Assembly (NCBI RefSeq): GCF_000973105.1
Contig: NC_015844.1
Location: 1,794,501-1,858,500 of the forward strand
Direction of reading: 5' to 3'
DNA length: 64,000 nucleotides
DNA from: Zobellia galactanivorans
GTDB taxonomy: Bacteria; Bacteroidota; Bacteroidia; Flavobacteriales; Flavobacteriaceae
Below are positions 1-64,000 of the stretch, piece after piece. The translations under genes were made by a program, and so were the position numbers. The notes beneath the pieces are model-generated. The model was not told the origin of the DNA, did not search any database, and saw only the letters and a program-made list of their open reading frames with translations. Numbering within the stretch: the stretch's first letter is position 1; every line of letters starts with the position of its first letter.

Positions 1-1
1 G

Positions 2-32
2 TTTGTTTGACACCGAACTAATACTACCTTTG
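2..32 (+). promoter_or_regulatory. Bacteroidetes-type promoter of the GbsR-family gene, with overlapping operator half-site
   Basis: TTTG at 2-5, a 19-base spacer, then TACCTTTG at 25-32 fit the Bacteroidetes sigma-A promoter (TTTG, about 19 bases, TAnnTTTG). The gene start is 20 bases further on. The spacer carries ACCGAACTAA (12-21), whose core recurs at 548-570, so the regulator may bind here and repress itself (inference). Confidence 0.6.
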
Positions 33-51
33 CCCTTTCAATTTTTTAATT

Positions 52-534
52 ATGGACAAAGAAGAATGCAAACAGATATTGATCGAGGAACTAGGGGTTC
101 ACTTTGAATTTGAATATTCCCTACCTCCTTTGGCCGCTAGAATCTTTGCAAATTTAGTGGTAACCGAGGAAGAAGGCCTCACTTTTGACGACTGCTTGAC
201 CAAAAGAGGTGCAAGCAAAAGCTCTATTTCCACGTCATTGAACTTATTACAACAAACTGGATTTATAAATTATTTCACCAAATCGGGTGACCGGAAACGC
301 TATTTTAAAGTAGCGGAGAAAGATGCCTTTTTTATCAAGAAGTTAAATCAAACGCTCAAAAAAATAGAGAATGAGTCTCAGATGATAGAAAAAGTTGCGG
401 AATATAATAAAGTCCACAACCCACAAAAACATGAAGAAAACAAAGAGAAAAAACGCATCTACATGAAATGCCTGGAAGACACCCGTGAAATTTATAGAAA
501 GACAATCGCCGATTTGAAAAACCTAAAACAATAA
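52..534 (+). CDS. GbsR/MarR-family transcriptional regulator of the adjacent efflux pump
   Basis: This 160-residue protein has a winged helix-turn-helix (about residues 25-95) with the GbsR-like stretch around KSSISTSLNLLQ, followed by a basic, probably coiled C-terminal helix. Members of this family repress transport genes and often sit immediately upstream of RND pumps in Flavobacteriia. The RND adaptor starts 83 bases downstream on the same strand, so regulation of that pump is the natural reading. ATG at 52 lies 20 bases after a good TAnnTTTG box. The ligand is unknown. Confidence 0.8.
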   Translation: MDKEECKQILIEELGVHFEFEYSLPPLAARIFANLVVTEEEGLTFDDCLTKRGASKSSISTSLNLLQQTGFINYFTKSGDRKRYFKVAEKDAFFIKKLNQTLKKIENESQMIEKVAEYNKVHNPQKHEENKEKKRIYMKCLEDTREIYRKTIADLKNLKQ

Positions 535-547
535 TTTTTTTACCATT

Positions 548-570
548 TTAGTTCGCTTACTACCGAACAT
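548..570. promoter_or_regulatory. Inverted repeat, candidate GbsR-family operator before the efflux genes
   Basis: TTAGTTCG (548-555) and ACCGAACAT (562-570) form an inverted repeat (GTTCG...CGAAC) in the 83-base gap between the regulator and the RND adaptor gene. The same core, as ACCGAACTAA, lies inside the regulator's own promoter at 12-21. Two copies bracketing the regulator gene suggest its binding site; no binding data exist here. Confidence 0.4.
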
Positions 571-616
571 TCTGAATTAACAAAACCTTAACAAGAATTA
601 TAACATCCATCTAAAA

Positions 617-1702
617 ATGAAAAAGCTATCTATATTAGGATTATTAAGTGCAGGACTTCTCCTAAGCTCCTGCTTTGGAACCACCCCAACCCCTCCTGCC
701 GGTGGTGCCACCCCTCCTCCCCCGAGTTTAAAGGTCGGTGAGTTGACTCCACAGGACATCACCATTTACAATGAGTTTTCTACCACCTTAGAAGGCAAGC
801 AAAACGTAGAAATCTGGCCAAAAGTTTCTGGCTTCATTCAACACGTGTACGTAGAGGAAGGTCAAAAAATAAAAAAAGGACAATTGCTTTTCAAATTGGA
901 GACCCAAACCTTAAACCAAGATGCCAATGCTGCCAAGGCTTCGGTTAACGTGGCCCAAGTAGAAGTAAACAAGCTTAAGCCCTTGGTTGAAAAGAACATC
1001 ATTAGCGAGGTTCAGCTTGAAACTGCAAAAGCCCAATTGGAACAGGCCAAGGCCAACTACGAAAGTGTAGCTTCCAATATCAGTTATTCACGTATTACCA
1101 GTCCTGTTGACGGTTATATCGGGGAAATTCCTTTTAAGACCGGGGCCTTGGTAAGTTCTAACATGGGCAAGCCCTTGACTACCGTTTCCGATATAAGCCA
1201 GGTTCGCGCCTATTTTTCCCTAAATGAAAAAGAGCTTTTAAAGTTGAAGGAATCTATGCCCAAAAACGATAAAAACCAAATGGATCTTGAAAAGGCCCCA
1301 GAGGTAAAGCTTGTAATGATCAATGGTAAAGAATACCCAGAGCCCGGTAGAATCGCCATGATCAACACCATTATCAACAGTACTACGGGTAGTGTGACCG
1401 CTAGGGCCGATTTTGAAAACAAAAATAATATTCTTAGCAGCGGTAGCACCGGTAAGATCAAGATTCCAACCATTTACAAGAATGCCTATGAAATTCCACA
1501 GGCGGCAACAATAGATTTACAAGGAAAAAAACTGGTTTACGTCTTAAAAGACGATAACACCATTACAACAATGCCTATAGATATCATTGCCAATACCCAA
1601 AAAGGATACATTGTAGAAAATGGAATTGAAAAGGGAACTACCATTGTTCTTGAAGGTGTGACTAAAATCAAAGACGGAATGACCATTAGCCCGGTCAAGT
1701 AA
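617..1702 (+). CDS. RND efflux periplasmic adaptor lipoprotein (AcrA/MexA-like)
   Basis: This 361-residue protein bridges the inner-membrane pump and the outer-membrane channel. It has a lipoprotein signal with lipobox Cys19, then a Pro-rich linker. Two half lipoyl domains (about 62-96 and 150-185, the second around SPVDGYIG) flank an alpha-helical hairpin (about 97-150). A beta-barrel and membrane-proximal domain complete the usual adaptor order. It is followed 37 bases later by the pump gene, then the outer membrane factor, which makes one tripartite operon. The substrate cannot be read from the sequence; drugs, bile-like compounds or algal metabolites are all possible. Confidence 0.93.
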   Translation: MKKLSILGLLSAGLLLSSCFGTTPTPPAGGATPPPPSLKVGELTPQDITIYNEFSTTLEGKQNVEIWPKVSGFIQHVYVEEGQKIKKGQLLFKLETQTLNQDANAAKASVNVAQVEVNKLKPLVEKNIISEVQLETAKAQLEQAKANYESVASNISYSRITSPVDGYIGEIPFKTGALVSSNMGKPLTTVSDISQVRAYFSLNEKELLKLKESMPKNDKNQMDLEKAPEVKLVMINGKEYPEPGRIAMINTIINSTTGSVTARADFENKNNILSSGSTGKIKIPTIYKNAYEIPQAATIDLQGKKLVYVLKDDNTITTMPIDIIANTQKGYIVENGIEKGTTIVLEGVTKIKDGMTISPVK

Positions 1703-1739
1703 GCATCCGCTATTCATCATAATACATAAATAAAGAACA

Positions 1740-4700
1740 ATGTTTCAGAAATTTATAGATCGTCCCGTACTATCTACGGTGATATCGATTATTATAGTTA
1801 TTCTAGGTATACTAGGCCTAACGACCTTGCCCATTGAAGAATATCCAGAAATAGCACCACCAACCGTACAGGTTAAGAGTACCTATACAGGTGCAAATGC
1901 GGAAACGGTACTAAAGAGTGTTGTTATTCCTTTGGAAGAGCAGATCAACGGTGTTGAAGACATGTTGTACATGACCTCTAGTGCCAGTAACGATGGTGCC
2001 GCTACGATCAACGTATTCTTTAAATTGGGTACCGACCCCGATATTGCTGCGGTAAACGTTCAGAACAGGGTTGCCAGGGCCAACAGTGTTTTACCACAAG
2101 CCGTAGTACAAACGGGTGTTATCACACAAAAGTCCCAGACGAGTGCCCTTTTGTTCTTCTCCCTATTCTCGGATAACGAAGATTATGACGCCACTTTTGT
2201 TGAGAACTACGCTAGAATCAACATCGTACCGAAATTACAACGTATCGAAGGTGTTGGTAACGTTACCGTTTTCGGTTCTAAGGATTATTCTATGCGCGTA
2301 TGGCTCAACCCAGAAAAGATGGCGGCGTACAAACTCATGCCCTCAGATATTCAAAATGCCCTTAGGGAACAGAACCTTGAGGCCGCAACGGGGAAAATCG
2401 GGGAAAATGCCGATGGAATCTACGAATATGTACTAAAATATAAAGGGCGCCTTTCAGATGAAGCTGAATATGAAAACATCATAATCAAGGCTCAAGAAAA
2501 CGGACAGTTTTTAAGGCTTAAAGATGTTGCCGAAATAGAGTTAGGCGCCTTTAATTATGGTACAAAGAACGAAGGTATGGGCAAGCCCGGTACCGCTGTT
2601 GGTATATTCCAAACCTCAGGATCGAATGCAAATGCCATTATCGACGAAATTCAAACGATTCTACAGGAAAGTTCAAAGGATTTCCCCAAAGGATTGGACT
2701 ATGTAATTCCTTATAACACCAAAGACTTCTTAAGTGCCTCTATAGAACATGTTATACAGACATTGATCGAAGCTTTTTTATTGGTGTTCTTGGTAGTATT
2801 CCTATTCTTACAAGACTTTAGATCTACCTTAATACCCGCTATTGCCGTTCCCGTAGCGATTATTGGTACGTTCTTCTTCCTCTCCCTATTCGGGTATTCC
2901 ATCAACATGTTGACCTTGTTCGCCATGATTCTGGCCATTGGTATTGTGGTGGATGATGCCATTGTGGTAGTGGAGGCCGTACACGCCAAAATGGAAGAAG
3001 GTGCCACCCATGCCAAAACGGCGACTAAATCGGCCATGTCAGAAATATCAGGTGCCATTATCTCCATTACCTTGGTCATGTCGGCCGTATTTATTCCGGT
3101 ATCTTTTATCAGCGGTTCATCAGGAGTGTTCTACCAACAATTTGGTATAACATTGGCTATTGCCATTCTTATTTCCGCGGTAAACGCCTTAACCTTGAGC
3201 CCTGCTTTGGCTGCGCTTTTACTAAAGCCCCATAATCCATCGGAAGAACATAAAAAAGGACTTACAAAACGTTTCTTTTCGGCCTTCAACACCGGCTTTG
3301 ACGCCATAACCAATAAATATGTCGGTTCGGTGAAATTTATCGCCAAAAGAAAATGGGTAACCGGATTGTCTCTTGTCATATTTGTAGTAATAGCACTTTT
3401 GTTATTCAAATCGACACCTACCGGTTTTATACCTAACGAAGATAAGGCCATTGTCTTTGCCGATGTTACCATGCCTCCCGGTACTACTTTAGAGCAGACA
3501 CAAAAGACCGTGAAGCAGTTAGATTCCATTTATCAATCTATGGATATCATAAAGGCTAGGATGAACATTACCGGATTTAGTATTTTGAACAGTGTTAACG
3601 GTGGTTCTTACGCATTCTCGGTTCTCCGTCTTAAAGATTGGGGCGAACGTAAAGGTGATGCCGAATCGGTGAATGCCGTAGTAGGAAGCCTGTTCGCTAA
3701 AACAGCCGGATTAAAAGATGCCAAAATCTTCTTCTTTACGCCACCAAGTATACGAGGCTTTGGTAACTCCACCGGTTTTGAGATGAACCTACAGAGCAAA
3801 GATGCCGACGATTGGCAAACCGTAAACAAGGTTACCAATGAATTCTTAGCGGCTATAAACGCAAGACCAGAAGTAAAATACGCCATTACAAATTTCAACG
3901 CCAACTTCCCTCAATACGAAGTAGAGGTAGATGTAGAGAAAACCAAAATGGCCGGTTTAGCGGTAACCGATGTCTTTAGTGCCATGCAAGGCTATTACGG
4001 TGGACTATATACCACGGACTTCAATAAATTCGGTAAGCAGTACCGTGTTATGATCCAGGCAAAACCCGAAGATAGGGCCAATGAAAATTCGTTGAACCAC
4101 ATTTTTGTCACCAATGCCAATGGTGAATCTGTTGCCGTATCTCAGTTTGTTTCATTAAAGAAAATTTACGGCCCGGAAGTAGTGAGCAGGTTCAACCTTT
4201 TAAGTTCCGTAAAAATTAACGGAGCCATGAACCCTGGTTATTCTACAGGTGATGCCATTAAAGCCATTGAAGAAGTTACGGCCCAAGTGCTGCCGAACAA
4301 CTATACTTATGAGTATTCGGGACTTACCAAGGAGGAAAACAGTGCGGGTAGCCAGACGACCATCATCTTTATATTGAGTTTGATCTTCGTTTACTTCCTA
4401 TTGAGTGCACAGTACGAATCGTATATACTACCCTTCTCGATATTATTATCGCTTCCGGTAGGCATTGCGGGTGCCATTGGCTTTGTAAGTATGGCAGGTC
4501 TTGAGAATAACATATATTTTCAAATCGCCTTGATCATGTTGATCGGTCTGCTCTCTAAAAATGCCATTCTTATCGTAGAATTTGCATTGCAGCGAAGAAA
4601 ACACGGCATGTCGATCCTTGAGTCGGCCATTGATGGTGCAAAAGCACGACTTAGGCCCATATTAATGACCTCCTTCGCCTTTATTTTCGGACTGATGCCA

Positions 4701-4886
4701 TTGGCATTGTCTACAGGTATTGGAGCCGTAGGAAACCGCTCGATCGGTATGAGTGCTGTTGGTGGTATGTTGATAGGAACCATATTTGGTGTATTTATAA
4801 TACCCGCCCTATATGTCATCTTCCAAACCATCCAGGAGCGTATCACCGGTGCGCCGCAAGAAACTATTGAAGAATCAAAGAACTAG
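1740..4886 (+). CDS. RND multidrug efflux pump, inner-membrane subunit (AcrB/HAE1 family)
   Basis: With 1048 residues this has the usual AcrB length. It shows TM1 at about 9-30, a first large periplasmic porter loop, a TM block from about residue 335, a second porter loop, and a final TM block from about residue 875. The proton-relay aspartate pair of TM4 is present as D405-D406 in GIVVDDAIVV. It should drive proton-coupled export as a trimer together with the preceding adaptor and the following outer membrane factor, which starts 8 bases after this stop codon. The family call is secure; the substrate is not known. Confidence 0.96.
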   Translation: MFQKFIDRPVLSTVISIIIVILGILGLTTLPIEEYPEIAPPTVQVKSTYTGANAETVLKSVVIPLEEQINGVEDMLYMTSSASNDGAATINVFFKLGTDPDIAAVNVQNRVARANSVLPQAVVQTGVITQKSQTSALLFFSLFSDNEDYDATFVENYARINIVPKLQRIEGVGNVTVFGSKDYSMRVWLNPEKMAAYKLMPSDIQNALREQNLEAATGKIGENADGIYEYVLKYKGRLSDEAEYENIIIKAQENGQFLRLKDVAEIELGAFNYGTKNEGMGKPGTAVGIFQTSGSNANAIIDEIQTILQESSKDFPKGLDYVIPYNTKDFLSASIEHVIQTLIEAFLLVFLVVFLFLQDFRSTLIPAIAVPVAIIGTFFFLSLFGYSINMLTLFAMILAIGIVVDDAIVVVEAVHAKMEEGATHAKTATKSAMSEISGAIISITLVMSAVFIPVSFISGSSGVFYQQFGITLAIAILISAVNALTLSPALAALLLKPHNPSEEHKKGLTKRFFSAFNTGFDAITNKYVGSVKFIAKRKWVTGLSLVIFVVIALLLFKSTPTGFIPNEDKAIVFADVTMPPGTTLEQTQKTVKQLDSIYQSMDIIKARMNITGFSILNSVNGGSYAFSVLRLKDWGERKGDAESVNAVVGSLFAKTAGLKDAKIFFFTPPSIRGFGNSTGFEMNLQSKDADDWQTVNKVTNEFLAAINARPEVKYAITNFNANFPQYEVEVDVEKTKMAGLAVTDVFSAMQGYYGGLYTTDFNKFGKQYRVMIQAKPEDRANENSLNHIFVTNANGESVAVSQFVSLKKIYGPEVVSRFNLLSSVKINGAMNPGYSTGDAIKAIEEVTAQVLPNNYTYEYSGLTKEENSAGSQTTIIFILSLIFVYFLLSAQYESYILPFSILLSLPVGIAGAIGFVSMAGLENNIYFQIALIMLIGLLSKNAILIVEFALQRRKHGMSILESAIDGAKARLRPILMTSFAFIFGLMPLALSTGIGAVGNRSIGMSAVGGMLIGTIFGVFIIPALYVIFQTIQERITGAPQETIEESKN

Positions 4887-4893
4887 AGAAATC

Positions 4894-6297
4894 ATGAAGA
4901 AATTTGCAATAAATAAATTCTTATTGGTAGCCATGCTTCCGCTCTTGCTACAATCCTGTTTTGTGGCAAAAAACTATGAGCGGCCGGCCGTCGAGACCGA
5001 AAACCTATATCGCACCGACCAGCTGCCACAAGACAGCGTGTCATTTGCTTCGATATCATATAAGGACCTTTTTACGGATTCGTATTTAAAGACCTATATC
5101 GAACGAGGTTTAGCGAACAACCTTGACATTCGTATTGCGCTGGAAAACATTTCGGCAGCCGAAGCTTATGTAAAACAAGGGAAGGCAGGTTACCTACCCA
5201 CCATTAACGGTGCCGCAAGCGCGACAAGAACGGCAAGAACCAGTGAAAACGGTCAGTTCGGAAGTATTTTTTCCCAACCCTATAATCAATTCGAGGCCTC
5301 GGGAACCCTATCTTGGGAAGCCGATATCTGGGGAAAGATAAGAAGCACCAAACGGGCAAGCGATGCCAGCTACCTACAGACCGTAGCGGCCCACCAAGCC
5401 GTTAAAACCAGTCTGGTGTCGCAAATTGCCACCACGTATTACCAATTGTTGGCCTTAGACAAGCAAGTTGCCGTAACCGTGGAGACCATTGAAAACCGTA
5501 TGAGAAGCTTGGAGACCATTACCGCCCTTAAAGAGGCAGGGCAGGCGAACCAAGTGGGTGTGGATCAAACGGCCGCACAATTGTACAGCGCCCAAAGCCA
5601 ACTGTTGGATCTTAAAAACTCGCTTTTTAAGACCGAGACGGCCTTGAGCATTCTTTTGGGAGAACAACCACAAACCTATGACCGCAGTTCATTGGACGAC
5701 CAAGAACTGACCAGCGATATGCAACTTGGGGTACCCGCCTTGTTGTTGCGCAACCGACCCGATATTATGCAGTCCGAATTCGGTTTGGTAAATAGTTTTG
5801 AGCTGACGAATGTGGCCAGAAGCAACTTCTATCCTTCCATTACCTTATCGGCGCAAGGAGGCTTTCAAAGTCTGGAAATCGATAATTGGATCGACAGCAG
5901 TTCTATTTTCGCCAACCTTATTGGTGGCCTTACACAGCCCATTTTGAACGGCCGAAAAGTCAGAACCGCCTACGAAGTGGCAAAGGCCCAGCAAGAACAA
6001 GCCCTTCTTAACTTTAAAAAGACCCTGCTTACCGCAGGTAAAGAAGTGTCGGATGCGCTATACGATTATAACACTGCCGTTGAAAAAGAAGCCTATGTTA
6101 CCAAACAGGTAGTGGCCCTCAAACGTGCGGAAAGCAATTCAGAAGAATTGTTGAACAGTGGATACCTGACCTATTTGGACCTGTTGACCGCAAGGGAAAA
6201 CTCCCTGAACGCGGAACTTAACTTGGTCAGCAACAAGTTGGCCCAATTATCCGCAACAGTAGAGCTATACCGTTCCCTAGGTGGTGGATGGCACTAA
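4894..6297 (+). CDS. Outer membrane efflux lipoprotein (TolC/OprM/NodT-type)
   Basis: This 467-residue protein forms the outer membrane exit duct of the RND pump. It has a lipoprotein signal (lipobox Cys22) and two repeated OEP domains rich in long helices, with the family motif LRNRPDIMQSE near the middle. An in-frame extension back to 4813 exists, but it lies inside the pump gene and would hide the signal peptide, so ATG 4894 is chosen. That start lies 8 bases after the pump stop, consistent with translational coupling in the three-gene pump operon. Confidence 0.92.
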   Translation: MKKFAINKFLLVAMLPLLLQSCFVAKNYERPAVETENLYRTDQLPQDSVSFASISYKDLFTDSYLKTYIERGLANNLDIRIALENISAAEAYVKQGKAGYLPTINGAASATRTARTSENGQFGSIFSQPYNQFEASGTLSWEADIWGKIRSTKRASDASYLQTVAAHQAVKTSLVSQIATTYYQLLALDKQVAVTVETIENRMRSLETITALKEAGQANQVGVDQTAAQLYSAQSQLLDLKNSLFKTETALSILLGEQPQTYDRSSLDDQELTSDMQLGVPALLLRNRPDIMQSEFGLVNSFELTNVARSNFYPSITLSAQGGFQSLEIDNWIDSSSIFANLIGGLTQPILNGRKVRTAYEVAKAQQEQALLNFKKTLLTAGKEVSDALYDYNTAVEKEAYVTKQVVALKRAESNSEELLNSGYLTYLDLLTARENSLNAELNLVSNKLAQLSATVELYRSLGGGWH

Positions 6298-6310
6298 AAT
6301 GTATTGACCC

Positions 6311-6919
6311 ATGTTCAATAAGGACCGCTTTTTAGAATTTGCCCTTTCCAAGTTTACAAAATTTGGAAGCAAGCGTTTTACCTTGGATGACCTGGCCCAT
6401 GAACTCGGTATCTCTAAAAAAACGATATACGAGAACTTTAAGGGCAAGGAAGAAATCATTCAAGAAAGTTTGGTAGCCCTTTTGAACAAATTAAGGTATC
6501 AAATAAACGAATGTGTAGAAAAGGAAAAATCCGACCCTATCCGAGCTGTAATAGCCATTTATAGGATAGGGTTGGATACCTTTAAATCTTTCAGTCCCAC
6601 CTTTTTAAGAAGTTTAAAAAAGTACTACCCCAATGTGTACCGTTTGTTCAACGATTTTCGTGAAAACGACGTTTCCGTTCTGGTGAAAGATCTACTTTTA
6701 AACGGACAGGGGAAAGGACAAATCAGAAAAGACGTCGATATAGACCTGACCTATGAACTTTATTACAATCGCATGGAATACATCGTGCATGCCGAAAACA
6801 AGAATTTCTACGAACAATTTACGCCCGAAGAGCTCTTGGACCACATCATAATCAACAACCTAAGAGGTATTGCCACAAAGGAATACCTCAACAAAAACGA
6901 CTCGATCTTTCTATTGTAA
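6311..6919 (+). CDS. TetR/AcrR-family transcriptional regulator
   Basis: This 202-residue protein has an N-terminal TetR helix-turn-helix (about 15-55, including LAHELGISKKTIYENFKGKEE) and a variable all-helical ligand/dimer domain. It starts only 14 bases after the outer membrane factor gene, so it is probably the last gene of the efflux operon. With the GbsR-type gene at the other end, the pump is bracketed by two unrelated regulators. The inducer is unknown. The gene ends 3 bases from the convergent CYTH gene, with no clear terminator between them. Confidence 0.88.
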   Translation: MFNKDRFLEFALSKFTKFGSKRFTLDDLAHELGISKKTIYENFKGKEEIIQESLVALLNKLRYQINECVEKEKSDPIRAVIAIYRIGLDTFKSFSPTFLRSLKKYYPNVYRLFNDFRENDVSVLVKDLLLNGQGKGQIRKDVDIDLTYELYYNRMEYIVHAENKNFYEQFTPEELLDHIIINNLRGIATKEYLNKNDSIFLL

Positions 6920-6921
6920 GC

Positions 6922-7389
6922 CTACCAAGATGTATAGGGGTTTTTACCCAGTTGCGAATTGTAGTATTTAACCTCACCTGTCACCTCTTGCCCTAACCAT
7001 TCGGGTTTTTCAAAGTCCTCGTCTTCAGAGGCCAATTCTATTTCGGCCACGACCAAGCCCTTATTATCACCATAAAATTCGTCTACCTCAAAAATATGTT
7101 GCCCCACGGGAACATTGTAGCGCACCTTATCGATAACCCCTGGTTCACAGATCGACAATAACCGTTCGGCATCCGGCACGGGAATTTCCTTTTCCCATTC
7201 AAATCGCATAGTTCCGGCCTCGTTCGATTTTCCCTTTACGGTCAAAAATGCCGAATCGGCCTTGATCCTCACTCTTACGGTACGCTCGGGATGCGTGTTC
7301 AAAAACCCCTGAACAATTCGTTCCTTCAATGTGGCCTGTCCTTGGTACGCCCTTGACGTGACCAAAAATTTACGTTCAATTTCAATCAC
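6922..7389 (-). CDS. CYTH-domain protein (triphosphate tunnel metalloenzyme family)
   Basis: This 155-residue protein begins with the family signature ExExK (E3, E5, K7 in MIEIERKFLV) and continues through the charged strands of an eight-stranded tunnel, including GLVVAEIELASEDE near the C-terminus. Short bacterial CYTH proteins usually hydrolyse inorganic tripolyphosphate, and some act as adenylate cyclases or thiamine triphosphatases; here the tripolyphosphatase role is only the default guess. Its start overlaps the end of the upstream SDR-like gene by 8 bases, so the two are cotranscribed. Confidence 0.85.
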   Translation of the reverse strand: MIEIERKFLVTSRAYQGQATLKERIVQGFLNTHPERTVRVRIKADSAFLTVKGKSNEAGTMRFEWEKEIPVPDAERLLSICEPGVIDKVRYNVPVGQHIFEVDEFYGDNKGLVVAEIELASEDEDFEKPEWLGQEVTGEVKYYNSQLGKNPYTSW

Positions 7390-8056
7390 TCTCCCCAGCT
7401 ATTTTTTTAATCTTATCGGATTCTATTATAGGTGTCGTATACGCTCCATTGGCCACACGTATCATAGCCTTCGCTATGGTTTCGGGCTTAATGGAGCGGT
7501 ATTTTTCAAGCGGACCCGCCAAAACAAGGTTCACAACTTTCATCAATTGTTTGAACAACAACTCGCCGATTCGTTTTTCCTCGCGTTTCCCCCCGATCAA
7601 CGAAGGTCGAAAGAGGTAGGTGTTCTCTATATTTTCACCAAGTACTGCTTCCTCCATTTCGCCCTTTAGACGGCTGTAGAAAACGTTACTCTTGGCATTT
7701 GCCCCCATAGAGGACATTACCAAAAAACTTGAAATGCCGTTTTTGGCAGAAAGCTTGGCGGCCGCTACGGGAATGCCATAATCGATTTTTCTATAGGCTT
7801 CCTTATTCGGTGTTTTTGACTTTGTGGTACCGATACAACAGAACACCTCATCACCCGTAAAGTCGGCTTCAAATTGTTCCAATTGCATCAAATCGCCCAA
7901 ATGCTCCTCTATTTTTTGATGGGAGAGCCCTGTGCTGGAACGAGAGAACAACTTAACTTTCCCGTACCGGTCGTCCTCCAACAAAAGCCGTAACAAAATG
8001 CCTCCGGTAAGACCTGTGGCCCCAAGTATTATTGCTGTCTTTCTTTGTGTTTCCAT
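7382..8056 (-). CDS. NAD(P)-binding Rossmann protein, atypical SDR (HTATIP2/NmrA-like)
   Basis: This 224-residue protein has an N-terminal dinucleotide-binding motif GATGLTGG followed by the single-domain fold of atypical short-chain dehydrogenases, with CCIGTTKSK typical of the HTATIP2-like group. The substrate is unknown. It is the first gene of a two-gene unit with the CYTH gene (8-base overlap) and is divergent from dinB, with only 28 bases between the two starts. Confidence 0.8.
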   Translation of the reverse strand: METQRKTAIILGATGLTGGILLRLLLEDDRYGKVKLFSRSSTGLSHQKIEEHLGDLMQLEQFEADFTGDEVFCCIGTTKSKTPNKEAYRKIDYGIPVAAAKLSAKNGISSFLVMSSMGANAKSNVFYSRLKGEMEEAVLGENIENTYLFRPSLIGGKREEKRIGELLFKQLMKVVNLVLAGPLEKYRSIKPETIAKAMIRVANGAYTTPIIESDKIKKIAGESD

Positions 8057-8072
8057 CCAACTAAATATAACC

Positions 8073-8080
8073 TAATTTTG
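8073..8080 (+). promoter_or_regulatory. -7 box before dinB
   Basis: TAATTTTG matches TAnnTTTG and ends 4 bases before the dinB ATG, so transcription would begin close to the start codon (very short or absent leader). No -33 TTTG at normal spacing was found. Confidence 0.35.
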
Positions 8081-8084
8081 CTGT

Positions 8085-9185
8085 ATGCCAAACGATTTTC
8101 CATTACGAAAGATTATTCATGTGGATATGGATGCCTTTTATGCCTCCGTAGAGCAACTGGACAATCCTGACTTACGTGGAAAGCCCATTGCCGTTGGCGG
8201 AAGCTCAAAAAGGGGCGTTGTTGCCGCGGCCAGCTACGAAGCTAGAAAATACGGGGTTCGTAGTGCCATGAGCAGCGTTTTGGCACAGCGTAATTGTCCC
8301 GGACTTATTTTTGTTAAACCCCGTTTTGAGCGTTATAAGGAAATCTCGCATCAAATCAGAAACATATTCTACGAGTATACCGATTTGGTAGAACCCCTGT
8401 CATTGGACGAAGCCTATCTCGATGTTACCGTAAACAAGAAGGGAAATCCCTCCGCTTCATTGATCGCCAAGGAAATTAGGCAAAAAATCTACGACACTAT
8501 CGGCCTGAACGCCTCCGCAGGTATTTCCATCAATAAATTCATTGCGAAGGTCGCCAGCGACATCAACAAACCCAACGGACAAAAAACCGTAAACCCCGAA
8601 GAGGTATCGCTGTTTCTGGAAGAGCTTGAAATCCGGAAATTTTACGGTGTGGGAAAGGTCACTGCCGAAAAAATGTACAAACTGGGCATCTTTACCGGTA
8701 AAGACCTAAAACTAAAAACGCTTGAATTTCTGGAAGGGAATTTCGGAAAAAACGGAAGCTACTATTACAACGTGGTCCGCGGTATTCATACCAGTCCCGT
8801 AAAACCACACCGTATTCCAAAGTCCGTAGGAGCCGAACGTACCTTCAACGAAAACCTGAGTAGCGAAATATTTATGCTCGAACGGCTAGACCATATTGCC
8901 GAAGAGCTTGAAAAACGCTTGAAAAAAGCCAATATTGCCGGTAAAACGGTCACACTTAAAATCAAATACAGCGATTTTACCCTTAATACCAGAAGCAAGA
9001 CCCTTGCTTATTATATATCCTCCAAGAGCCTTATATTGGAAACGGCCAAGGAACTTTTGTATCAAGAAAAGCTACAGAACTCGGTACGCCTGCTCGGTAT
9101 TTCCCTCGCCAACCTCAATACGGAGAAAAAAGAAAAAACAACGGACAAGGAATCCATTTCAGTTCAACTGAAGTTCGAGTTCTAG
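8085..9185 (+). CDS. dinB: DNA polymerase IV (Y-family translesion polymerase)
   Basis: This 366-residue polymerase copies damaged DNA. Catalytic carboxylates are seen in HVDMDAFYASVEQ (D14, D16) and SLDEAYLDV (D108, E109), with aromatic residues 18-19 acting as the steric gate. HhH thumb and little-finger domains follow. The C-terminus ends in QLKFEF, resembling the clamp-binding motif that lets Pol IV dock on the beta sliding clamp. No LexA-type site was recognised upstream. It stands alone between the divergent SDR gene and an AraC regulator. Confidence 0.95.
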   Translation: MPNDFPLRKIIHVDMDAFYASVEQLDNPDLRGKPIAVGGSSKRGVVAAASYEARKYGVRSAMSSVLAQRNCPGLIFVKPRFERYKEISHQIRNIFYEYTDLVEPLSLDEAYLDVTVNKKGNPSASLIAKEIRQKIYDTIGLNASAGISINKFIAKVASDINKPNGQKTVNPEEVSLFLEELEIRKFYGVGKVTAEKMYKLGIFTGKDLKLKTLEFLEGNFGKNGSYYYNVVRGIHTSPVKPHRIPKSVGAERTFNENLSSEIFMLERLDHIAEELEKRLKKANIAGKTVTLKIKYSDFTLNTRSKTLAYYISSKSLILETAKELLYQEKLQNSVRLLGISLANLNTEKKEKTTDKESISVQLKFEF

Positions 9186-9416
9186 CAATTGAAGCGCATT
9201 TCACTTCAAAACTGACGGAATTTCAAACAAATAACCAAAAGACCTATATTTTAAACGTTTTGTATTAGAATCTTTGGGTATTCGGCGGCATTTCAACTAT
9301 TGGATTGCATTTTGATCCACTACCTTTACAACTCACATTTTAACGATTACAAAAATCTCGGGCTCCTTAGTTACAGTCCTTGATTCCCAAATTTCGATTG
9401 CTAAAAAATCTACCGC

Positions 9417-10238
9417 TTGACACGAACAAAAATAAATACCTATTCAAAGATTTCGGCCTTGGAAGATATCAAGATCGAGCCCTTCGACGTCAACAAGCGA
9501 TATACCAAACCGCACCGCCATAATAAATATATGGAGCTGGTCTATTTCAGTAAAGGCAGCGGTGTACACTACATGGATGAAACCGGCTACGCCATTGAAC
9601 CCCCCATAATTTTTATAATTAAGAAGGATGAAGTGCACCATTGGGAAATCGATACCCTGCCCGAAGGTTTCGTCATCATTATCAAGGAAGGTTTTATGGA
9701 AAAGACCTTGGATAAGCACATCAACCTACAACTAAGGCAGCTAGGAAACAAAAGGGTCATCAACCCTGCCTATGATTCGAGCATTCAGTCGCTCTTTGAA
9801 ATCGCCTCAAAAGAAATAAAGGAAAATTGTTCCAGCAGGGATGTTCTGGTAGAAGGGGTACTTAAGGCCCTTTTTTCTAAAATTCTGAACTATGTACAAA
9901 TTGATGAGGATCTATCTACCAATGATTTGGACGAACGTTTTTCCGAATTGCTTGAAAACAAATTAAAAAACGATGTGGCATATTATGCCTCACAATTGAA
10001 TACCACGGCGCAGAACCTTAACGCCTGGTGTAGAAAAAAACACGAAAAAACGGCCTCGGCGGTAATTGCCGAGCACATTATAAAAGAGGCCAAGCGTTTA
10101 CTCCTCTATACCGACCTCTCCGTTACCGAAATTGCGTACAACTTCGACTTTTCCGATGTTTCGCATTTTGTCAAATATTTTAAGCGCCATGACGGCCAAA
10201 CCCCGCTACAGTACAAAAAAGTAGCGATCGTACCTTAA
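9417..10238 (+). CDS. AraC-family transcriptional regulator
   Basis: This 273-residue protein has an N-terminal cupin-like sensing domain (about 20-150) and a C-terminal double helix-turn-helix (about 175-273), the second helix pair lying in VTEIAYNFDFSDVSHFVKYF. The start is TTG: the next in-frame ATG is at residue 39, inside the cupin. The gap before it (9186-9416) shows no other gene or clear hairpin. The TonB-type receptor gene starts 75 bases downstream on the same strand, so control of that receptor is likely (inference). Confidence 0.85.
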   Translation: MTRTKINTYSKISALEDIKIEPFDVNKRYTKPHRHNKYMELVYFSKGSGVHYMDETGYAIEPPIIFIIKKDEVHHWEIDTLPEGFVIIIKEGFMEKTLDKHINLQLRQLGNKRVINPAYDSSIQSLFEIASKEIKENCSSRDVLVEGVLKALFSKILNYVQIDEDLSTNDLDERFSELLENKLKNDVAYYASQLNTTAQNLNAWCRKKHEKTASAVIAEHIIKEAKRLLLYTDLSVTEIAYNFDFSDVSHFVKYFKRHDGQTPLQYKKVAIVP

Positions 10239-10313
10239 ATTTTTCAAACAGACCAGAATTCAATAGGGCTTAAGGGTAATTTCGACACCTAATTATTACC
10301 AAACCTATTGAAT

Positions 10314-12788
10314 ATGAAGTTTTATCATTTTTTACTGATGCTAATCGCCCTTGCCCCGCTATCGGTATCGGCACAAATTACAGGAAAAATAACGGACGGG
10401 GATAATGACTACCCATTGGAATATGCCACTGCGGCCCTCTTCGACCAAGAGAGCGGCGAACTGGTCACAGGGGTAATCACCAACCTCGATGGGGTCTTCA
10501 CCATCGACGAGGTTAAAAACGGCACCTACTACCTTGAAGCTTCCTTTATCGGCTTCGAAACCAAGACCATCAAAGATATTGTAGTGGAAAACAGGAAGGG
10601 AGCCGACCTCGGCACCATAGCCCTGACCATGGGCGGAACCCAACTGGAAGAGGTGGTGGTAAAGGGCGAACGGGCCACGATGATCAATAAAATAGACCGA
10701 CAGGTTTTTGACACCAAAAAATTTCAGAACAGCCTTGGGGGCAGTGCTACCGACGTGGTCAAGAACATACCTTCGGTAAGTGTTGACGGACAGGGCGAAA
10801 TCAGTGTTCGCGGAAGTACGGGTTTTGTGGTATTGCTCAACGGCAACCCGGTGCAGGGCAATGCTTCTACCTTGTTGAACCAGCTTCCGGCCAATGCCAT
10901 AGAGCGGGTGGAAGTGATTACGGCACCCTCGGCCAAATACGACCCCGAAGGAAAAGCGGGAATTTTGAACATTATTACCCGCAAAGGCGCCGCCGATGGC
11001 AGCTTTGCCCAAATAAACCTAAAAGGGGGACTTCCCTCCATTGAAACTTACGGAAACGATAAGGCGCACCAGCGCTACGGGGCCGATGCCACCTACAACA
11101 TTCGCAAAGGGGATTGGAACATCTCGATGGGGGCCAACTACCAACGTAACGACCTGGGCGGAAGACGTGAAGGCGATGTTTTCACCATTATAAACAACAC
11201 CCTTACGCAGTTTCCTTCCAGTGGAGAGCGCAGTTTTGACGAAATCAACTACAGTGGAAGGTTTACCGTAGACTATGCCCCAGACGATAAAAATGCGTAT
11301 TCATTGGGTTTTTACGGGGGGAAAAGAAAAAAAGACCGTCTAGCCGATATTGTGTATTACGACAACCACGGTATAAGCCCCGCGGTAGGAGGGGAACGAC
11401 TTTATACCTTTCAGTATTATAACCACAACCTCAGGACCCGAAAAAGTGATTTTGTATTGGGAAGCTTTGACTATTCCCACATTTTCGACAACACTTCAAA
11501 ACTATCGACCTCCTTCTTATACGAATACACCTTGTTGGGCGGTCCTACGGAAAGCGACAACTTGGGCGAGCCCGACAGAAATATCATATACCAGCAAGAG
11601 TACAACACCAACGACAACCCATTGAACGGTATTCGCCTATCGTTGGATTATGCCTGGAAACCCTTTGCCATAGGACAGCTCGAAACAGGCTACCAATACC
11701 GGAACCTCGATCATACGGGTGATTTCGTTTACGAAAGAAAAGATGATACTACCGGTGGGACATTTGAACTTGTTCCCGAGTTTTCAAGTGAAGTAGACCT
11801 TCAAAGAAGCATCCATTCGGGTTACGCACAATTGACGGGAGCAAAAGATAAATGGGAATATGCCGCAGGCGTACGGATTGAAGCTATGGACCGCGAACTT
11901 GACCTTCGTGACAAGCAAGGCCTTATCGATACGACCTATGCTTACGACTATGTAAAACCGTTTCCGTCCGCTTCGGTTCAATACACTTTTGAAAACAACA
12001 CAAAATTGAAGGCCGCCTACAGCAAAAGGGTTGAACGCACGACTACTTTTAAGATGAATCCATTTCCGGAACGTGAGCACTCTGAAACCTTAGAGCAAGG
12101 AGATCCCACCCTAAAACCCGAATTTATAGACTTGTTGGAAGTAGGTATAAGTAAAAACTTCGACGGTGGAAATTCGATTTTTGCAACGGCCTATTACCGC
12201 GACACCAAAAATCTGGTGAATAGGGTAAACACCATCTACAACGATACGATTCTAAACCGAATCTACTCTAATGTAGGCAAGGCCAAATCATTAGGATTGG
12301 AATTAGGCGCACAGCTAAAACCCACCAAAAACTGGTCGAATTTTATTGGGGCCAACCTCTACAATTATTCCATTGACGGCACCTACGACGGTCGGAACAT
12401 AGACAGTAGTTCTTTTGTTTACTCGATAAATGCGAATAGCACCTACGACTTTACCGAAACCACTTCCCTACAATTCACCTTTAACTATCTATCGGAACGG
12501 ATTACGGCACAAGGGGAAGATTCGCGTTTCTATTCGCCCAACCTGACCTTTAAAAAGTCGTTTCTCAACGACCGTCTAACGGCTACATTACAATGGCAAA
12601 ATATAGATATGGGCCTATTGGACACGAACGAACAACGTATTACGACCTACCGAGAAGGTGAGTTCTATACGACCACGAACTATGTATATGAAGTTGATAT
12701 GGTATTGTTGAACCTATCGTATAATTTCAATAAAAACAAGAATAAATCGAAATTCATTGATAGTGAATTCGGTAAGCAAGAATTCTAA
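10314..12788 (+). CDS. TonB-dependent receptor, outer membrane beta-barrel family with CarboxypepD-like N-domain
   Basis: This 824-residue protein has a signal peptide ending near residue 21 (SVSAQ), a CarboxypepD regulatory-like domain (about 22-105, around GKITDGDNDYPLEYATA), a plug domain (about 115-215) and a barrel of the outer-membrane-barrel-3 type ending in an aromatic residue. Such proteins import chelates, peptides or oligomers, and no SusD partner is present. A TTG codon two codons upstream is in frame, but ATG 10314 gives the better signal peptide. The preceding AraC gene is the likely regulator. The substrate is unknown. Confidence 0.85.
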   Translation: MKFYHFLLMLIALAPLSVSAQITGKITDGDNDYPLEYATAALFDQESGELVTGVITNLDGVFTIDEVKNGTYYLEASFIGFETKTIKDIVVENRKGADLGTIALTMGGTQLEEVVVKGERATMINKIDRQVFDTKKFQNSLGGSATDVVKNIPSVSVDGQGEISVRGSTGFVVLLNGNPVQGNASTLLNQLPANAIERVEVITAPSAKYDPEGKAGILNIITRKGAADGSFAQINLKGGLPSIETYGNDKAHQRYGADATYNIRKGDWNISMGANYQRNDLGGRREGDVFTIINNTLTQFPSSGERSFDEINYSGRFTVDYAPDDKNAYSLGFYGGKRKKDRLADIVYYDNHGISPAVGGERLYTFQYYNHNLRTRKSDFVLGSFDYSHIFDNTSKLSTSFLYEYTLLGGPTESDNLGEPDRNIIYQQEYNTNDNPLNGIRLSLDYAWKPFAIGQLETGYQYRNLDHTGDFVYERKDDTTGGTFELVPEFSSEVDLQRSIHSGYAQLTGAKDKWEYAAGVRIEAMDRELDLRDKQGLIDTTYAYDYVKPFPSASVQYTFENNTKLKAAYSKRVERTTTFKMNPFPEREHSETLEQGDPTLKPEFIDLLEVGISKNFDGGNSIFATAYYRDTKNLVNRVNTIYNDTILNRIYSNVGKAKSLGLELGAQLKPTKNWSNFIGANLYNYSIDGTYDGRNIDSSSFVYSINANSTYDFTETTSLQFTFNYLSERITAQGEDSRFYSPNLTFKKSFLNDRLTATLQWQNIDMGLLDTNEQRITTYREGEFYTTTNYVYEVDMVLLNLSYNFNKNKNKSKFIDSEFGKQEF

Positions 12789-12834
12789 CGATTAGTTGAT
12801 GTTTAGTACGAATCGGGTTTTCAACCCCAAACAA

Positions 12835-12871
12835 GAAAGCCCCAATGATTTTTAGTCGATTTGGGGCTTTC
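12835..12871. terminator. Hairpin between convergent receptor and arfB genes
   Basis: GAAAGCCCCAA (12835-12845) pairs perfectly with TTGGGGCTTTC (12861-12871) across a 15-base loop. It ends the plus-strand receptor gene and overlaps the last codons of the minus-strand arfB gene. The plus-strand side is followed by a pyrimidine-rich run. Confidence 0.6.
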
Positions 12872-13256
12872 CTCTATTTGTCTTTTTTTGGGCGTTCTTC
12901 TTTTTGTGCTTTAACCGCTTCTCAATGGAAGATCGAGACGGCTTTGTTTTGCGACGTTTCTTTTTGACCTTTAAGGCCTCTTCCATAAGGGTCAAAAAAC
13001 GGGCAATGGCCAGTTCCTTATTTCTGTGCTGACTTCGGGTTTCGTCGCATTGCATTTGCAAAACGCCATCTTTGGTAAGCCTATGTCCTATTTTTCTATA
13101 GATGCGCTCTTTCTCGGTAGTAGTAAGTCCATTAGAATCTTCAAGCGAAAAGCTAAGGTCTATTTTTGTCGACACCTTGTTTACATGTTGCCCTCCGGCA
13201 CCACTGCTGCGAACGGCCTTGAAATTTAACTCTTGTATCAGTTGGGCCTTGTTCAT
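12852..13256 (-). CDS. arfB: ArfB-type peptidyl-tRNA hydrolase (ribosome rescue)
   Basis: This 134-residue protein has the GGQ catalytic motif at 21-23 (SSGAGGQHVNKVSTKIDL), as in class I release factors, but it lacks codon-recognition domains and ends in a basic Lys/Arg-rich tail that inserts into the empty mRNA channel of stalled ribosomes. It hydrolyses peptidyl-tRNA on non-stop complexes. It lies 3 bases downstream of the ABC ATPase gene, so the two are probably cotranscribed. Confidence 0.92.
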   Translation of the reverse strand: MNKAQLIQELNFKAVRSSGAGGQHVNKVSTKIDLSFSLEDSNGLTTTEKERIYRKIGHRLTKDGVLQMQCDETRSQHRNKELAIARFLTLMEEALKVKKKRRKTKPSRSSIEKRLKHKKKNAQKKTNRGKPQID

Positions 13257-13259
13257 AAT

Positions 13260-14240
13260 TTAAGAATCGGCCATACGTTGGTTGATCGTTTCCAACGAAA
13301 GATTTAAAAAAATTACCTTGCCGACCTCTAGGGGCCTATCATGATGAAAATAGATGTCTTCACCTTCATAGATACCCACGATCATATAATGCCCTCCCAT
13401 ATAATAGGCTCCCTTTACCACACACTCCAAACCCGATTTTCCGGAAACCTTAAATTCGTGTGCATATACAATTATCCGCCTTTTGGTATCGGCATACGAT
13501 TTTACAATGTTTATAGGAATTTTATTGGCCTCGCCGAACAAGGAGGCCACATAAAGGTCTTTAGGATGCTCGTATAAGTTCTTAGGGCTATCCTTAGCCA
13601 CAATGAACCTATCTTTGAGTACGACTACCCTATCGGCAAACGGAAGCATGTCCATATGATCATGTGTAGCCGTGATTACGGTTATTTTTTGCCGCTTTAG
13701 GTAACCGAAAAGGTTGCGTCTTAAACTGTTCTTTCTAAAGTTATCGATATTACTAAAGGGCTCGTCTAAAAGGAGAACCTTGGGCTCTTGCGCCAACACA
13801 CGGGCCAAGGCGACACGTTGTTGTTGTCCACGACTTAACAACTTCACCTTGGTTTTGGCAAATTTGGTCATCTCGATCATCTCCAACAGCTCAAGGGTAC
13901 GTTCTTCAAGCTCCTCAGGCTCAAAAACCGACAAAAATTGACTAATATTTTCCTCTACCGTGGTAAAGGGCATTAAGTCAAAATCTTGAGAAAGGTACTT
14001 CATATACGGTTCGCCCGGCACCAGGTTATGGAGGGGGCCTAAAACTTGGGTATCGTTCCAGTAGACTTCGCCTACTTTAACATCCAACAGTCCGTAAATA
14101 ATTTTTAAAAGCGTACTCTTTCCGCAGCCACTTTCACCAATAATGGATACATGCTCTCCTTTGGCCACCTTAAGGTTGATATTCTCCAAAACGGGAATAT
14201 CGTCTACATAGCTAAAAGAAACATGATCTACTTGTAACAT
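13260..14240 (-). CDS. ABC transporter ATP-binding protein with TOBE-like C-terminal domain
   Basis: This 326-residue ATPase has Walker A GESGCGKST (35-43), signature LSRGQQQR, Walker B with LLLDEPFSNID, and the switch His in ATHDH. After the nucleotide-binding domain (about 1-235) comes a TOBE-like extension (about 245-320), as in importers of the PotA/FbpC/CysA type. No permease or binding protein lies nearby, so its partners must be encoded elsewhere. The substrate is not predictable; iron, molybdate or polyamine families share this layout. Confidence 0.85.
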   Translation of the reverse strand: MLQVDHVSFSYVDDIPVLENINLKVAKGEHVSIIGESGCGKSTLLKIIYGLLDVKVGEVYWNDTQVLGPLHNLVPGEPYMKYLSQDFDLMPFTTVEENISQFLSVFEPEELEERTLELLEMIEMTKFAKTKVKLLSRGQQQRVALARVLAQEPKVLLLDEPFSNIDNFRKNSLRRNLFGYLKRQKITVITATHDHMDMLPFADRVVVLKDRFIVAKDSPKNLYEHPKDLYVASLFGEANKIPINIVKSYADTKRRIIVYAHEFKVSGKSGLECVVKGAYYMGGHYMIVGIYEGEDIYFHHDRPLEVGKVIFLNLSLETINQRMADS

Positions 14241-14311
14241 ATCTTCATCTTCAATTGTCTCAACGACCTTCAGTCAAAAAAAATCTATTCTGTATTTTTG
14301 TTGGTTCCTAG

Positions 14312-16462
14312 CTATTTTACGTCTTTTCCGGCGTCCATCGGAAGTCTCTCGAATCCCATATTGTATAGGGTAAAGGCGAAAATATCGGCATACTGTTCAA
14401 TGGTCTTGCTTACCGGTGTTCCCGCACCATGGCCGGCATTGGTCTCGATTCGGATCAAGGTAGGGTTATCTCCAGCTTGTTTGGCCTGCAGTTCCGCGGC
14501 AAACTTAAAACTGTGGGCCGGTACCACACGATCATCGTGATCACCGGTAGTCACCAAGGTAGCCGGATAGGCCACCCCTTCCTTCACGTTATGAACGGGC
14601 GAATAGCCCTTTAAGTATTCGAACATCTCTTTACTCTCCTCCGACGTACCGTAATCATAGGCCCATCCCGCACCAGCGGTAAAGGTGTGATAGCGTAACA
14701 TATCCAAGACCCCTACGGCCGGCAAGGCCACCTTCATCAAGTCGGGTCTTTGGGTCATGGTAGCCCCAACAAGCAGTCCCCCGTTACTACCACCACGAAT
14801 GGCAAGGTATTCTGAAGAAGTATAGTCGTTCTCGATCAGGTATTCCCCAGCAGCAATAAAATCATCAAATACATTCTGCTTTTGCATTTTAGTACCGGCA
14901 TCGTGCCATTTTTTACCATACTCGCCACCTCCCCTTAAATTGGGCACGGCATATATCCCGCCCTGCTCCAGCCAAACGGCATTGGCGATACTGAAAGCAG
15001 GGGTTAGACTGATATTAAAGCCACCGTAACCATATAAGATGGTCGGATTTTTTCCGTTGCGTTGTAATCCCTTTTTATGGGTTATGATCATGGGTACCTT
15101 TGTACCATCCTTCGAAGTAAAAAACACCTGATTGGACTCATAGACGTCGGAATCGAAGTCGATATCAGGCTTCCAATACGAGGTATACTCGCCCGTTTCT
15201 ACATTGTATTTGTAGGATGAGCCCGGAATGATATAGTTCGTAAAGGAAAAATAAAACTCCTTATTTTCCTTCTTGCCCCCAAAACCGGAAGCACTCCCCA
15301 CCCCCGGAAGCTTCACCTCACGGATCAACCTACCGTCATAATCGTATTGAAATACTTTACTGATGGCATCAACCATATACTCGGCAAAGAAGTAGCCTCC
15401 GCCCGTACCGGCAGTAAGTACATTCTCCGTTTCAGGAATAAAATCTACCCAATTCCCTTCACCGGGATTTTCAGCATCAACGGTGACGATTTTTTTGTTC
15501 GGGGCCTTCCTATTGGTAACGATATAAAGTTTTGAGCCTTCATTCTCAATAATATAGTTATCGGAATCGGTATCCCCAACAATCGTAACCAGACCACTTT
15601 CAGGCTTTGAAAGGTCTTTAATGAACAACTTGTTACCAGAGGTCGATACCGAAGCCGTAATCACAAGGTAACGTTCATCTTCTGTTACCGAAGCACCAAT
15701 ATACCTATGTTTCTCAGCCGCTACTCCCCCATATACCAATTGATCTTCTTTTTGGGAAGTTCCCATTTTATGATAGTAGACCTTATGTTGGTCGGTCTTG
15801 GCCGAAAGCTCGCTCCCCTCGGGTTTATCGTAGCTCGAATAATAGAAACCCTCATTTCCTTTCCAGGAAATTCCGCTAAACTTGATATCGGTAAGGGTGT
15901 CTTCTACAACCTGCTTGCTTTCGGTGTCGATGACAATGGCCTTACGCCAATCACTACCGCCTTCTGAAATCAGATAGGCCGCTAGGGAACCGTCTTTAGT
16001 AAAACTTAATCCCGCAAGAGAGGTCGTTCCATCTTCTGAAAAAGTATTGGGGTCCAAGAAAACTTCCTCTTGCCCATCTTCTTTTTTTCGATACAGCACG
16101 TATTGGTTCTGCAAGCCGTTATTCTTATAGAAATAGGTATAGTCCCCTTCCTTGAACGGAGACCCCAGCTTTTCGTAATTCCATAGCTTTTCCAGTCTTT
16201 CCTTTAGGGCATTCCGAAAGGGAATTTTTTCCAAATAGCCGAAAGTCACTTCGTTTTGGGCCTTGACCCAAGCTCCGGTTTCTTCGCTCATATCATCTTC
16301 GAGCCAACGGTAGGGATCCGCTACGGAAGTTCCAAAATAGGTATCAACGGTTTCTGATGTATGGGTCTTTGGGTAATTCACGGTAATATGCTCTTTATTT
16401 GGTAATGATTTACAGGCCATAATAGCAGCTGCCCATGCTAAAAGTAAAAGATATTTCTTCAT
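14312..16462 (-). CDS. Prolyl oligopeptidase-family serine peptidase (S9), lipoprotein
   Basis: This 716-residue protein has a lipoprotein-type signal with Cys18 (AAIMAC), a seven-bladed propeller (about 90-460) and a C-terminal alpha/beta hydrolase. The triad residues are Ser in GGSNGG (near residue 560), Asp in GDHDDRVVP and His in NAGHGAG. It should cleave short proline-containing peptides in the periplasm. A longer in-frame start at 16525 exists, but ATG 16462 gives the signal peptide and leaves the asd terminator outside the gene. Confidence 0.92.
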
Positions 16463-16498
16463 GCTTTGACGATTGAAATTCGCTAAAAGTACCATAAA

Positions 16499-16532
16499 AA
16501 AACCTATGCTGGCATTGCACAGCATAGGTTTT
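16499..16532 (-). terminator. Intrinsic terminator of asd
   Basis: AAAACCTATGCTG (16499-16511) pairs with CAGCATAGGTTTT (16520-16532). Read on the minus strand, the stem is followed by a T run, and it lies 29 bases after the asd stop. Confidence 0.8.
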
Positions 16533-16560
16533 AACTAAAAATTTAGAAAGTATATAATTT

Positions 16561-17550
16561 TTATACCAATTGGTTTTTCACCAGGTATTCAGCGATTTGA
16601 ACCGCATTGGTAGCCGCACCTTTTCGAAGGTTATCGGCAACGATCCACATATTCAAAGTATTTCGTTGCGACTCGTCCCTACGAAGACGCCCTACAAAAA
16701 CCTCATCTTTATCATGGGCGTAGATGGGCATCGGATAGGTGTTGGTATCAGGATTATCCTGTACGGTAACGCCTGGCGTATCGTTCAACAACCTTCTCAC
16801 ATCATTCAAGTCGAAATCGTTTTCAAACTCAACGTTTACCGATTCGGAGTGACCTCCGGCCGTAGGTATGCGCACTGCGGTAGCACTTATTGAAAAACTT
16901 CGGTCATCCAATATTTTTTGTGGCTCACGCGCCAATTTCATTTCTTCCTTAGTATATCCGTTTTCCAAGAAAACATCACAATGTGGCAAGGCATTTCGGT
17001 TGATAGGGTAAGGATAGGCCATTTCGCCCTGTACACCGGCCATTTCGTTCTCTAACTGACGTACCGCCTTTACGCCTGTCCCCGATACCGACTGGTATGT
17101 AGAGATAACGACGCGTTTCATCTTGTATTTCTTATGCAAGGGGGCCAAGGCCATTACCAATTGAATGGTTGAGCAGTTAGGGTTGGCAATGATCTTATCT
17201 TCTTTGGTCAGCTCGTTGGCATTGATTTCAGGAACCACCAATTTTTTGGTAGGGTCCATTCGCCAAGCAGAGGAGTTATCTACAACCGTAGTACCCACTT
17301 CGGCAAACTTGGGCGCCCATTCCAATGAAGTATCACCTCCAGCGGAAAAGATAGCAATATCAGGTTTTGCCGCTACTGCATCGGCCAAGCCTATAATAGC
17401 ATATTCTTTATCTTTATAAGAGAGTTTCTTTCCTACCGAACGCTCAGAAGCGACCAATAGCAATTCCGTAATGGGAAAATTACGTTCGCTCAACACTTTG
17501 AGCATCACCTCGCCTACCATACCGGTGGCACCTACAACGGCTACTTTCAT
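16561..17550 (-). CDS. asd: Aspartate-semialdehyde dehydrogenase
   Basis: This 329-residue enzyme reduces aspartyl-4-phosphate to aspartate semialdehyde with NADPH, leading to lysine, diaminopimelate, threonine and methionine. It shows the N-terminal nucleotide motif VGATGMVGE, catalytic Cys126 in ANPNCSTIQ, and the substrate and general-base His region GGHSESVNVE. A -7 box lies 21-28 bases upstream and a strong terminator follows, so it appears to be a single-gene unit. Confidence 0.96.
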   Translation of the reverse strand: MKVAVVGATGMVGEVMLKVLSERNFPITELLLVASERSVGKKLSYKDKEYAIIGLADAVAAKPDIAIFSAGGDTSLEWAPKFAEVGTTVVDNSSAWRMDPTKKLVVPEINANELTKEDKIIANPNCSTIQLVMALAPLHKKYKMKRVVISTYQSVSGTGVKAVRQLENEMAGVQGEMAYPYPINRNALPHCDVFLENGYTKEEMKLAREPQKILDDRSFSISATAVRIPTAGGHSESVNVEFENDFDLNDVRRLLNDTPGVTVQDNPDTNTYPMPIYAHDKDEVFVGRLRRDESQRNTLNMWIVADNLRKGAATNAVQIAEYLVKNQLV

Positions 17551-17570
17551 CTTTAATTAATTTAGAAGCA

Positions 17571-17578
17571 CAAATGTA
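17571..17578 (-). promoter_or_regulatory. -7 box of asd
   Basis: On the minus strand TACATTTG matches TAnnTTTG. A near-match CTTG lies about 20 bases further upstream at 17599-17602. Confidence 0.45.
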
Positions 17579-17667
17579 GTGCAAGCCTATTGACCTGACA
17601 AGCCTTTTAAACGGGTGTAATCATTATTTAACAAAATGTTACAAATTTAACATTGAAATAAAAAAAG

Positions 17668-17703
17668 AACCGTCAAAGAAGTTGCGAAGCTTCCGTGACG
17701 GTT
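17668..17703 (-). terminator. Intrinsic terminator of mscL
   Basis: AACCGTCA (17668-17675) pairs with TGACGGTT (17696-17703); on the minus strand the stem is followed by CTTTTTTATTT. It lies 54 bases after the mscL stop. Confidence 0.75.
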
Positions 17704-17756
17704 TTAAGATGAAACTGCAGTGCAGCGGTAGTCTGCCTTAAAAGGCGACCTTTATC

Positions 17757-18161
17757 TTATTGTTTTTTAAGCAAATCCCTGATTTCTATCAAAAGATCTT
17801 CTTGAGAAGGACCTGATGGTGCCGGTGCTGGAGCCGGAGCTTTCATTTTGTTATAGGCCTTAACGATAAGGAACATAACGAAACCTACGATCAACAAGTT
17901 AACGATAGTGTTGATCCATGCACCGTAACGGATTGCATTTTCAGGTACGAAGCCTGCTTCCCCTTCAACTCCTGAAGTTGGTGTAAGGATGTATTTCAGG
18001 TTGGCGAAATCAACACCTCCCGCAAACTCACCTACAATAGGCATTATGATATCATTGACAAACCCGTTTACCACAAGGCCAACGGCTCCTGCCATTATAA
18101 CGGCAACGGCAAACTCGATGACATTGCCGGTCATAATAAAATTCTTGAACTCCTTTAACAT
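17757..18161 (-). CDS. mscL: Large-conductance mechanosensitive channel
   Basis: This 134-residue protein forms the pentameric channel that vents solutes on hypo-osmotic shock. It has TM1 at about 14-45, rich in Gly and Ala (VIEFAVAVIMAGAVG), a periplasmic loop, TM2 at about 80-102, and a C-terminal amphipathic bundle helix that follows an Ala-Pro repeat linker. It is flanked by asd and alr on the same strand but has its own terminator. Confidence 0.96.
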   Translation of the reverse strand: MLKEFKNFIMTGNVIEFAVAVIMAGAVGLVVNGFVNDIIMPIVGEFAGGVDFANLKYILTPTSGVEGEAGFVPENAIRYGAWINTIVNLLIVGFVMFLIVKAYNKMKAPAPAPAPSGPSQEDLLIEIRDLLKKQ

Positions 18162-18244
18162 GATTGAATGTTTTTAATGGTTATATATTAGTGTTTTACA
18201 GTATGCAAATTAACAAAAAAAGAACCACTTGTAAATTCTGAAGG

Positions 18245-19357
18245 CTAATTTTTAATTTTTCTTTCCACACGCTGCGAAATGCCCGTAAGTATTTCATAGG
18301 AAATTGTCTTGGCCCCCATGGCAAATTCCTCTGCCGTAGGCCGTTCCCCAAATACCACCACCTCATCACCTTCTTGGCAATCGATTCCACTTACATCTAC
18401 CATAATCATATCCATACAGACATTGCCGATAATGGGAGCTTTATGCCCATTGATCGTTACATAGGCCTTTCCATTGCCATATTGCCTTCCTATACCATCG
18501 GCATGCCCAATGGGCAAAGTGGCCGTAACCACGTTCTCATCAGCCTTATACGCCCTATTGTAACCGATACTTTGACCCTTTTCAATCGTATGGATTTGCG
18601 AAATAACCGTCTTTAGCGTAGCTACGGGCTTAAGTTGCCTGTCTATACTGGCCTCGTTCCCGAAACCGTAAAGTCCGATTCCACTACGGACCATGTCATA
18701 CTGTGCCCTATCATAATTGATTATGCCGGAAGTATTCAACAAATGCAGTACAGGCCTTCTTTTCAACCTCGGTAAAAGTGCATGGGCAATACGCTCAAAC
18801 GAAGCGATCTGCTGTTCGGTAAACTCCCGCTCGTTCAAATCTTCGGAGGCCGCTAAATGCGATAATACCGAAACTACCTCTACCTCATCTCGCCCCTCCA
18901 AGACATGGGCCAATTCATCGACCTGGGCTTCGGAAAAGCCCAATCTGTTCAGTCCTGTATTGAATTTTACATGTATGGGATACCGCTTTAACCCTTGTTT
19001 TTGGGCAAACTGTAGAAAATCGGCCAGTATTTTTACCGAATAGATGTTGGGCTCAAGCTCATAGGCCAAGAGTCTATCAAAACTCACCGGTAATGGGTGT
19101 AGCACCAATATCGGAAGCCGTATGCCCGCCTCCCTTAAAACGATTCCCTCCTTTACATAGGCCACCGCAAGATAATCGGCACCCAGACTTTCAAGTTTTT
19201 TGGCGATGGCCACCGAATCGCTTCCGTAGGCAAAGGCTTTTACAACGCCTAAAAATTTGGTCGTATCCTTCAATCGCGACCTTAAAAACCTATAATTGTG
19301 TTCTAGCGCCGAAAGATCGATCTCCAACACCGTTTCACCCATTTTTGTCATCTGCAT
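18245..19357 (-). CDS. alr: Alanine racemase
   Basis: This 370-residue PLP enzyme makes D-alanine for peptidoglycan. The PLP lysine is K40 in VVKAFAYGSDS, and the catalytic Tyr of the C-terminal beta domain lies in SIGYNRAYK. The start overlaps the end of tdk. Both ATG 19357 and the fifth-codon-downstream ATG 19342 overlap tdk, and the latter (MGETVLEIDL) aligns better with typical N-termini. It is cotranscribed with tdk. Confidence 0.95.
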   Translation of the reverse strand: MQMTKMGETVLEIDLSALEHNYRFLRSRLKDTTKFLGVVKAFAYGSDSVAIAKKLESLGADYLAVAYVKEGIVLREAGIRLPILVLHPLPVSFDRLLAYELEPNIYSVKILADFLQFAQKQGLKRYPIHVKFNTGLNRLGFSEAQVDELAHVLEGRDEVEVVSVLSHLAASEDLNEREFTEQQIASFERIAHALLPRLKRRPVLHLLNTSGIINYDRAQYDMVRSGIGLYGFGNEASIDRQLKPVATLKTVISQIHTIEKGQSIGYNRAYKADENVVTATLPIGHADGIGRQYGNGKAYVTINGHKAPIIGNVCMDMIMVDVSGIDCQEGDEVVVFGERPTAEEFAMGAKTISYEILTGISQRVERKIKN

Positions 19358-19988
19358 CTTTGTTGCTTGAAGACACTTCTTCGCTATCTACGTTAAGGTG
19401 CTTTACCTTTTCCTTCAACCTTGCCTTGTAGTATGCCGCCCTGCTTAGGGGTTCATATTCTTCGGTTTCGCCCAGAAGTACCAGATTATCGTTACTTGAT
19501 TTTCGATAACTGTAATTTGCCAAATTTCCGGTTCGGGTGCATATGGCGTGCACCTTGGTCACATATTCTGCCGTGGCCATAAGGGCGGGCATAGGTCCAA
19601 AGGGGTTTCCCTTAAAATCCATATCCAGTCCGGCCACTACGACACGCACCCCCTTATTGGCCAAATCGTTACAGACCGTAACAATTTCATCATCGAAAAA
19701 TTGGGCCTCATCTATACCGATAACATCGCAAGTATCGCCCAAGATGCGAATGTTTGCCGCAGCCGGTACCGGTGTCGACCTAATTTCGTTCGCATCGTGG
19801 CTCACCACCATACTTTCATCGTAGCGATTATCTACGGTAGGCTTAAAGATTTCCACCTTTTGCTTGGCAAATTGGGCACGTTTTAGCCTACGTATAAGTT
19901 CTTCGGTCTTTCCTGAGAACATCGATCCGCAGATAACCTCTATCCAACCGAATTGTTCTTTATGATTAACAGTATTTTCGAGAAACAT
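19335..19988 (-). CDS. tdk: Thymidine kinase
   Basis: This 217-residue TK1-type kinase phosphorylates thymidine for salvage. It has P-loop GSMFSGKT (21-28), the catalytic DEAQFF motif and the thymidine-binding lasso. The structural zinc site of classical TK1 enzymes looks lost: the usual CxxC after the strand is CTRT here, and the second Cys pair is replaced by PLSRAAYY. It is first in a two-gene unit with alr (overlapping ends). Confidence 0.94.
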   Translation of the reverse strand: MFLENTVNHKEQFGWIEVICGSMFSGKTEELIRRLKRAQFAKQKVEIFKPTVDNRYDESMVVSHDANEIRSTPVPAAANIRILGDTCDVIGIDEAQFFDDEIVTVCNDLANKGVRVVVAGLDMDFKGNPFGPMPALMATAEYVTKVHAICTRTGNLANYSYRKSSNDNLVLLGETEEYEPLSRAAYYKARLKEKVKHLNVDSEEVSSSNKDADDKNG

Positions 19989-20159
19989 TTTGTAATTTTA
20001 GACGAAAATACAGGGCTTTTCGTTCTTATTATTAGAGAACTTATCACGAGTTGTTCTTTTACTCCATAAAAAATCCCCGTGTTAAGTCCTAAACTATAGT
20101 TTTACAAAGATAGAGATACCTTTTTTACCCGAACTCGGGAGAATAAAAAAAATTGACCG

Positions 20160-20870
20160 ATGAAGAAAAAATTAAAGGAAGAACTGAGAAAATTATCTAC
20201 GGAAATCATTACGTCCCGCGATATGGACCTTAGTAAAATGTACGATGCCGCAAAAGGTCTGTATGAAAAGCTTGCCGTTCTGAAATACATCGAAGAGAAG
20301 TTGAACGATATTGAAATAGACGTATCGAAAAACGTCATTGCACAGAAATTCGAAAAAATGGCCAATGCCGTGCTGAACGAAAATGCCTCGGTACCCGAGA
20401 GCAACCCACATGAGGAAGACATCATCATCCCTGGCATGGATACCATTAAGGACATTGTATCGGAGATGCCCAACCATGAAGAGCGCGTAGACGAGGTTTT
20501 AGAGGAGTTCTTGTCAAAACCCGATTATATGAAGAACGACAAGGAGCTTTTTGAACCACAAACCCCCGCCGTTCCCGTCCACAATGGGTCTTCCCCTAAA
20601 AAGGAGGTGCACACCAAGTCCTTAAACGACAAACTATCTACCAAAGAACTTAAGATCGACCTAAACAATAGGCTCGCCTTTGTAAAGCATCTTTTTAATG
20701 GTAGTACGGAAGATTACAATCGTGTTTTATCGCAATTGAACACCATTGACAGTGAAGAACGTTCCTTATCGTTTATAGAAAACATGGTAAAACCGGATTA
20801 CAACAACTGGGTCGGAAAAGAAGAATACGCCCAGCGCTTCATGCAGTTCATTGAACGGAAATTTTCTTGA
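20160..20870 (+). CDS. Conserved Flavobacteriia protein of unknown function
   Basis: This 236-residue soluble protein has no signal peptide or membrane segment. Its N-terminal part (about 1-75) is helical and charged, a low-complexity acidic/proline middle follows (about 80-150), and a C-terminal block (about 155-236) contains LNNRLAFVKHLFNGSTEDYNRVLSQLN and ends in Phe-Ser. I recall similar C-terminal blocks in other flavobacterial proteins, but the function is not known to me. It is divergent from tdk and monocistronic by spacing. Confidence 0.75.
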   Translation: MKKKLKEELRKLSTEIITSRDMDLSKMYDAAKGLYEKLAVLKYIEEKLNDIEIDVSKNVIAQKFEKMANAVLNENASVPESNPHEEDIIIPGMDTIKDIVSEMPNHEERVDEVLEEFLSKPDYMKNDKELFEPQTPAVPVHNGSSPKKEVHTKSLNDKLSTKELKIDLNNRLAFVKHLFNGSTEDYNRVLSQLNTIDSEERSLSFIENMVKPDYNNWVGKEEYAQRFMQFIERKFS

Positions 20871-20987
20871 TTTTGTCCGGGACACAGGTGAAACATTGGG
20901 TTCTTTAGGGCAGTACGTCGTTTTTTGAGGCAAAACCAGTCCTGTTTTCAACCTAAATATCTATTTTAGGGTGAAAATTGCCGCGCC

Positions 20988-21344
20988 ATGAAAACACAAC
21001 AATCAATTTACTGGTCAGCCCTTTTGGTTTTGACTGGAATAATGCTGTTTTCGGTATATAAATATTTCACTCAGTACGAAATGATATCCGGCTTTTTTGA
21101 ACACCTAAACTATCCCACCTATCTTATTTACCCTTTGGCCATCGCTAAAATATTAGGCCTTATAGCCATATGGGGCAATTTCTCGCCTTGGCTTAAAGAA
21201 TGGGCCTATGCCGGTTTCTTTTTTGATACGCTTTTGGCGTTCTTTGCACATTATATAACCGACGGCCATAATTATCTTTTCGCCTTTATCGGGCTTATAG
21301 CCACATTGAGCGCATATTTTATGGGCAGAGAGTTACGACCTTAA
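20988..21344 (+). CDS. DoxX-like small membrane protein
   Basis: This 118-residue protein has four predicted membrane helices (about 8-26, 45-63, 72-92, 96-114), the pattern of the DoxX-like family. It has loop motifs such as FEHLNYPTYLIYPLAIAKI. The function of these small proteins is poorly defined (redox or quinone-related roles have been proposed). It is 5 bases upstream of rsmI and heads a run of four closely spaced genes. Confidence 0.8.
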   Translation: MKTQQSIYWSALLVLTGIMLFSVYKYFTQYEMISGFFEHLNYPTYLIYPLAIAKILGLIAIWGNFSPWLKEWAYAGFFFDTLLAFFAHYITDGHNYLFAFIGLIATLSAYFMGRELRP

Positions 21345-21349
21345 ATTCT

Positions 21350-22021
21350 ATGGGAAAATTATATTTGGTGCCGACACCTATCGGTAATCTTGAGGATATG
21401 ACCTTGCGTGCCATTCGCATTCTGAAGGAAGTGGACTGTATTCTGGCAGAAGACACACGAACAAGCGGAAAGCTGCTACAGCACTTTGAAATTGCCACCC
21501 CCATGCAAAGTCACCATATGCACAATGAGCACAAGACCGTAGACACCATTGTCAAGCGTTTACAGACCGGTGAGACCATTGCCCTAATTTCCGACGCGGG
21601 AACTCCGGCCATATCTGACCCCGGTTTTTTACTGACCCGCGCCTGTGTTGAAAAAAACATAGAGGTAGAATGCCTGCCCGGGGCTACCGCCTTTGTTCCC
21701 GCACTGGTCAATAGCGGCCTACCGAACGATAAATTTGTTTTCGAAGGATTTCTACCTCCGAAAAAAGGAAGACAGACCCGATTGAAATTATTGGCGGAAG
21801 AAACCCGAACCATTATTTTCTATGAATCGCCCTACAAACTGGTAAAGACCCTTGGTCAATTTGCCGAATATTTTGGGGAGGATAGACAAATTTCCGTTTC
21901 CCGTGAGCTCACCAAGCTCTACGAAGAGACCTTAAGGGGGACCTCGGAAGAACTGGTACGTCATTTTACCGAAAAACCGCCAAAAGGCGAAATTGTTATT
22001 GTTGTTGCAGGAAAAAAATAA
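21350..22021 (+). CDS. rsmI: 16S rRNA (cytidine1402-2'-O)-methyltransferase
   Basis: This 223-residue SAM enzyme methylates the ribose of C1402 in the decoding centre. The N-terminal signature LYLVPTPIGNLEDMTLRA and the central GTPAISDPG motif of the tetrapyrrole-methylase-like fold are present. The length is slightly short, lacking the C-terminal extension of the E. coli protein, as is common. The HopJ-type gene follows after 5 bases. Confidence 0.95.
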   Translation: MGKLYLVPTPIGNLEDMTLRAIRILKEVDCILAEDTRTSGKLLQHFEIATPMQSHHMHNEHKTVDTIVKRLQTGETIALISDAGTPAISDPGFLLTRACVEKNIEVECLPGATAFVPALVNSGLPNDKFVFEGFLPPKKGRQTRLKLLAEETRTIIFYESPYKLVKTLGQFAEYFGEDRQISVSRELTKLYEETLRGTSEELVRHFTEKPPKGEIVIVVAGKK

Positions 22022-22026
22022 AGCAG

Positions 22027-22371
22027 ATGACCATTGATACGTTTATAAAGAAACTAAAATCTACCCCGGAAGCCATTGAATTTTCAGAAACCATGTCGGT
22101 GATCGAAGCACATTACCACTTTACTCCCTCGGCCTTTACCAATGGCACCCTAGAGAATGCCGAAGGTCAAAATTCAGGCTCATGCAAGCTTTTTGCCTTC
22201 GCCAAAGACCAACAACTGAGCAAAGAAGAGACTTTGGCCTGCTTTGGAAGCTACTACTTTAACGATGTGCTTGACGACCCCGAGGGAACTGGACACCAGA
22301 ACATCAGGAACTTTATGCAAACCGGATTTCAAGGCCTGGTCTTTTCACAAGACCCCTTGAAGAAAAAATAA
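22027..22371 (+). CDS. HopJ-type III effector family protein (function unknown)
   Basis: This 114-residue protein matches the HopJ family, with IEAHYHFTPSAFTNG and a central CKLFAFA segment. The family is named after a plant-pathogen effector, but it is widespread in non-pathogenic bacteria without secretion systems, so the name says nothing about the role here. It is embedded in the rsmI run, with 5-base gaps on both sides. Confidence 0.85.
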   Translation: MTIDTFIKKLKSTPEAIEFSETMSVIEAHYHFTPSAFTNGTLENAEGQNSGSCKLFAFAKDQQLSKEETLACFGSYYFNDVLDDPEGTGHQNIRNFMQTGFQGLVFSQDPLKKK

Positions 22372-22376
22372 ACCAA

Positions 22377-22955
22377 ATGCAAAAACTGCTTTCTGAAATA
22401 CGTGCGTGTGAAGTTTGCAGTAAGCATTTGCCTCTCGGCCCAAGACCCATTGTAGCCGCACATAGCCAATCAAAAATTGCGATCATCGGCCAAGCCCCCG
22501 GAACCAAGGTCCACGAAACCGGAATTCCATGGGACGACCCCAGCGGCAGGCAATTGCGAAAATGGCTGAACGTTACGGACGATGAGTTTTACGACGAAAA
22601 GAAATTTGCCTTGATCCCTATGGGTTTTTGTTATCCGGGAAAAGGAAAATCGGGCGACCTACCTCCGCGACCCGAATGTGCCCCACTTTGGCACGAAGCC
22701 CTTTTTCAACAAATGCCCCACCTACAACTGATTATCGTTATCGGCATTTACGCCCAAGGATACTACCTAAAGGAGAGAAAGGAAAAAAACCTAACGGAAA
22801 CGGTAAGGGCCTACCACAACTACTTGCCCAAGTATTTTCCACTTCCCCACCCTTCGCCCCGCAACCGCATTTGGCTTAAAAAGAATCCTTGGTTTGAGGT
22901 GGAAGTGGTGAAAGAATTACAGAAAAGGGTTCAGGTGGTTTTGAGTAACACTTAA
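22377..22955 (+). CDS. Uracil-DNA glycosylase superfamily protein, iron-sulfur type
   Basis: This 192-residue protein has the superfamily motif 1 as GQAPG and motif 2-like HPSPRN near the C-terminus. Two cysteines lie near the N-terminus (CEVCSKHLPLGPRP) and two more in the middle (GFCYPG and RPEC), the four-Cys arrangement of family 4/UdgX-like [4Fe-4S] glycosylases. It probably excises uracil or a related base, or binds DNA. It is the last gene of the DoxX-rsmI-hopJ run. Confidence 0.82.
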   Translation: MQKLLSEIRACEVCSKHLPLGPRPIVAAHSQSKIAIIGQAPGTKVHETGIPWDDPSGRQLRKWLNVTDDEFYDEKKFALIPMGFCYPGKGKSGDLPPRPECAPLWHEALFQQMPHLQLIIVIGIYAQGYYLKERKEKNLTETVRAYHNYLPKYFPLPHPSPRNRIWLKKNPWFEVEVVKELQKRVQVVLSNT

Positions 22956-23107
22956 ACCTAAAGACTTGCCTAATACCTTCCTAATTTATACTTCTTCCCA
23001 AAATCTTTACTTCCGCGTTATTTTCTTAGGGCAGAAACGACTGATGTGTTTTGACTTCCCTTAAAAAGTCAAGCCGTGATAGACCCTTAAAATCTATCAA
23101 TTAATCG

Positions 23108-23115
23108 TATTTTTG
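23108..23115 (+). promoter_or_regulatory. -7 box before the OsmC-family gene
   Basis: TATTTTTG fits TAnnTTTG, 24 bases before ATG 23140. No clear -33 element is present. Confidence 0.35.
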
Positions 23116-23139
23116 ATATTTACAAAAAACATAAAAATT

Positions 23140-23568
23140 ATGGCTACTACAAATCATATCACTACCAAATGGCTGGGCAACATGCAATTTGAAAGCACTA
23201 ACCCATCAGGTCTAAACTTAACTATAGATGCAAGCCCCGATGATGGCGGAGAAGGAAAAGGGCTACGCCCAAAAGCCCTGATGCTATCTGGTTTGGCCGG
23301 TTGTTCAGGACTTGACGTAGCTTCGCTTATCAAAAAAATGAAGTTGGAGGTCGATGATTTTCAAATAGAGACCATCGCCAACCTTACCGATGAGCACCCA
23401 AAATTCTACGACGCCGTTACCATCGAATACCACTTCCACGGAAAAAACCTTGACGAGAAAAAATTACAAAGAGCGGTAGACCTCTCCGTCGAGAAATACT
23501 GTGGCGTTATGGAAATGTTCCGTCAATTTGCTAAATTGGAAATCAAGACTTTTTTTCATAAGGATTAA
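23140..23568 (+). CDS. OsmC/Ohr-family peroxiredoxin-like protein
   Basis: This 142-residue protein carries the two reactive cysteines of the family, in LAGCSGLDV and EKYCGVMEMFRQF, and the small alpha/beta OsmC fold. The family reduces organic hydroperoxides. An in-frame ATG at 23113 exists, but it overlaps the promoter box; ATG 23140 (MATTNHITTKW) fits the family. The repeat-flanked four-helix-bundle gene begins right after its stop. Confidence 0.88.
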   Translation: MATTNHITTKWLGNMQFESTNPSGLNLTIDASPDDGGEGKGLRPKALMLSGLAGCSGLDVASLIKKMKLEVDDFQIETIANLTDEHPKFYDAVTIEYHFHGKNLDEKKLQRAVDLSVEKYCGVMEMFRQFAKLEIKTFFHKD

Positions 23569-23623
23569 GTTTTAAGTTCAAGATTTAAGCTCAAGTTCAA
23601 GTTGAAATTTTAAGTTGAAAGCT
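23569..23623 (+). repeat. Left arm of inverted TTCAAG-type repeat array
   Basis: This is an imperfect tandem array of AAGTTCAAG-like units. Bases 23572-23601 are the reverse complement of 24091-24120 at 25 of 30 positions (all differences are transitions). A second match of 17/19 exists with 24058-24076. It lies directly after the OsmC stop codon. Confidence 0.75.
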
Positions 23624-23642
23624 AAAGAATAAGCTTAATATT

Positions 23643-23999
23643 GTGGACGATAAAAAGTATGATTTAGAAGATAGATTGGTAAACTTTGCTGCCGATATTG
23701 CTATTTTTTGTCGAGAACTCCCTAAAGACTTTACCGGGGAATATTACGGTAACCAACTCTTACGTTCGGCCGGAAGTTCTGCGCTTAATTTTGGTGAAGC
23801 CCAAGGCACGCACACCTCCAAAGATTACGTTCACAAAGCAAGTATTTGTTTAAAAGAACTAAAGGAGTCTAGGGTAAACTTGAAGATTTTGAACAAAATA
23901 GAGTATGGCAACGAAGCCAAAAGAAATCTCCTGACAGATGAGGTTCAACAATTAATTAAAATCATTGCCGCCATTATCAGGAACAAAAAACACAGTTAA
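23643..23999 (+). CDS. Four-helix bundle protein (23S rRNA intervening-sequence/S23 family)
   Basis: This 118-residue all-helical protein of the TIGR02436 type has the conserved segment NQLLRSAGSSALNFGEAQ and the later KELKESRVNLKIL. Relatives are encoded inside intervening sequences of 23S rRNA genes in Leptospira and Coxiella, and as Avd accessory proteins of diversity-generating retroelements. Here no rRNA or reverse transcriptase is present. The start is GTG (no other in-frame start). The gene is framed by inverted repeat arrays, as if it were carried on a small element. Confidence 0.85.
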   Translation: MDDKKYDLEDRLVNFAADIAIFCRELPKDFTGEYYGNQLLRSAGSSALNFGEAQGTHTSKDYVHKASICLKELKESRVNLKILNKIEYGNEAKRNLLTDEVQQLIKIIAAIIRNKKHS

Positions 24000-24033
24000 T
24001 TTTCTTAGTATATTATCGCACATCCATATTAAA

Positions 24034-24260
24034 TTGAGCTTTGAAATTAACTTTTGGACTTAAATCTTGAACTTGAACTTGAACTTTGAACCTGAGCTTG
24101 AACTTAAATCTTGAGCTTGAGCCTGAGTTTTGATCTTTGAACTTGAACTTTGAACTTGAACTTTGAACTTGAACTTGAACTTGAACTTTGAACTTGAACT
24201 TGAACTTTGAACTTTAAGCTTGCACTTCAAACTTGAACTTGATTTTAACCTAAAACTTTC
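24034..24260 (-). repeat. Right arm of inverted TTGAAC-type repeat array
   Basis: About 225 bases of imperfect tandem TTGAAC and TTTGAAC units. The sequence is complementary to the left arm at 23572-23601 and could fold a long stem enclosing the four-helix-bundle gene. A minus-strand open frame across it is only a low-complexity Ser/Lys/Phe repeat. It ends about 15 bases before the recJ start. Confidence 0.8.
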
Positions 24261-24274
24261 ACACAATACACCCT

Positions 24275-25963
24275 ATGCGCTGGACCATTAAACCGAAACC
24301 CCAACAAGATGAAATCGACCAATTGGCACAAGCGCTTCATGTTGATGGATTAGTGGCCCAATTGTTATTACAAAGGGGAATCTCTTCTTACGAAGAAGCC
24401 AAAAAGTTCTTTCGCCCACAATTGAGCCATTTGCACGACCCTTTCTTAATGAAGGACATGGATTTGGCCGTAGCCCGTATAGAAAAAGCCATTGCCCATA
24501 ACGAGAACATCTTGGTCTATGGCGATTACGACGTAGACGGAACTACCTCCGTGGCCCTACTTTCGTCGTACCTACTGAGTTACTATCCTAACGTGGCCAC
24601 CTATATTCCCGACAGATATGCCGAAGGATATGGAGTTTCATTTAAGGGAATCGACTTCGCCGACGACAACGGCTTTTCATTGATCGTTGCCCTTGACTGT
24701 GGGGTAAAGGCCATTGACAAAGTAACCTACGCCAAAGAAAAAGGAATAGACTTTATTATTTGCGACCACCATAGACCAGGCGACCATATTCCCGATGCGG
24801 TGGCTGTTCTCGATCCCAAACGCGGTGATTGCACTTACCCCTACGACGAACTTTGTGGCTGTGGGGTAGGCTTCAAGCTCGTTCAGGCCTTGGGCTCAAG
24901 GCAAGGACATACCATTCACGACCTGATTCCCTACCTTGACCTAGTGGCTACCGCCATTGGCGCCGACATTGTGCCTATTACGGGAGAAAACAGGGTTTTG
25001 GCCTATTACGGACTACAGGTAATCAACACCAATCCGAGAGCCGGTTTTAAGGCGATCATCCACCAAATCAAGAAAACGGTGCTTACCATTACCGATGTAG
25101 TTTTCGTGATCGCTCCGCGGATAAATGCGGCGGGCCGTATGAAACACGGGCAACATGCCGTAAACCTGTTGACCGAAACCGATCTGGCCCAAGCGGAGAC
25201 TTTTGCCGCCCAAATCGAAAAATTCAACGAAGACCGGCGCGGACTCGACAAAGAGATTACCCAAGAAGCCCTAGAACAGATCCAAGAAAACAAAGAGGAA
25301 GAGCGCTTTACCTCGGTAGTCTATAAAGCATCTTGGCATAAGGGTGTAATCGGCATTGTAGCCTCCCGCCTTACCGAAACCTATTATCGCCCAACCCTAG
25401 TCTTTACCAAGAGTGGCGAGAAACTGGCCGCTTCGGCCCGCTCGGTAAAGGGTTTCGACGTTTATAACGCCCTACAGGGCTGTGCCGACTGTATTGAGCA
25501 GTTCGGGGGACACAAATATGCTGCGGGCCTCACCCTGCAGGAATCGCAATACGAAGAATTCAAGGCCCGGTTTGAAAAGGTAGTCGCTGAAACCATAGAC
25601 CCGAACCTCTTGATTCCGGAAATTTCCGTAGACGCCCAAATCGATTTTAGGGATATTTCCCCAAAGCTCATGCGCATCATCAAACAATTTGCCCCCTTTG
25701 GCCCCGGCAACATGACCCCGGTATTCATGGCAGAAAACCTCAAGGATACAGGCTACGCCAAAGGCGTCGGCGAAGATGGGGCCCATTTAAAATTGGCCGC
25801 CACCCAAAACGGAATCGGGCCCATAGGGGGCATCGGTTTTAACATGGGCGACAAGCTTTCCATAGTGGCGAACAGGCAGCCTTTCAGTGCCGTTTTTTCC
25901 TTGGATGAAAATGAATGGCAAGGAAACGTAAGCTTGCAAATGAAACTAAAAGACATACAATGA
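24275..25963 (+). CDS. recJ: Single-stranded-DNA-specific exonuclease RecJ
   Basis: This 562-residue 5'-3' nuclease acts in recombination and mismatch repair. Metal-binding motifs are VYGDYDVDGT (81-90), the DHH motif in CDHHRPGD (about 166) and the DHHA1 C-domain with FGGHKYAAG. The length is typical. The stop overlaps the start of the VOC gene (ATGA), so the two are translationally coupled. The repeat array lies just upstream. Confidence 0.96.
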   Translation: MRWTIKPKPQQDEIDQLAQALHVDGLVAQLLLQRGISSYEEAKKFFRPQLSHLHDPFLMKDMDLAVARIEKAIAHNENILVYGDYDVDGTTSVALLSSYLLSYYPNVATYIPDRYAEGYGVSFKGIDFADDNGFSLIVALDCGVKAIDKVTYAKEKGIDFIICDHHRPGDHIPDAVAVLDPKRGDCTYPYDELCGCGVGFKLVQALGSRQGHTIHDLIPYLDLVATAIGADIVPITGENRVLAYYGLQVINTNPRAGFKAIIHQIKKTVLTITDVVFVIAPRINAAGRMKHGQHAVNLLTETDLAQAETFAAQIEKFNEDRRGLDKEITQEALEQIQENKEEERFTSVVYKASWHKGVIGIVASRLTETYYRPTLVFTKSGEKLAASARSVKGFDVYNALQGCADCIEQFGGHKYAAGLTLQESQYEEFKARFEKVVAETIDPNLLIPEISVDAQIDFRDISPKLMRIIKQFAPFGPGNMTPVFMAENLKDTGYAKGVGEDGAHLKLAATQNGIGPIGGIGFNMGDKLSIVANRQPFSAVFSLDENEWQGNVSLQMKLKDIQ

Positions 25964-26346
25964 AAATAGAACACCTCGCCATATGGGTATCTGACCTTGA
26001 AGCCACCCGTCATTTTTATGAACATTACTTTGGTGCTGTTTGCGGAGAACGGTATCACAACCCGAATAAAAACTTCACGTCTCACTTTTTAAGTTTTGAT
26101 GAAGGCTCGCGATTGGAGCTTATGCACAAACCGGACATTACTAAAGCATCAGATTCTACAGAAGAACATTTGGGCTTTATTCATTTCGCGCTCTCCGTAG
26201 GCTCAAAAGAAAAAGTAGATGCCATTACCGAACAACTTAGGTCTGACGGATTTCAGGTTCCTGGTGAACCAAGAACTACAGGAGACGGCTATTATGAAAG
26301 CGTTATCAAAGACCCAGAGGGCAACCGAATCGAAATTACCGTTTAA
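25960..26346 (+). CDS. VOC-family protein (glyoxalase/bleomycin-resistance fold)
   Basis: This 128-residue protein has the paired beta-alpha-beta-beta-beta modules of the vicinal oxygen chelate family. Likely metal ligands are His in IEHLAIWVSD, Glu in RLELMHKP, His in GFIHFALSVG and Glu in NRIEITV. The substrate is unknown; lactoylglutathione-like or fosfomycin-like chemistry cannot be told apart from this sequence. ATG 25960 overlaps the recJ stop by 4 bases; a further upstream start would lie deep in recJ. Confidence 0.85.
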   Translation: MKIEHLAIWVSDLEATRHFYEHYFGAVCGERYHNPNKNFTSHFLSFDEGSRLELMHKPDITKASDSTEEHLGFIHFALSVGSKEKVDAITEQLRSDGFQVPGEPRTTGDGYYESVIKDPEGNRIEITV

Positions 26347-26677
26347 CGATCTTTTATCTAAGGTCGGACTCGATTTCAGTACCAACAAAAACCGATTTCT
26401 ATGTTTGGGCCAACACGCTTTAAACCGGGCAACAGACCACTCGGTCGGTTTTATTTCTTCCCTTCCAATGCTTGCCTCTCTTTTGTACTTTTCCCATCTA
26501 CAAACTAACCGTTTATCGATAAAACTCCATTTTACGGTCATTACAACGCCTTAGTTCACCGACCGAACAGTCGGTTTTACAAAATGGAATCCCCACAAAA
26601 AAATTGACGTATTCACATACATTTCGTCGGTTTATAGTAATACCTTTGCGCCCTATTTCTCTTGAAAAAGCGTTTTT
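26347..26677. promoter_or_regulatory. 331-base intergenic region with TetR-like palindromes before the MFS gene
   Basis: No credible gene. ACCGACCGAACAGTCGGT (26558-26575) is an inverted repeat (ACCGAC...GTCGGT), and the same half-site occurs inverted as CGGTCGGT at 26442-26449. ACCGACCG-type palindromes are typical TetR-family operators. The -7 box TACCTTTG is at 26641-26648, about 65 bases after the palindrome. Confidence 0.4.
26641..26648 (+). promoter_or_regulatory. -7 box of the MFS exporter gene
   Basis: TACCTTTG is a perfect TAnnTTTG match, 29 bases before the ATG at 26678. Confidence 0.5.
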
Positions 26678-27937
26678 ATGGATCCTTATGCCGCCCTACG
26701 TTTTAAAGAATTCAATATCTTTTTGTTGGTTCGCTTTGCCATGGTATTTGCTTGGTCCATGCAGTTTATCGTTATTGAGTGGCAGGTCTATTCTATGACC
26801 AAAGACCCGCTTTCTTTAGGAATCATCGGCCTCATGGAGGTCATCCCTGCCGTATCGATGGCACTCTTTGCAGGACACATTGTAGATCAAACCGAAAAGC
26901 GGAATCTCTTGGTCAAATGCATCTTCGGATTCTCGGTCATCAGCTTCGGGCTCTTTATGCTCAGCTGGCCCTCCCTTGACCAAAAGGTCGACACCGGAAC
27001 CATTTTATACGGCATCTACTTTTTAGTATTCCTTGGCGGTATTGTACGATCCTTTCTCGGGCCTACCATCTTTTCGCTGATTGCCCTGATCGTTCCCAAA
27101 AAAATATATCCCAACGCGGCCACATGGAGCAGTACTACTTGGCAATTGGCATCGGTTTTAGGTCCTGCCCTGGCCGGGTTCTCCATAAGCTGGATAGGGG
27201 TTCACTGGTCTATGTGCCTGATATTCGGTTTTTCGGTCATGGCCCTCATAGCCCTCTTCCAGATTTCAAAAAAACCCATTCTCAACCCTAAAATTGGAGA
27301 GCCCGTATTTCAAAGCCTGCGCGAAGGGCTTCGCTTTGTGTTCAGCACCAAAGCCGTTTTTGGGGCGTTGACCTTAGATATGATCGCCGTACTTTTTGGC
27401 GGGGCGGTAGCGCTTCTTCCCATTTTCGCACAAGACATCCTCAACGTTGGCTCCGAAGGTTTTGGGGTACTACGGGCCGCCCCCGCCGTGGGCGCAGCAC
27501 TCACCATGTTGGGATCTACTCGCTTCCCCCTACATAAGAATGCCGGGAAGAAACTGTTGCTCGCCGTATTCGGTTTTGGTATCTGTATGATTGTCTTCGG
27601 CCTTTCTACCTATTTCTGGCTTTCGGTAATAGCCTTGTTCGTGAGTGGCGCCGTAGACGGGGTCTCTATGATCATCCGCCAGACCATATTGCAGCTTAAA
27701 ACCCCCGATAATATGCGAGGACGCGTAGCATCTGTCAACTCGATGTTCGTAGGTTCGTCTAACGAGCTGGGAGCTTTTGAAAGCGGACTCACCGCAAAAC
27801 TGATGGGCACGGTAACGGCAGTAGTCTTTGGCGGCGCCATGACCTTGCTGACCGTTGGCGCCACAGCGATAGTTTCGCCTTCCTTTAGAAAACTGGATCT
27901 ACAAAAGGATATTGATGAGCACGAGGCTAATGCTTGA
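26678..27937 (+). CDS. MFS exporter (EntS/enterobactin-exporter-like)
   Basis: This 419-residue protein has twelve predicted membrane helices. The N-terminus (FKEFNIFLLVRFAMVFAWSMQ) and the loop DQTEKRN after TM2 resemble the EntS/MFS_3 group, which exports siderophores and other small molecules. The substrate is unknown. TetR-like palindromes lie upstream, but no regulator gene is adjacent. Its end overlaps the convergent lpxH gene by 11 bases. Confidence 0.85.
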   Translation: MDPYAALRFKEFNIFLLVRFAMVFAWSMQFIVIEWQVYSMTKDPLSLGIIGLMEVIPAVSMALFAGHIVDQTEKRNLLVKCIFGFSVISFGLFMLSWPSLDQKVDTGTILYGIYFLVFLGGIVRSFLGPTIFSLIALIVPKKIYPNAATWSSTTWQLASVLGPALAGFSISWIGVHWSMCLIFGFSVMALIALFQISKKPILNPKIGEPVFQSLREGLRFVFSTKAVFGALTLDMIAVLFGGAVALLPIFAQDILNVGSEGFGVLRAAPAVGAALTMLGSTRFPLHKNAGKKLLLAVFGFGICMIVFGLSTYFWLSVIALFVSGAVDGVSMIIRQTILQLKTPDNMRGRVASVNSMFVGSSNELGAFESGLTAKLMGTVTAVVFGGAMTLLTVGATAIVSPSFRKLDLQKDIDEHEANA

Positions 27938-28700
27938 GTTCGAATTTTTCAAGGCTTAACTCTTCGCCATCGAAAACGGCATAGGTGTAGTAATGGATCC
28001 AATCGCCCAGATTGGTATATTTTGAATTTTCGCCCACCTCTATTTCCATGGGCAAGTGACGGTGTCCAAAGACGAAGTGATCGTAATGACGGGTTTCTAA
28101 CTTTCGCTTGGCATATTGCACCAACCACTCTTTGTCCTCTCCTAAAAACTGGGCGTCGTCATCACCTGAAATCAGTTTATTCTTAACCGAAAGGTGTTGG
28201 GCCAAACGCACGCCTATATCTGGGTGCAACCATCGAAACAGCCACTTGGCCAAAGGATTGGTAAACACCTTTTTCATACGTTTGTACCCCTTGTCGTCAG
28301 GACCAAGGCCATCACCATGACCCACGAAAAAGGAGACCCCGTTTATATTGAATTGCTGTGGCTTATGAAAGACCGGTATATTGAGTTCTTCCTCAAAATA
28401 ACCGTTCATCCAGAGATCGTGGTTTCCTACAAAGAAATAAATCGGTATGCCCGAATCCGATATTTCGGCCAATTTTCCCAAGGTACGGGTAAAGCCCTTG
28501 GGCACTACCGTCTTGTATTCCATCCAAAAATCAAAAAGATCTCCCATCAAGAAAATGGCAGCGGCATCTTCCTTTACGGCGTCTAACCAAGCGACGAATT
28601 TTTTTTCGCGCGGAAGACTTTCGGCCCTAGTGGGCGCCCCGAGATGGTTGTCGCTGGAAAAATAGACTTTTTTGCCTTGTGGAACGGTAATGGTTTTCAT
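27927..28700 (-). CDS. lpxH: UDP-2,3-diacylglucosamine diphosphatase, LpxH-like
   Basis: This 257-residue calcineurin-like metallophosphoesterase has SDNHLG (16-21), GDLFDFWMEY (about 53-62), GNHD, GHGDGLG and GHRHLP, the metal-binding set of LpxH. It cleaves UDP-2,3-diacylglucosamine to lipid X in lipid A synthesis at the inner membrane. The Flavobacteriia form is longer than the 240-residue E. coli enzyme. A -7 box lies within 15 bases of the start. Confidence 0.85.
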   Translation of the reverse strand: MKTITVPQGKKVYFSSDNHLGAPTRAESLPREKKFVAWLDAVKEDAAAIFLMGDLFDFWMEYKTVVPKGFTRTLGKLAEISDSGIPIYFFVGNHDLWMNGYFEEELNIPVFHKPQQFNINGVSFFVGHGDGLGPDDKGYKRMKKVFTNPLAKWLFRWLHPDIGVRLAQHLSVKNKLISGDDDAQFLGEDKEWLVQYAKRKLETRHYDHFVFGHRHLPMEIEVGENSKYTNLGDWIHYYTYAVFDGEELSLEKFELKH

Positions 28701-28707
28701 CTGAGGT

Positions 28708-28715
28708 CAAATATA
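28708..28715 (-). promoter_or_regulatory. -7 box of lpxH
   Basis: On the minus strand TATATTTG fits TAnnTTTG, 7 bases before the ATG, which implies a leaderless or very short-leader transcript. Confidence 0.35.
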
Positions 28716-28739
28716 ACGAATACCCTTTTTAAAGAAGTA

Positions 28740-29192
28740 TTATTGATTATCCGATGCATACCATTCGGCAAACGAAGTATCGGTTTCCTGAAGTCTTAAG
28801 GAGTGTAGACTGATATTTTCAGGAAGCCTTGCCCTTATTCTTTTTGCAAAATCGATGACCATATTTTCGCTGGTCGGTTGATAATCGGCCAAGATAACGT
28901 TGTGCCCCCTATCGGTCAGCTCTTTGGCCAACTCTACATGTGGGGTGTTTTTATTAAAAACCGTAGCATGGTCAAATTGATCTACAATTTCCTCCTTTAC
29001 AATTTTCTTCAGGTCACCGAAATCGATGACCATACCCAATTTTACATGAGAGGTATCGGTAATGGGCCTACCGATAACGGTTACCGATAATTTATAACTA
29101 TGGCCGTGCACATTTCTACACTTTCCGTCGTAGCCGTAAAGCGCGTGGCCGGTCTCAAAATTAAACTGCTTGGTGATCCTGATTATACCCAT
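28740..29192 (-). CDS. queD: 6-carboxy-5,6,7,8-tetrahydropterin synthase / 6-pyruvoyl-tetrahydropterin synthase family
   Basis: This 150-residue protein converts 7,8-dihydroneopterin triphosphate on the route to queuosine. Zinc ligands are His in FETGHALYG and the NVHGHSYKL pair, with the catalytic Cys in DGKCRNVHGH. The family has both QueD and PTPS activities, and no other queuosine gene lies here to settle it. An in-frame ATG at 29222 exists, but ATG 29192 (MGIIRITKQF) lies right after a perfect TACCTTTG box and fits the family start. Confidence 0.88.
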   Translation of the reverse strand: MGIIRITKQFNFETGHALYGYDGKCRNVHGHSYKLSVTVIGRPITDTSHVKLGMVIDFGDLKKIVKEEIVDQFDHATVFNKNTPHVELAKELTDRGHNVILADYQPTSENMVIDFAKRIRARLPENISLHSLRLQETDTSFAEWYASDNQ

Positions 29193-29209
29193 GAAATATG
29201 ATTGTGCCA

Positions 29210-29217
29210 CAAAGGTA
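29210..29217 (-). promoter_or_regulatory. -7 box of queD
   Basis: On the minus strand TACCTTTG is a perfect match, 17 bases upstream of ATG 29192. It lies inside the longer reading frame, which supports the shorter start. Confidence 0.5.
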
Positions 29218-29265
29218 TTCAATTTGTAAAACCAATTCGTTTTTAGATTACATTTACCGGCTTTT

Positions 29266-29273
29266 TAATTTTG
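29266..29273 (+). promoter_or_regulatory. -7 box of the 2OG oxygenase gene
   Basis: TAATTTTG fits TAnnTTTG and ends 6 bases before the GTG start at 29280. A TTTT-rich stretch about 20 bases upstream may serve as the -33 region. Confidence 0.4.
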
Positions 29274-29279
29274 TTTTAA

Positions 29280-29921
29280 GTGGAAGAACTGTATGGGCAA
29301 CTAGACTTTGCGGTGAACCCGCAATACGAAAAGATAATTTCCGACATCTTGGAAAACGGCTATAGTATTGTAGACGATTTACTTTCGGAAAGCACGGTAA
29401 GTGCATTGCGCACGGACCTCTTGGAAAAATACGAGGACGACCTCTTCAAAAAAGCGGCCATTGGCAACCGACTGAACGAAGTGATACAGACCGGTATTCG
29501 GGGCGATTTTATTCTTTGGATGGACGAAAGCCATACCAACGACGCCCAAAATTTGTTTTTCGACCAAATCAACGATTTAGCCTCCTACCTGAACCGCACC
29601 TGTTTCTTGGGAATTTTAAGGAAGGAATTTCACTATGCCGTATATCCGGAAGGAAAATTCTACGAAAGACATTTAGATACCTTTCAAAACGATGACCGAC
29701 GAAAGCTCTCCATCGTTTGTTATCTGAACGAAGACGACTGGCAACCTGAACACGGAGGTGAATTGGTACTTTATCTAAACGGGAAAAATGGCGAAATACC
29801 AAAAACCGTTTACCCATTTCCGGGCAGGGCGGTCATCTTTGAAAGTCGCGATTTGGAGCATGAGGTGAAGCCCGCAAAACGGGAACGCCTTAGCATTACC
29901 GGCTGGTTAAAAACCCGTTGA
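29280..29921 (+). CDS. 2-oxoglutarate/Fe(II)-dependent oxygenase (prolyl-hydroxylase-like)
   Basis: This 213-residue protein has the iron facial triad HxD...H, with HLD in YERHLDTFQ and the distal His in LEHEVKP, followed by the 2-oxoglutarate Arg in RERLSITGWL. The architecture matches the P4H-like 2OG-FeII_Oxy group. Targets could be a protein proline (for example on ribosomal or elongation proteins) or a small molecule. GTG is the only suitable start. It is divergent from queD. Confidence 0.88.
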   Translation: MEELYGQLDFAVNPQYEKIISDILENGYSIVDDLLSESTVSALRTDLLEKYEDDLFKKAAIGNRLNEVIQTGIRGDFILWMDESHTNDAQNLFFDQINDLASYLNRTCFLGILRKEFHYAVYPEGKFYERHLDTFQNDDRRKLSIVCYLNEDDWQPEHGGELVLYLNGKNGEIPKTVYPFPGRAVIFESRDLEHEVKPAKRERLSITGWLKTR

Positions 29922-29938
29922 TTTTGAAAATGTAGAAC

Positions 29939-30052
29939 CTACCTCTTGAACTTTCTTCTTGTGCGAACGCGGTTTACAAAGTAGACAACCACTACAAAAA
30001 GGGCGAGAATGGGAAAAACAAGGTCACCATTCAAGAAATTTAAAATATTCAT
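29939..30052 (-). CDS. Small 37-residue single-pass membrane protein
   Basis: This short frame starts at ATG 30052 and ends with TAG at 29939-29941. It encodes a polar N-terminus, a hydrophobic helix (about 11-26, LVFPILALFVVVVYFV) and a strongly basic tail (RVRTRRKFKR), which fits an inner-membrane peptide with the tail in the cytoplasm. It lies between the 2OG oxygenase and the enoyl-CoA hydratase-like gene and fills an otherwise empty gap. No family is recognised; the positive-inside layout argues for a real gene. Confidence 0.5.
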   Translation of the reverse strand: MNILNFLNGDLVFPILALFVVVVYFVNRVRTRRKFKR

Positions 30053-30097
30053 AACTGAGATTTAAAAAAGTAAAACGTCAACTACAGTGGGTTATTG

Positions 30098-30865
30098 TTA
30101 TTTTTTGAATTTTGAAAGGGCGTTACGGGTAAATTCAGAAAGTACCAGCCTTCCCGTAATAGCGGCACGCTCTACCAAAAGTTCGTTCCAATGGTCGGTA
30201 CCCTGCCATAGTACTTTTTTCCACTCTTCAAGGGCTTCCGGATTGTACTCGGCCAGTTTTTGTACCTGAAAATCAAGTTCCTTATCCAATTCCCTCATAT
30301 CGTCGAAAACCTTTGAAAAGAGTCCTTTTTCCTGTGCCCAATAGGCATTTTTCCATTCGGTCGGAGCCAATGAAAGTTCAGAAATAGCGGCGGTTCCTAT
30401 CTTTCTTTCTACAGCTGGGGCTATTACCAAGGGAGCGATTCCTATAGTCAATTCAGACAACCGTATGGAGGCAGCTTCCGAAGCATAGACATAGTCACAC
30501 GCAGCCGCTAGGCCTACACCTCCGCCAACGGTCTTGCCCTGAACACGGCCCACGATTACCTTTTTACATTGGCGCATGGCATTGATGACATGGGCAAAAC
30601 CACTAAAAAACACCTTACCTTCATCTAGATCCGAGACCGCCATAAGTTCGTCAAATGATGCACCCGCACAGAAAGCGCGGTCTCCTTCAGATCTGAGCAC
30701 AATAACCGTTATAGCATTGTTTTCAGAGAGTTTTTTGAACTCTAGGGTCAACCGATCTAAAAGCTCCGCTACAAAAGAGTTACTCGCAGGGTGACCAAAT
30801 TCTATAGTAGCGACCTTATTATCGATTTTGGTATAAAGGCTTCCATTTTCCCGGGTAGTTCCCAT
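30098..30865 (-). CDS. Enoyl-CoA hydratase/isomerase family protein
   Basis: This 255-residue crotonase-fold protein has the oxyanion-hole segments GDRAFCAGASFDEL and VGGGVGLAAACDYVYAS. The second acidic catalytic position of true hydratases seems replaced by Ile-Gly-Ile (LTIGIAPLVIAP), so it may be an isomerase or a methylglutaconyl-CoA hydratase-like enzyme; the substrate is open. A perfect -7 box lies 22-29 bases upstream. It stands apart from the MATE gene upstream on the same strand (39-base gap). Confidence 0.82.
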   Translation of the reverse strand: MGTTRENGSLYTKIDNKVATIEFGHPASNSFVAELLDRLTLEFKKLSENNAITVIVLRSEGDRAFCAGASFDELMAVSDLDEGKVFFSGFAHVINAMRQCKKVIVGRVQGKTVGGGVGLAAACDYVYASEAASIRLSELTIGIAPLVIAPAVERKIGTAAISELSLAPTEWKNAYWAQEKGLFSKVFDDMRELDKELDFQVQKLAEYNPEALEEWKKVLWQGTDHWNELLVERAAITGRLVLSEFTRNALSKFKK

Positions 30866-30886
30866 AGCTGTAATTTAATTGTTGAA

Positions 30887-30894
30887 CAAAGGTA
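30887..30894 (-). promoter_or_regulatory. -7 box of the enoyl-CoA hydratase-like gene
   Basis: On the minus strand TACCTTTG; a near TTTG (ATTG) lies about 22 bases further upstream at 30917-30920. Confidence 0.5.
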
Positions 30895-30904
30895 TCAATC
30901 AAAA

Positions 30905-32239
30905 TTAATGGTTTTGCAATAGGGGCCGAAACTTTCTGATAAACTTAACGACCAGGGCCCCGCCCCGTATAGCCATCCATACGGTAAAGGCGATCCAGAT
31001 TCCGTAGAGTCCCCAACCCATATACTTTCCTAAAAAGACAACAGGTACAAACCCGAGGAAAGTTGCCGCCAACAGGGTATTTCTAAGGTACTTCATTTCC
31101 CCCATCCCCTTAAAAATTCCATCAAAAACAAAAGCTATAGTATTCATGGGCAGTCCCAAGATCACGATAAAAAATACGGCATAAAATGCATTGAGCACTA
31201 CGGCCTCCTTTGAAAAGAGGAGTCCGATCGGCTTATAGAACAAAAAGCCGGCCACCACCAATACCACGCTGACCAATAGACCGTAGTAGACGATTTTCTT
31301 TGCCAATTGCCACAAGCCTTTATAATCTTTTGCTCCCAAGAGCCTACCTCCCATAATATTTCCGGCTGCGGCGTACCCATCGATAAAAAATGCGGAGAAC
31401 AGCCAAATATTAACGGCAATGGTATGGGCGCCAATAAACTTCGGCCCTAAATCGGTTGCTTCACGCACCGCCAATATCAATGCGGTATTCAAGGCCAAGG
31501 CACGAACGAAGAGATTGAGGCTCATAACCACCAATCTGCCCAACTCTTCATGTACCGGCAATTTCAAGCGAAGGCTTATATTGGTCTTTGTCACCAACAA
31601 GACAAAAGCCATAATGGCCATAACAGCCTGCGCCAAAAGGCTCGCCCATGCCGCTCCTTCCAAATACATAGGTTCTATGAGCCCCTCTATTCCGTAAACA
31701 AAGGCAAAATCAAGGCCTACATTGAGAACGGCCCCGACAATGGCGATCAACATCGGGTAATAGGTATTCTGCAACCCTCGAAAAATACCCATGACGGCAA
31801 AAACGAAAAGGGTCAACGGAAAGCCCCAAACCCGTATGGAATAGTACGAAACACAATAGTCAAGGATCTTGCCCGTAGCATTGAGCAATTGAAAAATATC
31901 CTCTACCACAAAAATGGTGGATAGCAAAACGAGAATACTCAAGCCGATATTCAGAAAAATAGCTTGGGCCGGCAAGGTCTTTACCTCAGCGATACGTCCG
32001 GCACCCAAATACTGGGAAATAATGGCCGATATGGCACTTCGGGTCTGGCCCAAAATCCATATCAACATCGAAAGAAAGGAGCCGACAATACCTGCCGCGG
32101 CAAGCGATTCAAGTCCGTCTACGGGAATATTCCCCACAATGGCCGTATCGGTAATGGACAATAGGGGTTCTGCAATACCAGCAACGGTAGCAGGTATCGC
32201 CAATTTATTAATGGACCTAAAATTGATTTCAGCCTTCAA
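30905..32239 (-). CDS. MATE-family efflux transporter (DinF/NorM-like)
   Basis: This 444-residue protein has twelve predicted membrane helices in two similar halves. It begins with the MATE pattern around KLAIPATVAGIAEPLLSITDTAIVG, including the Asp of TM1 used for cation coupling. It exports drugs or metabolites in exchange for sodium or protons. It follows the GNAT gene with a 10-base gap, so the two form one unit. Confidence 0.9.
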   Translation of the reverse strand: MKAEINFRSINKLAIPATVAGIAEPLLSITDTAIVGNIPVDGLESLAAAGIVGSFLSMLIWILGQTRSAISAIISQYLGAGRIAEVKTLPAQAIFLNIGLSILVLLSTIFVVEDIFQLLNATGKILDYCVSYYSIRVWGFPLTLFVFAVMGIFRGLQNTYYPMLIAIVGAVLNVGLDFAFVYGIEGLIEPMYLEGAAWASLLAQAVMAIMAFVLLVTKTNISLRLKLPVHEELGRLVVMSLNLFVRALALNTALILAVREATDLGPKFIGAHTIAVNIWLFSAFFIDGYAAAGNIMGGRLLGAKDYKGLWQLAKKIVYYGLLVSVVLVVAGFLFYKPIGLLFSKEAVVLNAFYAVFFIVILGLPMNTIAFVFDGIFKGMGEMKYLRNTLLAATFLGFVPVVFLGKYMGWGLYGIWIAFTVWMAIRGGALVVKFIRKFRPLLQNH

Positions 32240-32249
32240 GGGGGCGAAA

Positions 32250-32750
32250 TTACAACACTAATTCATAACAATGAAAGGGATGCCCACTCTGTTTCGGAAA
32301 GAAAATATCGCCTAAACGTTGAAATCCCCTAGCTTCATAAAACCGTTGATTCCGCTTGTTTTGGCTGAAGGTATCCAAGCGTAGGGAAGAAAACCCCTTT
32401 TCCCGCGCGTAGTTTTCGGCAAAACCCATTAGTTGTTGGGCATAACCCTTGCCTTGAAAATCAGGATGTACCGCCACCCGATGTATGTAGCAATTCTTAT
32501 CGGTAGGCGTCAACCAGCGAACCGGTTTATATTCTTCATCCATAAAAGTGGAGATGACCATAGTTCCGATAATTTGGTTATCTTCCTCCAAAACGTACAG
32601 TTCCTTTCTATCGACATCGCACTCAAATGCCTGCCGAGAAGGATAATGCTCGTTCCATTGATAAATGCCGTTAGCCATCATTGCGGCCGCACAAGCTTGG
32701 GTCAAATTCAGAATTTTACCAATTTCGGATCTCTTAGCGGGTCGAATCAT
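32250..32750 (-). CDS. GNAT-family N-acetyltransferase
   Basis: This 166-residue protein shows the acetyl-CoA pyrophosphate loop in VHPDFQGKGYAQQL and the preceding beta-strand YIHRVAV, with the C-terminal FYEARGFQRLG. The substrate is unknown (amine, amino acid or antibiotic). It is the first gene in a unit with the MATE exporter 10 bases downstream; pairs of this kind occur in resistance contexts, but the link is inference. Confidence 0.88.
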   Translation of the reverse strand: MIRPAKRSEIGKILNLTQACAAAMMANGIYQWNEHYPSRQAFECDVDRKELYVLEEDNQIIGTMVISTFMDEEYKPVRWLTPTDKNCYIHRVAVHPDFQGKGYAQQLMGFAENYAREKGFSSLRLDTFSQNKRNQRFYEARGFQRLGDIFFPKQSGHPFHCYELVL

Positions 32751-32801
32751 TTTTTCAAATCCAATTAAATTGTAAATTTAAACGATAAATCCGAAAACAA
32801 T

Positions 32802-33602
32802 ATGAAACACATACTAGTACCTATAGGTATTTCACCCGATGCACACCGTACTTTACAATATGCCGTAGACTTTGCCGCGGTGTTTTCCTCACAGGTCTAT
32901 GTGATGGAAGTTTTCAATGTTTCGGTAGGGGCCGGTAAAAGTTTGGCCAATGTTCCGCAAAAACTGGCCGAAAGTGGAAAAGAACGCCTAAAGGAGGTCA
33001 TTGAAAAGATAGACGCCAAAGGTGTTAACATCAAGATTGCCACCTACAATGGAGGCATCGTCGATGGCCTAAAGGATATCGACAGGGAACTGGGCATCGA
33101 TTTGATCATCATGGCGCCACGGAGTAATGATGTTACCGAAGAGCTGTATTTGGGCAATACCTCGGGGAAAATCATCAAACAGACCGACATCCCAACCCTG
33201 ATCGTACCCAAGGGCAGCGTAATGGCCCCTCCTAAAAATATTCTGACCGCCTTTAAATCGGGTATACTCAAAAGAAACCGTATTCTAAACCCCTTGTTGG
33301 ACATTAAGAAAAAATTCGGGTCTACGGTAAACCTACTTTTGGTAAAAACACCGGGTTACTCCGATGCCGATCTACGGATCAACACGGCATTGATGGATGT
33401 CAGCTCACAGATAACCATGACCGAGGCCCCAACGACCTACCTAGGCGTACTCGAACACATGCAGGCGCAACATCCGGACCTATTGTGCGTTTTTAGGCAC
33501 AAAAGAGGGTTTTTCAAAAAACTTTGGGAAAAGAATACCATACCTAAATCAGAGTTCTCGGCCCGTATTCCGGTACTTGTACTCAGTGTAAAGAAGGATT
33601 AA
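32802..33602 (+). CDS. Universal stress protein, tandem UspA domains
   Basis: This 266-residue protein has a well-preserved first UspA domain (about 1-140, starting MKHILVPIGISPDAHRTL) with the ATP-loop-like run GNTSGKIIKQTDIPTLIVP, and a more degenerate second domain (about 145-266). Such two-domain proteins bind ATP or AMP and act in stress or redox adaptation. It lies upstream of the tRNA gene on the same strand, but a separate promoter precedes the tRNA. Confidence 0.88.
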   Translation: MKHILVPIGISPDAHRTLQYAVDFAAVFSSQVYVMEVFNVSVGAGKSLANVPQKLAESGKERLKEVIEKIDAKGVNIKIATYNGGIVDGLKDIDRELGIDLIIMAPRSNDVTEELYLGNTSGKIIKQTDIPTLIVPKGSVMAPPKNILTAFKSGILKRNRILNPLLDIKKKFGSTVNLLLVKTPGYSDADLRINTALMDVSSQITMTEAPTTYLGVLEHMQAQHPDLLCVFRHKRGFFKKLWEKNTIPKSEFSARIPVLVLSVKKD

Positions 33603-33632
33603 AAAAGTTGCGATAATTACTTGCCCAACTAT

Positions 33633-33663
33633 TTTGATACTTTCATAAAAAGTATTTCCTTTG
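33633..33663 (+). promoter_or_regulatory. Promoter of the tRNA-Ala gene
   Basis: TTTG (33633-33636), 19 bases, TTCCTTTG (33656-33663). This is one mismatch from the TAnnTTTG consensus with exact spacing. The tRNA begins 15 bases downstream. Confidence 0.55.
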
Positions 33664-33677
33664 CACCTAGCCAAAAC

Positions 33678-33754
<77 letters not shown>

Positions 33755-33765
33755 AGCTATTACAG

Positions 33766-33797
33766 GGCTCCAAGATACATTTCTTGGAGCCTTTTTT
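33766..33797 (+). terminator. Intrinsic terminator of tRNA-Ala
   Basis: GGCTCCAAGA (33766-33775) pairs perfectly with TCTTGGAGCC (33782-33791), followed by six T. It lies 12 bases after the tRNA. Confidence 0.9.
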
Positions 33798-34249
33798 ATT
33801 TCGATAGAATTGATCTTGGGTTATTTTGCCCTACCTAAATAAACCCTACGTTTATCTAAGTGTCGGCGGATAACCAAATGACAGCCAATACTTTTCCGCC
33901 TTTCAAAAAACAGAAAAATAATAGTCTACCCATCGGCCATGTGCCATAATTAGAATATTAAAATATAGTCGTCGGGCTTGCCCAAATAGGGCATAGGTCT
34001 TAACTTATACTCGTATTTTTTGGTTTTCCTGTTATGCTTTGGGTACGGAAAGTGTTTATACTTGCGGAAACTAATAGAGTTTTCCGGCAACACTTAATTC
34101 ATGTCAATTGACACCGGAAATACGGCAATTGACACAAAAAATCGACCCTTGGGATACAACAACTGTGTACCTTTATAAATTCGATTGCCTTCTAAAGGAC
34201 ATACCCAAACCAAAGGAGCAATCTTGAATAACATGGCCATTTAAACCTT
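33798..34249. promoter_or_regulatory. Intergenic region before the hybrid regulator, with repeated CAATTGACAC
   Basis: No gene is seen in these about 450 bases. TGTCAATTGACA (34102-34113) is a perfect palindrome. CAATTGACAC occurs at 34105-34114 and again at 34126-34135, exactly 21 bases apart (two helical turns). A -7-like TACCTTTA lies at 34168-34175, so the repeats sit where an activator or autoregulator would bind. Confidence 0.45.
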
Positions 34250-37200
34250 ATGCGTTTCATTACTAAGCTTTGTGGAGTTCTTTTGGTACTTTTCTCATAC
34301 AGTGCCAGTGCACAGTATAAACCCAAGGTGTGGGATACCCGTGATGGGCTTTCAAACAACTGGATTTCCGATATTACACAAGACGACAAGGGCTACATTT
34401 GGTTAGCCACCCAATATGGCCTCAACCGCTTTGATGGTTATACCTTTAAAAGCTATACCCATAGCCCCGACGACTCTAACAGTCCGATAGCCAATTGGGT
34501 CAAGTGCATCGAAAAAAAATCGAAAGACGAACTATGGCTTGGTGTTGCCTATGGAGGCCTCGACCGAATCGATGTAGAGAAAAATGAATTTACCCACGAG
34601 GCCTTTGTCTACGAAAATGACACCATTACATCGATCAATAAAATGACCGCTTCTACAGAAGGAGATTTATATATAGCGAGCGAAGATGGCCTTTTTCTAA
34701 AAAGACAGAACAAAAATACCTTTGATCGAATATTTGAGAAAAGAGTCATCGATATCACCACCAATCGATCGGGCCAAATTTTCTTTCTAGGCCGAAAAGA
34801 AGTTTACTCCTATAATGACCAAACCCAATCGTATACGCTGCTATTCGAAAATGGGGGGAAACGCATAGAAAAAAGCTTTTTTGATTCAAAGAATAGGCTT
34901 TTAGTCCTTGAGAAAAATTCATTATTGGTCTTTGAAGGTTCAAACGGAACCTACAACATCTCTAAACGTCTTAAGATCGACAACCTGGTATCGCTGTTTT
35001 TTGCCAATAGTCCCATTATTGAAGATTCGGACCATAGAATTTGGATCGGTGGGGAAAATGGCATTTCAATCGTGGACGAAAACCTCGATTCGGTAGAATT
35101 TCATTCTTACGAAAGCATGTTCGAAAAAGATATGACGGGCGTACAGGCGCTCAGCTTTTTCGAAGACCTTCATAAAAATATGTGGATAGGCACCAACAAA
35201 GGCTTGGCGCTCATCTCTACTTTTACTTCAAGGTTTCATTCGAGCCATCTGCTTCCTGAAGGCAAAAACCTCAACGATATACGCGAGTTTTATCAGGTGG
35301 GCAGTACCTTGCTCATCGCTTCCAACGAAGGACTCTTTTCATTGGATAAGAAAAAAAGGCTTCAAGAAATTCTTCCGAAGAAAATCTACGGTATGCACCT
35401 TTCCGATGACGGTAGGCTTTTCGCTATCGGCAATGGCCTATTTGAGATAGATACCGCTTCCTTCAAAACAAAAGTATTATCAGCTTCATATTTCAAGGGA
35501 GGCTGGTCTATAACCGAGGATAAAACGGGAGATCTATGGATGATTTCCGATGAAAGCCTGGTATGTTACCGCAAAGCTTCGGATCGATTTGAAACCTATG
35601 ACATAGCCGACATTCCTACTTTAAAGGACATTCCGAGAATTGACCTGCTCATCGATTCCAAGGGTAGATTATGGGCCTGTACCTTAAAATCGGGCGTCTA
35701 TCTTTTAGAGAATCCCCAAAGACTGAAATCGGGCGATACCGCGGCATTTAGAAACATCAATTATGTGCCGGGAAATGAAAACAGTCTTTCCAATCGCTTG
35801 ACCACTTCCTTACTAGAAGCTTCCGACGGTACTATCTGGGTAGGAACCGATGCCGGTTTGAACGCCATAGACCCTCTAAGCTTTGAAATTAAGAGATACC
35901 TCAAAAAAGACGGGCTAAAAGATGAAAAAATCATGGCCATGGTAGAGGATAATTTTGGCAATATCTGGGGCAGCACCATTGGTAACGGTATTTTTCAACT
36001 GAACCAAAATACAGGTGTCTTCAATTTCTTTGGTCAGGAAGATGGCTTAAAAAGCAGCAACTTTCTACTGTCTTCGGTCTACAAAAACCACGATGGCTCC
36101 TTATTTTTCGGAACCGACAATGGCATAGAGATTATTGACCCCAGTGCCTTCAGGGATTTTGAAAGACCTAAAATCGACTTCTTTTTTACTGACACGCGAT
36201 TACTTTCGAAATCGGGCGAGGAACAAGTACGAAAGCTTTCTCCGAAACATAAAGACTTGGTATTAACCCATAACAACAACTCGGTCACGGTCAACTATAC
36301 GACCCTGAATTACCATTTGGCCGAAAAAACGACCTATAAGTACAAAGTAGACAACCTCTACGACACTTGGCAAGACAATGGTAATGAGCGCAGTGTAACC
36401 TTCAATAGTTTGCCTCCGGGCGAATACGGACTTGAAGTGGCCGCCATTAACCCCGATCTAGATTTTACCAACGACATCATACGAATGACATTCGTAATCA
36501 ACCCGCCTTGGTGGAAAACCAACCTAGCATACGCCTCCTACGTATTGCTGTTCATATCTTTGCTCTTTGCCGTTCACAGCTACCTTTTGAAAAGGAAGCT
36601 CGATCTGGCGGAAAAAAACAGACTTCAAGAGCTCGATTCCTTTAAAACGAGCTTTTTCAACAACGTTGCCCATGAACTAAAAACACCTTTGACCATTATT
36701 TCAGGTATGGCCAATACCCTACGGAAAAAAGGAAATAAAGAAACAGCCCATTTCGCAAAGACCATAAGTAGAAACAGTAATGAACTGAACGATCTTATCA
36801 ACCAAATTCTTGACCTTTCAAAACTCGATGCGGGAAAATTGGAACTAGAGATGGTGCACGGCGATATTATCGTGTACCTCAAATATATATCGAGTTCGTT
36901 CGAATCCTTGGCCGGCGCAAAAGAAATACGCTTGCATTTCTTATCCGAAGTAGAAACGCTCTACATGGATTTCGACCCCCAGAAAATAAAACATATTTTC
37001 TCTAACCTGATTTCCAATGCCATTAAAAACACGGGTATAAAGGGAGACATCTATCTTCAAATAGCACAGAAAGACGACAAGGCCGAATTTGTTGTAAAAG
37101 ACAATGGTATCGGTATCTCAAAGGAAGATTCAGAACTGATTTTCGACCGGTACTACCAAGCCAAAGGGCAATTGGCCGGAACGGGTATCGGATTATCGTT

Positions 37201-38143
37201 TACCAAAGAATTGGTGAATCTTATGAAGGGGGCTATCAAGGTTGAAAGCAGGCTGCAAGTAGGCTCTTGTTTTAAAATAACCCTCCCTATTTTAAACGAA
37301 GCCTCGGAGCAAATTCCATACGATCAAGAACCTAAAGAATATCTCGTTAGAAACCAACCGATCCAAGACTGCAAGGGCATAGACGACCAACTGCCTTTGA
37401 TTGAAATCATAGAGGACAACTTGGACATCTGTTCGTATTTGGAGACTATTTTAAGCCAAGAGTATAGACTGAACTTTAGCCAGACCGGTAATAGTGGATG
37501 GGAAAATGTTCTCGAATCCGTACCCGACTTGGTAATAACCGATTTGATGATGCCCGGAAAAGACGGATTCGAGCTCTGCCACGCCATAAAGTCGAATCCT
37601 GTCACCAATCATATACCCGTAATCATGCTTACGGCCAAATCAGATGCCCAGTCGAAACTTGAGGGATTAAGACTTGGTGCCGACGCCTATTTGAAAAAGC
37701 CCTTTGATGAAAAGGAACTTATCATTCGTATGGCCCAACTACTGCAGCAAAGGGAAGTGTTACGCGATAAATATCGCAATCCCGTTTTTTGGGACGGCCA
37801 AAATTCAAAAGGTGCCATCGAAACCGATGCTTTTGTTCTTAAAGTAAGAAGTATCATAGAAAAAAATATAGACAATAGCGGTTTCGGCATTTTAGAACTT
37901 TGCAGGGAATTGGGCATTAGCCGAAGCCATCTACATCGAAAACTCAAGGCACTTACCGGTTCATCAACCAGTATGTTTATACAAACCGTAAGGCTTCAAA
38001 AAGCCCGTTTGCTTCTAAAAACCTCACAAAAAAACGTCTCGGAAGTGGCATATGAAGTCGGTTTTGACGATCCAGCCTACTTTTCAAGGGTCTTTTCAAA
38101 AGCTTTTGGCCATCCGCCAAGTGAAACACATAAAAACCTATAA
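34250..38143 (+). CDS. Hybrid two-component system regulator (propeller sensor, histidine kinase, receiver, AraC)
   Basis: This 1297-residue one-protein signalling system has, in order: a signal peptide; two-component-regulator propeller repeats in the periplasm (about 25-680); a Y_Y_Y domain (about 690-750); one membrane helix (about 755-778); HisKA with phospho-acceptor H808 in VAHELKTPL; HATPase (about 915-1030); receiver with D1098 in VITDLMMPG; and AraC helix-turn-helix (about 1195-1297). Such regulators normally sense oligosaccharides and sit beside a polysaccharide locus, but none is adjacent here. Repeated CAATTGACAC motifs lie 115-145 bases upstream. Confidence 0.93.
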   Translation: MRFITKLCGVLLVLFSYSASAQYKPKVWDTRDGLSNNWISDITQDDKGYIWLATQYGLNRFDGYTFKSYTHSPDDSNSPIANWVKCIEKKSKDELWLGVAYGGLDRIDVEKNEFTHEAFVYENDTITSINKMTASTEGDLYIASEDGLFLKRQNKNTFDRIFEKRVIDITTNRSGQIFFLGRKEVYSYNDQTQSYTLLFENGGKRIEKSFFDSKNRLLVLEKNSLLVFEGSNGTYNISKRLKIDNLVSLFFANSPIIEDSDHRIWIGGENGISIVDENLDSVEFHSYESMFEKDMTGVQALSFFEDLHKNMWIGTNKGLALISTFTSRFHSSHLLPEGKNLNDIREFYQVGSTLLIASNEGLFSLDKKKRLQEILPKKIYGMHLSDDGRLFAIGNGLFEIDTASFKTKVLSASYFKGGWSITEDKTGDLWMISDESLVCYRKASDRFETYDIADIPTLKDIPRIDLLIDSKGRLWACTLKSGVYLLENPQRLKSGDTAAFRNINYVPGNENSLSNRLTTSLLEASDGTIWVGTDAGLNAIDPLSFEIKRYLKKDGLKDEKIMAMVEDNFGNIWGSTIGNGIFQLNQNTGVFNFFGQEDGLKSSNFLLSSVYKNHDGSLFFGTDNGIEIIDPSAFRDFERPKIDFFFTDTRLLSKSGEEQVRKLSPKHKDLVLTHNNNSVTVNYTTLNYHLAEKTTYKYKVDNLYDTWQDNGNERSVTFNSLPPGEYGLEVAAINPDLDFTNDIIRMTFVINPPWWKTNLAYASYVLLFISLLFAVHSYLLKRKLDLAEKNRLQELDSFKTSFFNNVAHELKTPLTIISGMANTLRKKGNKETAHFAKTISRNSNELNDLINQILDLSKLDAGKLELEMVHGDIIVYLKYISSSFESLAGAKEIRLHFLSEVETLYMDFDPQKIKHIFSNLISNAIKNTGIKGDIYLQIAQKDDKAEFVVKDNGIGISKEDSELIFDRYYQAKGQLAGTGIGLSFTKELVNLMKGAIKVESRLQVGSCFKITLPILNEASEQIPYDQEPKEYLVRNQPIQDCKGIDDQLPLIEIIEDNLDICSYLETILSQEYRLNFSQTGNSGWENVLESVPDLVITDLMMPGKDGFELCHAIKSNPVTNHIPVIMLTAKSDAQSKLEGLRLGADAYLKKPFDEKELIIRMAQLLQQREVLRDKYRNPVFWDGQNSKGAIETDAFVLKVRSIIEKNIDNSGFGILELCRELGISRSHLHRKLKALTGSSTSMFIQTVRLQKARLLLKTSQKNVSEVAYEVGFDDPAYFSRVFSKAFGHPPSETHKNL

Positions 38144-38411
38144 AACAGTATCTTAACCCTTTCCTTATCTTAAATAAGGCAACAATACTCCAACAGTATT
38201 CTGCATCATGAGCAAATAATCCAGACTTTGACAACAATGTTAAAGGTCTAGTTCCCATACAGCGTGTAATTTCGTTGCAAACGGCTTCAAGCAGGCATTT
38301 TCTATACCAATTTTACCATCATCAAAAATCATCAAAATCCCACCTAACTCACATCTATGATATTCCGAACGGTATTTGTCCTTTCCCCCTCAAATTTAAA
38401 ACCCTTGGATT

Positions 38412-39293
38412 ATGCAAGATTCCACCACATTGAGTACCCTAGAAGAAATCAGGGCCATTAGCTTCTTTTCAACCTCTTTAAGTTCCAAAGAAACGATTGA
38501 TGAAATACTTTGGGATATTACCAAAAACGTGATCCATCGATTGGGATTCATTGACTGCGTTATTTACACTTACGATTACGAAACATGCCAACTAACGCAA
38601 CATGCCGCTTATGGTGTTAAAAATCCGTTCGATGAGCGTATACACAATCGGATTAAACTCGAATTGGGCGAGGGAATCGTAGGTAGTGTGGCTATGTCAA
38701 AATCAGCTGAAATCATCAACGATACCTCTAAAGACCCAAGATATATCGTTGACGATGCATCACGCCTTTCGGAAATATGCGTGCCCATTATTATAAATGA
38801 CACCCTATTCGGCATTATAGACTCTGAGCATCCGCAAAAAGCGTTTTTTACGGAGAAGCACCTACATCTATTGAATATCATTGCCGCACTTTGTGCACAA
38901 AGAATCAAAGCGCTCAACTTAAAGACCAAAAAAAACTTTACCAAGGCCAACCAATACTTTAAAAAATTGGAAGAACTCATGCGGTTCAAAAAGCTGTACC
39001 GCAACCCCAACCTGAGCTTGAACTCGGTTTCCGAAGCACTTGGCATTTCCGCATGCTACCTATCAAGTATGGTCAACAGTCTTTTGAACAAAAGTTTTAT
39101 CGATTTTATCAATGAGTATAGAATTGCAGATGTCAAACAAAATCTAAATTCTGACCGCTATGCCCACTATACGATCGTTTCTTTAGGCCTCGAAGCCGGG
39201 TTCAATTCCAAATCCGCTTTTTATTCGGCCTTTAAAAAACATACGGGCCTTACCCCACTGCAGTACAAGAACGATTGCTGCGTATTATCCTGA
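38412..39293 (+). CDS. GAF-sensor AraC-type transcriptional regulator
   Basis: This 293-residue cytoplasmic protein has a GAF domain (about 20-165, with LGEGIVGSVAMSKSAEIIND) and a C-terminal AraC helix-turn-helix (about 195-290, ending with GLTPLQYK). The GAF domain may bind a small molecule or sense redox state. It follows the hybrid regulator after a 268-base gap that holds no other gene or obvious hairpin. Its targets are unknown; the collagen-like gene downstream is the nearest candidate. Confidence 0.87.
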   Translation: MQDSTTLSTLEEIRAISFFSTSLSSKETIDEILWDITKNVIHRLGFIDCVIYTYDYETCQLTQHAAYGVKNPFDERIHNRIKLELGEGIVGSVAMSKSAEIINDTSKDPRYIVDDASRLSEICVPIIINDTLFGIIDSEHPQKAFFTEKHLHLLNIIAALCAQRIKALNLKTKKNFTKANQYFKKLEELMRFKKLYRNPNLSLNSVSEALGISACYLSSMVNSLLNKSFIDFINEYRIADVKQNLNSDRYAHYTIVSLGLEAGFNSKSAFYSAFKKHTGLTPLQYKNDCCVLS

Positions 39294-39340
39294 TTTTTTA
39301 AATCCAAAAGATACAGGACTCCCCCCCTTGACTTAACGAT

Positions 39341-39348
39341 TAGGTTTG
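39341..39348 (+). promoter_or_regulatory. -7 box before the collagen-like gene
   Basis: TAGGTTTG fits TAnnTTTG; the leader to ATG 39510 would be about 155 bases, unusually long for this window. Confidence 0.35.
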
Positions 39349-39509
39349 CACCTGTAACCTTAATAAGGAAATTTTTCTTGTCGAAAAAAATCGACCCTGG
39401 CAAGCCAATAGAACACTTTGACATTCGAGAACAACAACAATTAAAAATAAGGGGAATCAACGATTCCTTTCTATTAAATCAAGTGAATTATAAACAAAAA
39501 ACAATTACT

Positions 39510-40118
39510 ATGAAAACTTTAAGAAACGTACTTTTCCTAACATTCTTCGGATTGCTTACCATTGCCTGCTCCAAAGATGGTGAAGACGGTGATATTGGGC
39601 CTCAAGGTCCACAAGGTGAACAAGGGGAACAAGGGCCGACGGGTCCACAAGGTGAAGCAGGTGCCGATGGCGAGCAGGGGGAAACAGGTACGGCCAATGT
39701 GATTTATTCCGATTGGTTTGATTCGCCTATTCTCGGCGATGACGGTAATATAGAGTCGTCGACGGCCAATGGCTCTGTAGATGTGGCGGGACTTAGCGAA
39801 GAGTTCGTCGAGACCGGCACCGTATTGGTATACGGTAAGGTAACCTCGAACAACAATGTGTATGCCCTGCCCTATTTGGGCAACCAAGGGGTCAGTTACT
39901 ATTACTATTTTGACGAGGGCATAATCAATATCAGGCTGGCTACCGTAGACGGTTCGAATATAGGGACGACTTTGTTCGGTACGTATCGCTATGTGTTGAT
40001 TCCCGGAGGCGTTAAAGCTAAAAATGGAATTGGGGGAGTGACTACCAAGACGGAAACTATGGATTTTTCAAAAATGAGCTATGACGAGATCGTGGCACAT
40101 TTTAATATTCCCAAATAA
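39510..40118 (+). CDS. Collagen-like repeat lipoprotein
   Basis: This 202-residue surface or periplasmic protein has a lipoprotein signal with Cys20 (LLTIAC), then about eleven Gly-X-Y triplets (about 27-61, rich in GPQGEQG-type units), then a beta-rich domain of about 140 residues (with SDWFDSPILGDDG and a second half around TTLFGTYRYVLIPGG). Similar collagen-tailed lipoproteins are common in Bacteroidetes, and their role is unknown. The frame is open back to 39378, but ATG 39510 gives the lipobox. A terminator follows. Confidence 0.85.
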   Translation: MKTLRNVLFLTFFGLLTIACSKDGEDGDIGPQGPQGEQGEQGPTGPQGEAGADGEQGETGTANVIYSDWFDSPILGDDGNIESSTANGSVDVAGLSEEFVETGTVLVYGKVTSNNNVYALPYLGNQGVSYYYYFDEGIINIRLATVDGSNIGTTLFGTYRYVLIPGGVKAKNGIGGVTTKTETMDFSKMSYDEIVAHFNIPK

Positions 40119-40130
40119 AGCCAGTTCTAT

Positions 40131-40159
40131 AAGGAGGCTGTTAACGGCCTCCTTTTTTT
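40131..40159 (+). terminator. Intrinsic terminator of the collagen-like gene
   Basis: AAGGAGGC (40131-40138) pairs with GCCTCCTT (40147-40154), followed by a T run. Confidence 0.8.
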
Positions 40160-40262
40160 CTACCAAAACCTTGGCAATAGACTTTCATCTTAAGGCAAAA
40201 GTCTAGCAACGGTACAAGAACAAAACATCCTCACCCAAATTACATTTCCATAAAAAACAGAT

Positions 40263-40886
40263 ATGAAGACACAAAGCATAACACTAATTCTATTATTCCT
40301 TTGCAGCTTATCAATGGCACAACAACAGCCGAATACGATAAGAGTGAGCGCACGGGCTATCTATATCGACCCCGACCCTGTTTTTAAAGCGGACGTCTCC
40401 CTAACCGACAGTTATTCGGACCAAAGCATCAACAAAATGCAGATCGATCAAATGAGAGCGCATTTTAAAAAAATCATTGAGGATAACGGCTTGTCTTGGA
40501 ACGATATAAAAGAGCATCCGGGCACCTTTGGCTTTGAAACCATGGGATACAATAAAGAAGGTATTATCTATCAATATAAGACCAAATCGGCCGAGAACAT
40601 GAAACAGTTTTTGAAAATTAAATCGCCCCTTATTCAGAGCCTGAATATGACCTCAAATATTCAAATCGATGACCGCGAAGCAGAAAAAATCACCCAGATG
40701 GCCTTTGACAAATCATATAAACAAGCCTCGCTTCTTGCCAAAACCATGAATAAGGACTTAGGAAACATTTTATCGGTACAAGAAAATGGAAGCGTTTTCG
40801 GAAAACAATATGGGGTTAGCCTATACTACGACAGACCGCCAGGTGAGTTTTACTACGATATTATGGTAACCTATGAACTTAAGTAA
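40263..40886 (+). CDS. Secreted SIMPL/DUF541-like protein
   Basis: This 207-residue protein has a signal peptide (about 1-20, ending in SMAQ) and the layout of SIMPL-domain proteins: an N-terminal strand with repeated-residue pattern around IRVSARAIYIDPDPVFKADV, and a helix with regularly spaced alanines and lysines followed by KDLGNILSVQE. SIMPL proteins are periplasmic or outer membrane, function unclear. The assignment rests on pattern only. No operon partner is seen. Confidence 0.6.
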   Translation: MKTQSITLILLFLCSLSMAQQQPNTIRVSARAIYIDPDPVFKADVSLTDSYSDQSINKMQIDQMRAHFKKIIEDNGLSWNDIKEHPGTFGFETMGYNKEGIIYQYKTKSAENMKQFLKIKSPLIQSLNMTSNIQIDDREAEKITQMAFDKSYKQASLLAKTMNKDLGNILSVQENGSVFGKQYGVSLYYDRPPGEFYYDIMVTYELK

Positions 40887-41193
40887 ACCCATAAAAAATC
40901 GCGTTCTTTCGTCTATTTCTATTGCCCGCCATTCGTAGCAACAAAGATTCTACCATAGTAAACTAGGTAAAAGCTCAACAAATTGAACTAAAAAACGACC
41001 TTACATTCTTGTGACGGCTCCAAGCTATAATGGAATGATAAAAATAGTTGTGGAAGTACGGGTATTCACCCAACCCATAGCGGGTTGCAAGAGAGAAGTT
41101 GCCCCAAAGGCATAGGGGGAACACGTTTACCCAGCGTTTTCTAACCATTCATTGTACAAAACAATGTAGAATACGTTGGGTCGACCCCTATGT
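40887..41193. other. 307-base intergenic region with two hairpins
   Basis: No gene. CAACCC/GGGTTG (41071-41087) forms a small hairpin. A larger imperfect hairpin spans 41129-41181: outer ACCCAGCG...CGTTGGGT and an inner CATTGT/ACAATG stem, with bulges on one side. It could be an intergenic repeat or terminator region. Confidence 0.5.
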
Positions 41194-42396
41194 TCACTTG
41201 GGAAGCCTCAGGTAAAAATAGACCCCCGGTCTCTTATCGGGCCTATGGCCTAACTCTATTTTTCCCCCAAGCTTATCAACAATAGCCTTGATCGTGGCTA
41301 GACCGATGCCTGTATCCATAGTGTTTTCAAAACTTAAGGTCTCGAACATGACAAAAACCTTATCCCAATATTTCTCCGGTATGCCCGGTCCGTTATCTTG
41401 GTAGGTAAAATTATAACCCTCGTTGTCTTCTGAGAATGCAATTAGAAGTTCGGTCACCGATCGTTCCGAGAACTTTACGGAATTCATTATCAATTCAAAA
41501 AATATCTGAACGAAACTTTTTAAAGACTGAACTATTTCGTGCCCGCAATTTTCAAGTTTCAAATCGATAGTAGCGGCTCCACCCGCTTTTTTTACAATTT
41601 CATTGATTTGCGTTTCAATGTGAAATTCTTGCAACTCGATTTCATCGTTCATGATGTTGGTGTAGTTCATAATACCATTGAAAGAAGTATCCATATATCC
41701 CACACGATTGTCTATGGTATCGAGCCACCCAACAATTTCGGTATTCTTAAATAAGTGCAGATAATCTTCCTTTATAAACCCGACCAAAGCGCTTATATCT
41801 AAGAGGGGGGTCTTTAAATCATGGGCCAAACGATAGGTAAAATGCTTGAGTTGGGCATTCTTTATACTTAGTTCATCATTTATTTTTTTTTGAAGGATGT
41901 TTTGACGCCGAAGTTCCAATTGGGCCATTACCTGATTGGCCAATGCCTTTAAGGAAGCCTTTTGTCGATCGGTGAAGTTGTCTCTAGCCTTGGTATCAAT
42001 AACGCATAAGGTGCCTATGGAATGCCCCTCCTTCGTTGTCAAAGGTGCCCCGGCATAGAACTGAACCCCTGGCCCGCCCGTAACTAAAGGATTATCGTGA
42101 AAACGCTCATCTTGGCTCGCATCTTCAACAACGAACAAATCTTCCGGCGCATTAATAGCATGGGCACAAAAAGCCAGGTCACGCGGCGTTTCCGTAGCAT
42201 CGATACCGTAATGCGATTTAAACCACTGCCGATTCGAATCTACCAAGGAGACCAAGGCCATAGGCGTATTACAGATATCCGCGGCAATATGGGTTATGGC
42301 ATCGTATTCTTCCTCTTCCAAGGTATTCAGGATATGAAAACTTTCCAAGGCCTTGAGCCTGTACTCTTCGTTAAGTGGAATTTCCGGTTTAATCAT
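41194..42396 (-). CDS. GAF-domain sensor histidine kinase
   Basis: This 400-residue soluble kinase has an N-terminal GAF domain (about 20-165, with the FCAHAI and IGTLCVID segments typical of this phytochrome-like group), a dimerisation helix pair with phospho-acceptor H192 in RLAHDLKTPL, and a HATPase domain (about 280-398) with DNGPGIPEKYWDKVF and GIGLATIK. No response regulator is encoded beside it. No membrane segment is present, so it senses an intracellular signal, perhaps light, redox or a ligand; the chromophore Cys of true phytochromes is not evident. Confidence 0.9.
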   Translation of the reverse strand: MIKPEIPLNEEYRLKALESFHILNTLEEEEYDAITHIAADICNTPMALVSLVDSNRQWFKSHYGIDATETPRDLAFCAHAINAPEDLFVVEDASQDERFHDNPLVTGGPGVQFYAGAPLTTKEGHSIGTLCVIDTKARDNFTDRQKASLKALANQVMAQLELRRQNILQKKINDELSIKNAQLKHFTYRLAHDLKTPLLDISALVGFIKEDYLHLFKNTEIVGWLDTIDNRVGYMDTSFNGIMNYTNIMNDEIELQEFHIETQINEIVKKAGGAATIDLKLENCGHEIVQSLKSFVQIFFELIMNSVKFSERSVTELLIAFSEDNEGYNFTYQDNGPGIPEKYWDKVFVMFETLSFENTMDTGIGLATIKAIVDKLGGKIELGHRPDKRPGVYFYLRLPK

Positions 42397-42638
42397 TCAC
42401 CAAGGTTTAGATTCATTTAATGTACAACAAAAAAGTATAGGTAAAAACTTTCTTTTAAGATTGCAAATCCCTGAATGTCAAACCCCAAAACAATCACAAT
42501 TCCATAGTTTGCAAATTACATTATCTAAGCATCTTTTTATATTTGAAAAAATAGAATCTAAAACATGGAAAGGCCGAAATATCCATCATCTATAAGCGAA
42601 TCACGTAGCTGGGCCGGGTCTTCATAATACTTCAAAAA

Positions 42639-42662
42639 AACCGCCAAAAACAATTGGCGGTT
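42639..42662 (-). terminator. Intrinsic terminator of the exopolysaccharide transferase gene
   Basis: AACCGCCAA (42639-42647) pairs with TTGGCGGTT (42654-42662); on the minus strand it is followed by a T run. Confidence 0.8.
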
Positions 42663-42713
42663 CCCTTTTATACTTCGCTGGCGGACGATTCAAACCCGAT
42701 CATCTTAACCCGT

Positions 42714-44069
42714 CTAATATGCCTTTTCCTCTCCACGGATGGCATTTACTACCGTAAAATAAATTATACTCAAATCAAGCCCGAGAGACCAGCTCTCGGT
42801 ATAAAAAATATCGAACCGAATGCGGTTGACAATATCGGCCTTTTTCATAATCTCGCCCCGATAGCCCTTTATTTGTGCCAAGCCCGTAATGCCCGGTTTT
42901 ACAAAATGCCGAACTAGGTACTTATCAATAGAAGTCTCGTACATTTCCGTGTGCGACTCCATATGCGGCCTTGGGCCAACCACACTCATATTGCCCAGAA
43001 AAACGTTGATAAACTGAGGTAACTCATCAATACTGGTCTTACGTAATATTCTACCGATACGGGTAACCCGCATATCGTTTTTAGTGGCCATAAGGGTATC
43101 TGACTCTGCATTCTGTGTCATAGACCTAAATTTGTAACACCAAAAAGGCTTTCTATTGACCCCATGTCTTTTTTGCTTGAAGAACAAGGGACCCTTTGAC
43201 TCTAATTTCATCAACACAAAGAGGATAGGCGTAAGCCATGACAATACCGTAAGAATCACAAAGGAAGAAAACAACAAATCAAAAGTTCTTTTTATGATCG
43301 GAGCATATTCAAGCTCTAAGGGCGATTTTCGCATTGCGAGAACCGGTATATTGTCATAGAGTTCAATGGACATAGAACGTGTAAAAATCTCCTTGTTATC
43401 GGGAATAATCATCAATTTCTTCAAATTGTTATCGGCGAAAGTAATCAAGTACTCCAGCTCCTTTTTCGAAAGGTTCGATGTAACGCAATAGATATAGTCA
43501 ACATCATTTTCAAGCACGTATTTAAAACAATCGTTCATCTTTCCCAAATACGTGGGACTCACAGAAGGGCGGTCGTCAAAAAAACCCTTGTACCGATACC
43601 CCAATTCCGGTTGATCGAACACCTTCCTGATTTTCTTAAGGTTTTTATCCCGGCCTACCACAACTACGTTTGTAAAGTTTCCGCCGTACAATCTATATTT
43701 GGTCCTAACCCAATAGAAGAAAGACCTATAAACGGTTATGAACAAACAAACGACCAAATAGACCGTAGCACGGTATTCAAAAGCATAAACTCCATTAGAT
43801 TTAAAGCCGTAAAGCGCAAAATAGGCGAGCCCGAAAATACCTAGCAACCTAAAATATTTGCCCAGATTGGTCTCAAACCTTTCCCTTCTTTCCGTAGGGT
43901 AGTAATTAAGACTGAAGGCTGCAATGAGCCAAGCCAAATTATAATAGAGCGCATTGGTTCCTTCTAAATATGTAAGGGGGGTCATGAAGTAAAGTACCCC
44001 ATTAACAATGCATAAATGTATTAAAACTGAAAACGGAATGATTAACAAAGACTTTTTCATACGCATCAT
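42714..44069 (-). CDS. Undecaprenyl-phosphate sugar phosphotransferase (WcaJ-like)
   Basis: This 451-residue enzyme primes exopolysaccharide synthesis by moving a sugar-1-phosphate to undecaprenyl phosphate. It has four or so N-terminal membrane helices (about 1-115), a CoA_binding_3 Rossmann-like domain (about 120-245), one further helix (about 265-290) and the bacterial sugar transferase domain with KRTFDLLFSS, PILFVLMKLESKGPLFFKQ and GPRPHMESHTEMYE. It stands alone, with no glycosyltransferase cluster beside it. The start could be 44069 or the ATG at 44060 (MKKSLL). Confidence 0.92.
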   Translation of the reverse strand: MMRMKKSLLIIPFSVLIHLCIVNGVLYFMTPLTYLEGTNALYYNLAWLIAAFSLNYYPTERRERFETNLGKYFRLLGIFGLAYFALYGFKSNGVYAFEYRATVYLVVCLFITVYRSFFYWVRTKYRLYGGNFTNVVVVGRDKNLKKIRKVFDQPELGYRYKGFFDDRPSVSPTYLGKMNDCFKYVLENDVDYIYCVTSNLSKKELEYLITFADNNLKKLMIIPDNKEIFTRSMSIELYDNIPVLAMRKSPLELEYAPIIKRTFDLLFSSFVILTVLSWLTPILFVLMKLESKGPLFFKQKRHGVNRKPFWCYKFRSMTQNAESDTLMATKNDMRVTRIGRILRKTSIDELPQFINVFLGNMSVVGPRPHMESHTEMYETSIDKYLVRHFVKPGITGLAQIKGYRGEIMKKADIVNRIRFDIFYTESWSLGLDLSIIYFTVVNAIRGEEKAY

Positions 44070-44553
44070 CTCTTTAAGTTATTAGGACCAAAAAGTATCA
44101 ACTATTGAACTGTTATTACCGGAATCTAAAATATGGGGATATGACATTGCCCCTCAAAATAGACTCCTATGTATTCAATAGGTTGAAGCCAAATGAAAGT
44201 GAAAAAACATTGGGGAAGGCAAGCCAAGGAACCTAAAAAATGGGGGCCTTGATTTACTACGTTTCTTCAATTTGCAACAAAAGTAGGTATGCTTATAAAG
44301 CTTAAAGTAAATACATCTTTCACCGAGAAAATAGCATATCGATAAATTATTTTCACAGATATGATGAAATCGATATACATTTATCAATACTTCGCTTAAA
44401 AACAAGATGATAATTCAATTTAAAAAAGTATAATCTTGAATCAATCAGAAAAACCCCCTTGAAATCAAGAATATTTGAATTAACATTTTATTAAGAAATA
44501 TTAAAGGGTTCCCTGAGTTGTTAGAAGTCGTCAATTATAAAGGTATGAATGGC
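44070..44553. other. 484-base AT-rich intergenic region
   Basis: No convincing gene. A minus-strand box TACTTTTG (44278-44285) fits the -7 consensus about 210 bases upstream of the transferase gene, so this region may hold a long leader. No hairpin of note was seen. Confidence 0.4.
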
Positions 44554-45819
44554 TTAGGCTTTGTTTTTCCTTAACTCCTTCCACTGTAAAAGGATATAAG
44601 TCAACCCTCCCAGCAGAAAGGAATCAATAAAATAAGCATGGGTCAATTGAAAAATGTCCAAATAGGTAAACACGGTTATTCCCGAGCTAATAACCCAACT
44701 GATCAAGGCCTTTGGCTCCCATTCTGCAATTTCGCTCAACTCGTAGTGTTGTTTTTTAACCCAATAAAAATGGATGATATAGATTGAGGAAATAGCAGGC
44801 GCCAAAACGCCTAGAAAACTAAGAAAATCGAACAGATAATTCGAAAAACCGAGTAGGGCAAAGATAATACCAAGAACGCTTGATGTTAAGGTCATTTTTT
44901 GAAAGGACCAACCCGTTTTTACCGTAGAAAAAGTGAGCGCTGTAGAATAGAGGTTACAGGCGTTGCCTACCCATGTAGAAACCAATAACAAAGCGAATGC
45001 CGGCAATACCAGTCCGAATTCCTGCATAACTTTTATAATATCCACTTCGCCTGTTTGTATCGAAGGAATAGCACTTAAAATCAAGGCTATGGGGAAACCG
45101 ATCGTTATACCCAGTACGGCGACCATACTCTGCTTGTCATTGTATATAAAACGGGAAAAATCTGCCATTAACACAGGAAAAAGAATAGAGGAACCAACCA
45201 GTATGGAAGTAGCTTCAAACAGGGTCATACTCGGATTTTCCGGTACAAAATCCAAGACCTCCTGAAAAGACATGCCTTGATCGAAGGAAACATAAATAAC
45301 ATAAATTAAAAACAATGTAAGTACCGGTACAGCCATATTTGCCAATCGTTCCAAACTTCGTATACCTCGAAAAGTGGTTGCGGTGATTAACACCCCCATT
45401 ACCAAGATTATAATCCACTGTGGCAATACTACAGAAAACGTAGCGAATGCAGTGTCTGCGACCGCTATAGCCAATAATTCCAAGGCTACGGAAAACCAGC
45501 CCAAAAGAGTGATACCAAAAATGGTGTTCATAATCTTGGCCCCTTGCCTACCAAAGCTAAAATGAAGTATCATATAAGTAGAAAGACGAGAACGGTTACC
45601 GATTCTAGTTGTAGCCAGACACATTAGCGTTAATACGGCTGTACTTATACCAAAAGCCCATAAAGCACCTTTAAACCCTATGCCCAACGCAACTTCAGAC
45701 CCCAAATAAAGAATAGGGAGCGTTAACCCTGTGCCGGCAATAAGCAATGCAATAAGCCAACCAGAAGTAAAATCTTTAGATTGTACTTTGGTGTTTGTAT
45801 ATTGATTATTCTCGGCCAT
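44554..45819 (-). CDS. NCS1-type nucleobase/hydantoin permease, copy 2
   Basis: This 421-residue protein has twelve predicted membrane helices, starting GWLIALLIAGTGLTLPILYLGSEVALGIG, the pattern of CodB/Mhp1-type (NCS1) transporters, which carry cytosine, uracil, allantoin, hydantoins or related rings. It is the last gene of the minus-strand operon, 10 bases after pepD. It is clearly paralogous to the 47275-48543 permease (shared motifs RLSTYMILHFSFG and LTFSTVKTG-like), so two related carriers bracket the peptidase. The substrate is unknown. Confidence 0.88.
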   Translation of the reverse strand: MAENNQYTNTKVQSKDFTSGWLIALLIAGTGLTLPILYLGSEVALGIGFKGALWAFGISTAVLTLMCLATTRIGNRSRLSTYMILHFSFGRQGAKIMNTIFGITLLGWFSVALELLAIAVADTAFATFSVVLPQWIIILVMGVLITATTFRGIRSLERLANMAVPVLTLFLIYVIYVSFDQGMSFQEVLDFVPENPSMTLFEATSILVGSSILFPVLMADFSRFIYNDKQSMVAVLGITIGFPIALILSAIPSIQTGEVDIIKVMQEFGLVLPAFALLLVSTWVGNACNLYSTALTFSTVKTGWSFQKMTLTSSVLGIIFALLGFSNYLFDFLSFLGVLAPAISSIYIIHFYWVKKQHYELSEIAEWEPKALISWVISSGITVFTYLDIFQLTHAYFIDSFLLGGLTYILLQWKELRKNKA

Positions 45820-45829
45820 AATGCATGGA

Positions 45830-47275
45830 TCAATCCAATTCTTTAAGTAATTTGACCAAGAGTTTCCAGAATTTCTGGGTAGAACTTATTTGTAACCGTT
45901 CTTCCGGCGAATGCGCGCCCAAGATATTCGGGCCAAAAGAAATCATTTGCATATTAGGGAAGGTGCCCGATAATATTCCACACTCTAAACCGGCATGTAT
46001 CGATTTAATAGCGGGCAACTCTCCATTCAGTTCCTTGTAACAACGTGTGGCCAATGCCAACAATTCGCTATTTGGCTTAGGCTCCCAACCTGGATAAGGA
46101 CCGTTTTCAGAGACTTTGGCAAAAGGACAACAACCTTTTATCTTATTTACAAGTTCGTCGCGCTCCCCATCTACAGAACTACGTGTATGACAGCCTATAT
46201 GGTAACTGCCCTGACCCACATTCAAAATAGCGATATTGTTCGACGTCTGTACCAAACCTTCTATTCCTTCGGTCATGGCATACACCCCATTGGGCATGGT
46301 CAATATCGCCTCGATCAGTCTCTTTTGGGTCTTAATATCCAAAACACCCATAGTGTTTTCAGACCTAAAAACTTCAATGCCCAAATCGGGATCGGTCTTT
46401 TGGTATTTTCGTCTAAGTTCCTGCTCAATATCTTTCAATGCTTGGGCAAATAGTTCATATTTGTCTTCCCTGATCGCAATGATTGCCGAACCGTTCCTTG
46501 GTATTACGTTCGTCAAGGTTCCAATGTCTACACTATGCAACCTACAGTCGGTTTGTGAAATCAAATACTCCAAACATTCGGTCAGTACCAAAATGCCATT
46601 GGCTCTGTTCAGGTGAATATCCACTCCCGAATGACCCCCGGTCAAACCGCCTACCTTGATTTCCTTAAGGCAATATTCTTTGGCGTCAAGAAGCTTTATA
46701 TCATACGATCCATCAACAGCGACATCTACCCCACCGGCACAACCAATGGTAATTTCATCGTCTTCTTCCGAATCTAAGTTCAACAAAACGGAACCTTGCA
46801 ATTGTTCCTTGGTCAATGCCATGGCGCCCGTCATTCCCATTTCTTCATCAATCGTAAACAAGGCCTCTATTGGCGGGTGCTCTATATCATTGGACGTTAA
46901 TACCGCCATAATGGCCGCCACACCAATCCCGTTGTCCGCTCCCAATGTGGTTTCTTTTGCCTTTACCCAATCTCCATCAACGAACATTTCTATGCCTTGG
47001 CTTGCAAAATCAAAATTTGAGGTCGCCTCCTTTTGATGTACCATATCTAAATGCCCCTGTAAAACAACGGTTCTAGCATCTAGCTTTCGCTTAGTGGCCG
47101 GTTTCTTGATGATAACGTTCCCAATTGCATCAACAGAAGTTTCTAAGTTTAACGACTTCCCAAAAGCAACCATAAACCCTGTAATCTCTTGTTCTTTTGT
47201 AGAAGCCCGCGGTATAGTATTAATGGCTTCAAAATGATGCCAAATAGCATTTGGTTCTAATTTGGTTATTTGCAT
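45830..47275 (-). CDS. pepD: Cytosol non-specific dipeptidase (PepD, M20)
   Basis: This 481-residue metallopeptidase cleaves dipeptides including those with beta-alanine or unusual residues (carnosine-like). Zinc ligands lie in QGHLDMVH (H75, D77), LGADNG and DEEMGMTGA (general base Glu), with a lid domain in the middle (about 200-380). It overlaps the upstream permease gene by 1 base (TAATG) and precedes the second NCS1 permease by 10 bases. Its context suggests hydrolysis of an imported amide or dipeptide. Confidence 0.92.
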   Translation of the reverse strand: MQITKLEPNAIWHHFEAINTIPRASTKEQEITGFMVAFGKSLNLETSVDAIGNVIIKKPATKRKLDARTVVLQGHLDMVHQKEATSNFDFASQGIEMFVDGDWVKAKETTLGADNGIGVAAIMAVLTSNDIEHPPIEALFTIDEEMGMTGAMALTKEQLQGSVLLNLDSEEDDEITIGCAGGVDVAVDGSYDIKLLDAKEYCLKEIKVGGLTGGHSGVDIHLNRANGILVLTECLEYLISQTDCRLHSVDIGTLTNVIPRNGSAIIAIREDKYELFAQALKDIEQELRRKYQKTDPDLGIEVFRSENTMGVLDIKTQKRLIEAILTMPNGVYAMTEGIEGLVQTSNNIAILNVGQGSYHIGCHTRSSVDGERDELVNKIKGCCPFAKVSENGPYPGWEPKPNSELLALATRCYKELNGELPAIKSIHAGLECGILSGTFPNMQMISFGPNILGAHSPEERLQISSTQKFWKLLVKLLKELD

Positions 47276-48543
47276 TATTTCCAGATTTTTTTTAAGATAA
47301 AATATAAGATGAAGGCCACTAAAAAGGAATCAAAAAAAGAAATAGCTGTTAGCGTAATATGATCATAAGAACCTAGAAAAGCTACTACACAGGCCACCAA
47401 CCAACTAACAATTGCCGGTATACCAAATGCTGGTAATTTATCAAAATCTTTTAGATCATAATCTTGATTTCTAATGAAGAAGAAATCAGCTATAAAAATT
47501 GCAGAAATAGGAGGAATTAGAATACTTAATACGTTTAATAGGGATATAAAATGAGTAGCAATACCAATTACAGCTACTAAAGTTGCAACGCAACTACCAA
47601 TAAGTCCTAAAACAGCATACTTCTGCTTCTTAAAAACAGTAGATAGGGTAAGTTGAGTGGAATATAGATTAGAGGTGTTTGTGGTCCATGTAGAAAAAAT
47701 TAAAATCACAAATGCAGGTACCGTTAAACTTAGTCCTATCATTATTTTCATAATATCAATCTCACCGGTTGCCAAACTAGGAATTGCCCCTGCCAACAAA
47801 ATCAAAGGAAAACCAAATGCTAATGCCAAAACAGATATTAAACTATCTTTATCAGTACGGGCAAAGCGAGTAAAATCAGGCATCAAAACCGGTGTTAAAA
47901 TGGTCATACCTACAATAGCAGAAATGGCCTGTATAATGGTCATGTTTCCATTACCCTCAATAGCCAACAGACTCCCAATACTATTCTCATTTGTACATAC
48001 GTAAAGTACATACACCAGAAAAACAATCATTAAAGGTACTGCAATTGCCGAAAAACGTTCTACAACCGTAAAGCCATAAATAGAAGTTAGTGTCATTAAA
48101 ATACTTCCTGAAATAATACTAACATATAATGGTACATCAATATCCAAAAGGTGTTTAAAAGCATCGGTAAGTGCTTCCCCAAATATTTCAACCGTTACTG
48201 CATACCATCCTAAAAGGGTTATTCCTATTAAAAAATTTATGAGCAAGGTTCCTTTTTTTCCGAAGGAAAAATGCAAAAGCATATAGGTTGACAATCTTGT
48301 TCTATTGCCTATAATAGCCGTAATGCCGCAAAGCACACTTAAGACAAGGTTTACCCCTAGAAAAACCCAAAAGGCTTTTGAGAGCCCGATGGATTGTGCT
48401 ACTTCTGCCCCTAAAAAAAAAGTGGGCAAGGTTACACCTATACCCACAATTATAGAAGCTATATGAATACCATGGACCGTTTTATCTTGAGGTACTTTTG
48501 TTTTTGAATAATCATCAACACCTTCTTCTGCTGCATTTGACAT
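47275..48543 (-). CDS. NCS1-type nucleobase/hydantoin permease, copy 1
   Basis: This 422-residue protein has twelve predicted membrane helices, with GIHIASIIVGIGVTLPTFFLG at the start and RLSTYMLLHFSFGKKG after TM2-3, as in CodB-like NCS1 carriers. It is a paralogue of the 44554-45819 permease. It starts 1 base into the M29-like gene stop and ends 1 base into pepD, so translation is coupled. The DNA here is visibly more AT-rich than that of the flanking housekeeping genes, which could mean transfer; this was judged by eye only. Confidence 0.88.
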   Translation of the reverse strand: MSNAAEEGVDDYSKTKVPQDKTVHGIHIASIIVGIGVTLPTFFLGAEVAQSIGLSKAFWVFLGVNLVLSVLCGITAIIGNRTRLSTYMLLHFSFGKKGTLLINFLIGITLLGWYAVTVEIFGEALTDAFKHLLDIDVPLYVSIISGSILMTLTSIYGFTVVERFSAIAVPLMIVFLVYVLYVCTNENSIGSLLAIEGNGNMTIIQAISAIVGMTILTPVLMPDFTRFARTDKDSLISVLALAFGFPLILLAGAIPSLATGEIDIMKIMIGLSLTVPAFVILIFSTWTTNTSNLYSTQLTLSTVFKKQKYAVLGLIGSCVATLVAVIGIATHFISLLNVLSILIPPISAIFIADFFFIRNQDYDLKDFDKLPAFGIPAIVSWLVACVVAFLGSYDHITLTAISFFDSFLVAFILYFILKKIWK

Positions 48544-49595
48544 TACGAGTTGTTTAGTAATTTTTCCGCTAATGGCTTTAATTCAGGATGGCAAACGACA
48601 CCGTCATCCACAATTTGGATATCATCTAAAAAGATACTTACTTTTGCGACCACACCATCAAAATGAGATTTAGCCGGCTGGCCAAGAGGTGGCATATCCA
48701 TCGGACTCGTATGACCGAAGCCAAAATCTACGCCGCCCCAAATACGTTCATCTTCTACAATTTCCCCACATAATTTTCTAATATTTGGACCAAAGCCAAA
48801 CATATTATGAGAAATCTTATACATATTTGGATCATTGAAAGAAGCTAAATAGGTCTTGTATTTTTCAGCTTCAGACCCACCTTTTACATCAGCAATCCTT
48901 CCGTCTTTCATTATAAATTCTAAATGATTGTCTGTGTTATACACATCTGCATGCTGTATCATATCAAAAACAATGTTACCATTCATGGTATTTGTTTTAG
49001 GCACAATGTTAACATAACCCGGTGCCGTGCCAAAAATGGGTTTTGAATAGTCTCCACTATCTATGTCAAATGAATAATTAGAATCCGTTTCATAAGTAAG
49101 TTTTGTGCCATTGGCACTGGTTATGGTAATGACTTTTGCTTTCATAGTCATTACTTTAATTTTATTCAAAAACTCTTCTAAAATATCAATCTCAAAACCT
49201 ACAAACGTACGTATTAAAGAAGGAATAGAACTTTCGCCAATAATTAAATATCTCAATTTCTTGTTGTTCTCAAATGCTTTTTCCCAAATGGTTGAATAGA
49301 GAAAGACTTTAGAATTTAATTCAATCCAAACATCAACATGGCTCAAAGCAGCTATTAAGACTTCTGATGGCCAATCTTTCATACCGGCTTCTCCGTCTTG
49401 TTCCGCTTTTGGGGTCCATAAAATTAATGATTTACCTCCTGCAGCTTTCGTCTCTGCCGCCAAAGCATCGGCTAAATCTCTATTTGAACCATTATCTCCC
49501 GTTATAGCAACGGTTTCACCGGGTTGCACTTTAAACATCTCCACTATCATTATCTGAGAGAGTTTTGCTGTTTCTGAATTATATGTGTTACTCAT
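48543..49595 (-). CDS. M29-fold metalloenzyme (aminopeptidase T / NicX-like)
   Basis: This 350-residue protein belongs to the M29 fold group, which includes thermophilic aminopeptidases and 2,5-dihydroxypyridine dioxygenase NicX. Likely metal ligands are H295 in FGFGHTS and the HxD pair H311/D313 in KSHFDGVV, with an acidic stretch CGEIVEDE before them. HxD is found in both groups, so whether it cleaves peptides or opens a ring is undecided. A start at 49658 is open, but ATG 49595 (MSNTYNSE) fits better and leaves a gap to the receptor gene. Confidence 0.75.
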   Translation of the reverse strand: MSNTYNSETAKLSQIMIVEMFKVQPGETVAITGDNGSNRDLADALAAETKAAGGKSLILWTPKAEQDGEAGMKDWPSEVLIAALSHVDVWIELNSKVFLYSTIWEKAFENNKKLRYLIIGESSIPSLIRTFVGFEIDILEEFLNKIKVMTMKAKVITITSANGTKLTYETDSNYSFDIDSGDYSKPIFGTAPGYVNIVPKTNTMNGNIVFDMIQHADVYNTDNHLEFIMKDGRIADVKGGSEAEKYKTYLASFNDPNMYKISHNMFGFGPNIRKLCGEIVEDERIWGGVDFGFGHTSPMDMPPLGQPAKSHFDGVVAKVSIFLDDIQIVDDGVVCHPELKPLAEKLLNNS

Positions 49596-49629
49596 AGTTT
49601 TATTTTGTTTATTACCTATCAATCTCTTT

Positions 49630-51951
49630 TTAAAAGCTAAACGTAAATGTAGTTCCAACTGTAGCAGGTGTTCCTAACCAACCAAATCCAGATTCAGAAT
49701 ATTCTAAATAATACTTTTTATCTAAAATATTACGTGCCCATAAAGACAACTTAATTTTGTTGATTGATACTGTTGCTTGCGCATCCAACAGTTGATACGC
49801 GTCTGATGTGTAATCTGCCGAATTGGAATCTTCCCAATATATTTTTCCGGTTCCGTTGTAGTTCACGCTAAGATCTAGCGTAGTTTTCTCATTGAACGGA
49901 ATGTTTGACGCCAAACCTAAATTGAAGTTGTTTTGAGGAACCAAGGAGGTGTTTTTATCATTAAACTGATTTAGGTCTCTTTCGGTTCCGCTTTCGCCTC
50001 CGGTAAATCCGCCTTCAGTTATTTTAGATTTCACGAATCCGTAATTGAACAAAATATCTAAATATTTCGACACTCTGGTTTTGGTGTCAAATTCAAACCC
50101 AACAATAGTACTCTTATCATAATTAAAATTACCGGGTGTAAAATCATCACCAGTAATAGCAAACTGTTGTCTGTTGGTAAAGTCAGAAAAGAATACTGAG
50201 CCATTCAAGATAAAACGATTGTTCCAAGAAGACGTTTTAAAACCAACCTCATAATTATCGGAAAATTCTCCTTTAAAATCCCTATTGAATAGTGGGGTTA
50301 CTTTTGGGTTAAACCCTCCCGCACGATATCCACGCCCATAATTTGCATAAAGCAATACGTTTTCTGTAGATTGATAAGACAGGGAGACTTTAGGTTGAAG
50401 TACATTCTCTTTTTTCTCATTGGTTTGGCCGTTTAACAAATCATCCAAATCAAATCTATCGCTATCAAAACGCAGACCTGCCGAAGCAGTTAATTTATCT
50501 GTTAACTTATAATCAAAGAAACCAAAAACTGCCAAGGTCTTAAAAGTGGCAACATAATCTGTAACGGCCCATTCATCGCTTAAAAAATAATCACTTTGAA
50601 AAAATGGACGCTCTATATTTTGATAAAAACCCCCTAAGCTCCAGTCAAATTTTGTGTCTGTTTTTCTATTTGTTAACCGCAGCTCTTGGTTAAAAGATTT
50701 GGTATCATTGGTTTCGCCTTGATCGAGCCAAAAAACTTCGATAAAATCTAAATCACCAACTGTTTTTCTTTTCACGTTATTATAAGATGTAATACTTTGT
50801 AGTTTTACATTGTCTAAACTGTATTCCAAATTAACATTGGTATAGAAATTCTGCATTTCAGAATCTCCAAAAGTATCTTGCGAAATAACGTTATCCCCTT
50901 TTTCTGGATTTGGGTTCAAATAATCTAAACCAACAGCAAAGAAATCATTGTCTGCAGAACTAGGATTTGTTGAATAATATGTAGCTCCACCTTTAGAATC
51001 AATGTATTGAGCCGTAACACTTGCTTTAAATTGTGATGAAAGTTTAAACATCATTTGCCCTCTAAGGGTAAACTCTTTTCTGAAATCTACTTTTTTATCT
51101 AAAAACTCGTTAGTTAACAGGCCGTCAAAATTTTTGTATTGAGTTGAAAGACGGTAAAAAATCTTATCCTTTTTAACGGCTCCCGATGATACCAAACCTC
51201 CAGTTATTGCATTACCGTTACCATAACCCAAGGTTACTTTATTCTGCATGGTATTGGTAGGTTCCTTAGAGTAAATATTAATGGCACCTCCAATAGCGTT
51301 CTTTCCATAAAGAGCCCCTTGTGGTCCTTTTACAACTTCTATCAAAGCCAAATCAAACAATTCTTGATTTAACAGACTAGGATCTGCTATTGTAACCCCA
51401 TCTATTACAAATGCAACAGGAGCATCAGAATTTCGAATTTGAGGTATCCCTCTAATTACTAAAGAATTTACCCCGATAGCCTGACTTTCGCTCAACTTAA
51501 GGTTAGGCACTAAATTGGCAAAGTTGGCTACATTATTTATACCCGCTTTTTCAATCCCGTCAGAATTAAAGGCTGTGACGGATTCTGGAGTTGTCTGAAT
51601 TGAAGCTGTACGCTTTCTAGATTTACCCATTACACCGGCAAAGCCCTGTACCACAACATTGTCTAATTGTTGTGCATCTTCTTCCATAACAATGTTTATG
51701 CTAGCGTTCTCTCCTATCGTTACTTCTTGTTTTTTAAAGCCGATATACGAAATCTCCAATACGGCACCTATAGCGGATGTAATCTCAAAATTTCCATTAA
51801 AATCTGTGGTTACCCCGTTTGTTGTTCCTTTTTCAACAATGTTTACCCCCGGCAAAGGCTCTCCGTTAAAATTTACGGTGCCGCTTACCGTCTTTTCTTG
51901 TGCCAAAATTACGATTGGCATCAACATTAAAATAAATAGTAGTTTTTTCAT
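49630..51951 (-). CDS. TonB-dependent receptor (FecA/BtuB-like architecture)
   Basis: This 773-residue protein has a signal peptide (about 1-17, ending LAQ), a CarboxypepD-like domain (about 22-100), a plug domain (about 115-230, with VVKGPQGALYGKNAIGG) and a 22-strand type barrel with C-terminal TFTFSF. No SusD gene is present, so it should import a small molecule rather than a glycan. It is the first gene of the operon that holds the M29-like enzyme, both NCS1 permeases and pepD. Confidence 0.9.
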   Translation of the reverse strand: MKKLLFILMLMPIVILAQEKTVSGTVNFNGEPLPGVNIVEKGTTNGVTTDFNGNFEITSAIGAVLEISYIGFKKQEVTIGENASINIVMEEDAQQLDNVVVQGFAGVMGKSRKRTASIQTTPESVTAFNSDGIEKAGINNVANFANLVPNLKLSESQAIGVNSLVIRGIPQIRNSDAPVAFVIDGVTIADPSLLNQELFDLALIEVVKGPQGALYGKNAIGGAINIYSKEPTNTMQNKVTLGYGNGNAITGGLVSSGAVKKDKIFYRLSTQYKNFDGLLTNEFLDKKVDFRKEFTLRGQMMFKLSSQFKASVTAQYIDSKGGATYYSTNPSSADNDFFAVGLDYLNPNPEKGDNVISQDTFGDSEMQNFYTNVNLEYSLDNVKLQSITSYNNVKRKTVGDLDFIEVFWLDQGETNDTKSFNQELRLTNRKTDTKFDWSLGGFYQNIERPFFQSDYFLSDEWAVTDYVATFKTLAVFGFFDYKLTDKLTASAGLRFDSDRFDLDDLLNGQTNEKKENVLQPKVSLSYQSTENVLLYANYGRGYRAGGFNPKVTPLFNRDFKGEFSDNYEVGFKTSSWNNRFILNGSVFFSDFTNRQQFAITGDDFTPGNFNYDKSTIVGFEFDTKTRVSKYLDILFNYGFVKSKITEGGFTGGESGTERDLNQFNDKNTSLVPQNNFNLGLASNIPFNEKTTLDLSVNYNGTGKIYWEDSNSADYTSDAYQLLDAQATVSINKIKLSLWARNILDKKYYLEYSESGFGWLGTPATVGTTFTFSF

Positions 51952-52071
51952 AAGTGACTGGCTTAGATATGCTTTGAATTAGTTTGATAAAAGTAGTTCG
52001 CACATATTCTTATCAATTATTTACGATTACTAAAAGTTTATTTAATAATTTTAAAACATAAATCGGAATTC

Positions 52072-53307
52072 ATGAAAAAACAGGAATTTTTTAGTCTGCC
52101 CTTCACCGCTGCGTATTTTGAAATTTTGATAGCGCAATTAAAAGAAACCTTTAAAAAAAAGCATGGTATAAAAGAGATACCGAAATCCATGCAATTCTAT
52201 GGGTATGGAAATTATGATCCTGAGAAGCCAAACCTTAAAGAAGACTTAGAACATATTGGAAGCGATTTTATCAATGGAAAGTATCTTTATGACAAAGTTA
52301 GGGACTTTAGAAAGGGAAAACCGATCATAAAAATCAACCAATATTACAAATCCGTTCTACTTTTATACTTAGGTTATGATTCCGTTGATAGTTTTCTTGA
52401 TGAAAACCGGCTAGAAGAATCAAAGGAAAAAAAACAGCTTGCCCTATTGTATGATGAACAGGCAAACAAAACTTTTTATTACATAAACTATTACTATGGG
52501 GAGGATGATGTTATCCTAAAAGGAGAAACCATTATATCCAACAACTGGAAAAAGATAAAGCATACCTATGTATACCCTCAAGAAGATGGAACGAATAAAG
52601 AGCATTACAATTTTGGAAATATAGTCCGGAGAGAAGACACCTTACACATTAATTCCAAAACCTTGTTAGACGGCAAATTGGTGGAGGGAGCCAGTGAAAT
52701 CTATTACATAGGGCATACCGACCCCTCTAACGTAAGGTATTTAATAGGCACCTACTGTACTTTTGACATCTACACAAATACCGTGGCAGGCCAATCGATT
52801 CTTGAACGATGTGATTCTAAGGAAGACATGGAGGAGCGGTCGAAAAACCCGACCATCCCCCCTTACATTGCCATGGAAGTCAGGAGCAAAAGAATTGTAA
52901 ACAAAAGCATAGTACCCAAGCACTTTCTTGAAATTTCCGAAGCTAGCCCATATGCATCAATTTACGAAAGCCTTGCGGGCTCCTATATGTTGACTTTCTA
53001 TTTTCCCAACGGATTTGAAGAAAAACTCTATTTTAAAATTTTGCCTACCAACTATAGAATGATTGTTCAAACAGAGAATGTCTATTTTGAAAAAGATAAT
53101 CTGGATTTACTCAATAAAGGTTCCGTAGTACATTTTAGTTTTAATTTTGCAGGTATTATAGCCTTTGACCATGTAGATATTTACTTTAAAACCTACTTCT
53201 TAAAAGACGACAGCGAAAGACATGATGGTGTTTTTAGCGGGATTGATAATGAAAATAGATTGGTCAACGGTTCCGTATCTATCGATTTCACCAAATCAGA
53301 ACACTAA
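52072..53307 (+). CDS. Unknown cytoplasmic protein, divergent from the TonB/NCS1 operon
   Basis: This 411-residue protein has no signal peptide or membrane helix and no family I recognise. The N-terminal third (about 1-120) is helical and basic, containing KIKINQYYKSVLLLYLGY-like sequence, and the rest is predicted beta-rich, with many Tyr and Phe. It is divergent from the TonB receptor gene with 120 bases between starts, the position often held by a regulator or sensor of the operon. That role is only inferred from place. Confidence 0.7.
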   Translation: MKKQEFFSLPFTAAYFEILIAQLKETFKKKHGIKEIPKSMQFYGYGNYDPEKPNLKEDLEHIGSDFINGKYLYDKVRDFRKGKPIIKINQYYKSVLLLYLGYDSVDSFLDENRLEESKEKKQLALLYDEQANKTFYYINYYYGEDDVILKGETIISNNWKKIKHTYVYPQEDGTNKEHYNFGNIVRREDTLHINSKTLLDGKLVEGASEIYYIGHTDPSNVRYLIGTYCTFDIYTNTVAGQSILERCDSKEDMEERSKNPTIPPYIAMEVRSKRIVNKSIVPKHFLEISEASPYASIYESLAGSYMLTFYFPNGFEEKLYFKILPTNYRMIVQTENVYFEKDNLDLLNKGSVVHFSFNFAGIIAFDHVDIYFKTYFLKDDSERHDGVFSGIDNENRLVNGSVSIDFTKSEH

Positions 53308-53395
53308 CCCCCTTCCCCAAAAAAAGAGTACGTTTTACCCCCTTCCCTTCACAATTAAATAATTACTCGATAAGCTTTTCTTAACGCCCAAAAAA

Positions 53396-53449
53396 TTACA
53401 AATAGTGAAATTATATTGAATTTTGCATTTCAATATTTACTATTTGTAA
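53396..53449. promoter_or_regulatory. Inverted 11-bp operator pair before the phosphonate-type operon
   Basis: TTACAAATAGT (53396-53406) and its exact reverse complement ACTATTTGTAA (53439-53449) are separated by 32 bases, directly before the DUF5690 start at 53454. The same 11-mer occurs at 57366-57376 upstream of susC. Two of the copies extend to TTACAAATAGTnAAAT. They probably bind the XRE-cupin protein at 56674-57240. Confidence 0.6.
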
Positions 53450-53453
53450 ACTT

Positions 53454-54746
53454 TTGATAACTTTCAAGATACAATACAAAGACATACGATTTCTTGCCTA
53501 TGGTACCTTTGCTTCCTTTGGCACCTACTTCTGTATGTACGCATTTCGCAAACCGTTTACCGTTGCCACTTACGAGCAACTTTCTTTTATGGGTATCGAT
53601 TATAAAATCATTTTGATAATCACCCAGGTCTTAGGGTATATGCTTTCCAAATTCATTGGTATTAAGCTTATTTCCGAGCTTCGGGCGACCAAGAGACTGC
53701 CCTACCTTCTTCTCATGATATCCCTTGCCGAATTGAGTTTGGTTCTTTTCGGGCTGGCCCCTCCTCCTTATAACATTGTATTTATGTTTTTTAACGGTCT
53801 CTCATTAGGAATGATTTGGGGTATTGTTTTTTCATATCTGGAAGGAAGAAAATTTACAGAAATTTTGGGAGTTACCCTCTGCTCGAGTTTCATTGTTTCC
53901 AGTGGGGCCGTAAAATCATCGGGACTCTTATTGATGCGGGCCACGGGTGCTTCCGAAATTTGGATGCCGGCTTTGACCGGTGCCGTCTTTCTCATTCCCT
54001 TTTTAATCTTTGCCATAATGCTCGACCGTATTCCAAAACCTACGGAAGAAGATAAAATCTTGCGAAAAGAACGCAAGCCCATGAGTCGGGCCGACCGCAA
54101 AAAGGTGTTGTCGAACTTCTTCTTTCCTATCCTGATTCTTGTCCTTTTCTATATCAGCCTTACGGCCATACGCGATTTTCGCGATAATTTTTCACGAGAA
54201 ATATGGGACGCCGTCGGCTTTGAAGACAATGCCTCTATCTATACGCTTTCGGAGCTTCCGGTAGCAGTAATCGTACTATTGTCCATCGGACTCTTTGCTT
54301 TTGTAAAGAACAACTACCGCGCCTTTGTCACCTATCACTACCTACTAATTTTCGGCGCCTTATTAATTGGCATCAGTACATTTCTATTTCAAAACCAGGC
54401 CATAGGCCCTGTACTTTGGATGATTCTAATTGGCTTGGGACTGTACATCTGCTACGTCCCCTTCAATTGTATATTTTTTGACAGGATGATAGCCACGTTT
54501 AAGATCGAAGGTAATGCAGGATACCTCATCTATATAGCCGATGCCTTCGGATACCTAGGAAGCATGGCCGTTTTACTCTACAAGAATTTCGGCCAAGGTT
54601 CCGTCTCGTGGCTACAGTTCTTTAGCTATGGAACCTATGCCATAGCCTTTATCGGCCTTGTCGCGGCCACTTGCTCATTACTCTACTTCAAAAAAAAATA
54701 CAGACAGGAACAACAGACATTAAACAATGAACTACAGATAGTATGA
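53454..54746 (+). CDS. DUF5690-type MFS-like inner-membrane carrier
   Basis: This 430-residue protein has about twelve membrane helices. TM1 ends in MYAFRKPFTVATY, like the organophosphate carriers (GlpT/UhpT), in which an Arg here binds the phosphate of the substrate (R32 in this protein). It is assigned to DUF5690, a Bacteroidetes family I recall next to TIGR03364 oxidoreductases. The start is TTG: no other in-frame start precedes TM1. The stop overlaps the oxidoreductase start (ATGA). Likely role: import of a phosphonate-like anion (inference). Confidence 0.75.
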   Translation: MITFKIQYKDIRFLAYGTFASFGTYFCMYAFRKPFTVATYEQLSFMGIDYKIILIITQVLGYMLSKFIGIKLISELRATKRLPYLLLMISLAELSLVLFGLAPPPYNIVFMFFNGLSLGMIWGIVFSYLEGRKFTEILGVTLCSSFIVSSGAVKSSGLLLMRATGASEIWMPALTGAVFLIPFLIFAIMLDRIPKPTEEDKILRKERKPMSRADRKKVLSNFFFPILILVLFYISLTAIRDFRDNFSREIWDAVGFEDNASIYTLSELPVAVIVLLSIGLFAFVKNNYRAFVTYHYLLIFGALLIGISTFLFQNQAIGPVLWMILIGLGLYICYVPFNCIFFDRMIATFKIEGNAGYLIYIADAFGYLGSMAVLLYKNFGQGSVSWLQFFSYGTYAIAFIGLVAATCSLLYFKKKYRQEQQTLNNELQIV

Positions 54747-55912
54747 CCATGGAGAATAAATATGACCTGATCGTAGTTGGCGGAGGTATTCTAGGAACCT
54801 TTCATGCCTACCATGCCATAAAAAAAGGCCTTAAGGTGGCCTTGCTTGAAAAAGACGGAAAGCCCCAAGGCGCCACGGTACGGAATTTTGGCCAGGTAGT
54901 ACCCTCGGGCATGGACTCCAAATGGCAACTTTACGGACGCGAAAGCTTAGCCATTTACAAAAACATCCAATCGAAATTCGATATATCGGTCCGCCAGGAG
55001 GGCAGCGTCTATATAGCCTCCAACGAAGAAGAAACGCAACTCTTGCTCGAGCTTAACGCCATAAACCTTGCCAATGCATATCCTTCAAAATTGTTGACCC
55101 AAGGGGAATGCCTTGAAAAATATCCTGGGTTGCGTACGGACTACGTGAAAATGGGACTCTTTTTTCCCGAAGAGATAATGGTTGAACCCCGACTGATGAT
55201 AGGCAGACTCCAAGACTATCTTCGAGAATTAGGCCTGGAAATCTTTTTCAACAAAACGGTCATAGAGTGCAATGCCCTTACGAACTGGGTACAGGTACAC
55301 AGCACGGACAATACCACCCTTTCGGGCACCAAGGTCATTATTTGTAACGGTAGCGATTTTAAAAATTTATACCCGAACAGGTTTGCCGAAAGCGACCTTG
55401 TAGTATCAAAATTACAGATGATGCAGACCAAACCACAACCCAATTACAAATTACCCAGCTCCGTTCTAACCGGTCTTTCCATACGTCGTTACGAGGCTTT
55501 TTCAGAATGCCCCTCCTATTCGGCCATCAAGGCTAGGGAAAACCATGAATCCCTTGAAAGAAAATGGGGAGTACACATTCTTTTTAAGCAAGCTGCCGAT
55601 GGCTCCGTTATAATTGGCGATTCCCATGAATATGCACCGGCATCCCGCATAGAAGAATTGGGAATGGATTTGAATATGGACATTGATCACTTCATTCTTC
55701 AAGAAGCCAAAAAAATATTCGACCTTCCCACCTATAGAATCCAAAACCGTTGGTACGGTCTCTATTCCCAATGCAAATCGGCAGATATTTACCAACAGAC
55801 CATAGACCGAAACATCCATATCGTGACCGGCATAGGCGGTAAAGGCATGACCGGTAGTGCGGGATTTGCCAAAGAAAATATCAATTCAATATTCAATTTA
55901 CAAGATGCATAA
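54743..55912 (+). CDS. FAD-dependent oxidoreductase, TIGR03364 type (aminophosphonate-linked)
   Basis: This 389-residue DAO-fold enzyme has the FAD motif VVGGGILGTF (12-20) and ends with GIGGKGMTGSAGFAKE. The TIGR03364 group is known from gene neighbourhoods with phosphonatase-like HAD proteins and phosphonate transporters, and is proposed to oxidatively deaminate an aminophosphonate close to 2-aminoethylphosphonate. Here it lies between the DUF5690 carrier (4-base overlap) and the HAD gene (8-base overlap). The product would be a phosphonoaldehyde, the substrate class of the next enzyme. Confidence 0.82.
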   Translation: MTMENKYDLIVVGGGILGTFHAYHAIKKGLKVALLEKDGKPQGATVRNFGQVVPSGMDSKWQLYGRESLAIYKNIQSKFDISVRQEGSVYIASNEEETQLLLELNAINLANAYPSKLLTQGECLEKYPGLRTDYVKMGLFFPEEIMVEPRLMIGRLQDYLRELGLEIFFNKTVIECNALTNWVQVHSTDNTTLSGTKVIICNGSDFKNLYPNRFAESDLVVSKLQMMQTKPQPNYKLPSSVLTGLSIRRYEAFSECPSYSAIKARENHESLERKWGVHILFKQAADGSVIIGDSHEYAPASRIEELGMDLNMDIDHFILQEAKKIFDLPTYRIQNRWYGLYSQCKSADIYQQTIDRNIHIVTGIGGKGMTGSAGFAKENINSIFNLQDA

Positions 55913-56582
55913 CATAGAATTAGCAGTATTTGACATGGCCGGTACGGTCGTTAACGAAGACAACATCGTCTACAAGACCCTACAAAAAGCCATTAACAAA
56001 ACAGGACATGAACTAACACTAGATTTTGTTCTGGAACATGGTGCCGGAAAGGAAAAACACCAGGCCATAAAAGATATTTTACAAGCCATTGGCAATCTAC
56101 CAAACCAAGCCTCAGAACCTATTTTTTTAGATTTTAAGCACTTGTTAGACGAAGCCTACGGTGAATTAAAGGTGACTTCCTTTGAAGGTGTGGAAGAGGT
56201 ATTGGCCACACTAAAAGCCCAAGGCATCAAAATAGCCCTTAATACGGGTTACAACAAAACAATAGCCGAGCTGTTGTTACAAAAAATGAACTGGGTCAAG
56301 GGAGAGCAATACGACGCACTTGTTACGGCGGACGATGTTTTGGAAGGACGCCCGAACCCTGCTATGATCAGTAAAGCCATGGAAATTCTAGAAGTAAGCG
56401 ATGCCAATAAAGTGTTGAAGGCCGGCGATTCGATCATTGATATCGAAGAAGGCAAAAACGCAAACTGTGGGGTTACGGTCGGTGTTACCACCGGTGCCCA
56501 TACCGCTGCACAATTAAAATCCGCTGAACCTACTTATGTCTTACATTCTCTTGTGGAACTCACCGATTATATAAAAGGTTGA
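55905..56582 (+). CDS. Phosphonatase-like HAD hydrolase (TIGR03351 type)
   Basis: This 225-residue protein has HAD nucleophile D10 in VFDMAGT. Position +2 is Ala, as in phosphonoacetaldehyde hydrolase (DxAGT), not the Asp of ordinary HAD phosphatases. The cap helix carries GAGKEKHQAI, with K49 and K51 as candidates for a Schiff-base lysine. It likely cleaves the C-P bond of an aldehyde from the preceding oxidoreductase. An upstream start at 55857 lies inside the oxidoreductase gene; ATG 55905 is preferred. A terminator follows. Confidence 0.82.
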   Translation: MHNIELAVFDMAGTVVNEDNIVYKTLQKAINKTGHELTLDFVLEHGAGKEKHQAIKDILQAIGNLPNQASEPIFLDFKHLLDEAYGELKVTSFEGVEEVLATLKAQGIKIALNTGYNKTIAELLLQKMNWVKGEQYDALVTADDVLEGRPNPAMISKAMEILEVSDANKVLKAGDSIIDIEEGKNANCGVTVGVTTGAHTAAQLKSAEPTYVLHSLVELTDYIKG

Positions 56583-56613
56583 GTTGCTACCGTAGCGGTA
56601 TAGGGCTACAACG

Positions 56614-56655
56614 AACGATTCGTTCCAGGAAACCTGGGAACGGATCGTTTTGTTT
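56614..56655 (+). terminator. Terminator between the HAD gene and the convergent regulator gene
   Basis: AACGATTCGTTCCAGG (56614-56629) pairs with CCTGGGAACGGATCGTT (56633-56649) with one bulge and one wobble, then a TTTTGTTT run. Confidence 0.7.
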
Positions 56656-56673
56656 ATACGAGGGTTTTGATTT

Positions 56674-57240
56674 CTATATAAAGAAATAAACCACCAACAT
56701 CTTGGTCGGCGCATCACTTCGATTGACAGGAACATGCGGAATACGACCATCAAAGAAAATGGAATCGCCGTCTTTCAACAATACCTCTTCTTCGTCAATT
56801 ATATAATAGCACTCCCCACTGAGCATATATTTGAACTCATAGGCGTCCGTAGTTACCTTTTCCCTTTCCGAATTGGGCTGCACTTCCAACAAGACAGTTT
56901 CAAACCCTAATGATGAAAGTTGTTTTCCGAAGATATAGGTATAGTTAAAACCAACGGCATTAGCTTCCTTTTCTATACTGGAATTATCCTCTTTACGGGA
57001 AACGATAAATTTGGCGCCGTTTACCTTGGCCATGCCGTTGAAAAAGTCGGTAACCTCAACTTCAAGTGAATTGATAATTTTCAACAGCACAGGTAACGAC
57101 GGAATGGTACGCCCGTTTTCTATACGCGAAATCAAACCACCGGTCACTTCGGCAACACGCGCAATATCGCTAATGGTCTTATTGTTCTCCTTTCGTATTT
57201 CCTTAATTCGTTTTCCTATACCAATAAGGTAGTCTTCCAT
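56674..57240 (-). CDS. XRE-family regulator with cupin sensing domain
   Basis: This 188-residue protein has an N-terminal XRE helix-turn-helix (about 10-63, with ISDIARVAEVTGGLISRIENG) and a C-terminal cupin (about 110-182, ending HVPVNRSDAPTKMLVVYFF). Cupin domains of such regulators bind small metabolites. It lies between the phosphonate-type operon and susC, on the minus strand, and the TTACAAATAGT motif occurs on both sides. It is therefore the likely regulator of both units, an unusual controller for a SusCD pair. Confidence 0.9.
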   Translation of the reverse strand: MEDYLIGIGKRIKEIRKENNKTISDIARVAEVTGGLISRIENGRTIPSLPVLLKIINSLEVEVTDFFNGMAKVNGAKFIVSRKEDNSSIEKEANAVGFNYTYIFGKQLSSLGFETVLLEVQPNSEREKVTTDAYEFKYMLSGECYYIIDEEEVLLKDGDSIFFDGRIPHVPVNRSDAPTKMLVVYFFI

Positions 57241-57257
57241 ATCTAAAACTTAATATA

Positions 57258-57265
57258 CAAACATA
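57258..57265 (-). promoter_or_regulatory. -7 box of the XRE-cupin gene
   Basis: On the minus strand TATGTTTG fits TAnnTTTG, 18 bases before the ATG at 57240. Confidence 0.45.
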
Positions 57266-57304
57266 CTATTAAATGATTTTATGACACCTAAACACACAAA
57301 ATAG

Positions 57305-57399
57305 GATAACATTTTTAGGTGATAAAATTCCAAATTTTTAGTCATAATTACAAAATGTTTATTTGACTATTTGTAAATAACATTAAGATAACATTTTTA
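57305..57399. repeat. Direct 13-bp repeat in the susC upstream region
   Basis: GATAACATTTTTA occurs at 57305-57317 and at 57387-57399. The two copies flank the operator-like sequence at 57348-57376. Confidence 0.6.
57348..57376. promoter_or_regulatory. Operator-like inverted repeat upstream of susC
   Basis: TTACAAAATGT (57348-57358, 9 of 11 match) and ACTATTTGTAA (57366-57376, exact) form the same inverted arrangement as before the DUF5690 gene, with a 7-base gap. It lies about 140 bases before the susC start and about 125 from the XRE-cupin start. Confidence 0.55.
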
Positions 57400-57513
57400 T
57401 AATAACACCTACGAAAATCTTGCAATAACTTAATATTTAAAGACATTTCGCTTAACCTGTTCATTAGATATTTGTTGCGTAATAATTAACCAAAGTTTAC
57501 AAATACGAAAAAA

Positions 57514-60500
57514 ATGAAAAGAACAGTTCTTTTAGCCTTATTCACTTTAATGGTCAGTATGGCCGTCCGTTCACAGACGAATTTTACGGGAACGGTACTC
57601 GACGAAAACAACATGCCCCTTCCGGGCGCTTCTTTGGTTATCAAGGGAAGCGCTACCGGTGTAGCCGCTGATTTTGACGGTAATTTCAGCATAGAGCTAC
57701 CTCAAGGGAATGAAATTCTTGTAGTATCGTATCTCGGATACATCCCCTCCGAATTCAACACCTCCGGAAAAACAACGGCAACCATCGTTTTACAACCCAA
57801 CTCAGAACAATTGGACGAGGTTGTAGTTACCGCCTTAGGAATTAAAAGAGAAGCAAAAAAACTGGCCTATTCGGTACAAAAGGTTTCCGGGGACGATCTT
57901 TCCGAAGCAAAGGAAACCAATGTAGTCAACTCTTTGTCGGGTAAATTGGCCGGTGTACAGGTTACTGGCGGTAATTCCGGTGTAGGTTCTTCTTCGCAAA
58001 TAATTATTCGCGGCGAAAGTTCCCTGAACCCAAGTCCCAATGCAAATTCACCTTTATTCGTAGTTGATGGCATCCCCATCAACAACAGCGTCAACAGCCG
58101 GGGAAGCGAAAACAATATGGAAGTAGATTACGGAAATGGCGCACAGGATATCAACCCCGACGACATCGAGACCATGAATGTACTGAAAGGGCCAAGTGCT
58201 ACCGCCCTTTACGGTTCAAGGGGAGCGAACGGGGTTATACTGATCACTACAAAATCGGGCAAGAATAAAAAAGGACTAGGCGTATCATATACCAACAATA
58301 CCACTTTTGAATCTATTTTAACATTTCCTGAATACCAATACGAATACGGCCAAGGCTCCAATGGTCAGTTCGCTTTTGGAGACGGCGGTCAAAACCGCTC
58401 TATTACCGGAGGTGTAAACGACCATGTTGATGAAAGCTGGGGTCCCGCCCTTAACGGGCAATTGATCGCACAGCACGACAGCCCGACTACCAGCGGACTC
58501 CTTGCCGGAGACGTACATGTACGCCCGCGAAATGCCGATGGCACTTTTTCAGATGAAATTATCGCTACACCCTTTTTATCAAGACCGGGCAATATCAAAA
58601 GCTTCTTTGAAACCGGCCATACGATAAGCAATAACATTGCCCTAACGGGCGGTAACGAATTCGGTAATTTTAGATTGTCATTTACAGACTTAAAGAGCGA
58701 AGGCATAGTTCCCAACACAGATTACAATAGACGTTCTTATGCCCTTAACGGATCCTACCAACTTGCAGAATGGTTTAAGATTTCGGGCTCCATGAACTAT
58801 ATAAACAGTAACTCCGGCAATAGACCCGTAAATTCCTATGGTACGGAAAACATAATGTACCTCTGGGTTTGGTTCGGACAACAGGTAGACATGAACTCGC
58901 TTCGAAACTACTGGCAACCGGGCTTAGAGGGGGTACAACAATACAATTACAACTACAACTACCATGACAACCCGTATTTTAATGTCTATGAAAACACCAA
59001 TAGTTTTGATAAAGATCGTGTAATTACCAACATGCGCGCAGACATCAAATTGGCCAAAGGTTTAGATTTTATGTTCCGAACCGGGTTCGACTATGCAGAC
59101 GAAGTCGATATGCGAAAAAGAGCTTATTCAACACAGCGCTTTCCTAAAGGCCAATACAGGGAAGATTATATCTATTCGTTTGAGCAGAACACGGATTTTT
59201 TACTTGGGTACAACACTACCTTCCACGAAGATTTCGACCTCGCGGTTTCATTTGGGGGCAACAACCGGACTTTTAAGAGTAGCTACCAACGTATAACCGC
59301 CAACTCGCTGTCTATTCCCGGCATATACAACTTTGGGAACACTGCAGAACCACTCACTTCTAGCGACTATGACGATAAAAAAGAAGTAAACAGCTTATAT
59401 GCCTTCGCAAATTTAGGTTTCAAAGACTATCTCTTTTTAGACGTAACGGGCAGAAACGACTGGTCTTCTACGCTTCCACTCGAGAACAGCAGTTATTTTT
59501 ATCCATCGGCCGGGCTTAGCCTTATTCTTTCGGATATGTTCAACCTTCCTCAAAGCGTTTCCTTTGCAAAATTAAGAGCTGGATGGGCAAGTGTCGGCAA
59601 TGATACCGACCCTTACAATTTATTGCCCACCTACGGATTTGGAACTACCTTCAATGGTTTTTCAAGGGTAAACTCACCATCGGAATTAAAGTTGCCCGAA
59701 TTGAAACCCGAAAGAACCAATTCTTTCGAAATAGGAACGGACCTCAGGTTTTTTGGTAGTCGCTTAGGCCTAGACATTGCGGTATATAGATCCATAACGG
59801 AAAACCAGATCATTTCCCTTCCCGTTTCCAATACCTCAGGGTATAACCAAAGGGTAATCAACGCCGGTAAAGTGCAAAATGAAGGTCTTGAGATCACCGT
59901 GAACGCCACTCCGGTCAAAACCAAAAACTTTGCATGGAACACAAATATCAACTTCACTTCGAACAGGGGTGAAATTTCGGAACTTACCGATGGCCTTGAT
60001 TTTTATCAAATCAAGGAAAACTACCTTATTGTAGGTGCGGAAGTAGGAGAGAAAATGGGTGACTTATATGGTACCGGTTTTGTTGAAGTAACCGATGCCA
60101 ACAGCCCACATTTTGGCCAATGGATCATCAATCAAGATACCGGGCTCCCTTCAAGGGACAGTGAGCTTAGAAACCTAGGCAATTACAATCCTGATTTTAT
60201 GGTCGGACTTCAAAATAGCTTCCGCTACAAGAACCTTAATTTAGGTGTGCTCTTCGACTGGAGGCAAGGTGGTGTTTACCATTCAAGAACGGTCTCCATT
60301 GGCGGCACTACAGGCCTCTTGGATTTTACAACAGAAGGAAGGGAAAGCGGTATTGTTGCCGAAGGGGTTATAAATACAGGAACGGAAGAAAACCCTGTAT
60401 ACGTAGAAAACACCATAAATGTACCAGCTTCTAGTTACTACGCTACAGTATATAACCGAAGTAACGAAGAAACCACAATGTACGATGCTACTTATGTGAA

Positions 60501-60732
60501 ACTTAGAGAAGTCAAGTTGGGCTATAACTTCCCTAAAAAACTATTTGACCGATCGCCTATTACATCGGCCAGTATCTCTTTCGTTGGCCGTAATCTAGCC
60601 TTATGGACGGAAAACCCCCATGTCGACCCGGAAACCATCTCTTTTTCAGGAGGCACCGTAGTTCCCGGGGTAGAAGATATGGCATTGCCTAGCACAAGAA
60701 GCTATGGTATTAATTTGAACATTGAGTTCTAA
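57514..60732 (+). CDS. SusC/RagA-type TonB-linked outer membrane protein
   Basis: This 1072-residue protein has a signal peptide (about 1-21), a CarboxypepD-like domain (about 22-105), a TonB-type plug (about 115-235, after the LDEVVVTALGIKREAK signature of SusC proteins) and a large barrel ending YGINLNIEF. It forms the TonB-driven outer membrane transporter of a SusCD complex with the SusD gene 29 bases downstream. The cargo is unknown. The context suggests a phosphorus-containing ester or glycan rather than a simple sugar. It is divergent from the XRE-cupin gene. Confidence 0.95.
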   Translation: MKRTVLLALFTLMVSMAVRSQTNFTGTVLDENNMPLPGASLVIKGSATGVAADFDGNFSIELPQGNEILVVSYLGYIPSEFNTSGKTTATIVLQPNSEQLDEVVVTALGIKREAKKLAYSVQKVSGDDLSEAKETNVVNSLSGKLAGVQVTGGNSGVGSSSQIIIRGESSLNPSPNANSPLFVVDGIPINNSVNSRGSENNMEVDYGNGAQDINPDDIETMNVLKGPSATALYGSRGANGVILITTKSGKNKKGLGVSYTNNTTFESILTFPEYQYEYGQGSNGQFAFGDGGQNRSITGGVNDHVDESWGPALNGQLIAQHDSPTTSGLLAGDVHVRPRNADGTFSDEIIATPFLSRPGNIKSFFETGHTISNNIALTGGNEFGNFRLSFTDLKSEGIVPNTDYNRRSYALNGSYQLAEWFKISGSMNYINSNSGNRPVNSYGTENIMYLWVWFGQQVDMNSLRNYWQPGLEGVQQYNYNYNYHDNPYFNVYENTNSFDKDRVITNMRADIKLAKGLDFMFRTGFDYADEVDMRKRAYSTQRFPKGQYREDYIYSFEQNTDFLLGYNTTFHEDFDLAVSFGGNNRTFKSSYQRITANSLSIPGIYNFGNTAEPLTSSDYDDKKEVNSLYAFANLGFKDYLFLDVTGRNDWSSTLPLENSSYFYPSAGLSLILSDMFNLPQSVSFAKLRAGWASVGNDTDPYNLLPTYGFGTTFNGFSRVNSPSELKLPELKPERTNSFEIGTDLRFFGSRLGLDIAVYRSITENQIISLPVSNTSGYNQRVINAGKVQNEGLEITVNATPVKTKNFAWNTNINFTSNRGEISELTDGLDFYQIKENYLIVGAEVGEKMGDLYGTGFVEVTDANSPHFGQWIINQDTGLPSRDSELRNLGNYNPDFMVGLQNSFRYKNLNLGVLFDWRQGGVYHSRTVSIGGTTGLLDFTTEGRESGIVAEGVINTGTEENPVYVENTINVPASSYYATVYNRSNEETTMYDATYVKLREVKLGYNFPKKLFDRSPITSASISFVGRNLALWTENPHVDPETISFSGGTVVPGVEDMALPSTRSYGINLNIEF

Positions 60733-60761
60733 ATAGAATTAATCAACACAATAAATTCAAG

Positions 60762-62207
60762 ATGAAAACATCAAAAATAATAGCGATAATTTTTATCACG
60801 GGGTTAAACCTACTTGGTTGTACCGATGATTTTGAAGAAATAAACTCAAACCCCAACGCCCCTGAGGCAGTAAGCGCAAATCTGCTTACGGCTACGGCTA
60901 CTTCTGAAATAGTACGTACCTTGACCCAAGAAGGGTATTCTGACGGAAACACCATTACCCAGCTCATGGCAAAAAACAACTTTCCAGGTTTTGGCCAATT
61001 TGAATGGGGAGATCAAGGACTGTGGAACTTCTTTTATCAGATTTTACCGGAGGTGAACGATATTTTGGAAATATCGAGGACAGAAGGCACTAAGAACAGT
61101 ACCTATGAAGGTATAGCCTTATCGTTAAGGGCACTTTGCTTTGCCAATTTAACGGATCTTTATAACAACGTTCCATATACGGAAGCCCTTGTAGGTAAAT
61201 CCGAGGGTGTTTTTACCCCCAAATATGATGACCAAGAAACTATTTACAATGGTATACTTGCTGATTTAGCCGAAGCCGATGCGGTTTTGTCCAAAGGTCA
61301 ACCCATAACCGGAGCTACCGGCGATGTGATATACGATGGGGATGCCTCCAAATGGAGAAAACTGGCAAATTCCCTGCGATTGCGTTACTTATTGCGCATC
61401 TCCAAACAAAGGGATGTATCCGCAGAAATGCAGGCCATTGTTAACGACGGCAACTACATTACCACAAACGACGACAACGCGACCCTTACCTTTAGCGGCA
61501 CCTCGAATACAGATTCCTGGCCCGAAAGCACAGGACGTATCGGTGGTTTTGACGAAAAAAGTTTGTGTACTACAGGGCTGGAATATCTGACCCGTTTCAA
61601 CGACCCTAGATTGGATATTTGGTTTGACCGCAATAGCAATGGCGAGTATGTTGGCATACCCATTGGACTGAACCAAGATAATGCCAGGGCTTACGATGAT
61701 GCAAATAGCCCTAGCCGATTGGATGTTGAATTGTTCTACTTCTCCAGAACCGAAGCCGAGGCTTTCGTTATAAAAAGCTCCGAGGTTTATTTTATTTTGG
61801 CCGAAGCAGCGGAAAGAGGGTTCATTTCAGGTGATGCCGAAACATTTTATAATGAAGGCATCCGACAAAGTATGAAATACTGGGGCGTAACCGATGATGC
61901 CGTAATCGATACTTATTTGGCCCAACCTTCCGTAGCATACAATGGAAGCGTAGAATTGCTAATGACCCAAAAAACACTGGCCCTATGGAACGTCGATTAC
62001 CAAGGTTGGTTCGATTATAGAAGAACTGGTCTACCTGCACTCGAGGCCGGACCTGACAACGAGAACCAAGGTCGTTACCCTGTTCGATTTTTATATCCTT
62101 CTAGCGAACAAACACTCAACGGGGTCAATTACAAAGCTGCAGTTGAAAGCATCGGTGGAGATAACATTAATTCCAAAGGATGGTGGGAAACCGGAAGCCG
62201 CTATTAA
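60762..62207 (+). CDS. SusD/RagB-family outer membrane lipoprotein
   Basis: This 481-residue protein has a lipoprotein signal with Cys20 (LNLLGC), then the SusD_2-type N-terminal region starting DDFEEINSNPNAPEAVSANLL, helical TPR-like repeats and the C-terminal part ending in NINSKGWWETGSRY. It is the surface lid and binding partner of the SusC barrel and sits directly after it. No sugar-specific clues can be read. The following gene starts after an 82-base gap with an imperfect hairpin. Confidence 0.95.
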   Translation: MKTSKIIAIIFITGLNLLGCTDDFEEINSNPNAPEAVSANLLTATATSEIVRTLTQEGYSDGNTITQLMAKNNFPGFGQFEWGDQGLWNFFYQILPEVNDILEISRTEGTKNSTYEGIALSLRALCFANLTDLYNNVPYTEALVGKSEGVFTPKYDDQETIYNGILADLAEADAVLSKGQPITGATGDVIYDGDASKWRKLANSLRLRYLLRISKQRDVSAEMQAIVNDGNYITTNDDNATLTFSGTSNTDSWPESTGRIGGFDEKSLCTTGLEYLTRFNDPRLDIWFDRNSNGEYVGIPIGLNQDNARAYDDANSPSRLDVELFYFSRTEAEAFVIKSSEVYFILAEAAERGFISGDAETFYNEGIRQSMKYWGVTDDAVIDTYLAQPSVAYNGSVELLMTQKTLALWNVDYQGWFDYRRTGLPALEAGPDNENQGRYPVRFLYPSSEQTLNGVNYKAAVESIGGDNINSKGWWETGSRY

Positions 62208-62225
62208 AACATTTATTGTAAAAAC

Positions 62226-62262
62226 AGGGGGTGCCTCGGCTTGCAATCGGGGCAACCCTCCT
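62226..62262 (+). terminator. Imperfect hairpin between susD-like and phosphodiesterase genes
   Basis: AGGGGGTGCC (62226-62234 region) can pair with GGCAACCCTCCT (62251-62262) with a bulge. Weak T run; may reduce read-through into the enzyme gene or mark mRNA processing. Confidence 0.4.
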
Positions 62263-62289
62263 TGTTGATTTTAATCTTACACCCAAAAA

Positions 62290-63936
62290 ATGAAACTACT
62301 AAAATCGCTTATTCGTGTTTTAACGCTCTGTGGAATATGTTCCCACTACGCAACGGCACAAGAAGCACCAAACCTCGGCATCGAACACGTAGTGGTCATA
62401 GGTTTTGACGGACTGAGTCCAGACGGACTGCAAAATGCACATACCCCGACTTTTGATAAACTCATGCAAGAAGGCGCCTATTCCTTGCATGCCAGGGCAG
62501 TGCTTCCTACGAGTTCAAGTTCCAACTGGGCCTCAATGATCATGGGTGCCGGCCCCGAACAACACGGTATTACCTCCAACGCTTGGGAACGCGATAATTT
62601 TACCCTTTCGGCGGTAACACAAAGCGAAGAGTTTATCTTTCCGACCATTTTTCAATTGACCCACGACCAAATAGCCTCCGCTGAAATAGGAAGCATTTAT
62701 CATTGGGGCGGTTTTGGAAGGTTGTTCGAGAAAAGTGCGGTTGATTATGACGTGAACCCGGAAACGGAAGACGAAACGGCTGTTTTGGCCAGCGCCTACA
62801 TTAAAAGTAAAAAACCAAAACTGACCTTCATCCATTTTGACCATGTAGACCATGCGGGTCACGAATTTGGCCATGGCACACCGCACTATTACGAATCGGT
62901 CGAAAAGGCCGATGCCCTTTTGAAACAAGTCATCACGGCCATAAAACAGGCCGATTTAGCGGATAAAACCTTGGTCATCGTAAGTGCCGACCACGGAGGC
63001 TTGGGGAAAGGCCACGGAGGCGAATCGCTCAAAGAAATCGAAATTCCGTTTATCGTTTGGGGAAAAGGGGTGAAGCAAAACCATAAAATCACCCATCCGG
63101 TATACCAATACGACAACGCTGCCACGGTAGCCTTTGCCCTCGGAATCAAAACTCCACATGCATGGATAGGAAAACCTATTATATCGGCCTTTCAAGGTCA
63201 TGAAATAAAAGATGGCTATACCGTTCTTGAGCAGTTCAAGGAACCTCTTATTTCCCCTAAGGCGGAAGGCTATAAAAAAGCGGGCGGAGTTTTCGTCGAA
63301 AAGGCTTCCCTGAAAATCGAAAACCCCAATGTAACGGGAGTGATCCGGTATACGCTTGACGGTTCATTGCCCACAAAAACTTCCAAATCTTACGAAAAGA
63401 CTATCCCGCTAACCCAAAATACGGTAGTAAAAAGTGCGATGTTCAGAGGTGGAAAAATTAATAGTCCGGTAGCAGAGGCCTTTTTCAGAATACAACCCAA
63501 AACCCTATCAAAACCCGTAAAATACGAGCTTTTTTACATGGACAAGCTTTTGTTTTTACCTGCCTTGGGCGAAAAAAAACCAAATGCAACGGGCAACACC
63601 TTCGAAATAACCTCAGATGAAATAAAAGACAAGGTCAAGAGCAATACCGTAGTAAGGTTCACCTCGTATATCCAGGTGAAAGAAAACAGCAATTATAGGT
63701 TCTACCTTCGCTCAGATGATGGAAGCCAACTCTTTATTGACAACCAACTGATAGTGGATAATGATGGGGATCATGGTGTCAAGACGAAAGATGGCCAAAT
63801 CAACCTAAAACCAGGCAAGCACGCCATTAAAGTACTTTGGTTCAATGGTGGGGGCGATGGTTGGTTGGATGTTTTTGTAGAAGAAGGCGATGCTGCCAAA
63901 CAAATACTTACCCCTCCCTTATTAACCACCGATTAA
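62290..63936 (+). CDS. Secreted NPP-type phosphodiesterase/phosphatase with chitobiase-like and PA14 domains
   Basis: This 548-residue protein has a signal peptide (about 1-24, ending ATAQ). The alkaline phosphatase superfamily core (about 30-310) has metal-binding D40 in VIGFDGLSPDG, a Ser nucleophile (probably S76 in PTSSSSNWASM, where NPP enzymes carry Thr), HFDHVDHAGHEFGH and SADHGGLGKGHGG. A chitobiase C-terminal-like domain (about 325-400, TLDGSLPTKTSKSY) and a PA14 domain (about 405-540, SDDGSQLFIDNQLIVDND) follow. It should cleave phosphodiesters or phosphonate esters on or near the surface. Confidence 0.85.
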   Translation: MKLLKSLIRVLTLCGICSHYATAQEAPNLGIEHVVVIGFDGLSPDGLQNAHTPTFDKLMQEGAYSLHARAVLPTSSSSNWASMIMGAGPEQHGITSNAWERDNFTLSAVTQSEEFIFPTIFQLTHDQIASAEIGSIYHWGGFGRLFEKSAVDYDVNPETEDETAVLASAYIKSKKPKLTFIHFDHVDHAGHEFGHGTPHYYESVEKADALLKQVITAIKQADLADKTLVIVSADHGGLGKGHGGESLKEIEIPFIVWGKGVKQNHKITHPVYQYDNAATVAFALGIKTPHAWIGKPIISAFQGHEIKDGYTVLEQFKEPLISPKAEGYKKAGGVFVEKASLKIENPNVTGVIRYTLDGSLPTKTSKSYEKTIPLTQNTVVKSAMFRGGKINSPVAEAFFRIQPKTLSKPVKYELFYMDKLLFLPALGEKKPNATGNTFEITSDEIKDKVKSNTVVRFTSYIQVKENSNYRFYLRSDDGSQLFIDNQLIVDNDGDHGVKTKDGQINLKPGKHAIKVLWFNGGGDGWLDVFVEEGDAAKQILTPPLLTTD

Positions 63937-64000
63937 ATGAAGTTTCTCAATTTTTGTTTTATAACACTGTTTTCGCTGGGTACTACAGTTTGTGCCCAGC
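63937..64000 (+). CDS. Start of a secreted protein (truncated by window end)
   Basis: ATG 63937 directly follows the stop codon of the phosphodiesterase gene (TAAATG). The visible 21 codons encode a signal peptide (MKFLNFCFITLFSLG then TTVCAQ). The gene belongs to the same operon, and its product is not identifiable from this fragment. Confidence 0.75.
   Translation, partial: MKFLNFCFITLFSLGTTVCAQ

Follow-up and report, generated by a model that had tools for sequence, protein, structure and literature searches.

Organization of the locus

The locus was analysed within a 64,000-nt window of the genome of the marine Bacteroidota member Zobellia galactanivorans (NC_015844.1), and all coordinates refer to this window. 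The following features could be assigned, with family-profile scores given against the cut-off of the family:

53436..53450, + strand: operator-like dyad TTTAC-TATTT-GTAAA, 5' of the DUF5690 gene, with the core word TATTTGTAAA at 53441-53450
53454..54746, + strand: DUF5690 (PF18943) predicted inner-membrane permease, TTG start; 572.7 bits (cut-off 25)
54743..55912, + strand: TIGR03364 FAD oxidoreductase (PbfD family); 411.3 bits (cut-off 285.1)
55905..56582, + strand: TIGR03351 phosphonatase-like HAD, ATG start with M1 at 55905; 234.5 bits (cut-off 218.9)
56674..57240, - strand: XRE-family HTH plus cupin, predicted regulator, between the catabolic and SusCD operons
57368..57377, + strand: operator-like word TATTTGTAAA in the XRE/SusC intergenic region
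57496..57505, - strand: second operator-like word, 8 bases 5' of the SusC start
57514..60732, + strand: SusC/RagA TonB-linked outer-membrane transporter; TIGR04056, 663.2 bits (cut-off 368.25)
60762..62207, + strand: SusD-like surface lipoprotein; SusD-like_2 (PF12771), 341.4 bits (cut-off 27), with an LLGC lipobox recognized by eye
62290..63936, + strand: secreted NPP-type phosphodiesterase; Phosphodiest, 111.3 bits (cut-off 23), plus CHB_HEX_C_1 (chitobiase-C-terminal-like) and PA14

No internal stops were present in the ORFs of the locus. The gene set proposed in the sequence-only reading (SusC, SusD, an NPP-type phosphodiesterase, DUF5690, TIGR03364 and TIGR03351) was confirmed by family profiles, and its overlaps of 4 bases between DUF5690 and TIGR03364 and 8 bases between TIGR03364 and the HAD gene were exact at the ORF ends. 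The XRE-cupin gene between both operons was absent from that account.

The phosphodiesterase gene was the first of a run extending beyond the window end, and just past it lay genes for a secreted metallo-beta-lactamase-type (MBL) protein, PbfA, a PAP-like metallophosphatase and a second NPP-like protein, which were likewise absent from the earlier account. The pbfA gene sits in the susCD gene run and overlaps the MBL gene, so catabolic and uptake genes are most likely co-transcribed. A single gene run with SusC, SusD and secreted hydrolases is also the layout of polysaccharide utilization loci; however, those carry carbohydrate-active enzymes beside SusCD, whereas the Pfam matches of the locus proteins included no catalytic domain of a glycoside hydrolase or lyase.

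Recurrence of the gene set in Bacteroidota

A profile count, in which 56 of 136 candidates were scored and listed without the SusC of the locus among them, gave at least 57 SusC genes in the Zobellia genome. Proximity to SusC in a single genome is therefore not striking, and recurrence carries the claim. The sequence-only reading had made its proposal depend on recurrence in related genomes, and the set does recur. The neighbourhoods of the best 80 of 494 relatives were compared, a set biased to near relatives and to the genera Flavobacterium and Allomuricauda, and genes were labelled by blastp against the reference proteins of the Zobellia locus, partly at 24-35% identity. DUF5690 was adjacent to PbfD in 78 of the 80 loci, PbfD was adjacent to the HAD gene likewise in 78, and the XRE-cupin gene was present in 78. 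Among the 69 loci covered by 8 kb on both sides, SusC plus SusD occurred in 46, another TonB receptor only in 16 and, by the labels assigned, neither in seven. A phosphodiesterase-labelled gene could be found in 55 of the 69, with the label reaching down to 24% identity. The core with a receptor but without phosphodiesterase and PbfA was seen in five SusCD loci and six TonB-receptor loci of the 69, and the second NPP-like gene was present in four of the five such SusCD loci examined.

A search of 299 genomes at the family level gave 23 with an over-cut-off TIGR03351 protein, and in one of these 23 loci (L036) another FAD oxidase replaces TIGR03364. At the phylum level, 20 of the 32 over-cut-off genomes among 395 were compared, one of the 20 loci being cut by a contig end. 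SusC plus SusD was present in 13 of these 20 loci from other Bacteroidota families and absent from seven. The HAD gene was missing from five (L177, L185, L189, L190, L194) and DUF5690 from five (L177, L190, L192, L194, L195, of which L195 is the locus cut by the contig end); a phosphonoacetaldehyde-dehydrogenase-like gene was present in L177. The gene set was also found on a Hymenobacter plasmid.

Predicted route to phosphonoacetaldehyde

By its score, the oxidoreductase belongs to TIGR03364. PbfD1, annotated as TIGR03364, and PbfD2 have been shown experimentally to convert N-methyl-aminoethylphosphonate or aminoethylphosphonate to phosphonoacetaldehyde (PMC10590968), and PbfA likewise yields phosphonoacetaldehyde (PMC10590968, PMC8154272). 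The Zobellia protein is predicted from its family to perform the same conversion of aminoethylphosphonate or its N-methyl form. Its Acinetobacter baumannii homologues were 35% identical over 96%, and a TIGR03364 homologue was present within an annotated aminoethylphosphonate operon. The gene past the window end scored 726.7 bits against the PbfA profile (NF049939, cut-off 525) and was the single over-cut-off instance in the Zobellia genome.

In profile searches, nothing in the Zobellia genome reached the cut-off for PhnX, PhnW or PhnA, and PhnJ was without a match. In the 23 genomes whose TIGR03351 protein exceeded its cut-off, PhnX and PhnW never did; three of them contained remote PhnW matches, at 103-163 bits against a cut-off of 400.8. 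The locus shares the TIGR03364 oxidase and PbfA, both leading to phosphonoacetaldehyde, with the PbfD/PbfA/PhnX pathway (PMC10590968, PMC8154272), whose usual form is represented by an Acinetobacter plasmid operon. It differs from that pathway in that the TIGR03351 HAD stands where PhnX would be, PhnW is missing, DUF5690 occupies the place of an ABC transporter, and a SusCD outer-membrane module is added.

The TIGR03351 HAD protein

The HAD protein scored above the TIGR03351 cut-off and reached 108.3 bits against the PhnX profile (TIGR01422, cut-off 220), so it is not a canonical PhnX. Six of six HAD relatives tested from other families fell under the TIGR03351 cut-off (174.7-211.8 bits). PhnX chains were the top PDB matches both by profile and by fold; generic HAD phosphatases were also close fold matches, with Foldseek E-values just behind PhnX.

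The residues identified were the nucleophile D10, the putative Schiff-base lysine K51, R149, D175 and D179. The protein carries the phosphonatase signature, namely a lysine in the cap at the Schiff-base position, the DxAGT nucleophile loop and an arginine replacing the HAD lysine. The catalytic D, T, R, D, D and K51 were kept in all 116 family rows, representing 105 distinct sequences (11 rows are duplicates because the sampled genome sets overlap), and the DxAGT and GRP motifs and the lysine were kept in 116/116 rows, except one G of GRP. Eight control HADs were chosen and the four with usable full-length ORFs had D and K where the family has A (DxAGT) and R (GRP). Three MAFFT modes and two HMM alignments all paired K51 with the lysine of PhnX, while one alignment paired K49 with it, leaving a register doubt of two residues; the K49 assignment moved to K51 once canonical PhnX was added. 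The TIGR03351 family is described as lacking this lysine, which the present alignments contradict. From these residues, the TIGR03351 HAD is probably a phosphonoacetaldehyde hydrolase.

Together, the nearby PbfA, the PbfD1 precedent, the HAD residues and the recurrence strongly support the earlier proposal that the oxidoreductase would make the aldehyde and the HAD would cleave the C-P bond.

The predicted DUF5690 carrier

The AlphaFold model of DUF5690 (pLDDT 88) showed an MFS fold. The six top Foldseek matches, with E-values from 5e-8 to 2e-7, were SLC37A4/G6PT; other MFS proteins followed from 2e-7 on, with GlpT at rank 18, and the DUF5690 profile had no match among PDB sequences at E<=1. 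The modelled fold thus appears nearest to the organophosphate:phosphate antiporter family, and with the glucose-6-phosphate transporter as best match it favours the earlier assignment of the carrier as a permease. R32 and K33 were invariant in a Y-x-x-R-K-x-F-like stretch, which we take to resemble the motif of these antiporters. Neither DUF5690 nor TIGR03351 was found by name in the literature searched.

Secreted phosphoesterases

The closest PDB match of the MBL protein was the pneumococcal phosphorylcholine esterase (Pce/CbpE). The match was weak, covering two short stretches at E 9e-7; next came ComEC-type MBL domains (E 0.006-0.03), and the only Pfam match was Lactamase_B, just under cut-off. 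No choline-binding repeats were found in the MBL protein by Pfam, in which it differs from Pce/CbpE.

XRE-cupin protein and shared operator-like word

The exact core word TATTTGTAAA occurred three times in the window against 0.41 expected, and all copies lay within the locus. Relatives keep the 128-base spacing of the sites at 57368 and 57496, and the exact two-site pattern had a single occurrence in the 5.52-Mb genome. In the loci of relatives, the word was found 5' of DUF5690 in 43 of 71 regions and 5' of the cluster SusC in 32 of 38. The word had been picked from these two kinds of region; the TonB-receptor regions, unused in the picking, provide an independent check and contained it in 18 of 19. 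Upstream of unlabelled control genes it occurred in 19 of 326 regions, a count that would be raised by control regions sharing a divergent promoter with cluster genes. By genus group, the word was absent 5' of SusC in 4/16, and 5' of DUF5690 it was present in a minority of regions in 9/22. We infer that the XRE-cupin protein may regulate both operons through these candidate sites.

Proposed function of the locus

We consider it likely that the locus serves aminophosphonate utilization as a locus like a phosphate utilization system (PUS), by a PhnW-free route. SusC and SusD would move a molecule bearing a phosphonate across the outer membrane, and the secreted NPP-type, Pce-like MBL and PAP-like phosphoesterases would free the aminophosphonate from its presumed bound form. 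Uptake across the inner membrane would be through DUF5690, predicted to import aminophosphonate in the manner of an organophosphate:phosphate antiporter. PbfD would produce phosphonoacetaldehyde by oxidizing aminoethylphosphonate or its N-methyl form, and PbfA would convert (R)-1-hydroxy-aminoethylphosphonate to the same aldehyde, whose C-P bond the TIGR03351 HAD may cleave through a Schiff base on K51 to give acetaldehyde and phosphate. The HAD would thereby take the place of PhnX, PhnW would be unnecessary, and XRE-cupin would control both operons from the common TTTAC-N5-GTAAA-like sites.

A sub-case of this explanation, sharing in its probability, is that the SusCD cargo is the free aminophosphonate and the phosphoesterases serve other organophosphates. 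The variants with core and receptor but without phosphodiesterase and PbfA suit it; nevertheless, most of the examined SusCD variants still carry the second NPP-like gene and the majority of relatives have a phosphodiesterase-labelled gene. Oligomers are the usual cargo of SusCD pairs, which also counts against this sub-case, and it seems unlikely.

Even less probable is a PUS-type SusCD locus that scavenges phosphodiesters, for example the phosphoethanolamine or phosphocholine of lipid or teichoic-acid-like head groups, and happens to lie next to an independent aminophosphonate operon, working apart from it. The general phosphoesterase folds of the secreted enzymes and the phosphorylcholine esterase match of the MBL protein are consistent with such an arrangement, and PUS loci that act on phosphodiesters have been described (PMC8115612). 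Against it stand the position of pbfA inside the susCD run, the same rare word at both operons, and a linkage kept over many genera, also in other gene orders. That the HAD is an ordinary phosphatase of the phosphoglycolate or sugar phosphate type, with the aldehyde disposed of elsewhere, is very improbable: its sub-cut-off PhnX score, the closeness of generic HAD folds and its absence from a quarter of the distant loci fit this reading, but the conserved DxAGT, GRP and lysine that set it apart from the usable controls, its nearly constant place beside PbfD and the lack of over-cut-off PhnX, PhnW and PhnA oppose it.

The Zobellia locus resembles the PUS of Flavobacterium (PusCD) in combining SusCD with PDE/PME genes (PMC8115612), assigned here by family. 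PUS are defined by Pi induction (PMC8115612); in the Zobellia locus, the XRE-cupin gene and the operator-like word common to both operons suggest that control is local. The earlier statement that no described SusCD locus for phosphonates was known holds only in part, which weakens the novelty of the locus: one sentence published in 2020 states that Flavobacterium SusCD (PusCD) complexes co-localize with phosphonate-degrading enzymes, the word 'phosphonate' occurring twice in the main text of that paper and the phosphonate genes being apparently unnamed there (PMC8115612).

More broadly, the chances appear evenly balanced that this is a SusCD-coupled system, spread over Bacteroidota families, in which aminophosphonate head groups would be stripped extracytoplasmically from glycan or lipid and mineralized without PhnW and PhnX. 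In such a system, TIGR03351 would be a second family of phosphonatases, DUF5690 a dedicated permease and the XRE-cupin operator likewise dedicated, with an exchangeable outer-membrane receptor around a constant core. Phosphonates are a large marine phosphorus pool, and access to them by Bacteroidota, prominent degraders of particles and polymers, is little described. The findings provide testable roles for three families that lack an assignment, namely the TIGR03351 HAD, DUF5690 and the secreted MBL esterase. They suggest that searches for PhnW and PhnX only may overlook phosphonate users among Bacteroidota, and that the reach of SusCD systems may extend past glycans to phosphonate-bearing polymers or lipids.

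Gene content and layout of the locus

The window was placed at C1:1794501-1858500 of a closed genome of 5,521,712 bases, and the closest named relative was Zobellia uliginosa, with 97% identity in the oxidoreductase (best 80 of 494 named relatives). The genes listed in the sequence-only reading were all present with the overlaps it had claimed, and the named families (among them the DUF5690 candidate carrier, the TIGR03364 FAD oxidoreductase and the TIGR03351-type HAD protein) were matched above curated cut-offs. Further genes were as follows, in window numbering:

56674-57240, minus strand: XRE-cupin gene, a putative regulator between the catabolic and SusCD operons, absent from the earlier reading
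63937-65208, beyond base 64000: secreted MBL-fold protein
65174-66553, beyond base 64000: PbfA reading frame
66567-68162, beyond base 64000: secreted purple-acid-phosphatase-like (PAP-like) protein
68159-69241, beyond base 64000: second secreted NPP-like protein

Signal peptides of the secreted proteins downstream of the window were judged by eye. From the phosphodiesterase onward, adjacent genes abut or overlap, the sole gap being 13 bases ahead of the PAP-like gene, while susC and susD are separated by 29 bases and susD and the phosphodiesterase by 82 bases. The genes from susC through the second NPP-like gene most likely form a single transcript. Directly upstream of the locus, a 411-aa protein (52072-53307) had no Pfam or NCBIfam match, and no counterpart could be found beside the other 22 family loci (blastp, 1e-5).

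Proposed oxidation of aminophosphonates

The TIGR03364 protein showed 35% identity across 96% of its length to Acinetobacter baumannii homologues. PbfD1 of A. baumannii carries the TIGR03364 annotation (PMC10590968). According to that paper, PbfD enzymes convert N-methyl-aminoethylphosphonate and, at lower efficiency, aminoethylphosphonate to phosphonoacetaldehyde, and the non-phosphonate analogues tested there gave no reaction. Characterised PbfA also produces phosphonoacetaldehyde, as described in PMC8154272 and PMC12366243. On a lake Acinetobacter plasmid, the TIGR03364 gene was flanked by an aminoethylphosphonate ABC transporter and by phnW together with a phosphonoacetaldehyde hydrolase gene. 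The locus is therefore tied to aminophosphonates by two independent enzyme families, and its role in aminophosphonate catabolism is very likely.

The HAD protein as a putative phosphonatase

The HAD protein scored 234.5 bits against TIGR03351 (cut-off 218.9) and 108.3 bits against the profile of the canonical phosphonatase PhnX, and it was not classed as PhnX because the latter score is below the cut-off of 220. A PDB search with a profile of 23 relatives returned PhnX chains at the top (80.7 bits; best non-phosphonatase 50.6), and Foldseek analysis of the predicted model (pLDDT 90.8) placed PhnX at ranks 1-3 with ordinary HADs close behind. The alignment of 116 HAD rows (105 distinct) comprised 101 from Flavobacteriaceae-type loci and 15 from other families; D10, A12, G13, T14, K51, T114, G115, R149, D175 and D179 were conserved in 116/116. 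The TIGR03351 family description, as we take it, gives the lysine as absent. The alignments contradict this, since three MAFFT modes and two profile alignments all placed K51 on the lysine of the MG-x-E-K motif of a canonical PhnX. Titles of PhnX entries in the PDB refer to an intermediate reduced with borohydride and to a mutant, K53R, in line with a Schiff base formed by that lysine. In one profile alignment the counterpart was K49, which was kept in 101/101 Flavobacteriaceae-type rows and 0/15 others. Judged by these features, the HAD protein looks able to act in a PhnX-like manner.

Profile searches of the genome revealed no PhnX, PhnW or PhnA above cut-off and no match to PhnJ. PhnX or PhnW above cut-off was likewise found in none of the 23 family genomes with TIGR03351 above its cut-off, three of which had distant PhnW matches (103-163 bits, cut-off 400.8). 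The PhnX-like features, taken with the missing PhnX, PhnW, PhnA and PhnJ, make the HAD protein the obvious candidate outlet for phosphonoacetaldehyde. In a distant relative (L177) that had neither HAD nor DUF5690, PbfD and PbfA adjoined a phosphonoacetaldehyde-dehydrogenase-like gene (protein 5806-7260; 634.0 bits, cut-off 635.65), perhaps a PhnY-type outlet in Bacteroidota.

Candidate carrier and secreted enzymes

The predicted DUF5690 model was that of an MFS protein (pLDDT 88). In its fold search against the PDB the top six matches were SLC37A4/G6PT, a glucose-6-phosphate transporter of the organophosphate:phosphate antiporter type, and GlpT came at rank 18, with other MFS proteins close behind. 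Membership of the organophosphate:phosphate antiporter subfamily is probable rather than proven, because sequence searches of the PDB returned no match.

The phosphodiesterase matched the NPP superfamily and contained PA14 and chitobiase-C-terminal-like domains. The best PDB match of the secreted MBL protein was the pneumococcal phosphorylcholine esterase (E 1e-5 for the single sequence, 9e-7 for a profile), followed by ComEC-type MBL domains (E 0.006-0.03). Since aminoethylphosphonate is a near-isostere of phosphoethanolamine, an esterase of this type would fit the release of phosphono head groups; such release from a polymer or lipid is plausible, with the balance about even. None of the locus proteins had a glycoside hydrolase domain, and thus the locus, earlier likened to a polysaccharide utilisation locus, is not one by the usual definition.

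Recurrence among relatives

Among 299 genomes sampled from the family, TIGR03351 was above cut-off in 23. DUF5690 was nearby in 23/23 of these loci, and TIGR03364 and XRE-cupin in 22/23 each; one locus had a different FAD oxidase where TIGR03364 was expected. In the nearest 80 of 494 named relatives, DUF5690-PbfD and PbfD-HAD adjacency were each seen in 78/80, the exact order HAD-XRE-SusC-SusD in 35 and SusCD upstream in 11. Sixty-nine named loci had at least 8 kb on each side; SusC, SusD, phosphodiesterase and PbfA were present together in 40, a different TonB receptor replaced SusCD in 16, and 7 had neither by the labels used. In a phylum sample of 395 genomes, TIGR03364 was above cut-off in 32, and the 20 loci examined, all outside the family, had DUF5690 nearby in 15 and HAD in 15, with mostly different gene orders. 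Six of these 15 HADs were checked, and all were closer to TIGR03351 than to PhnX, yet under the TIGR03351 cut-off. The neighbourhood comparison proposed earlier thus revealed that SusCD recurs with the TIGR03364/TIGR03351 set, both SusC and SusD being recognised in 14/23 family, 46/69 named and 13/20 other-family loci.

A 125-kb plasmid of Hymenobacter sp. NBH84 carried consecutive SusC, SusD, sulfatase-like, alkaline-phosphatase-family, HAD hydrolase, XRE regulator and TIGR03364 genes, which hints at horizontal spread. Two loci (L033 and L046) had an additional XRE-cupin gene together with an alcohol dehydrogenase of TIGR03366-like type, which scored 326.6 and 321.0 bits against a cut-off of 328.1; this variant is possibly another phosphonate branch; in L033 the dehydrogenase was directly followed by a 202-aa protein with no Pfam or NCBIfam match. 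In L044 and L074 (Ulvibacterium MAG), the core and PbfA were present, SusC was not recognised and SusD was a 128-aa piece; the outer-membrane module is perhaps decaying.

Operator-like sites

Three copies of the word TATTTGTAAA, part of a TTTAC-TATTT-GTAAA-like dyad, were present in the window where 0.41 were expected, one ahead of DUF5690 and two ahead of SusC; none of 100 shuffles reached three. In the named loci it was found upstream of the cluster SusC in 32/38, DUF5690 in 43/71 and unlabelled genes in 19/326. As the word had been picked from the SusC and DUF5690 upstream sets, the TonB-receptor set is the fair test, and there it was present in 18/19 regions from only two genera. When each genus group was represented by a single region, the counts were 12/16 vs 0/22 for SusC and 13/22 vs 0/22 for DUF5690. 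Facing sites upstream of SusC were 126-129 bases apart in 24/24 exact pairs (128 in 18), and a search of the whole genome found the exact facing-pair pattern once. The exact word was missing upstream of SusC in 4/16 genus groups (six regions, including all three from Flavobacterium). From the position of the sites, we infer that the XRE-cupin protein binds them. One of the two operator-like words ahead of SusC lies at window 57496-57505; in many loci one word lay 5-10 bases ahead of the SusC start codon, so close that it would reach into the translation start region, with its partner about 128 bases upstream.

Relation to known systems

A literature search covering few subscription papers found no description of the TIGR03351 protein or of DUF5690, nor any SusCD locus that had been characterised for phosphonates. 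One sentence of PMC8115612, on the phosphate utilisation system (PUS), places Flavobacterium PusCD beside phosphonate-degrading enzymes; in the main text 'phosphonate' appears just once more, for an affinity column. The whole model, in which SusCD would take up the substrate, DUF5690 import it and the HAD protein cleave the C-P bond, is likely. Rather than being new in kind, the locus joins two known kinds to which it can be likened, the PUS and the Pbf pathway.
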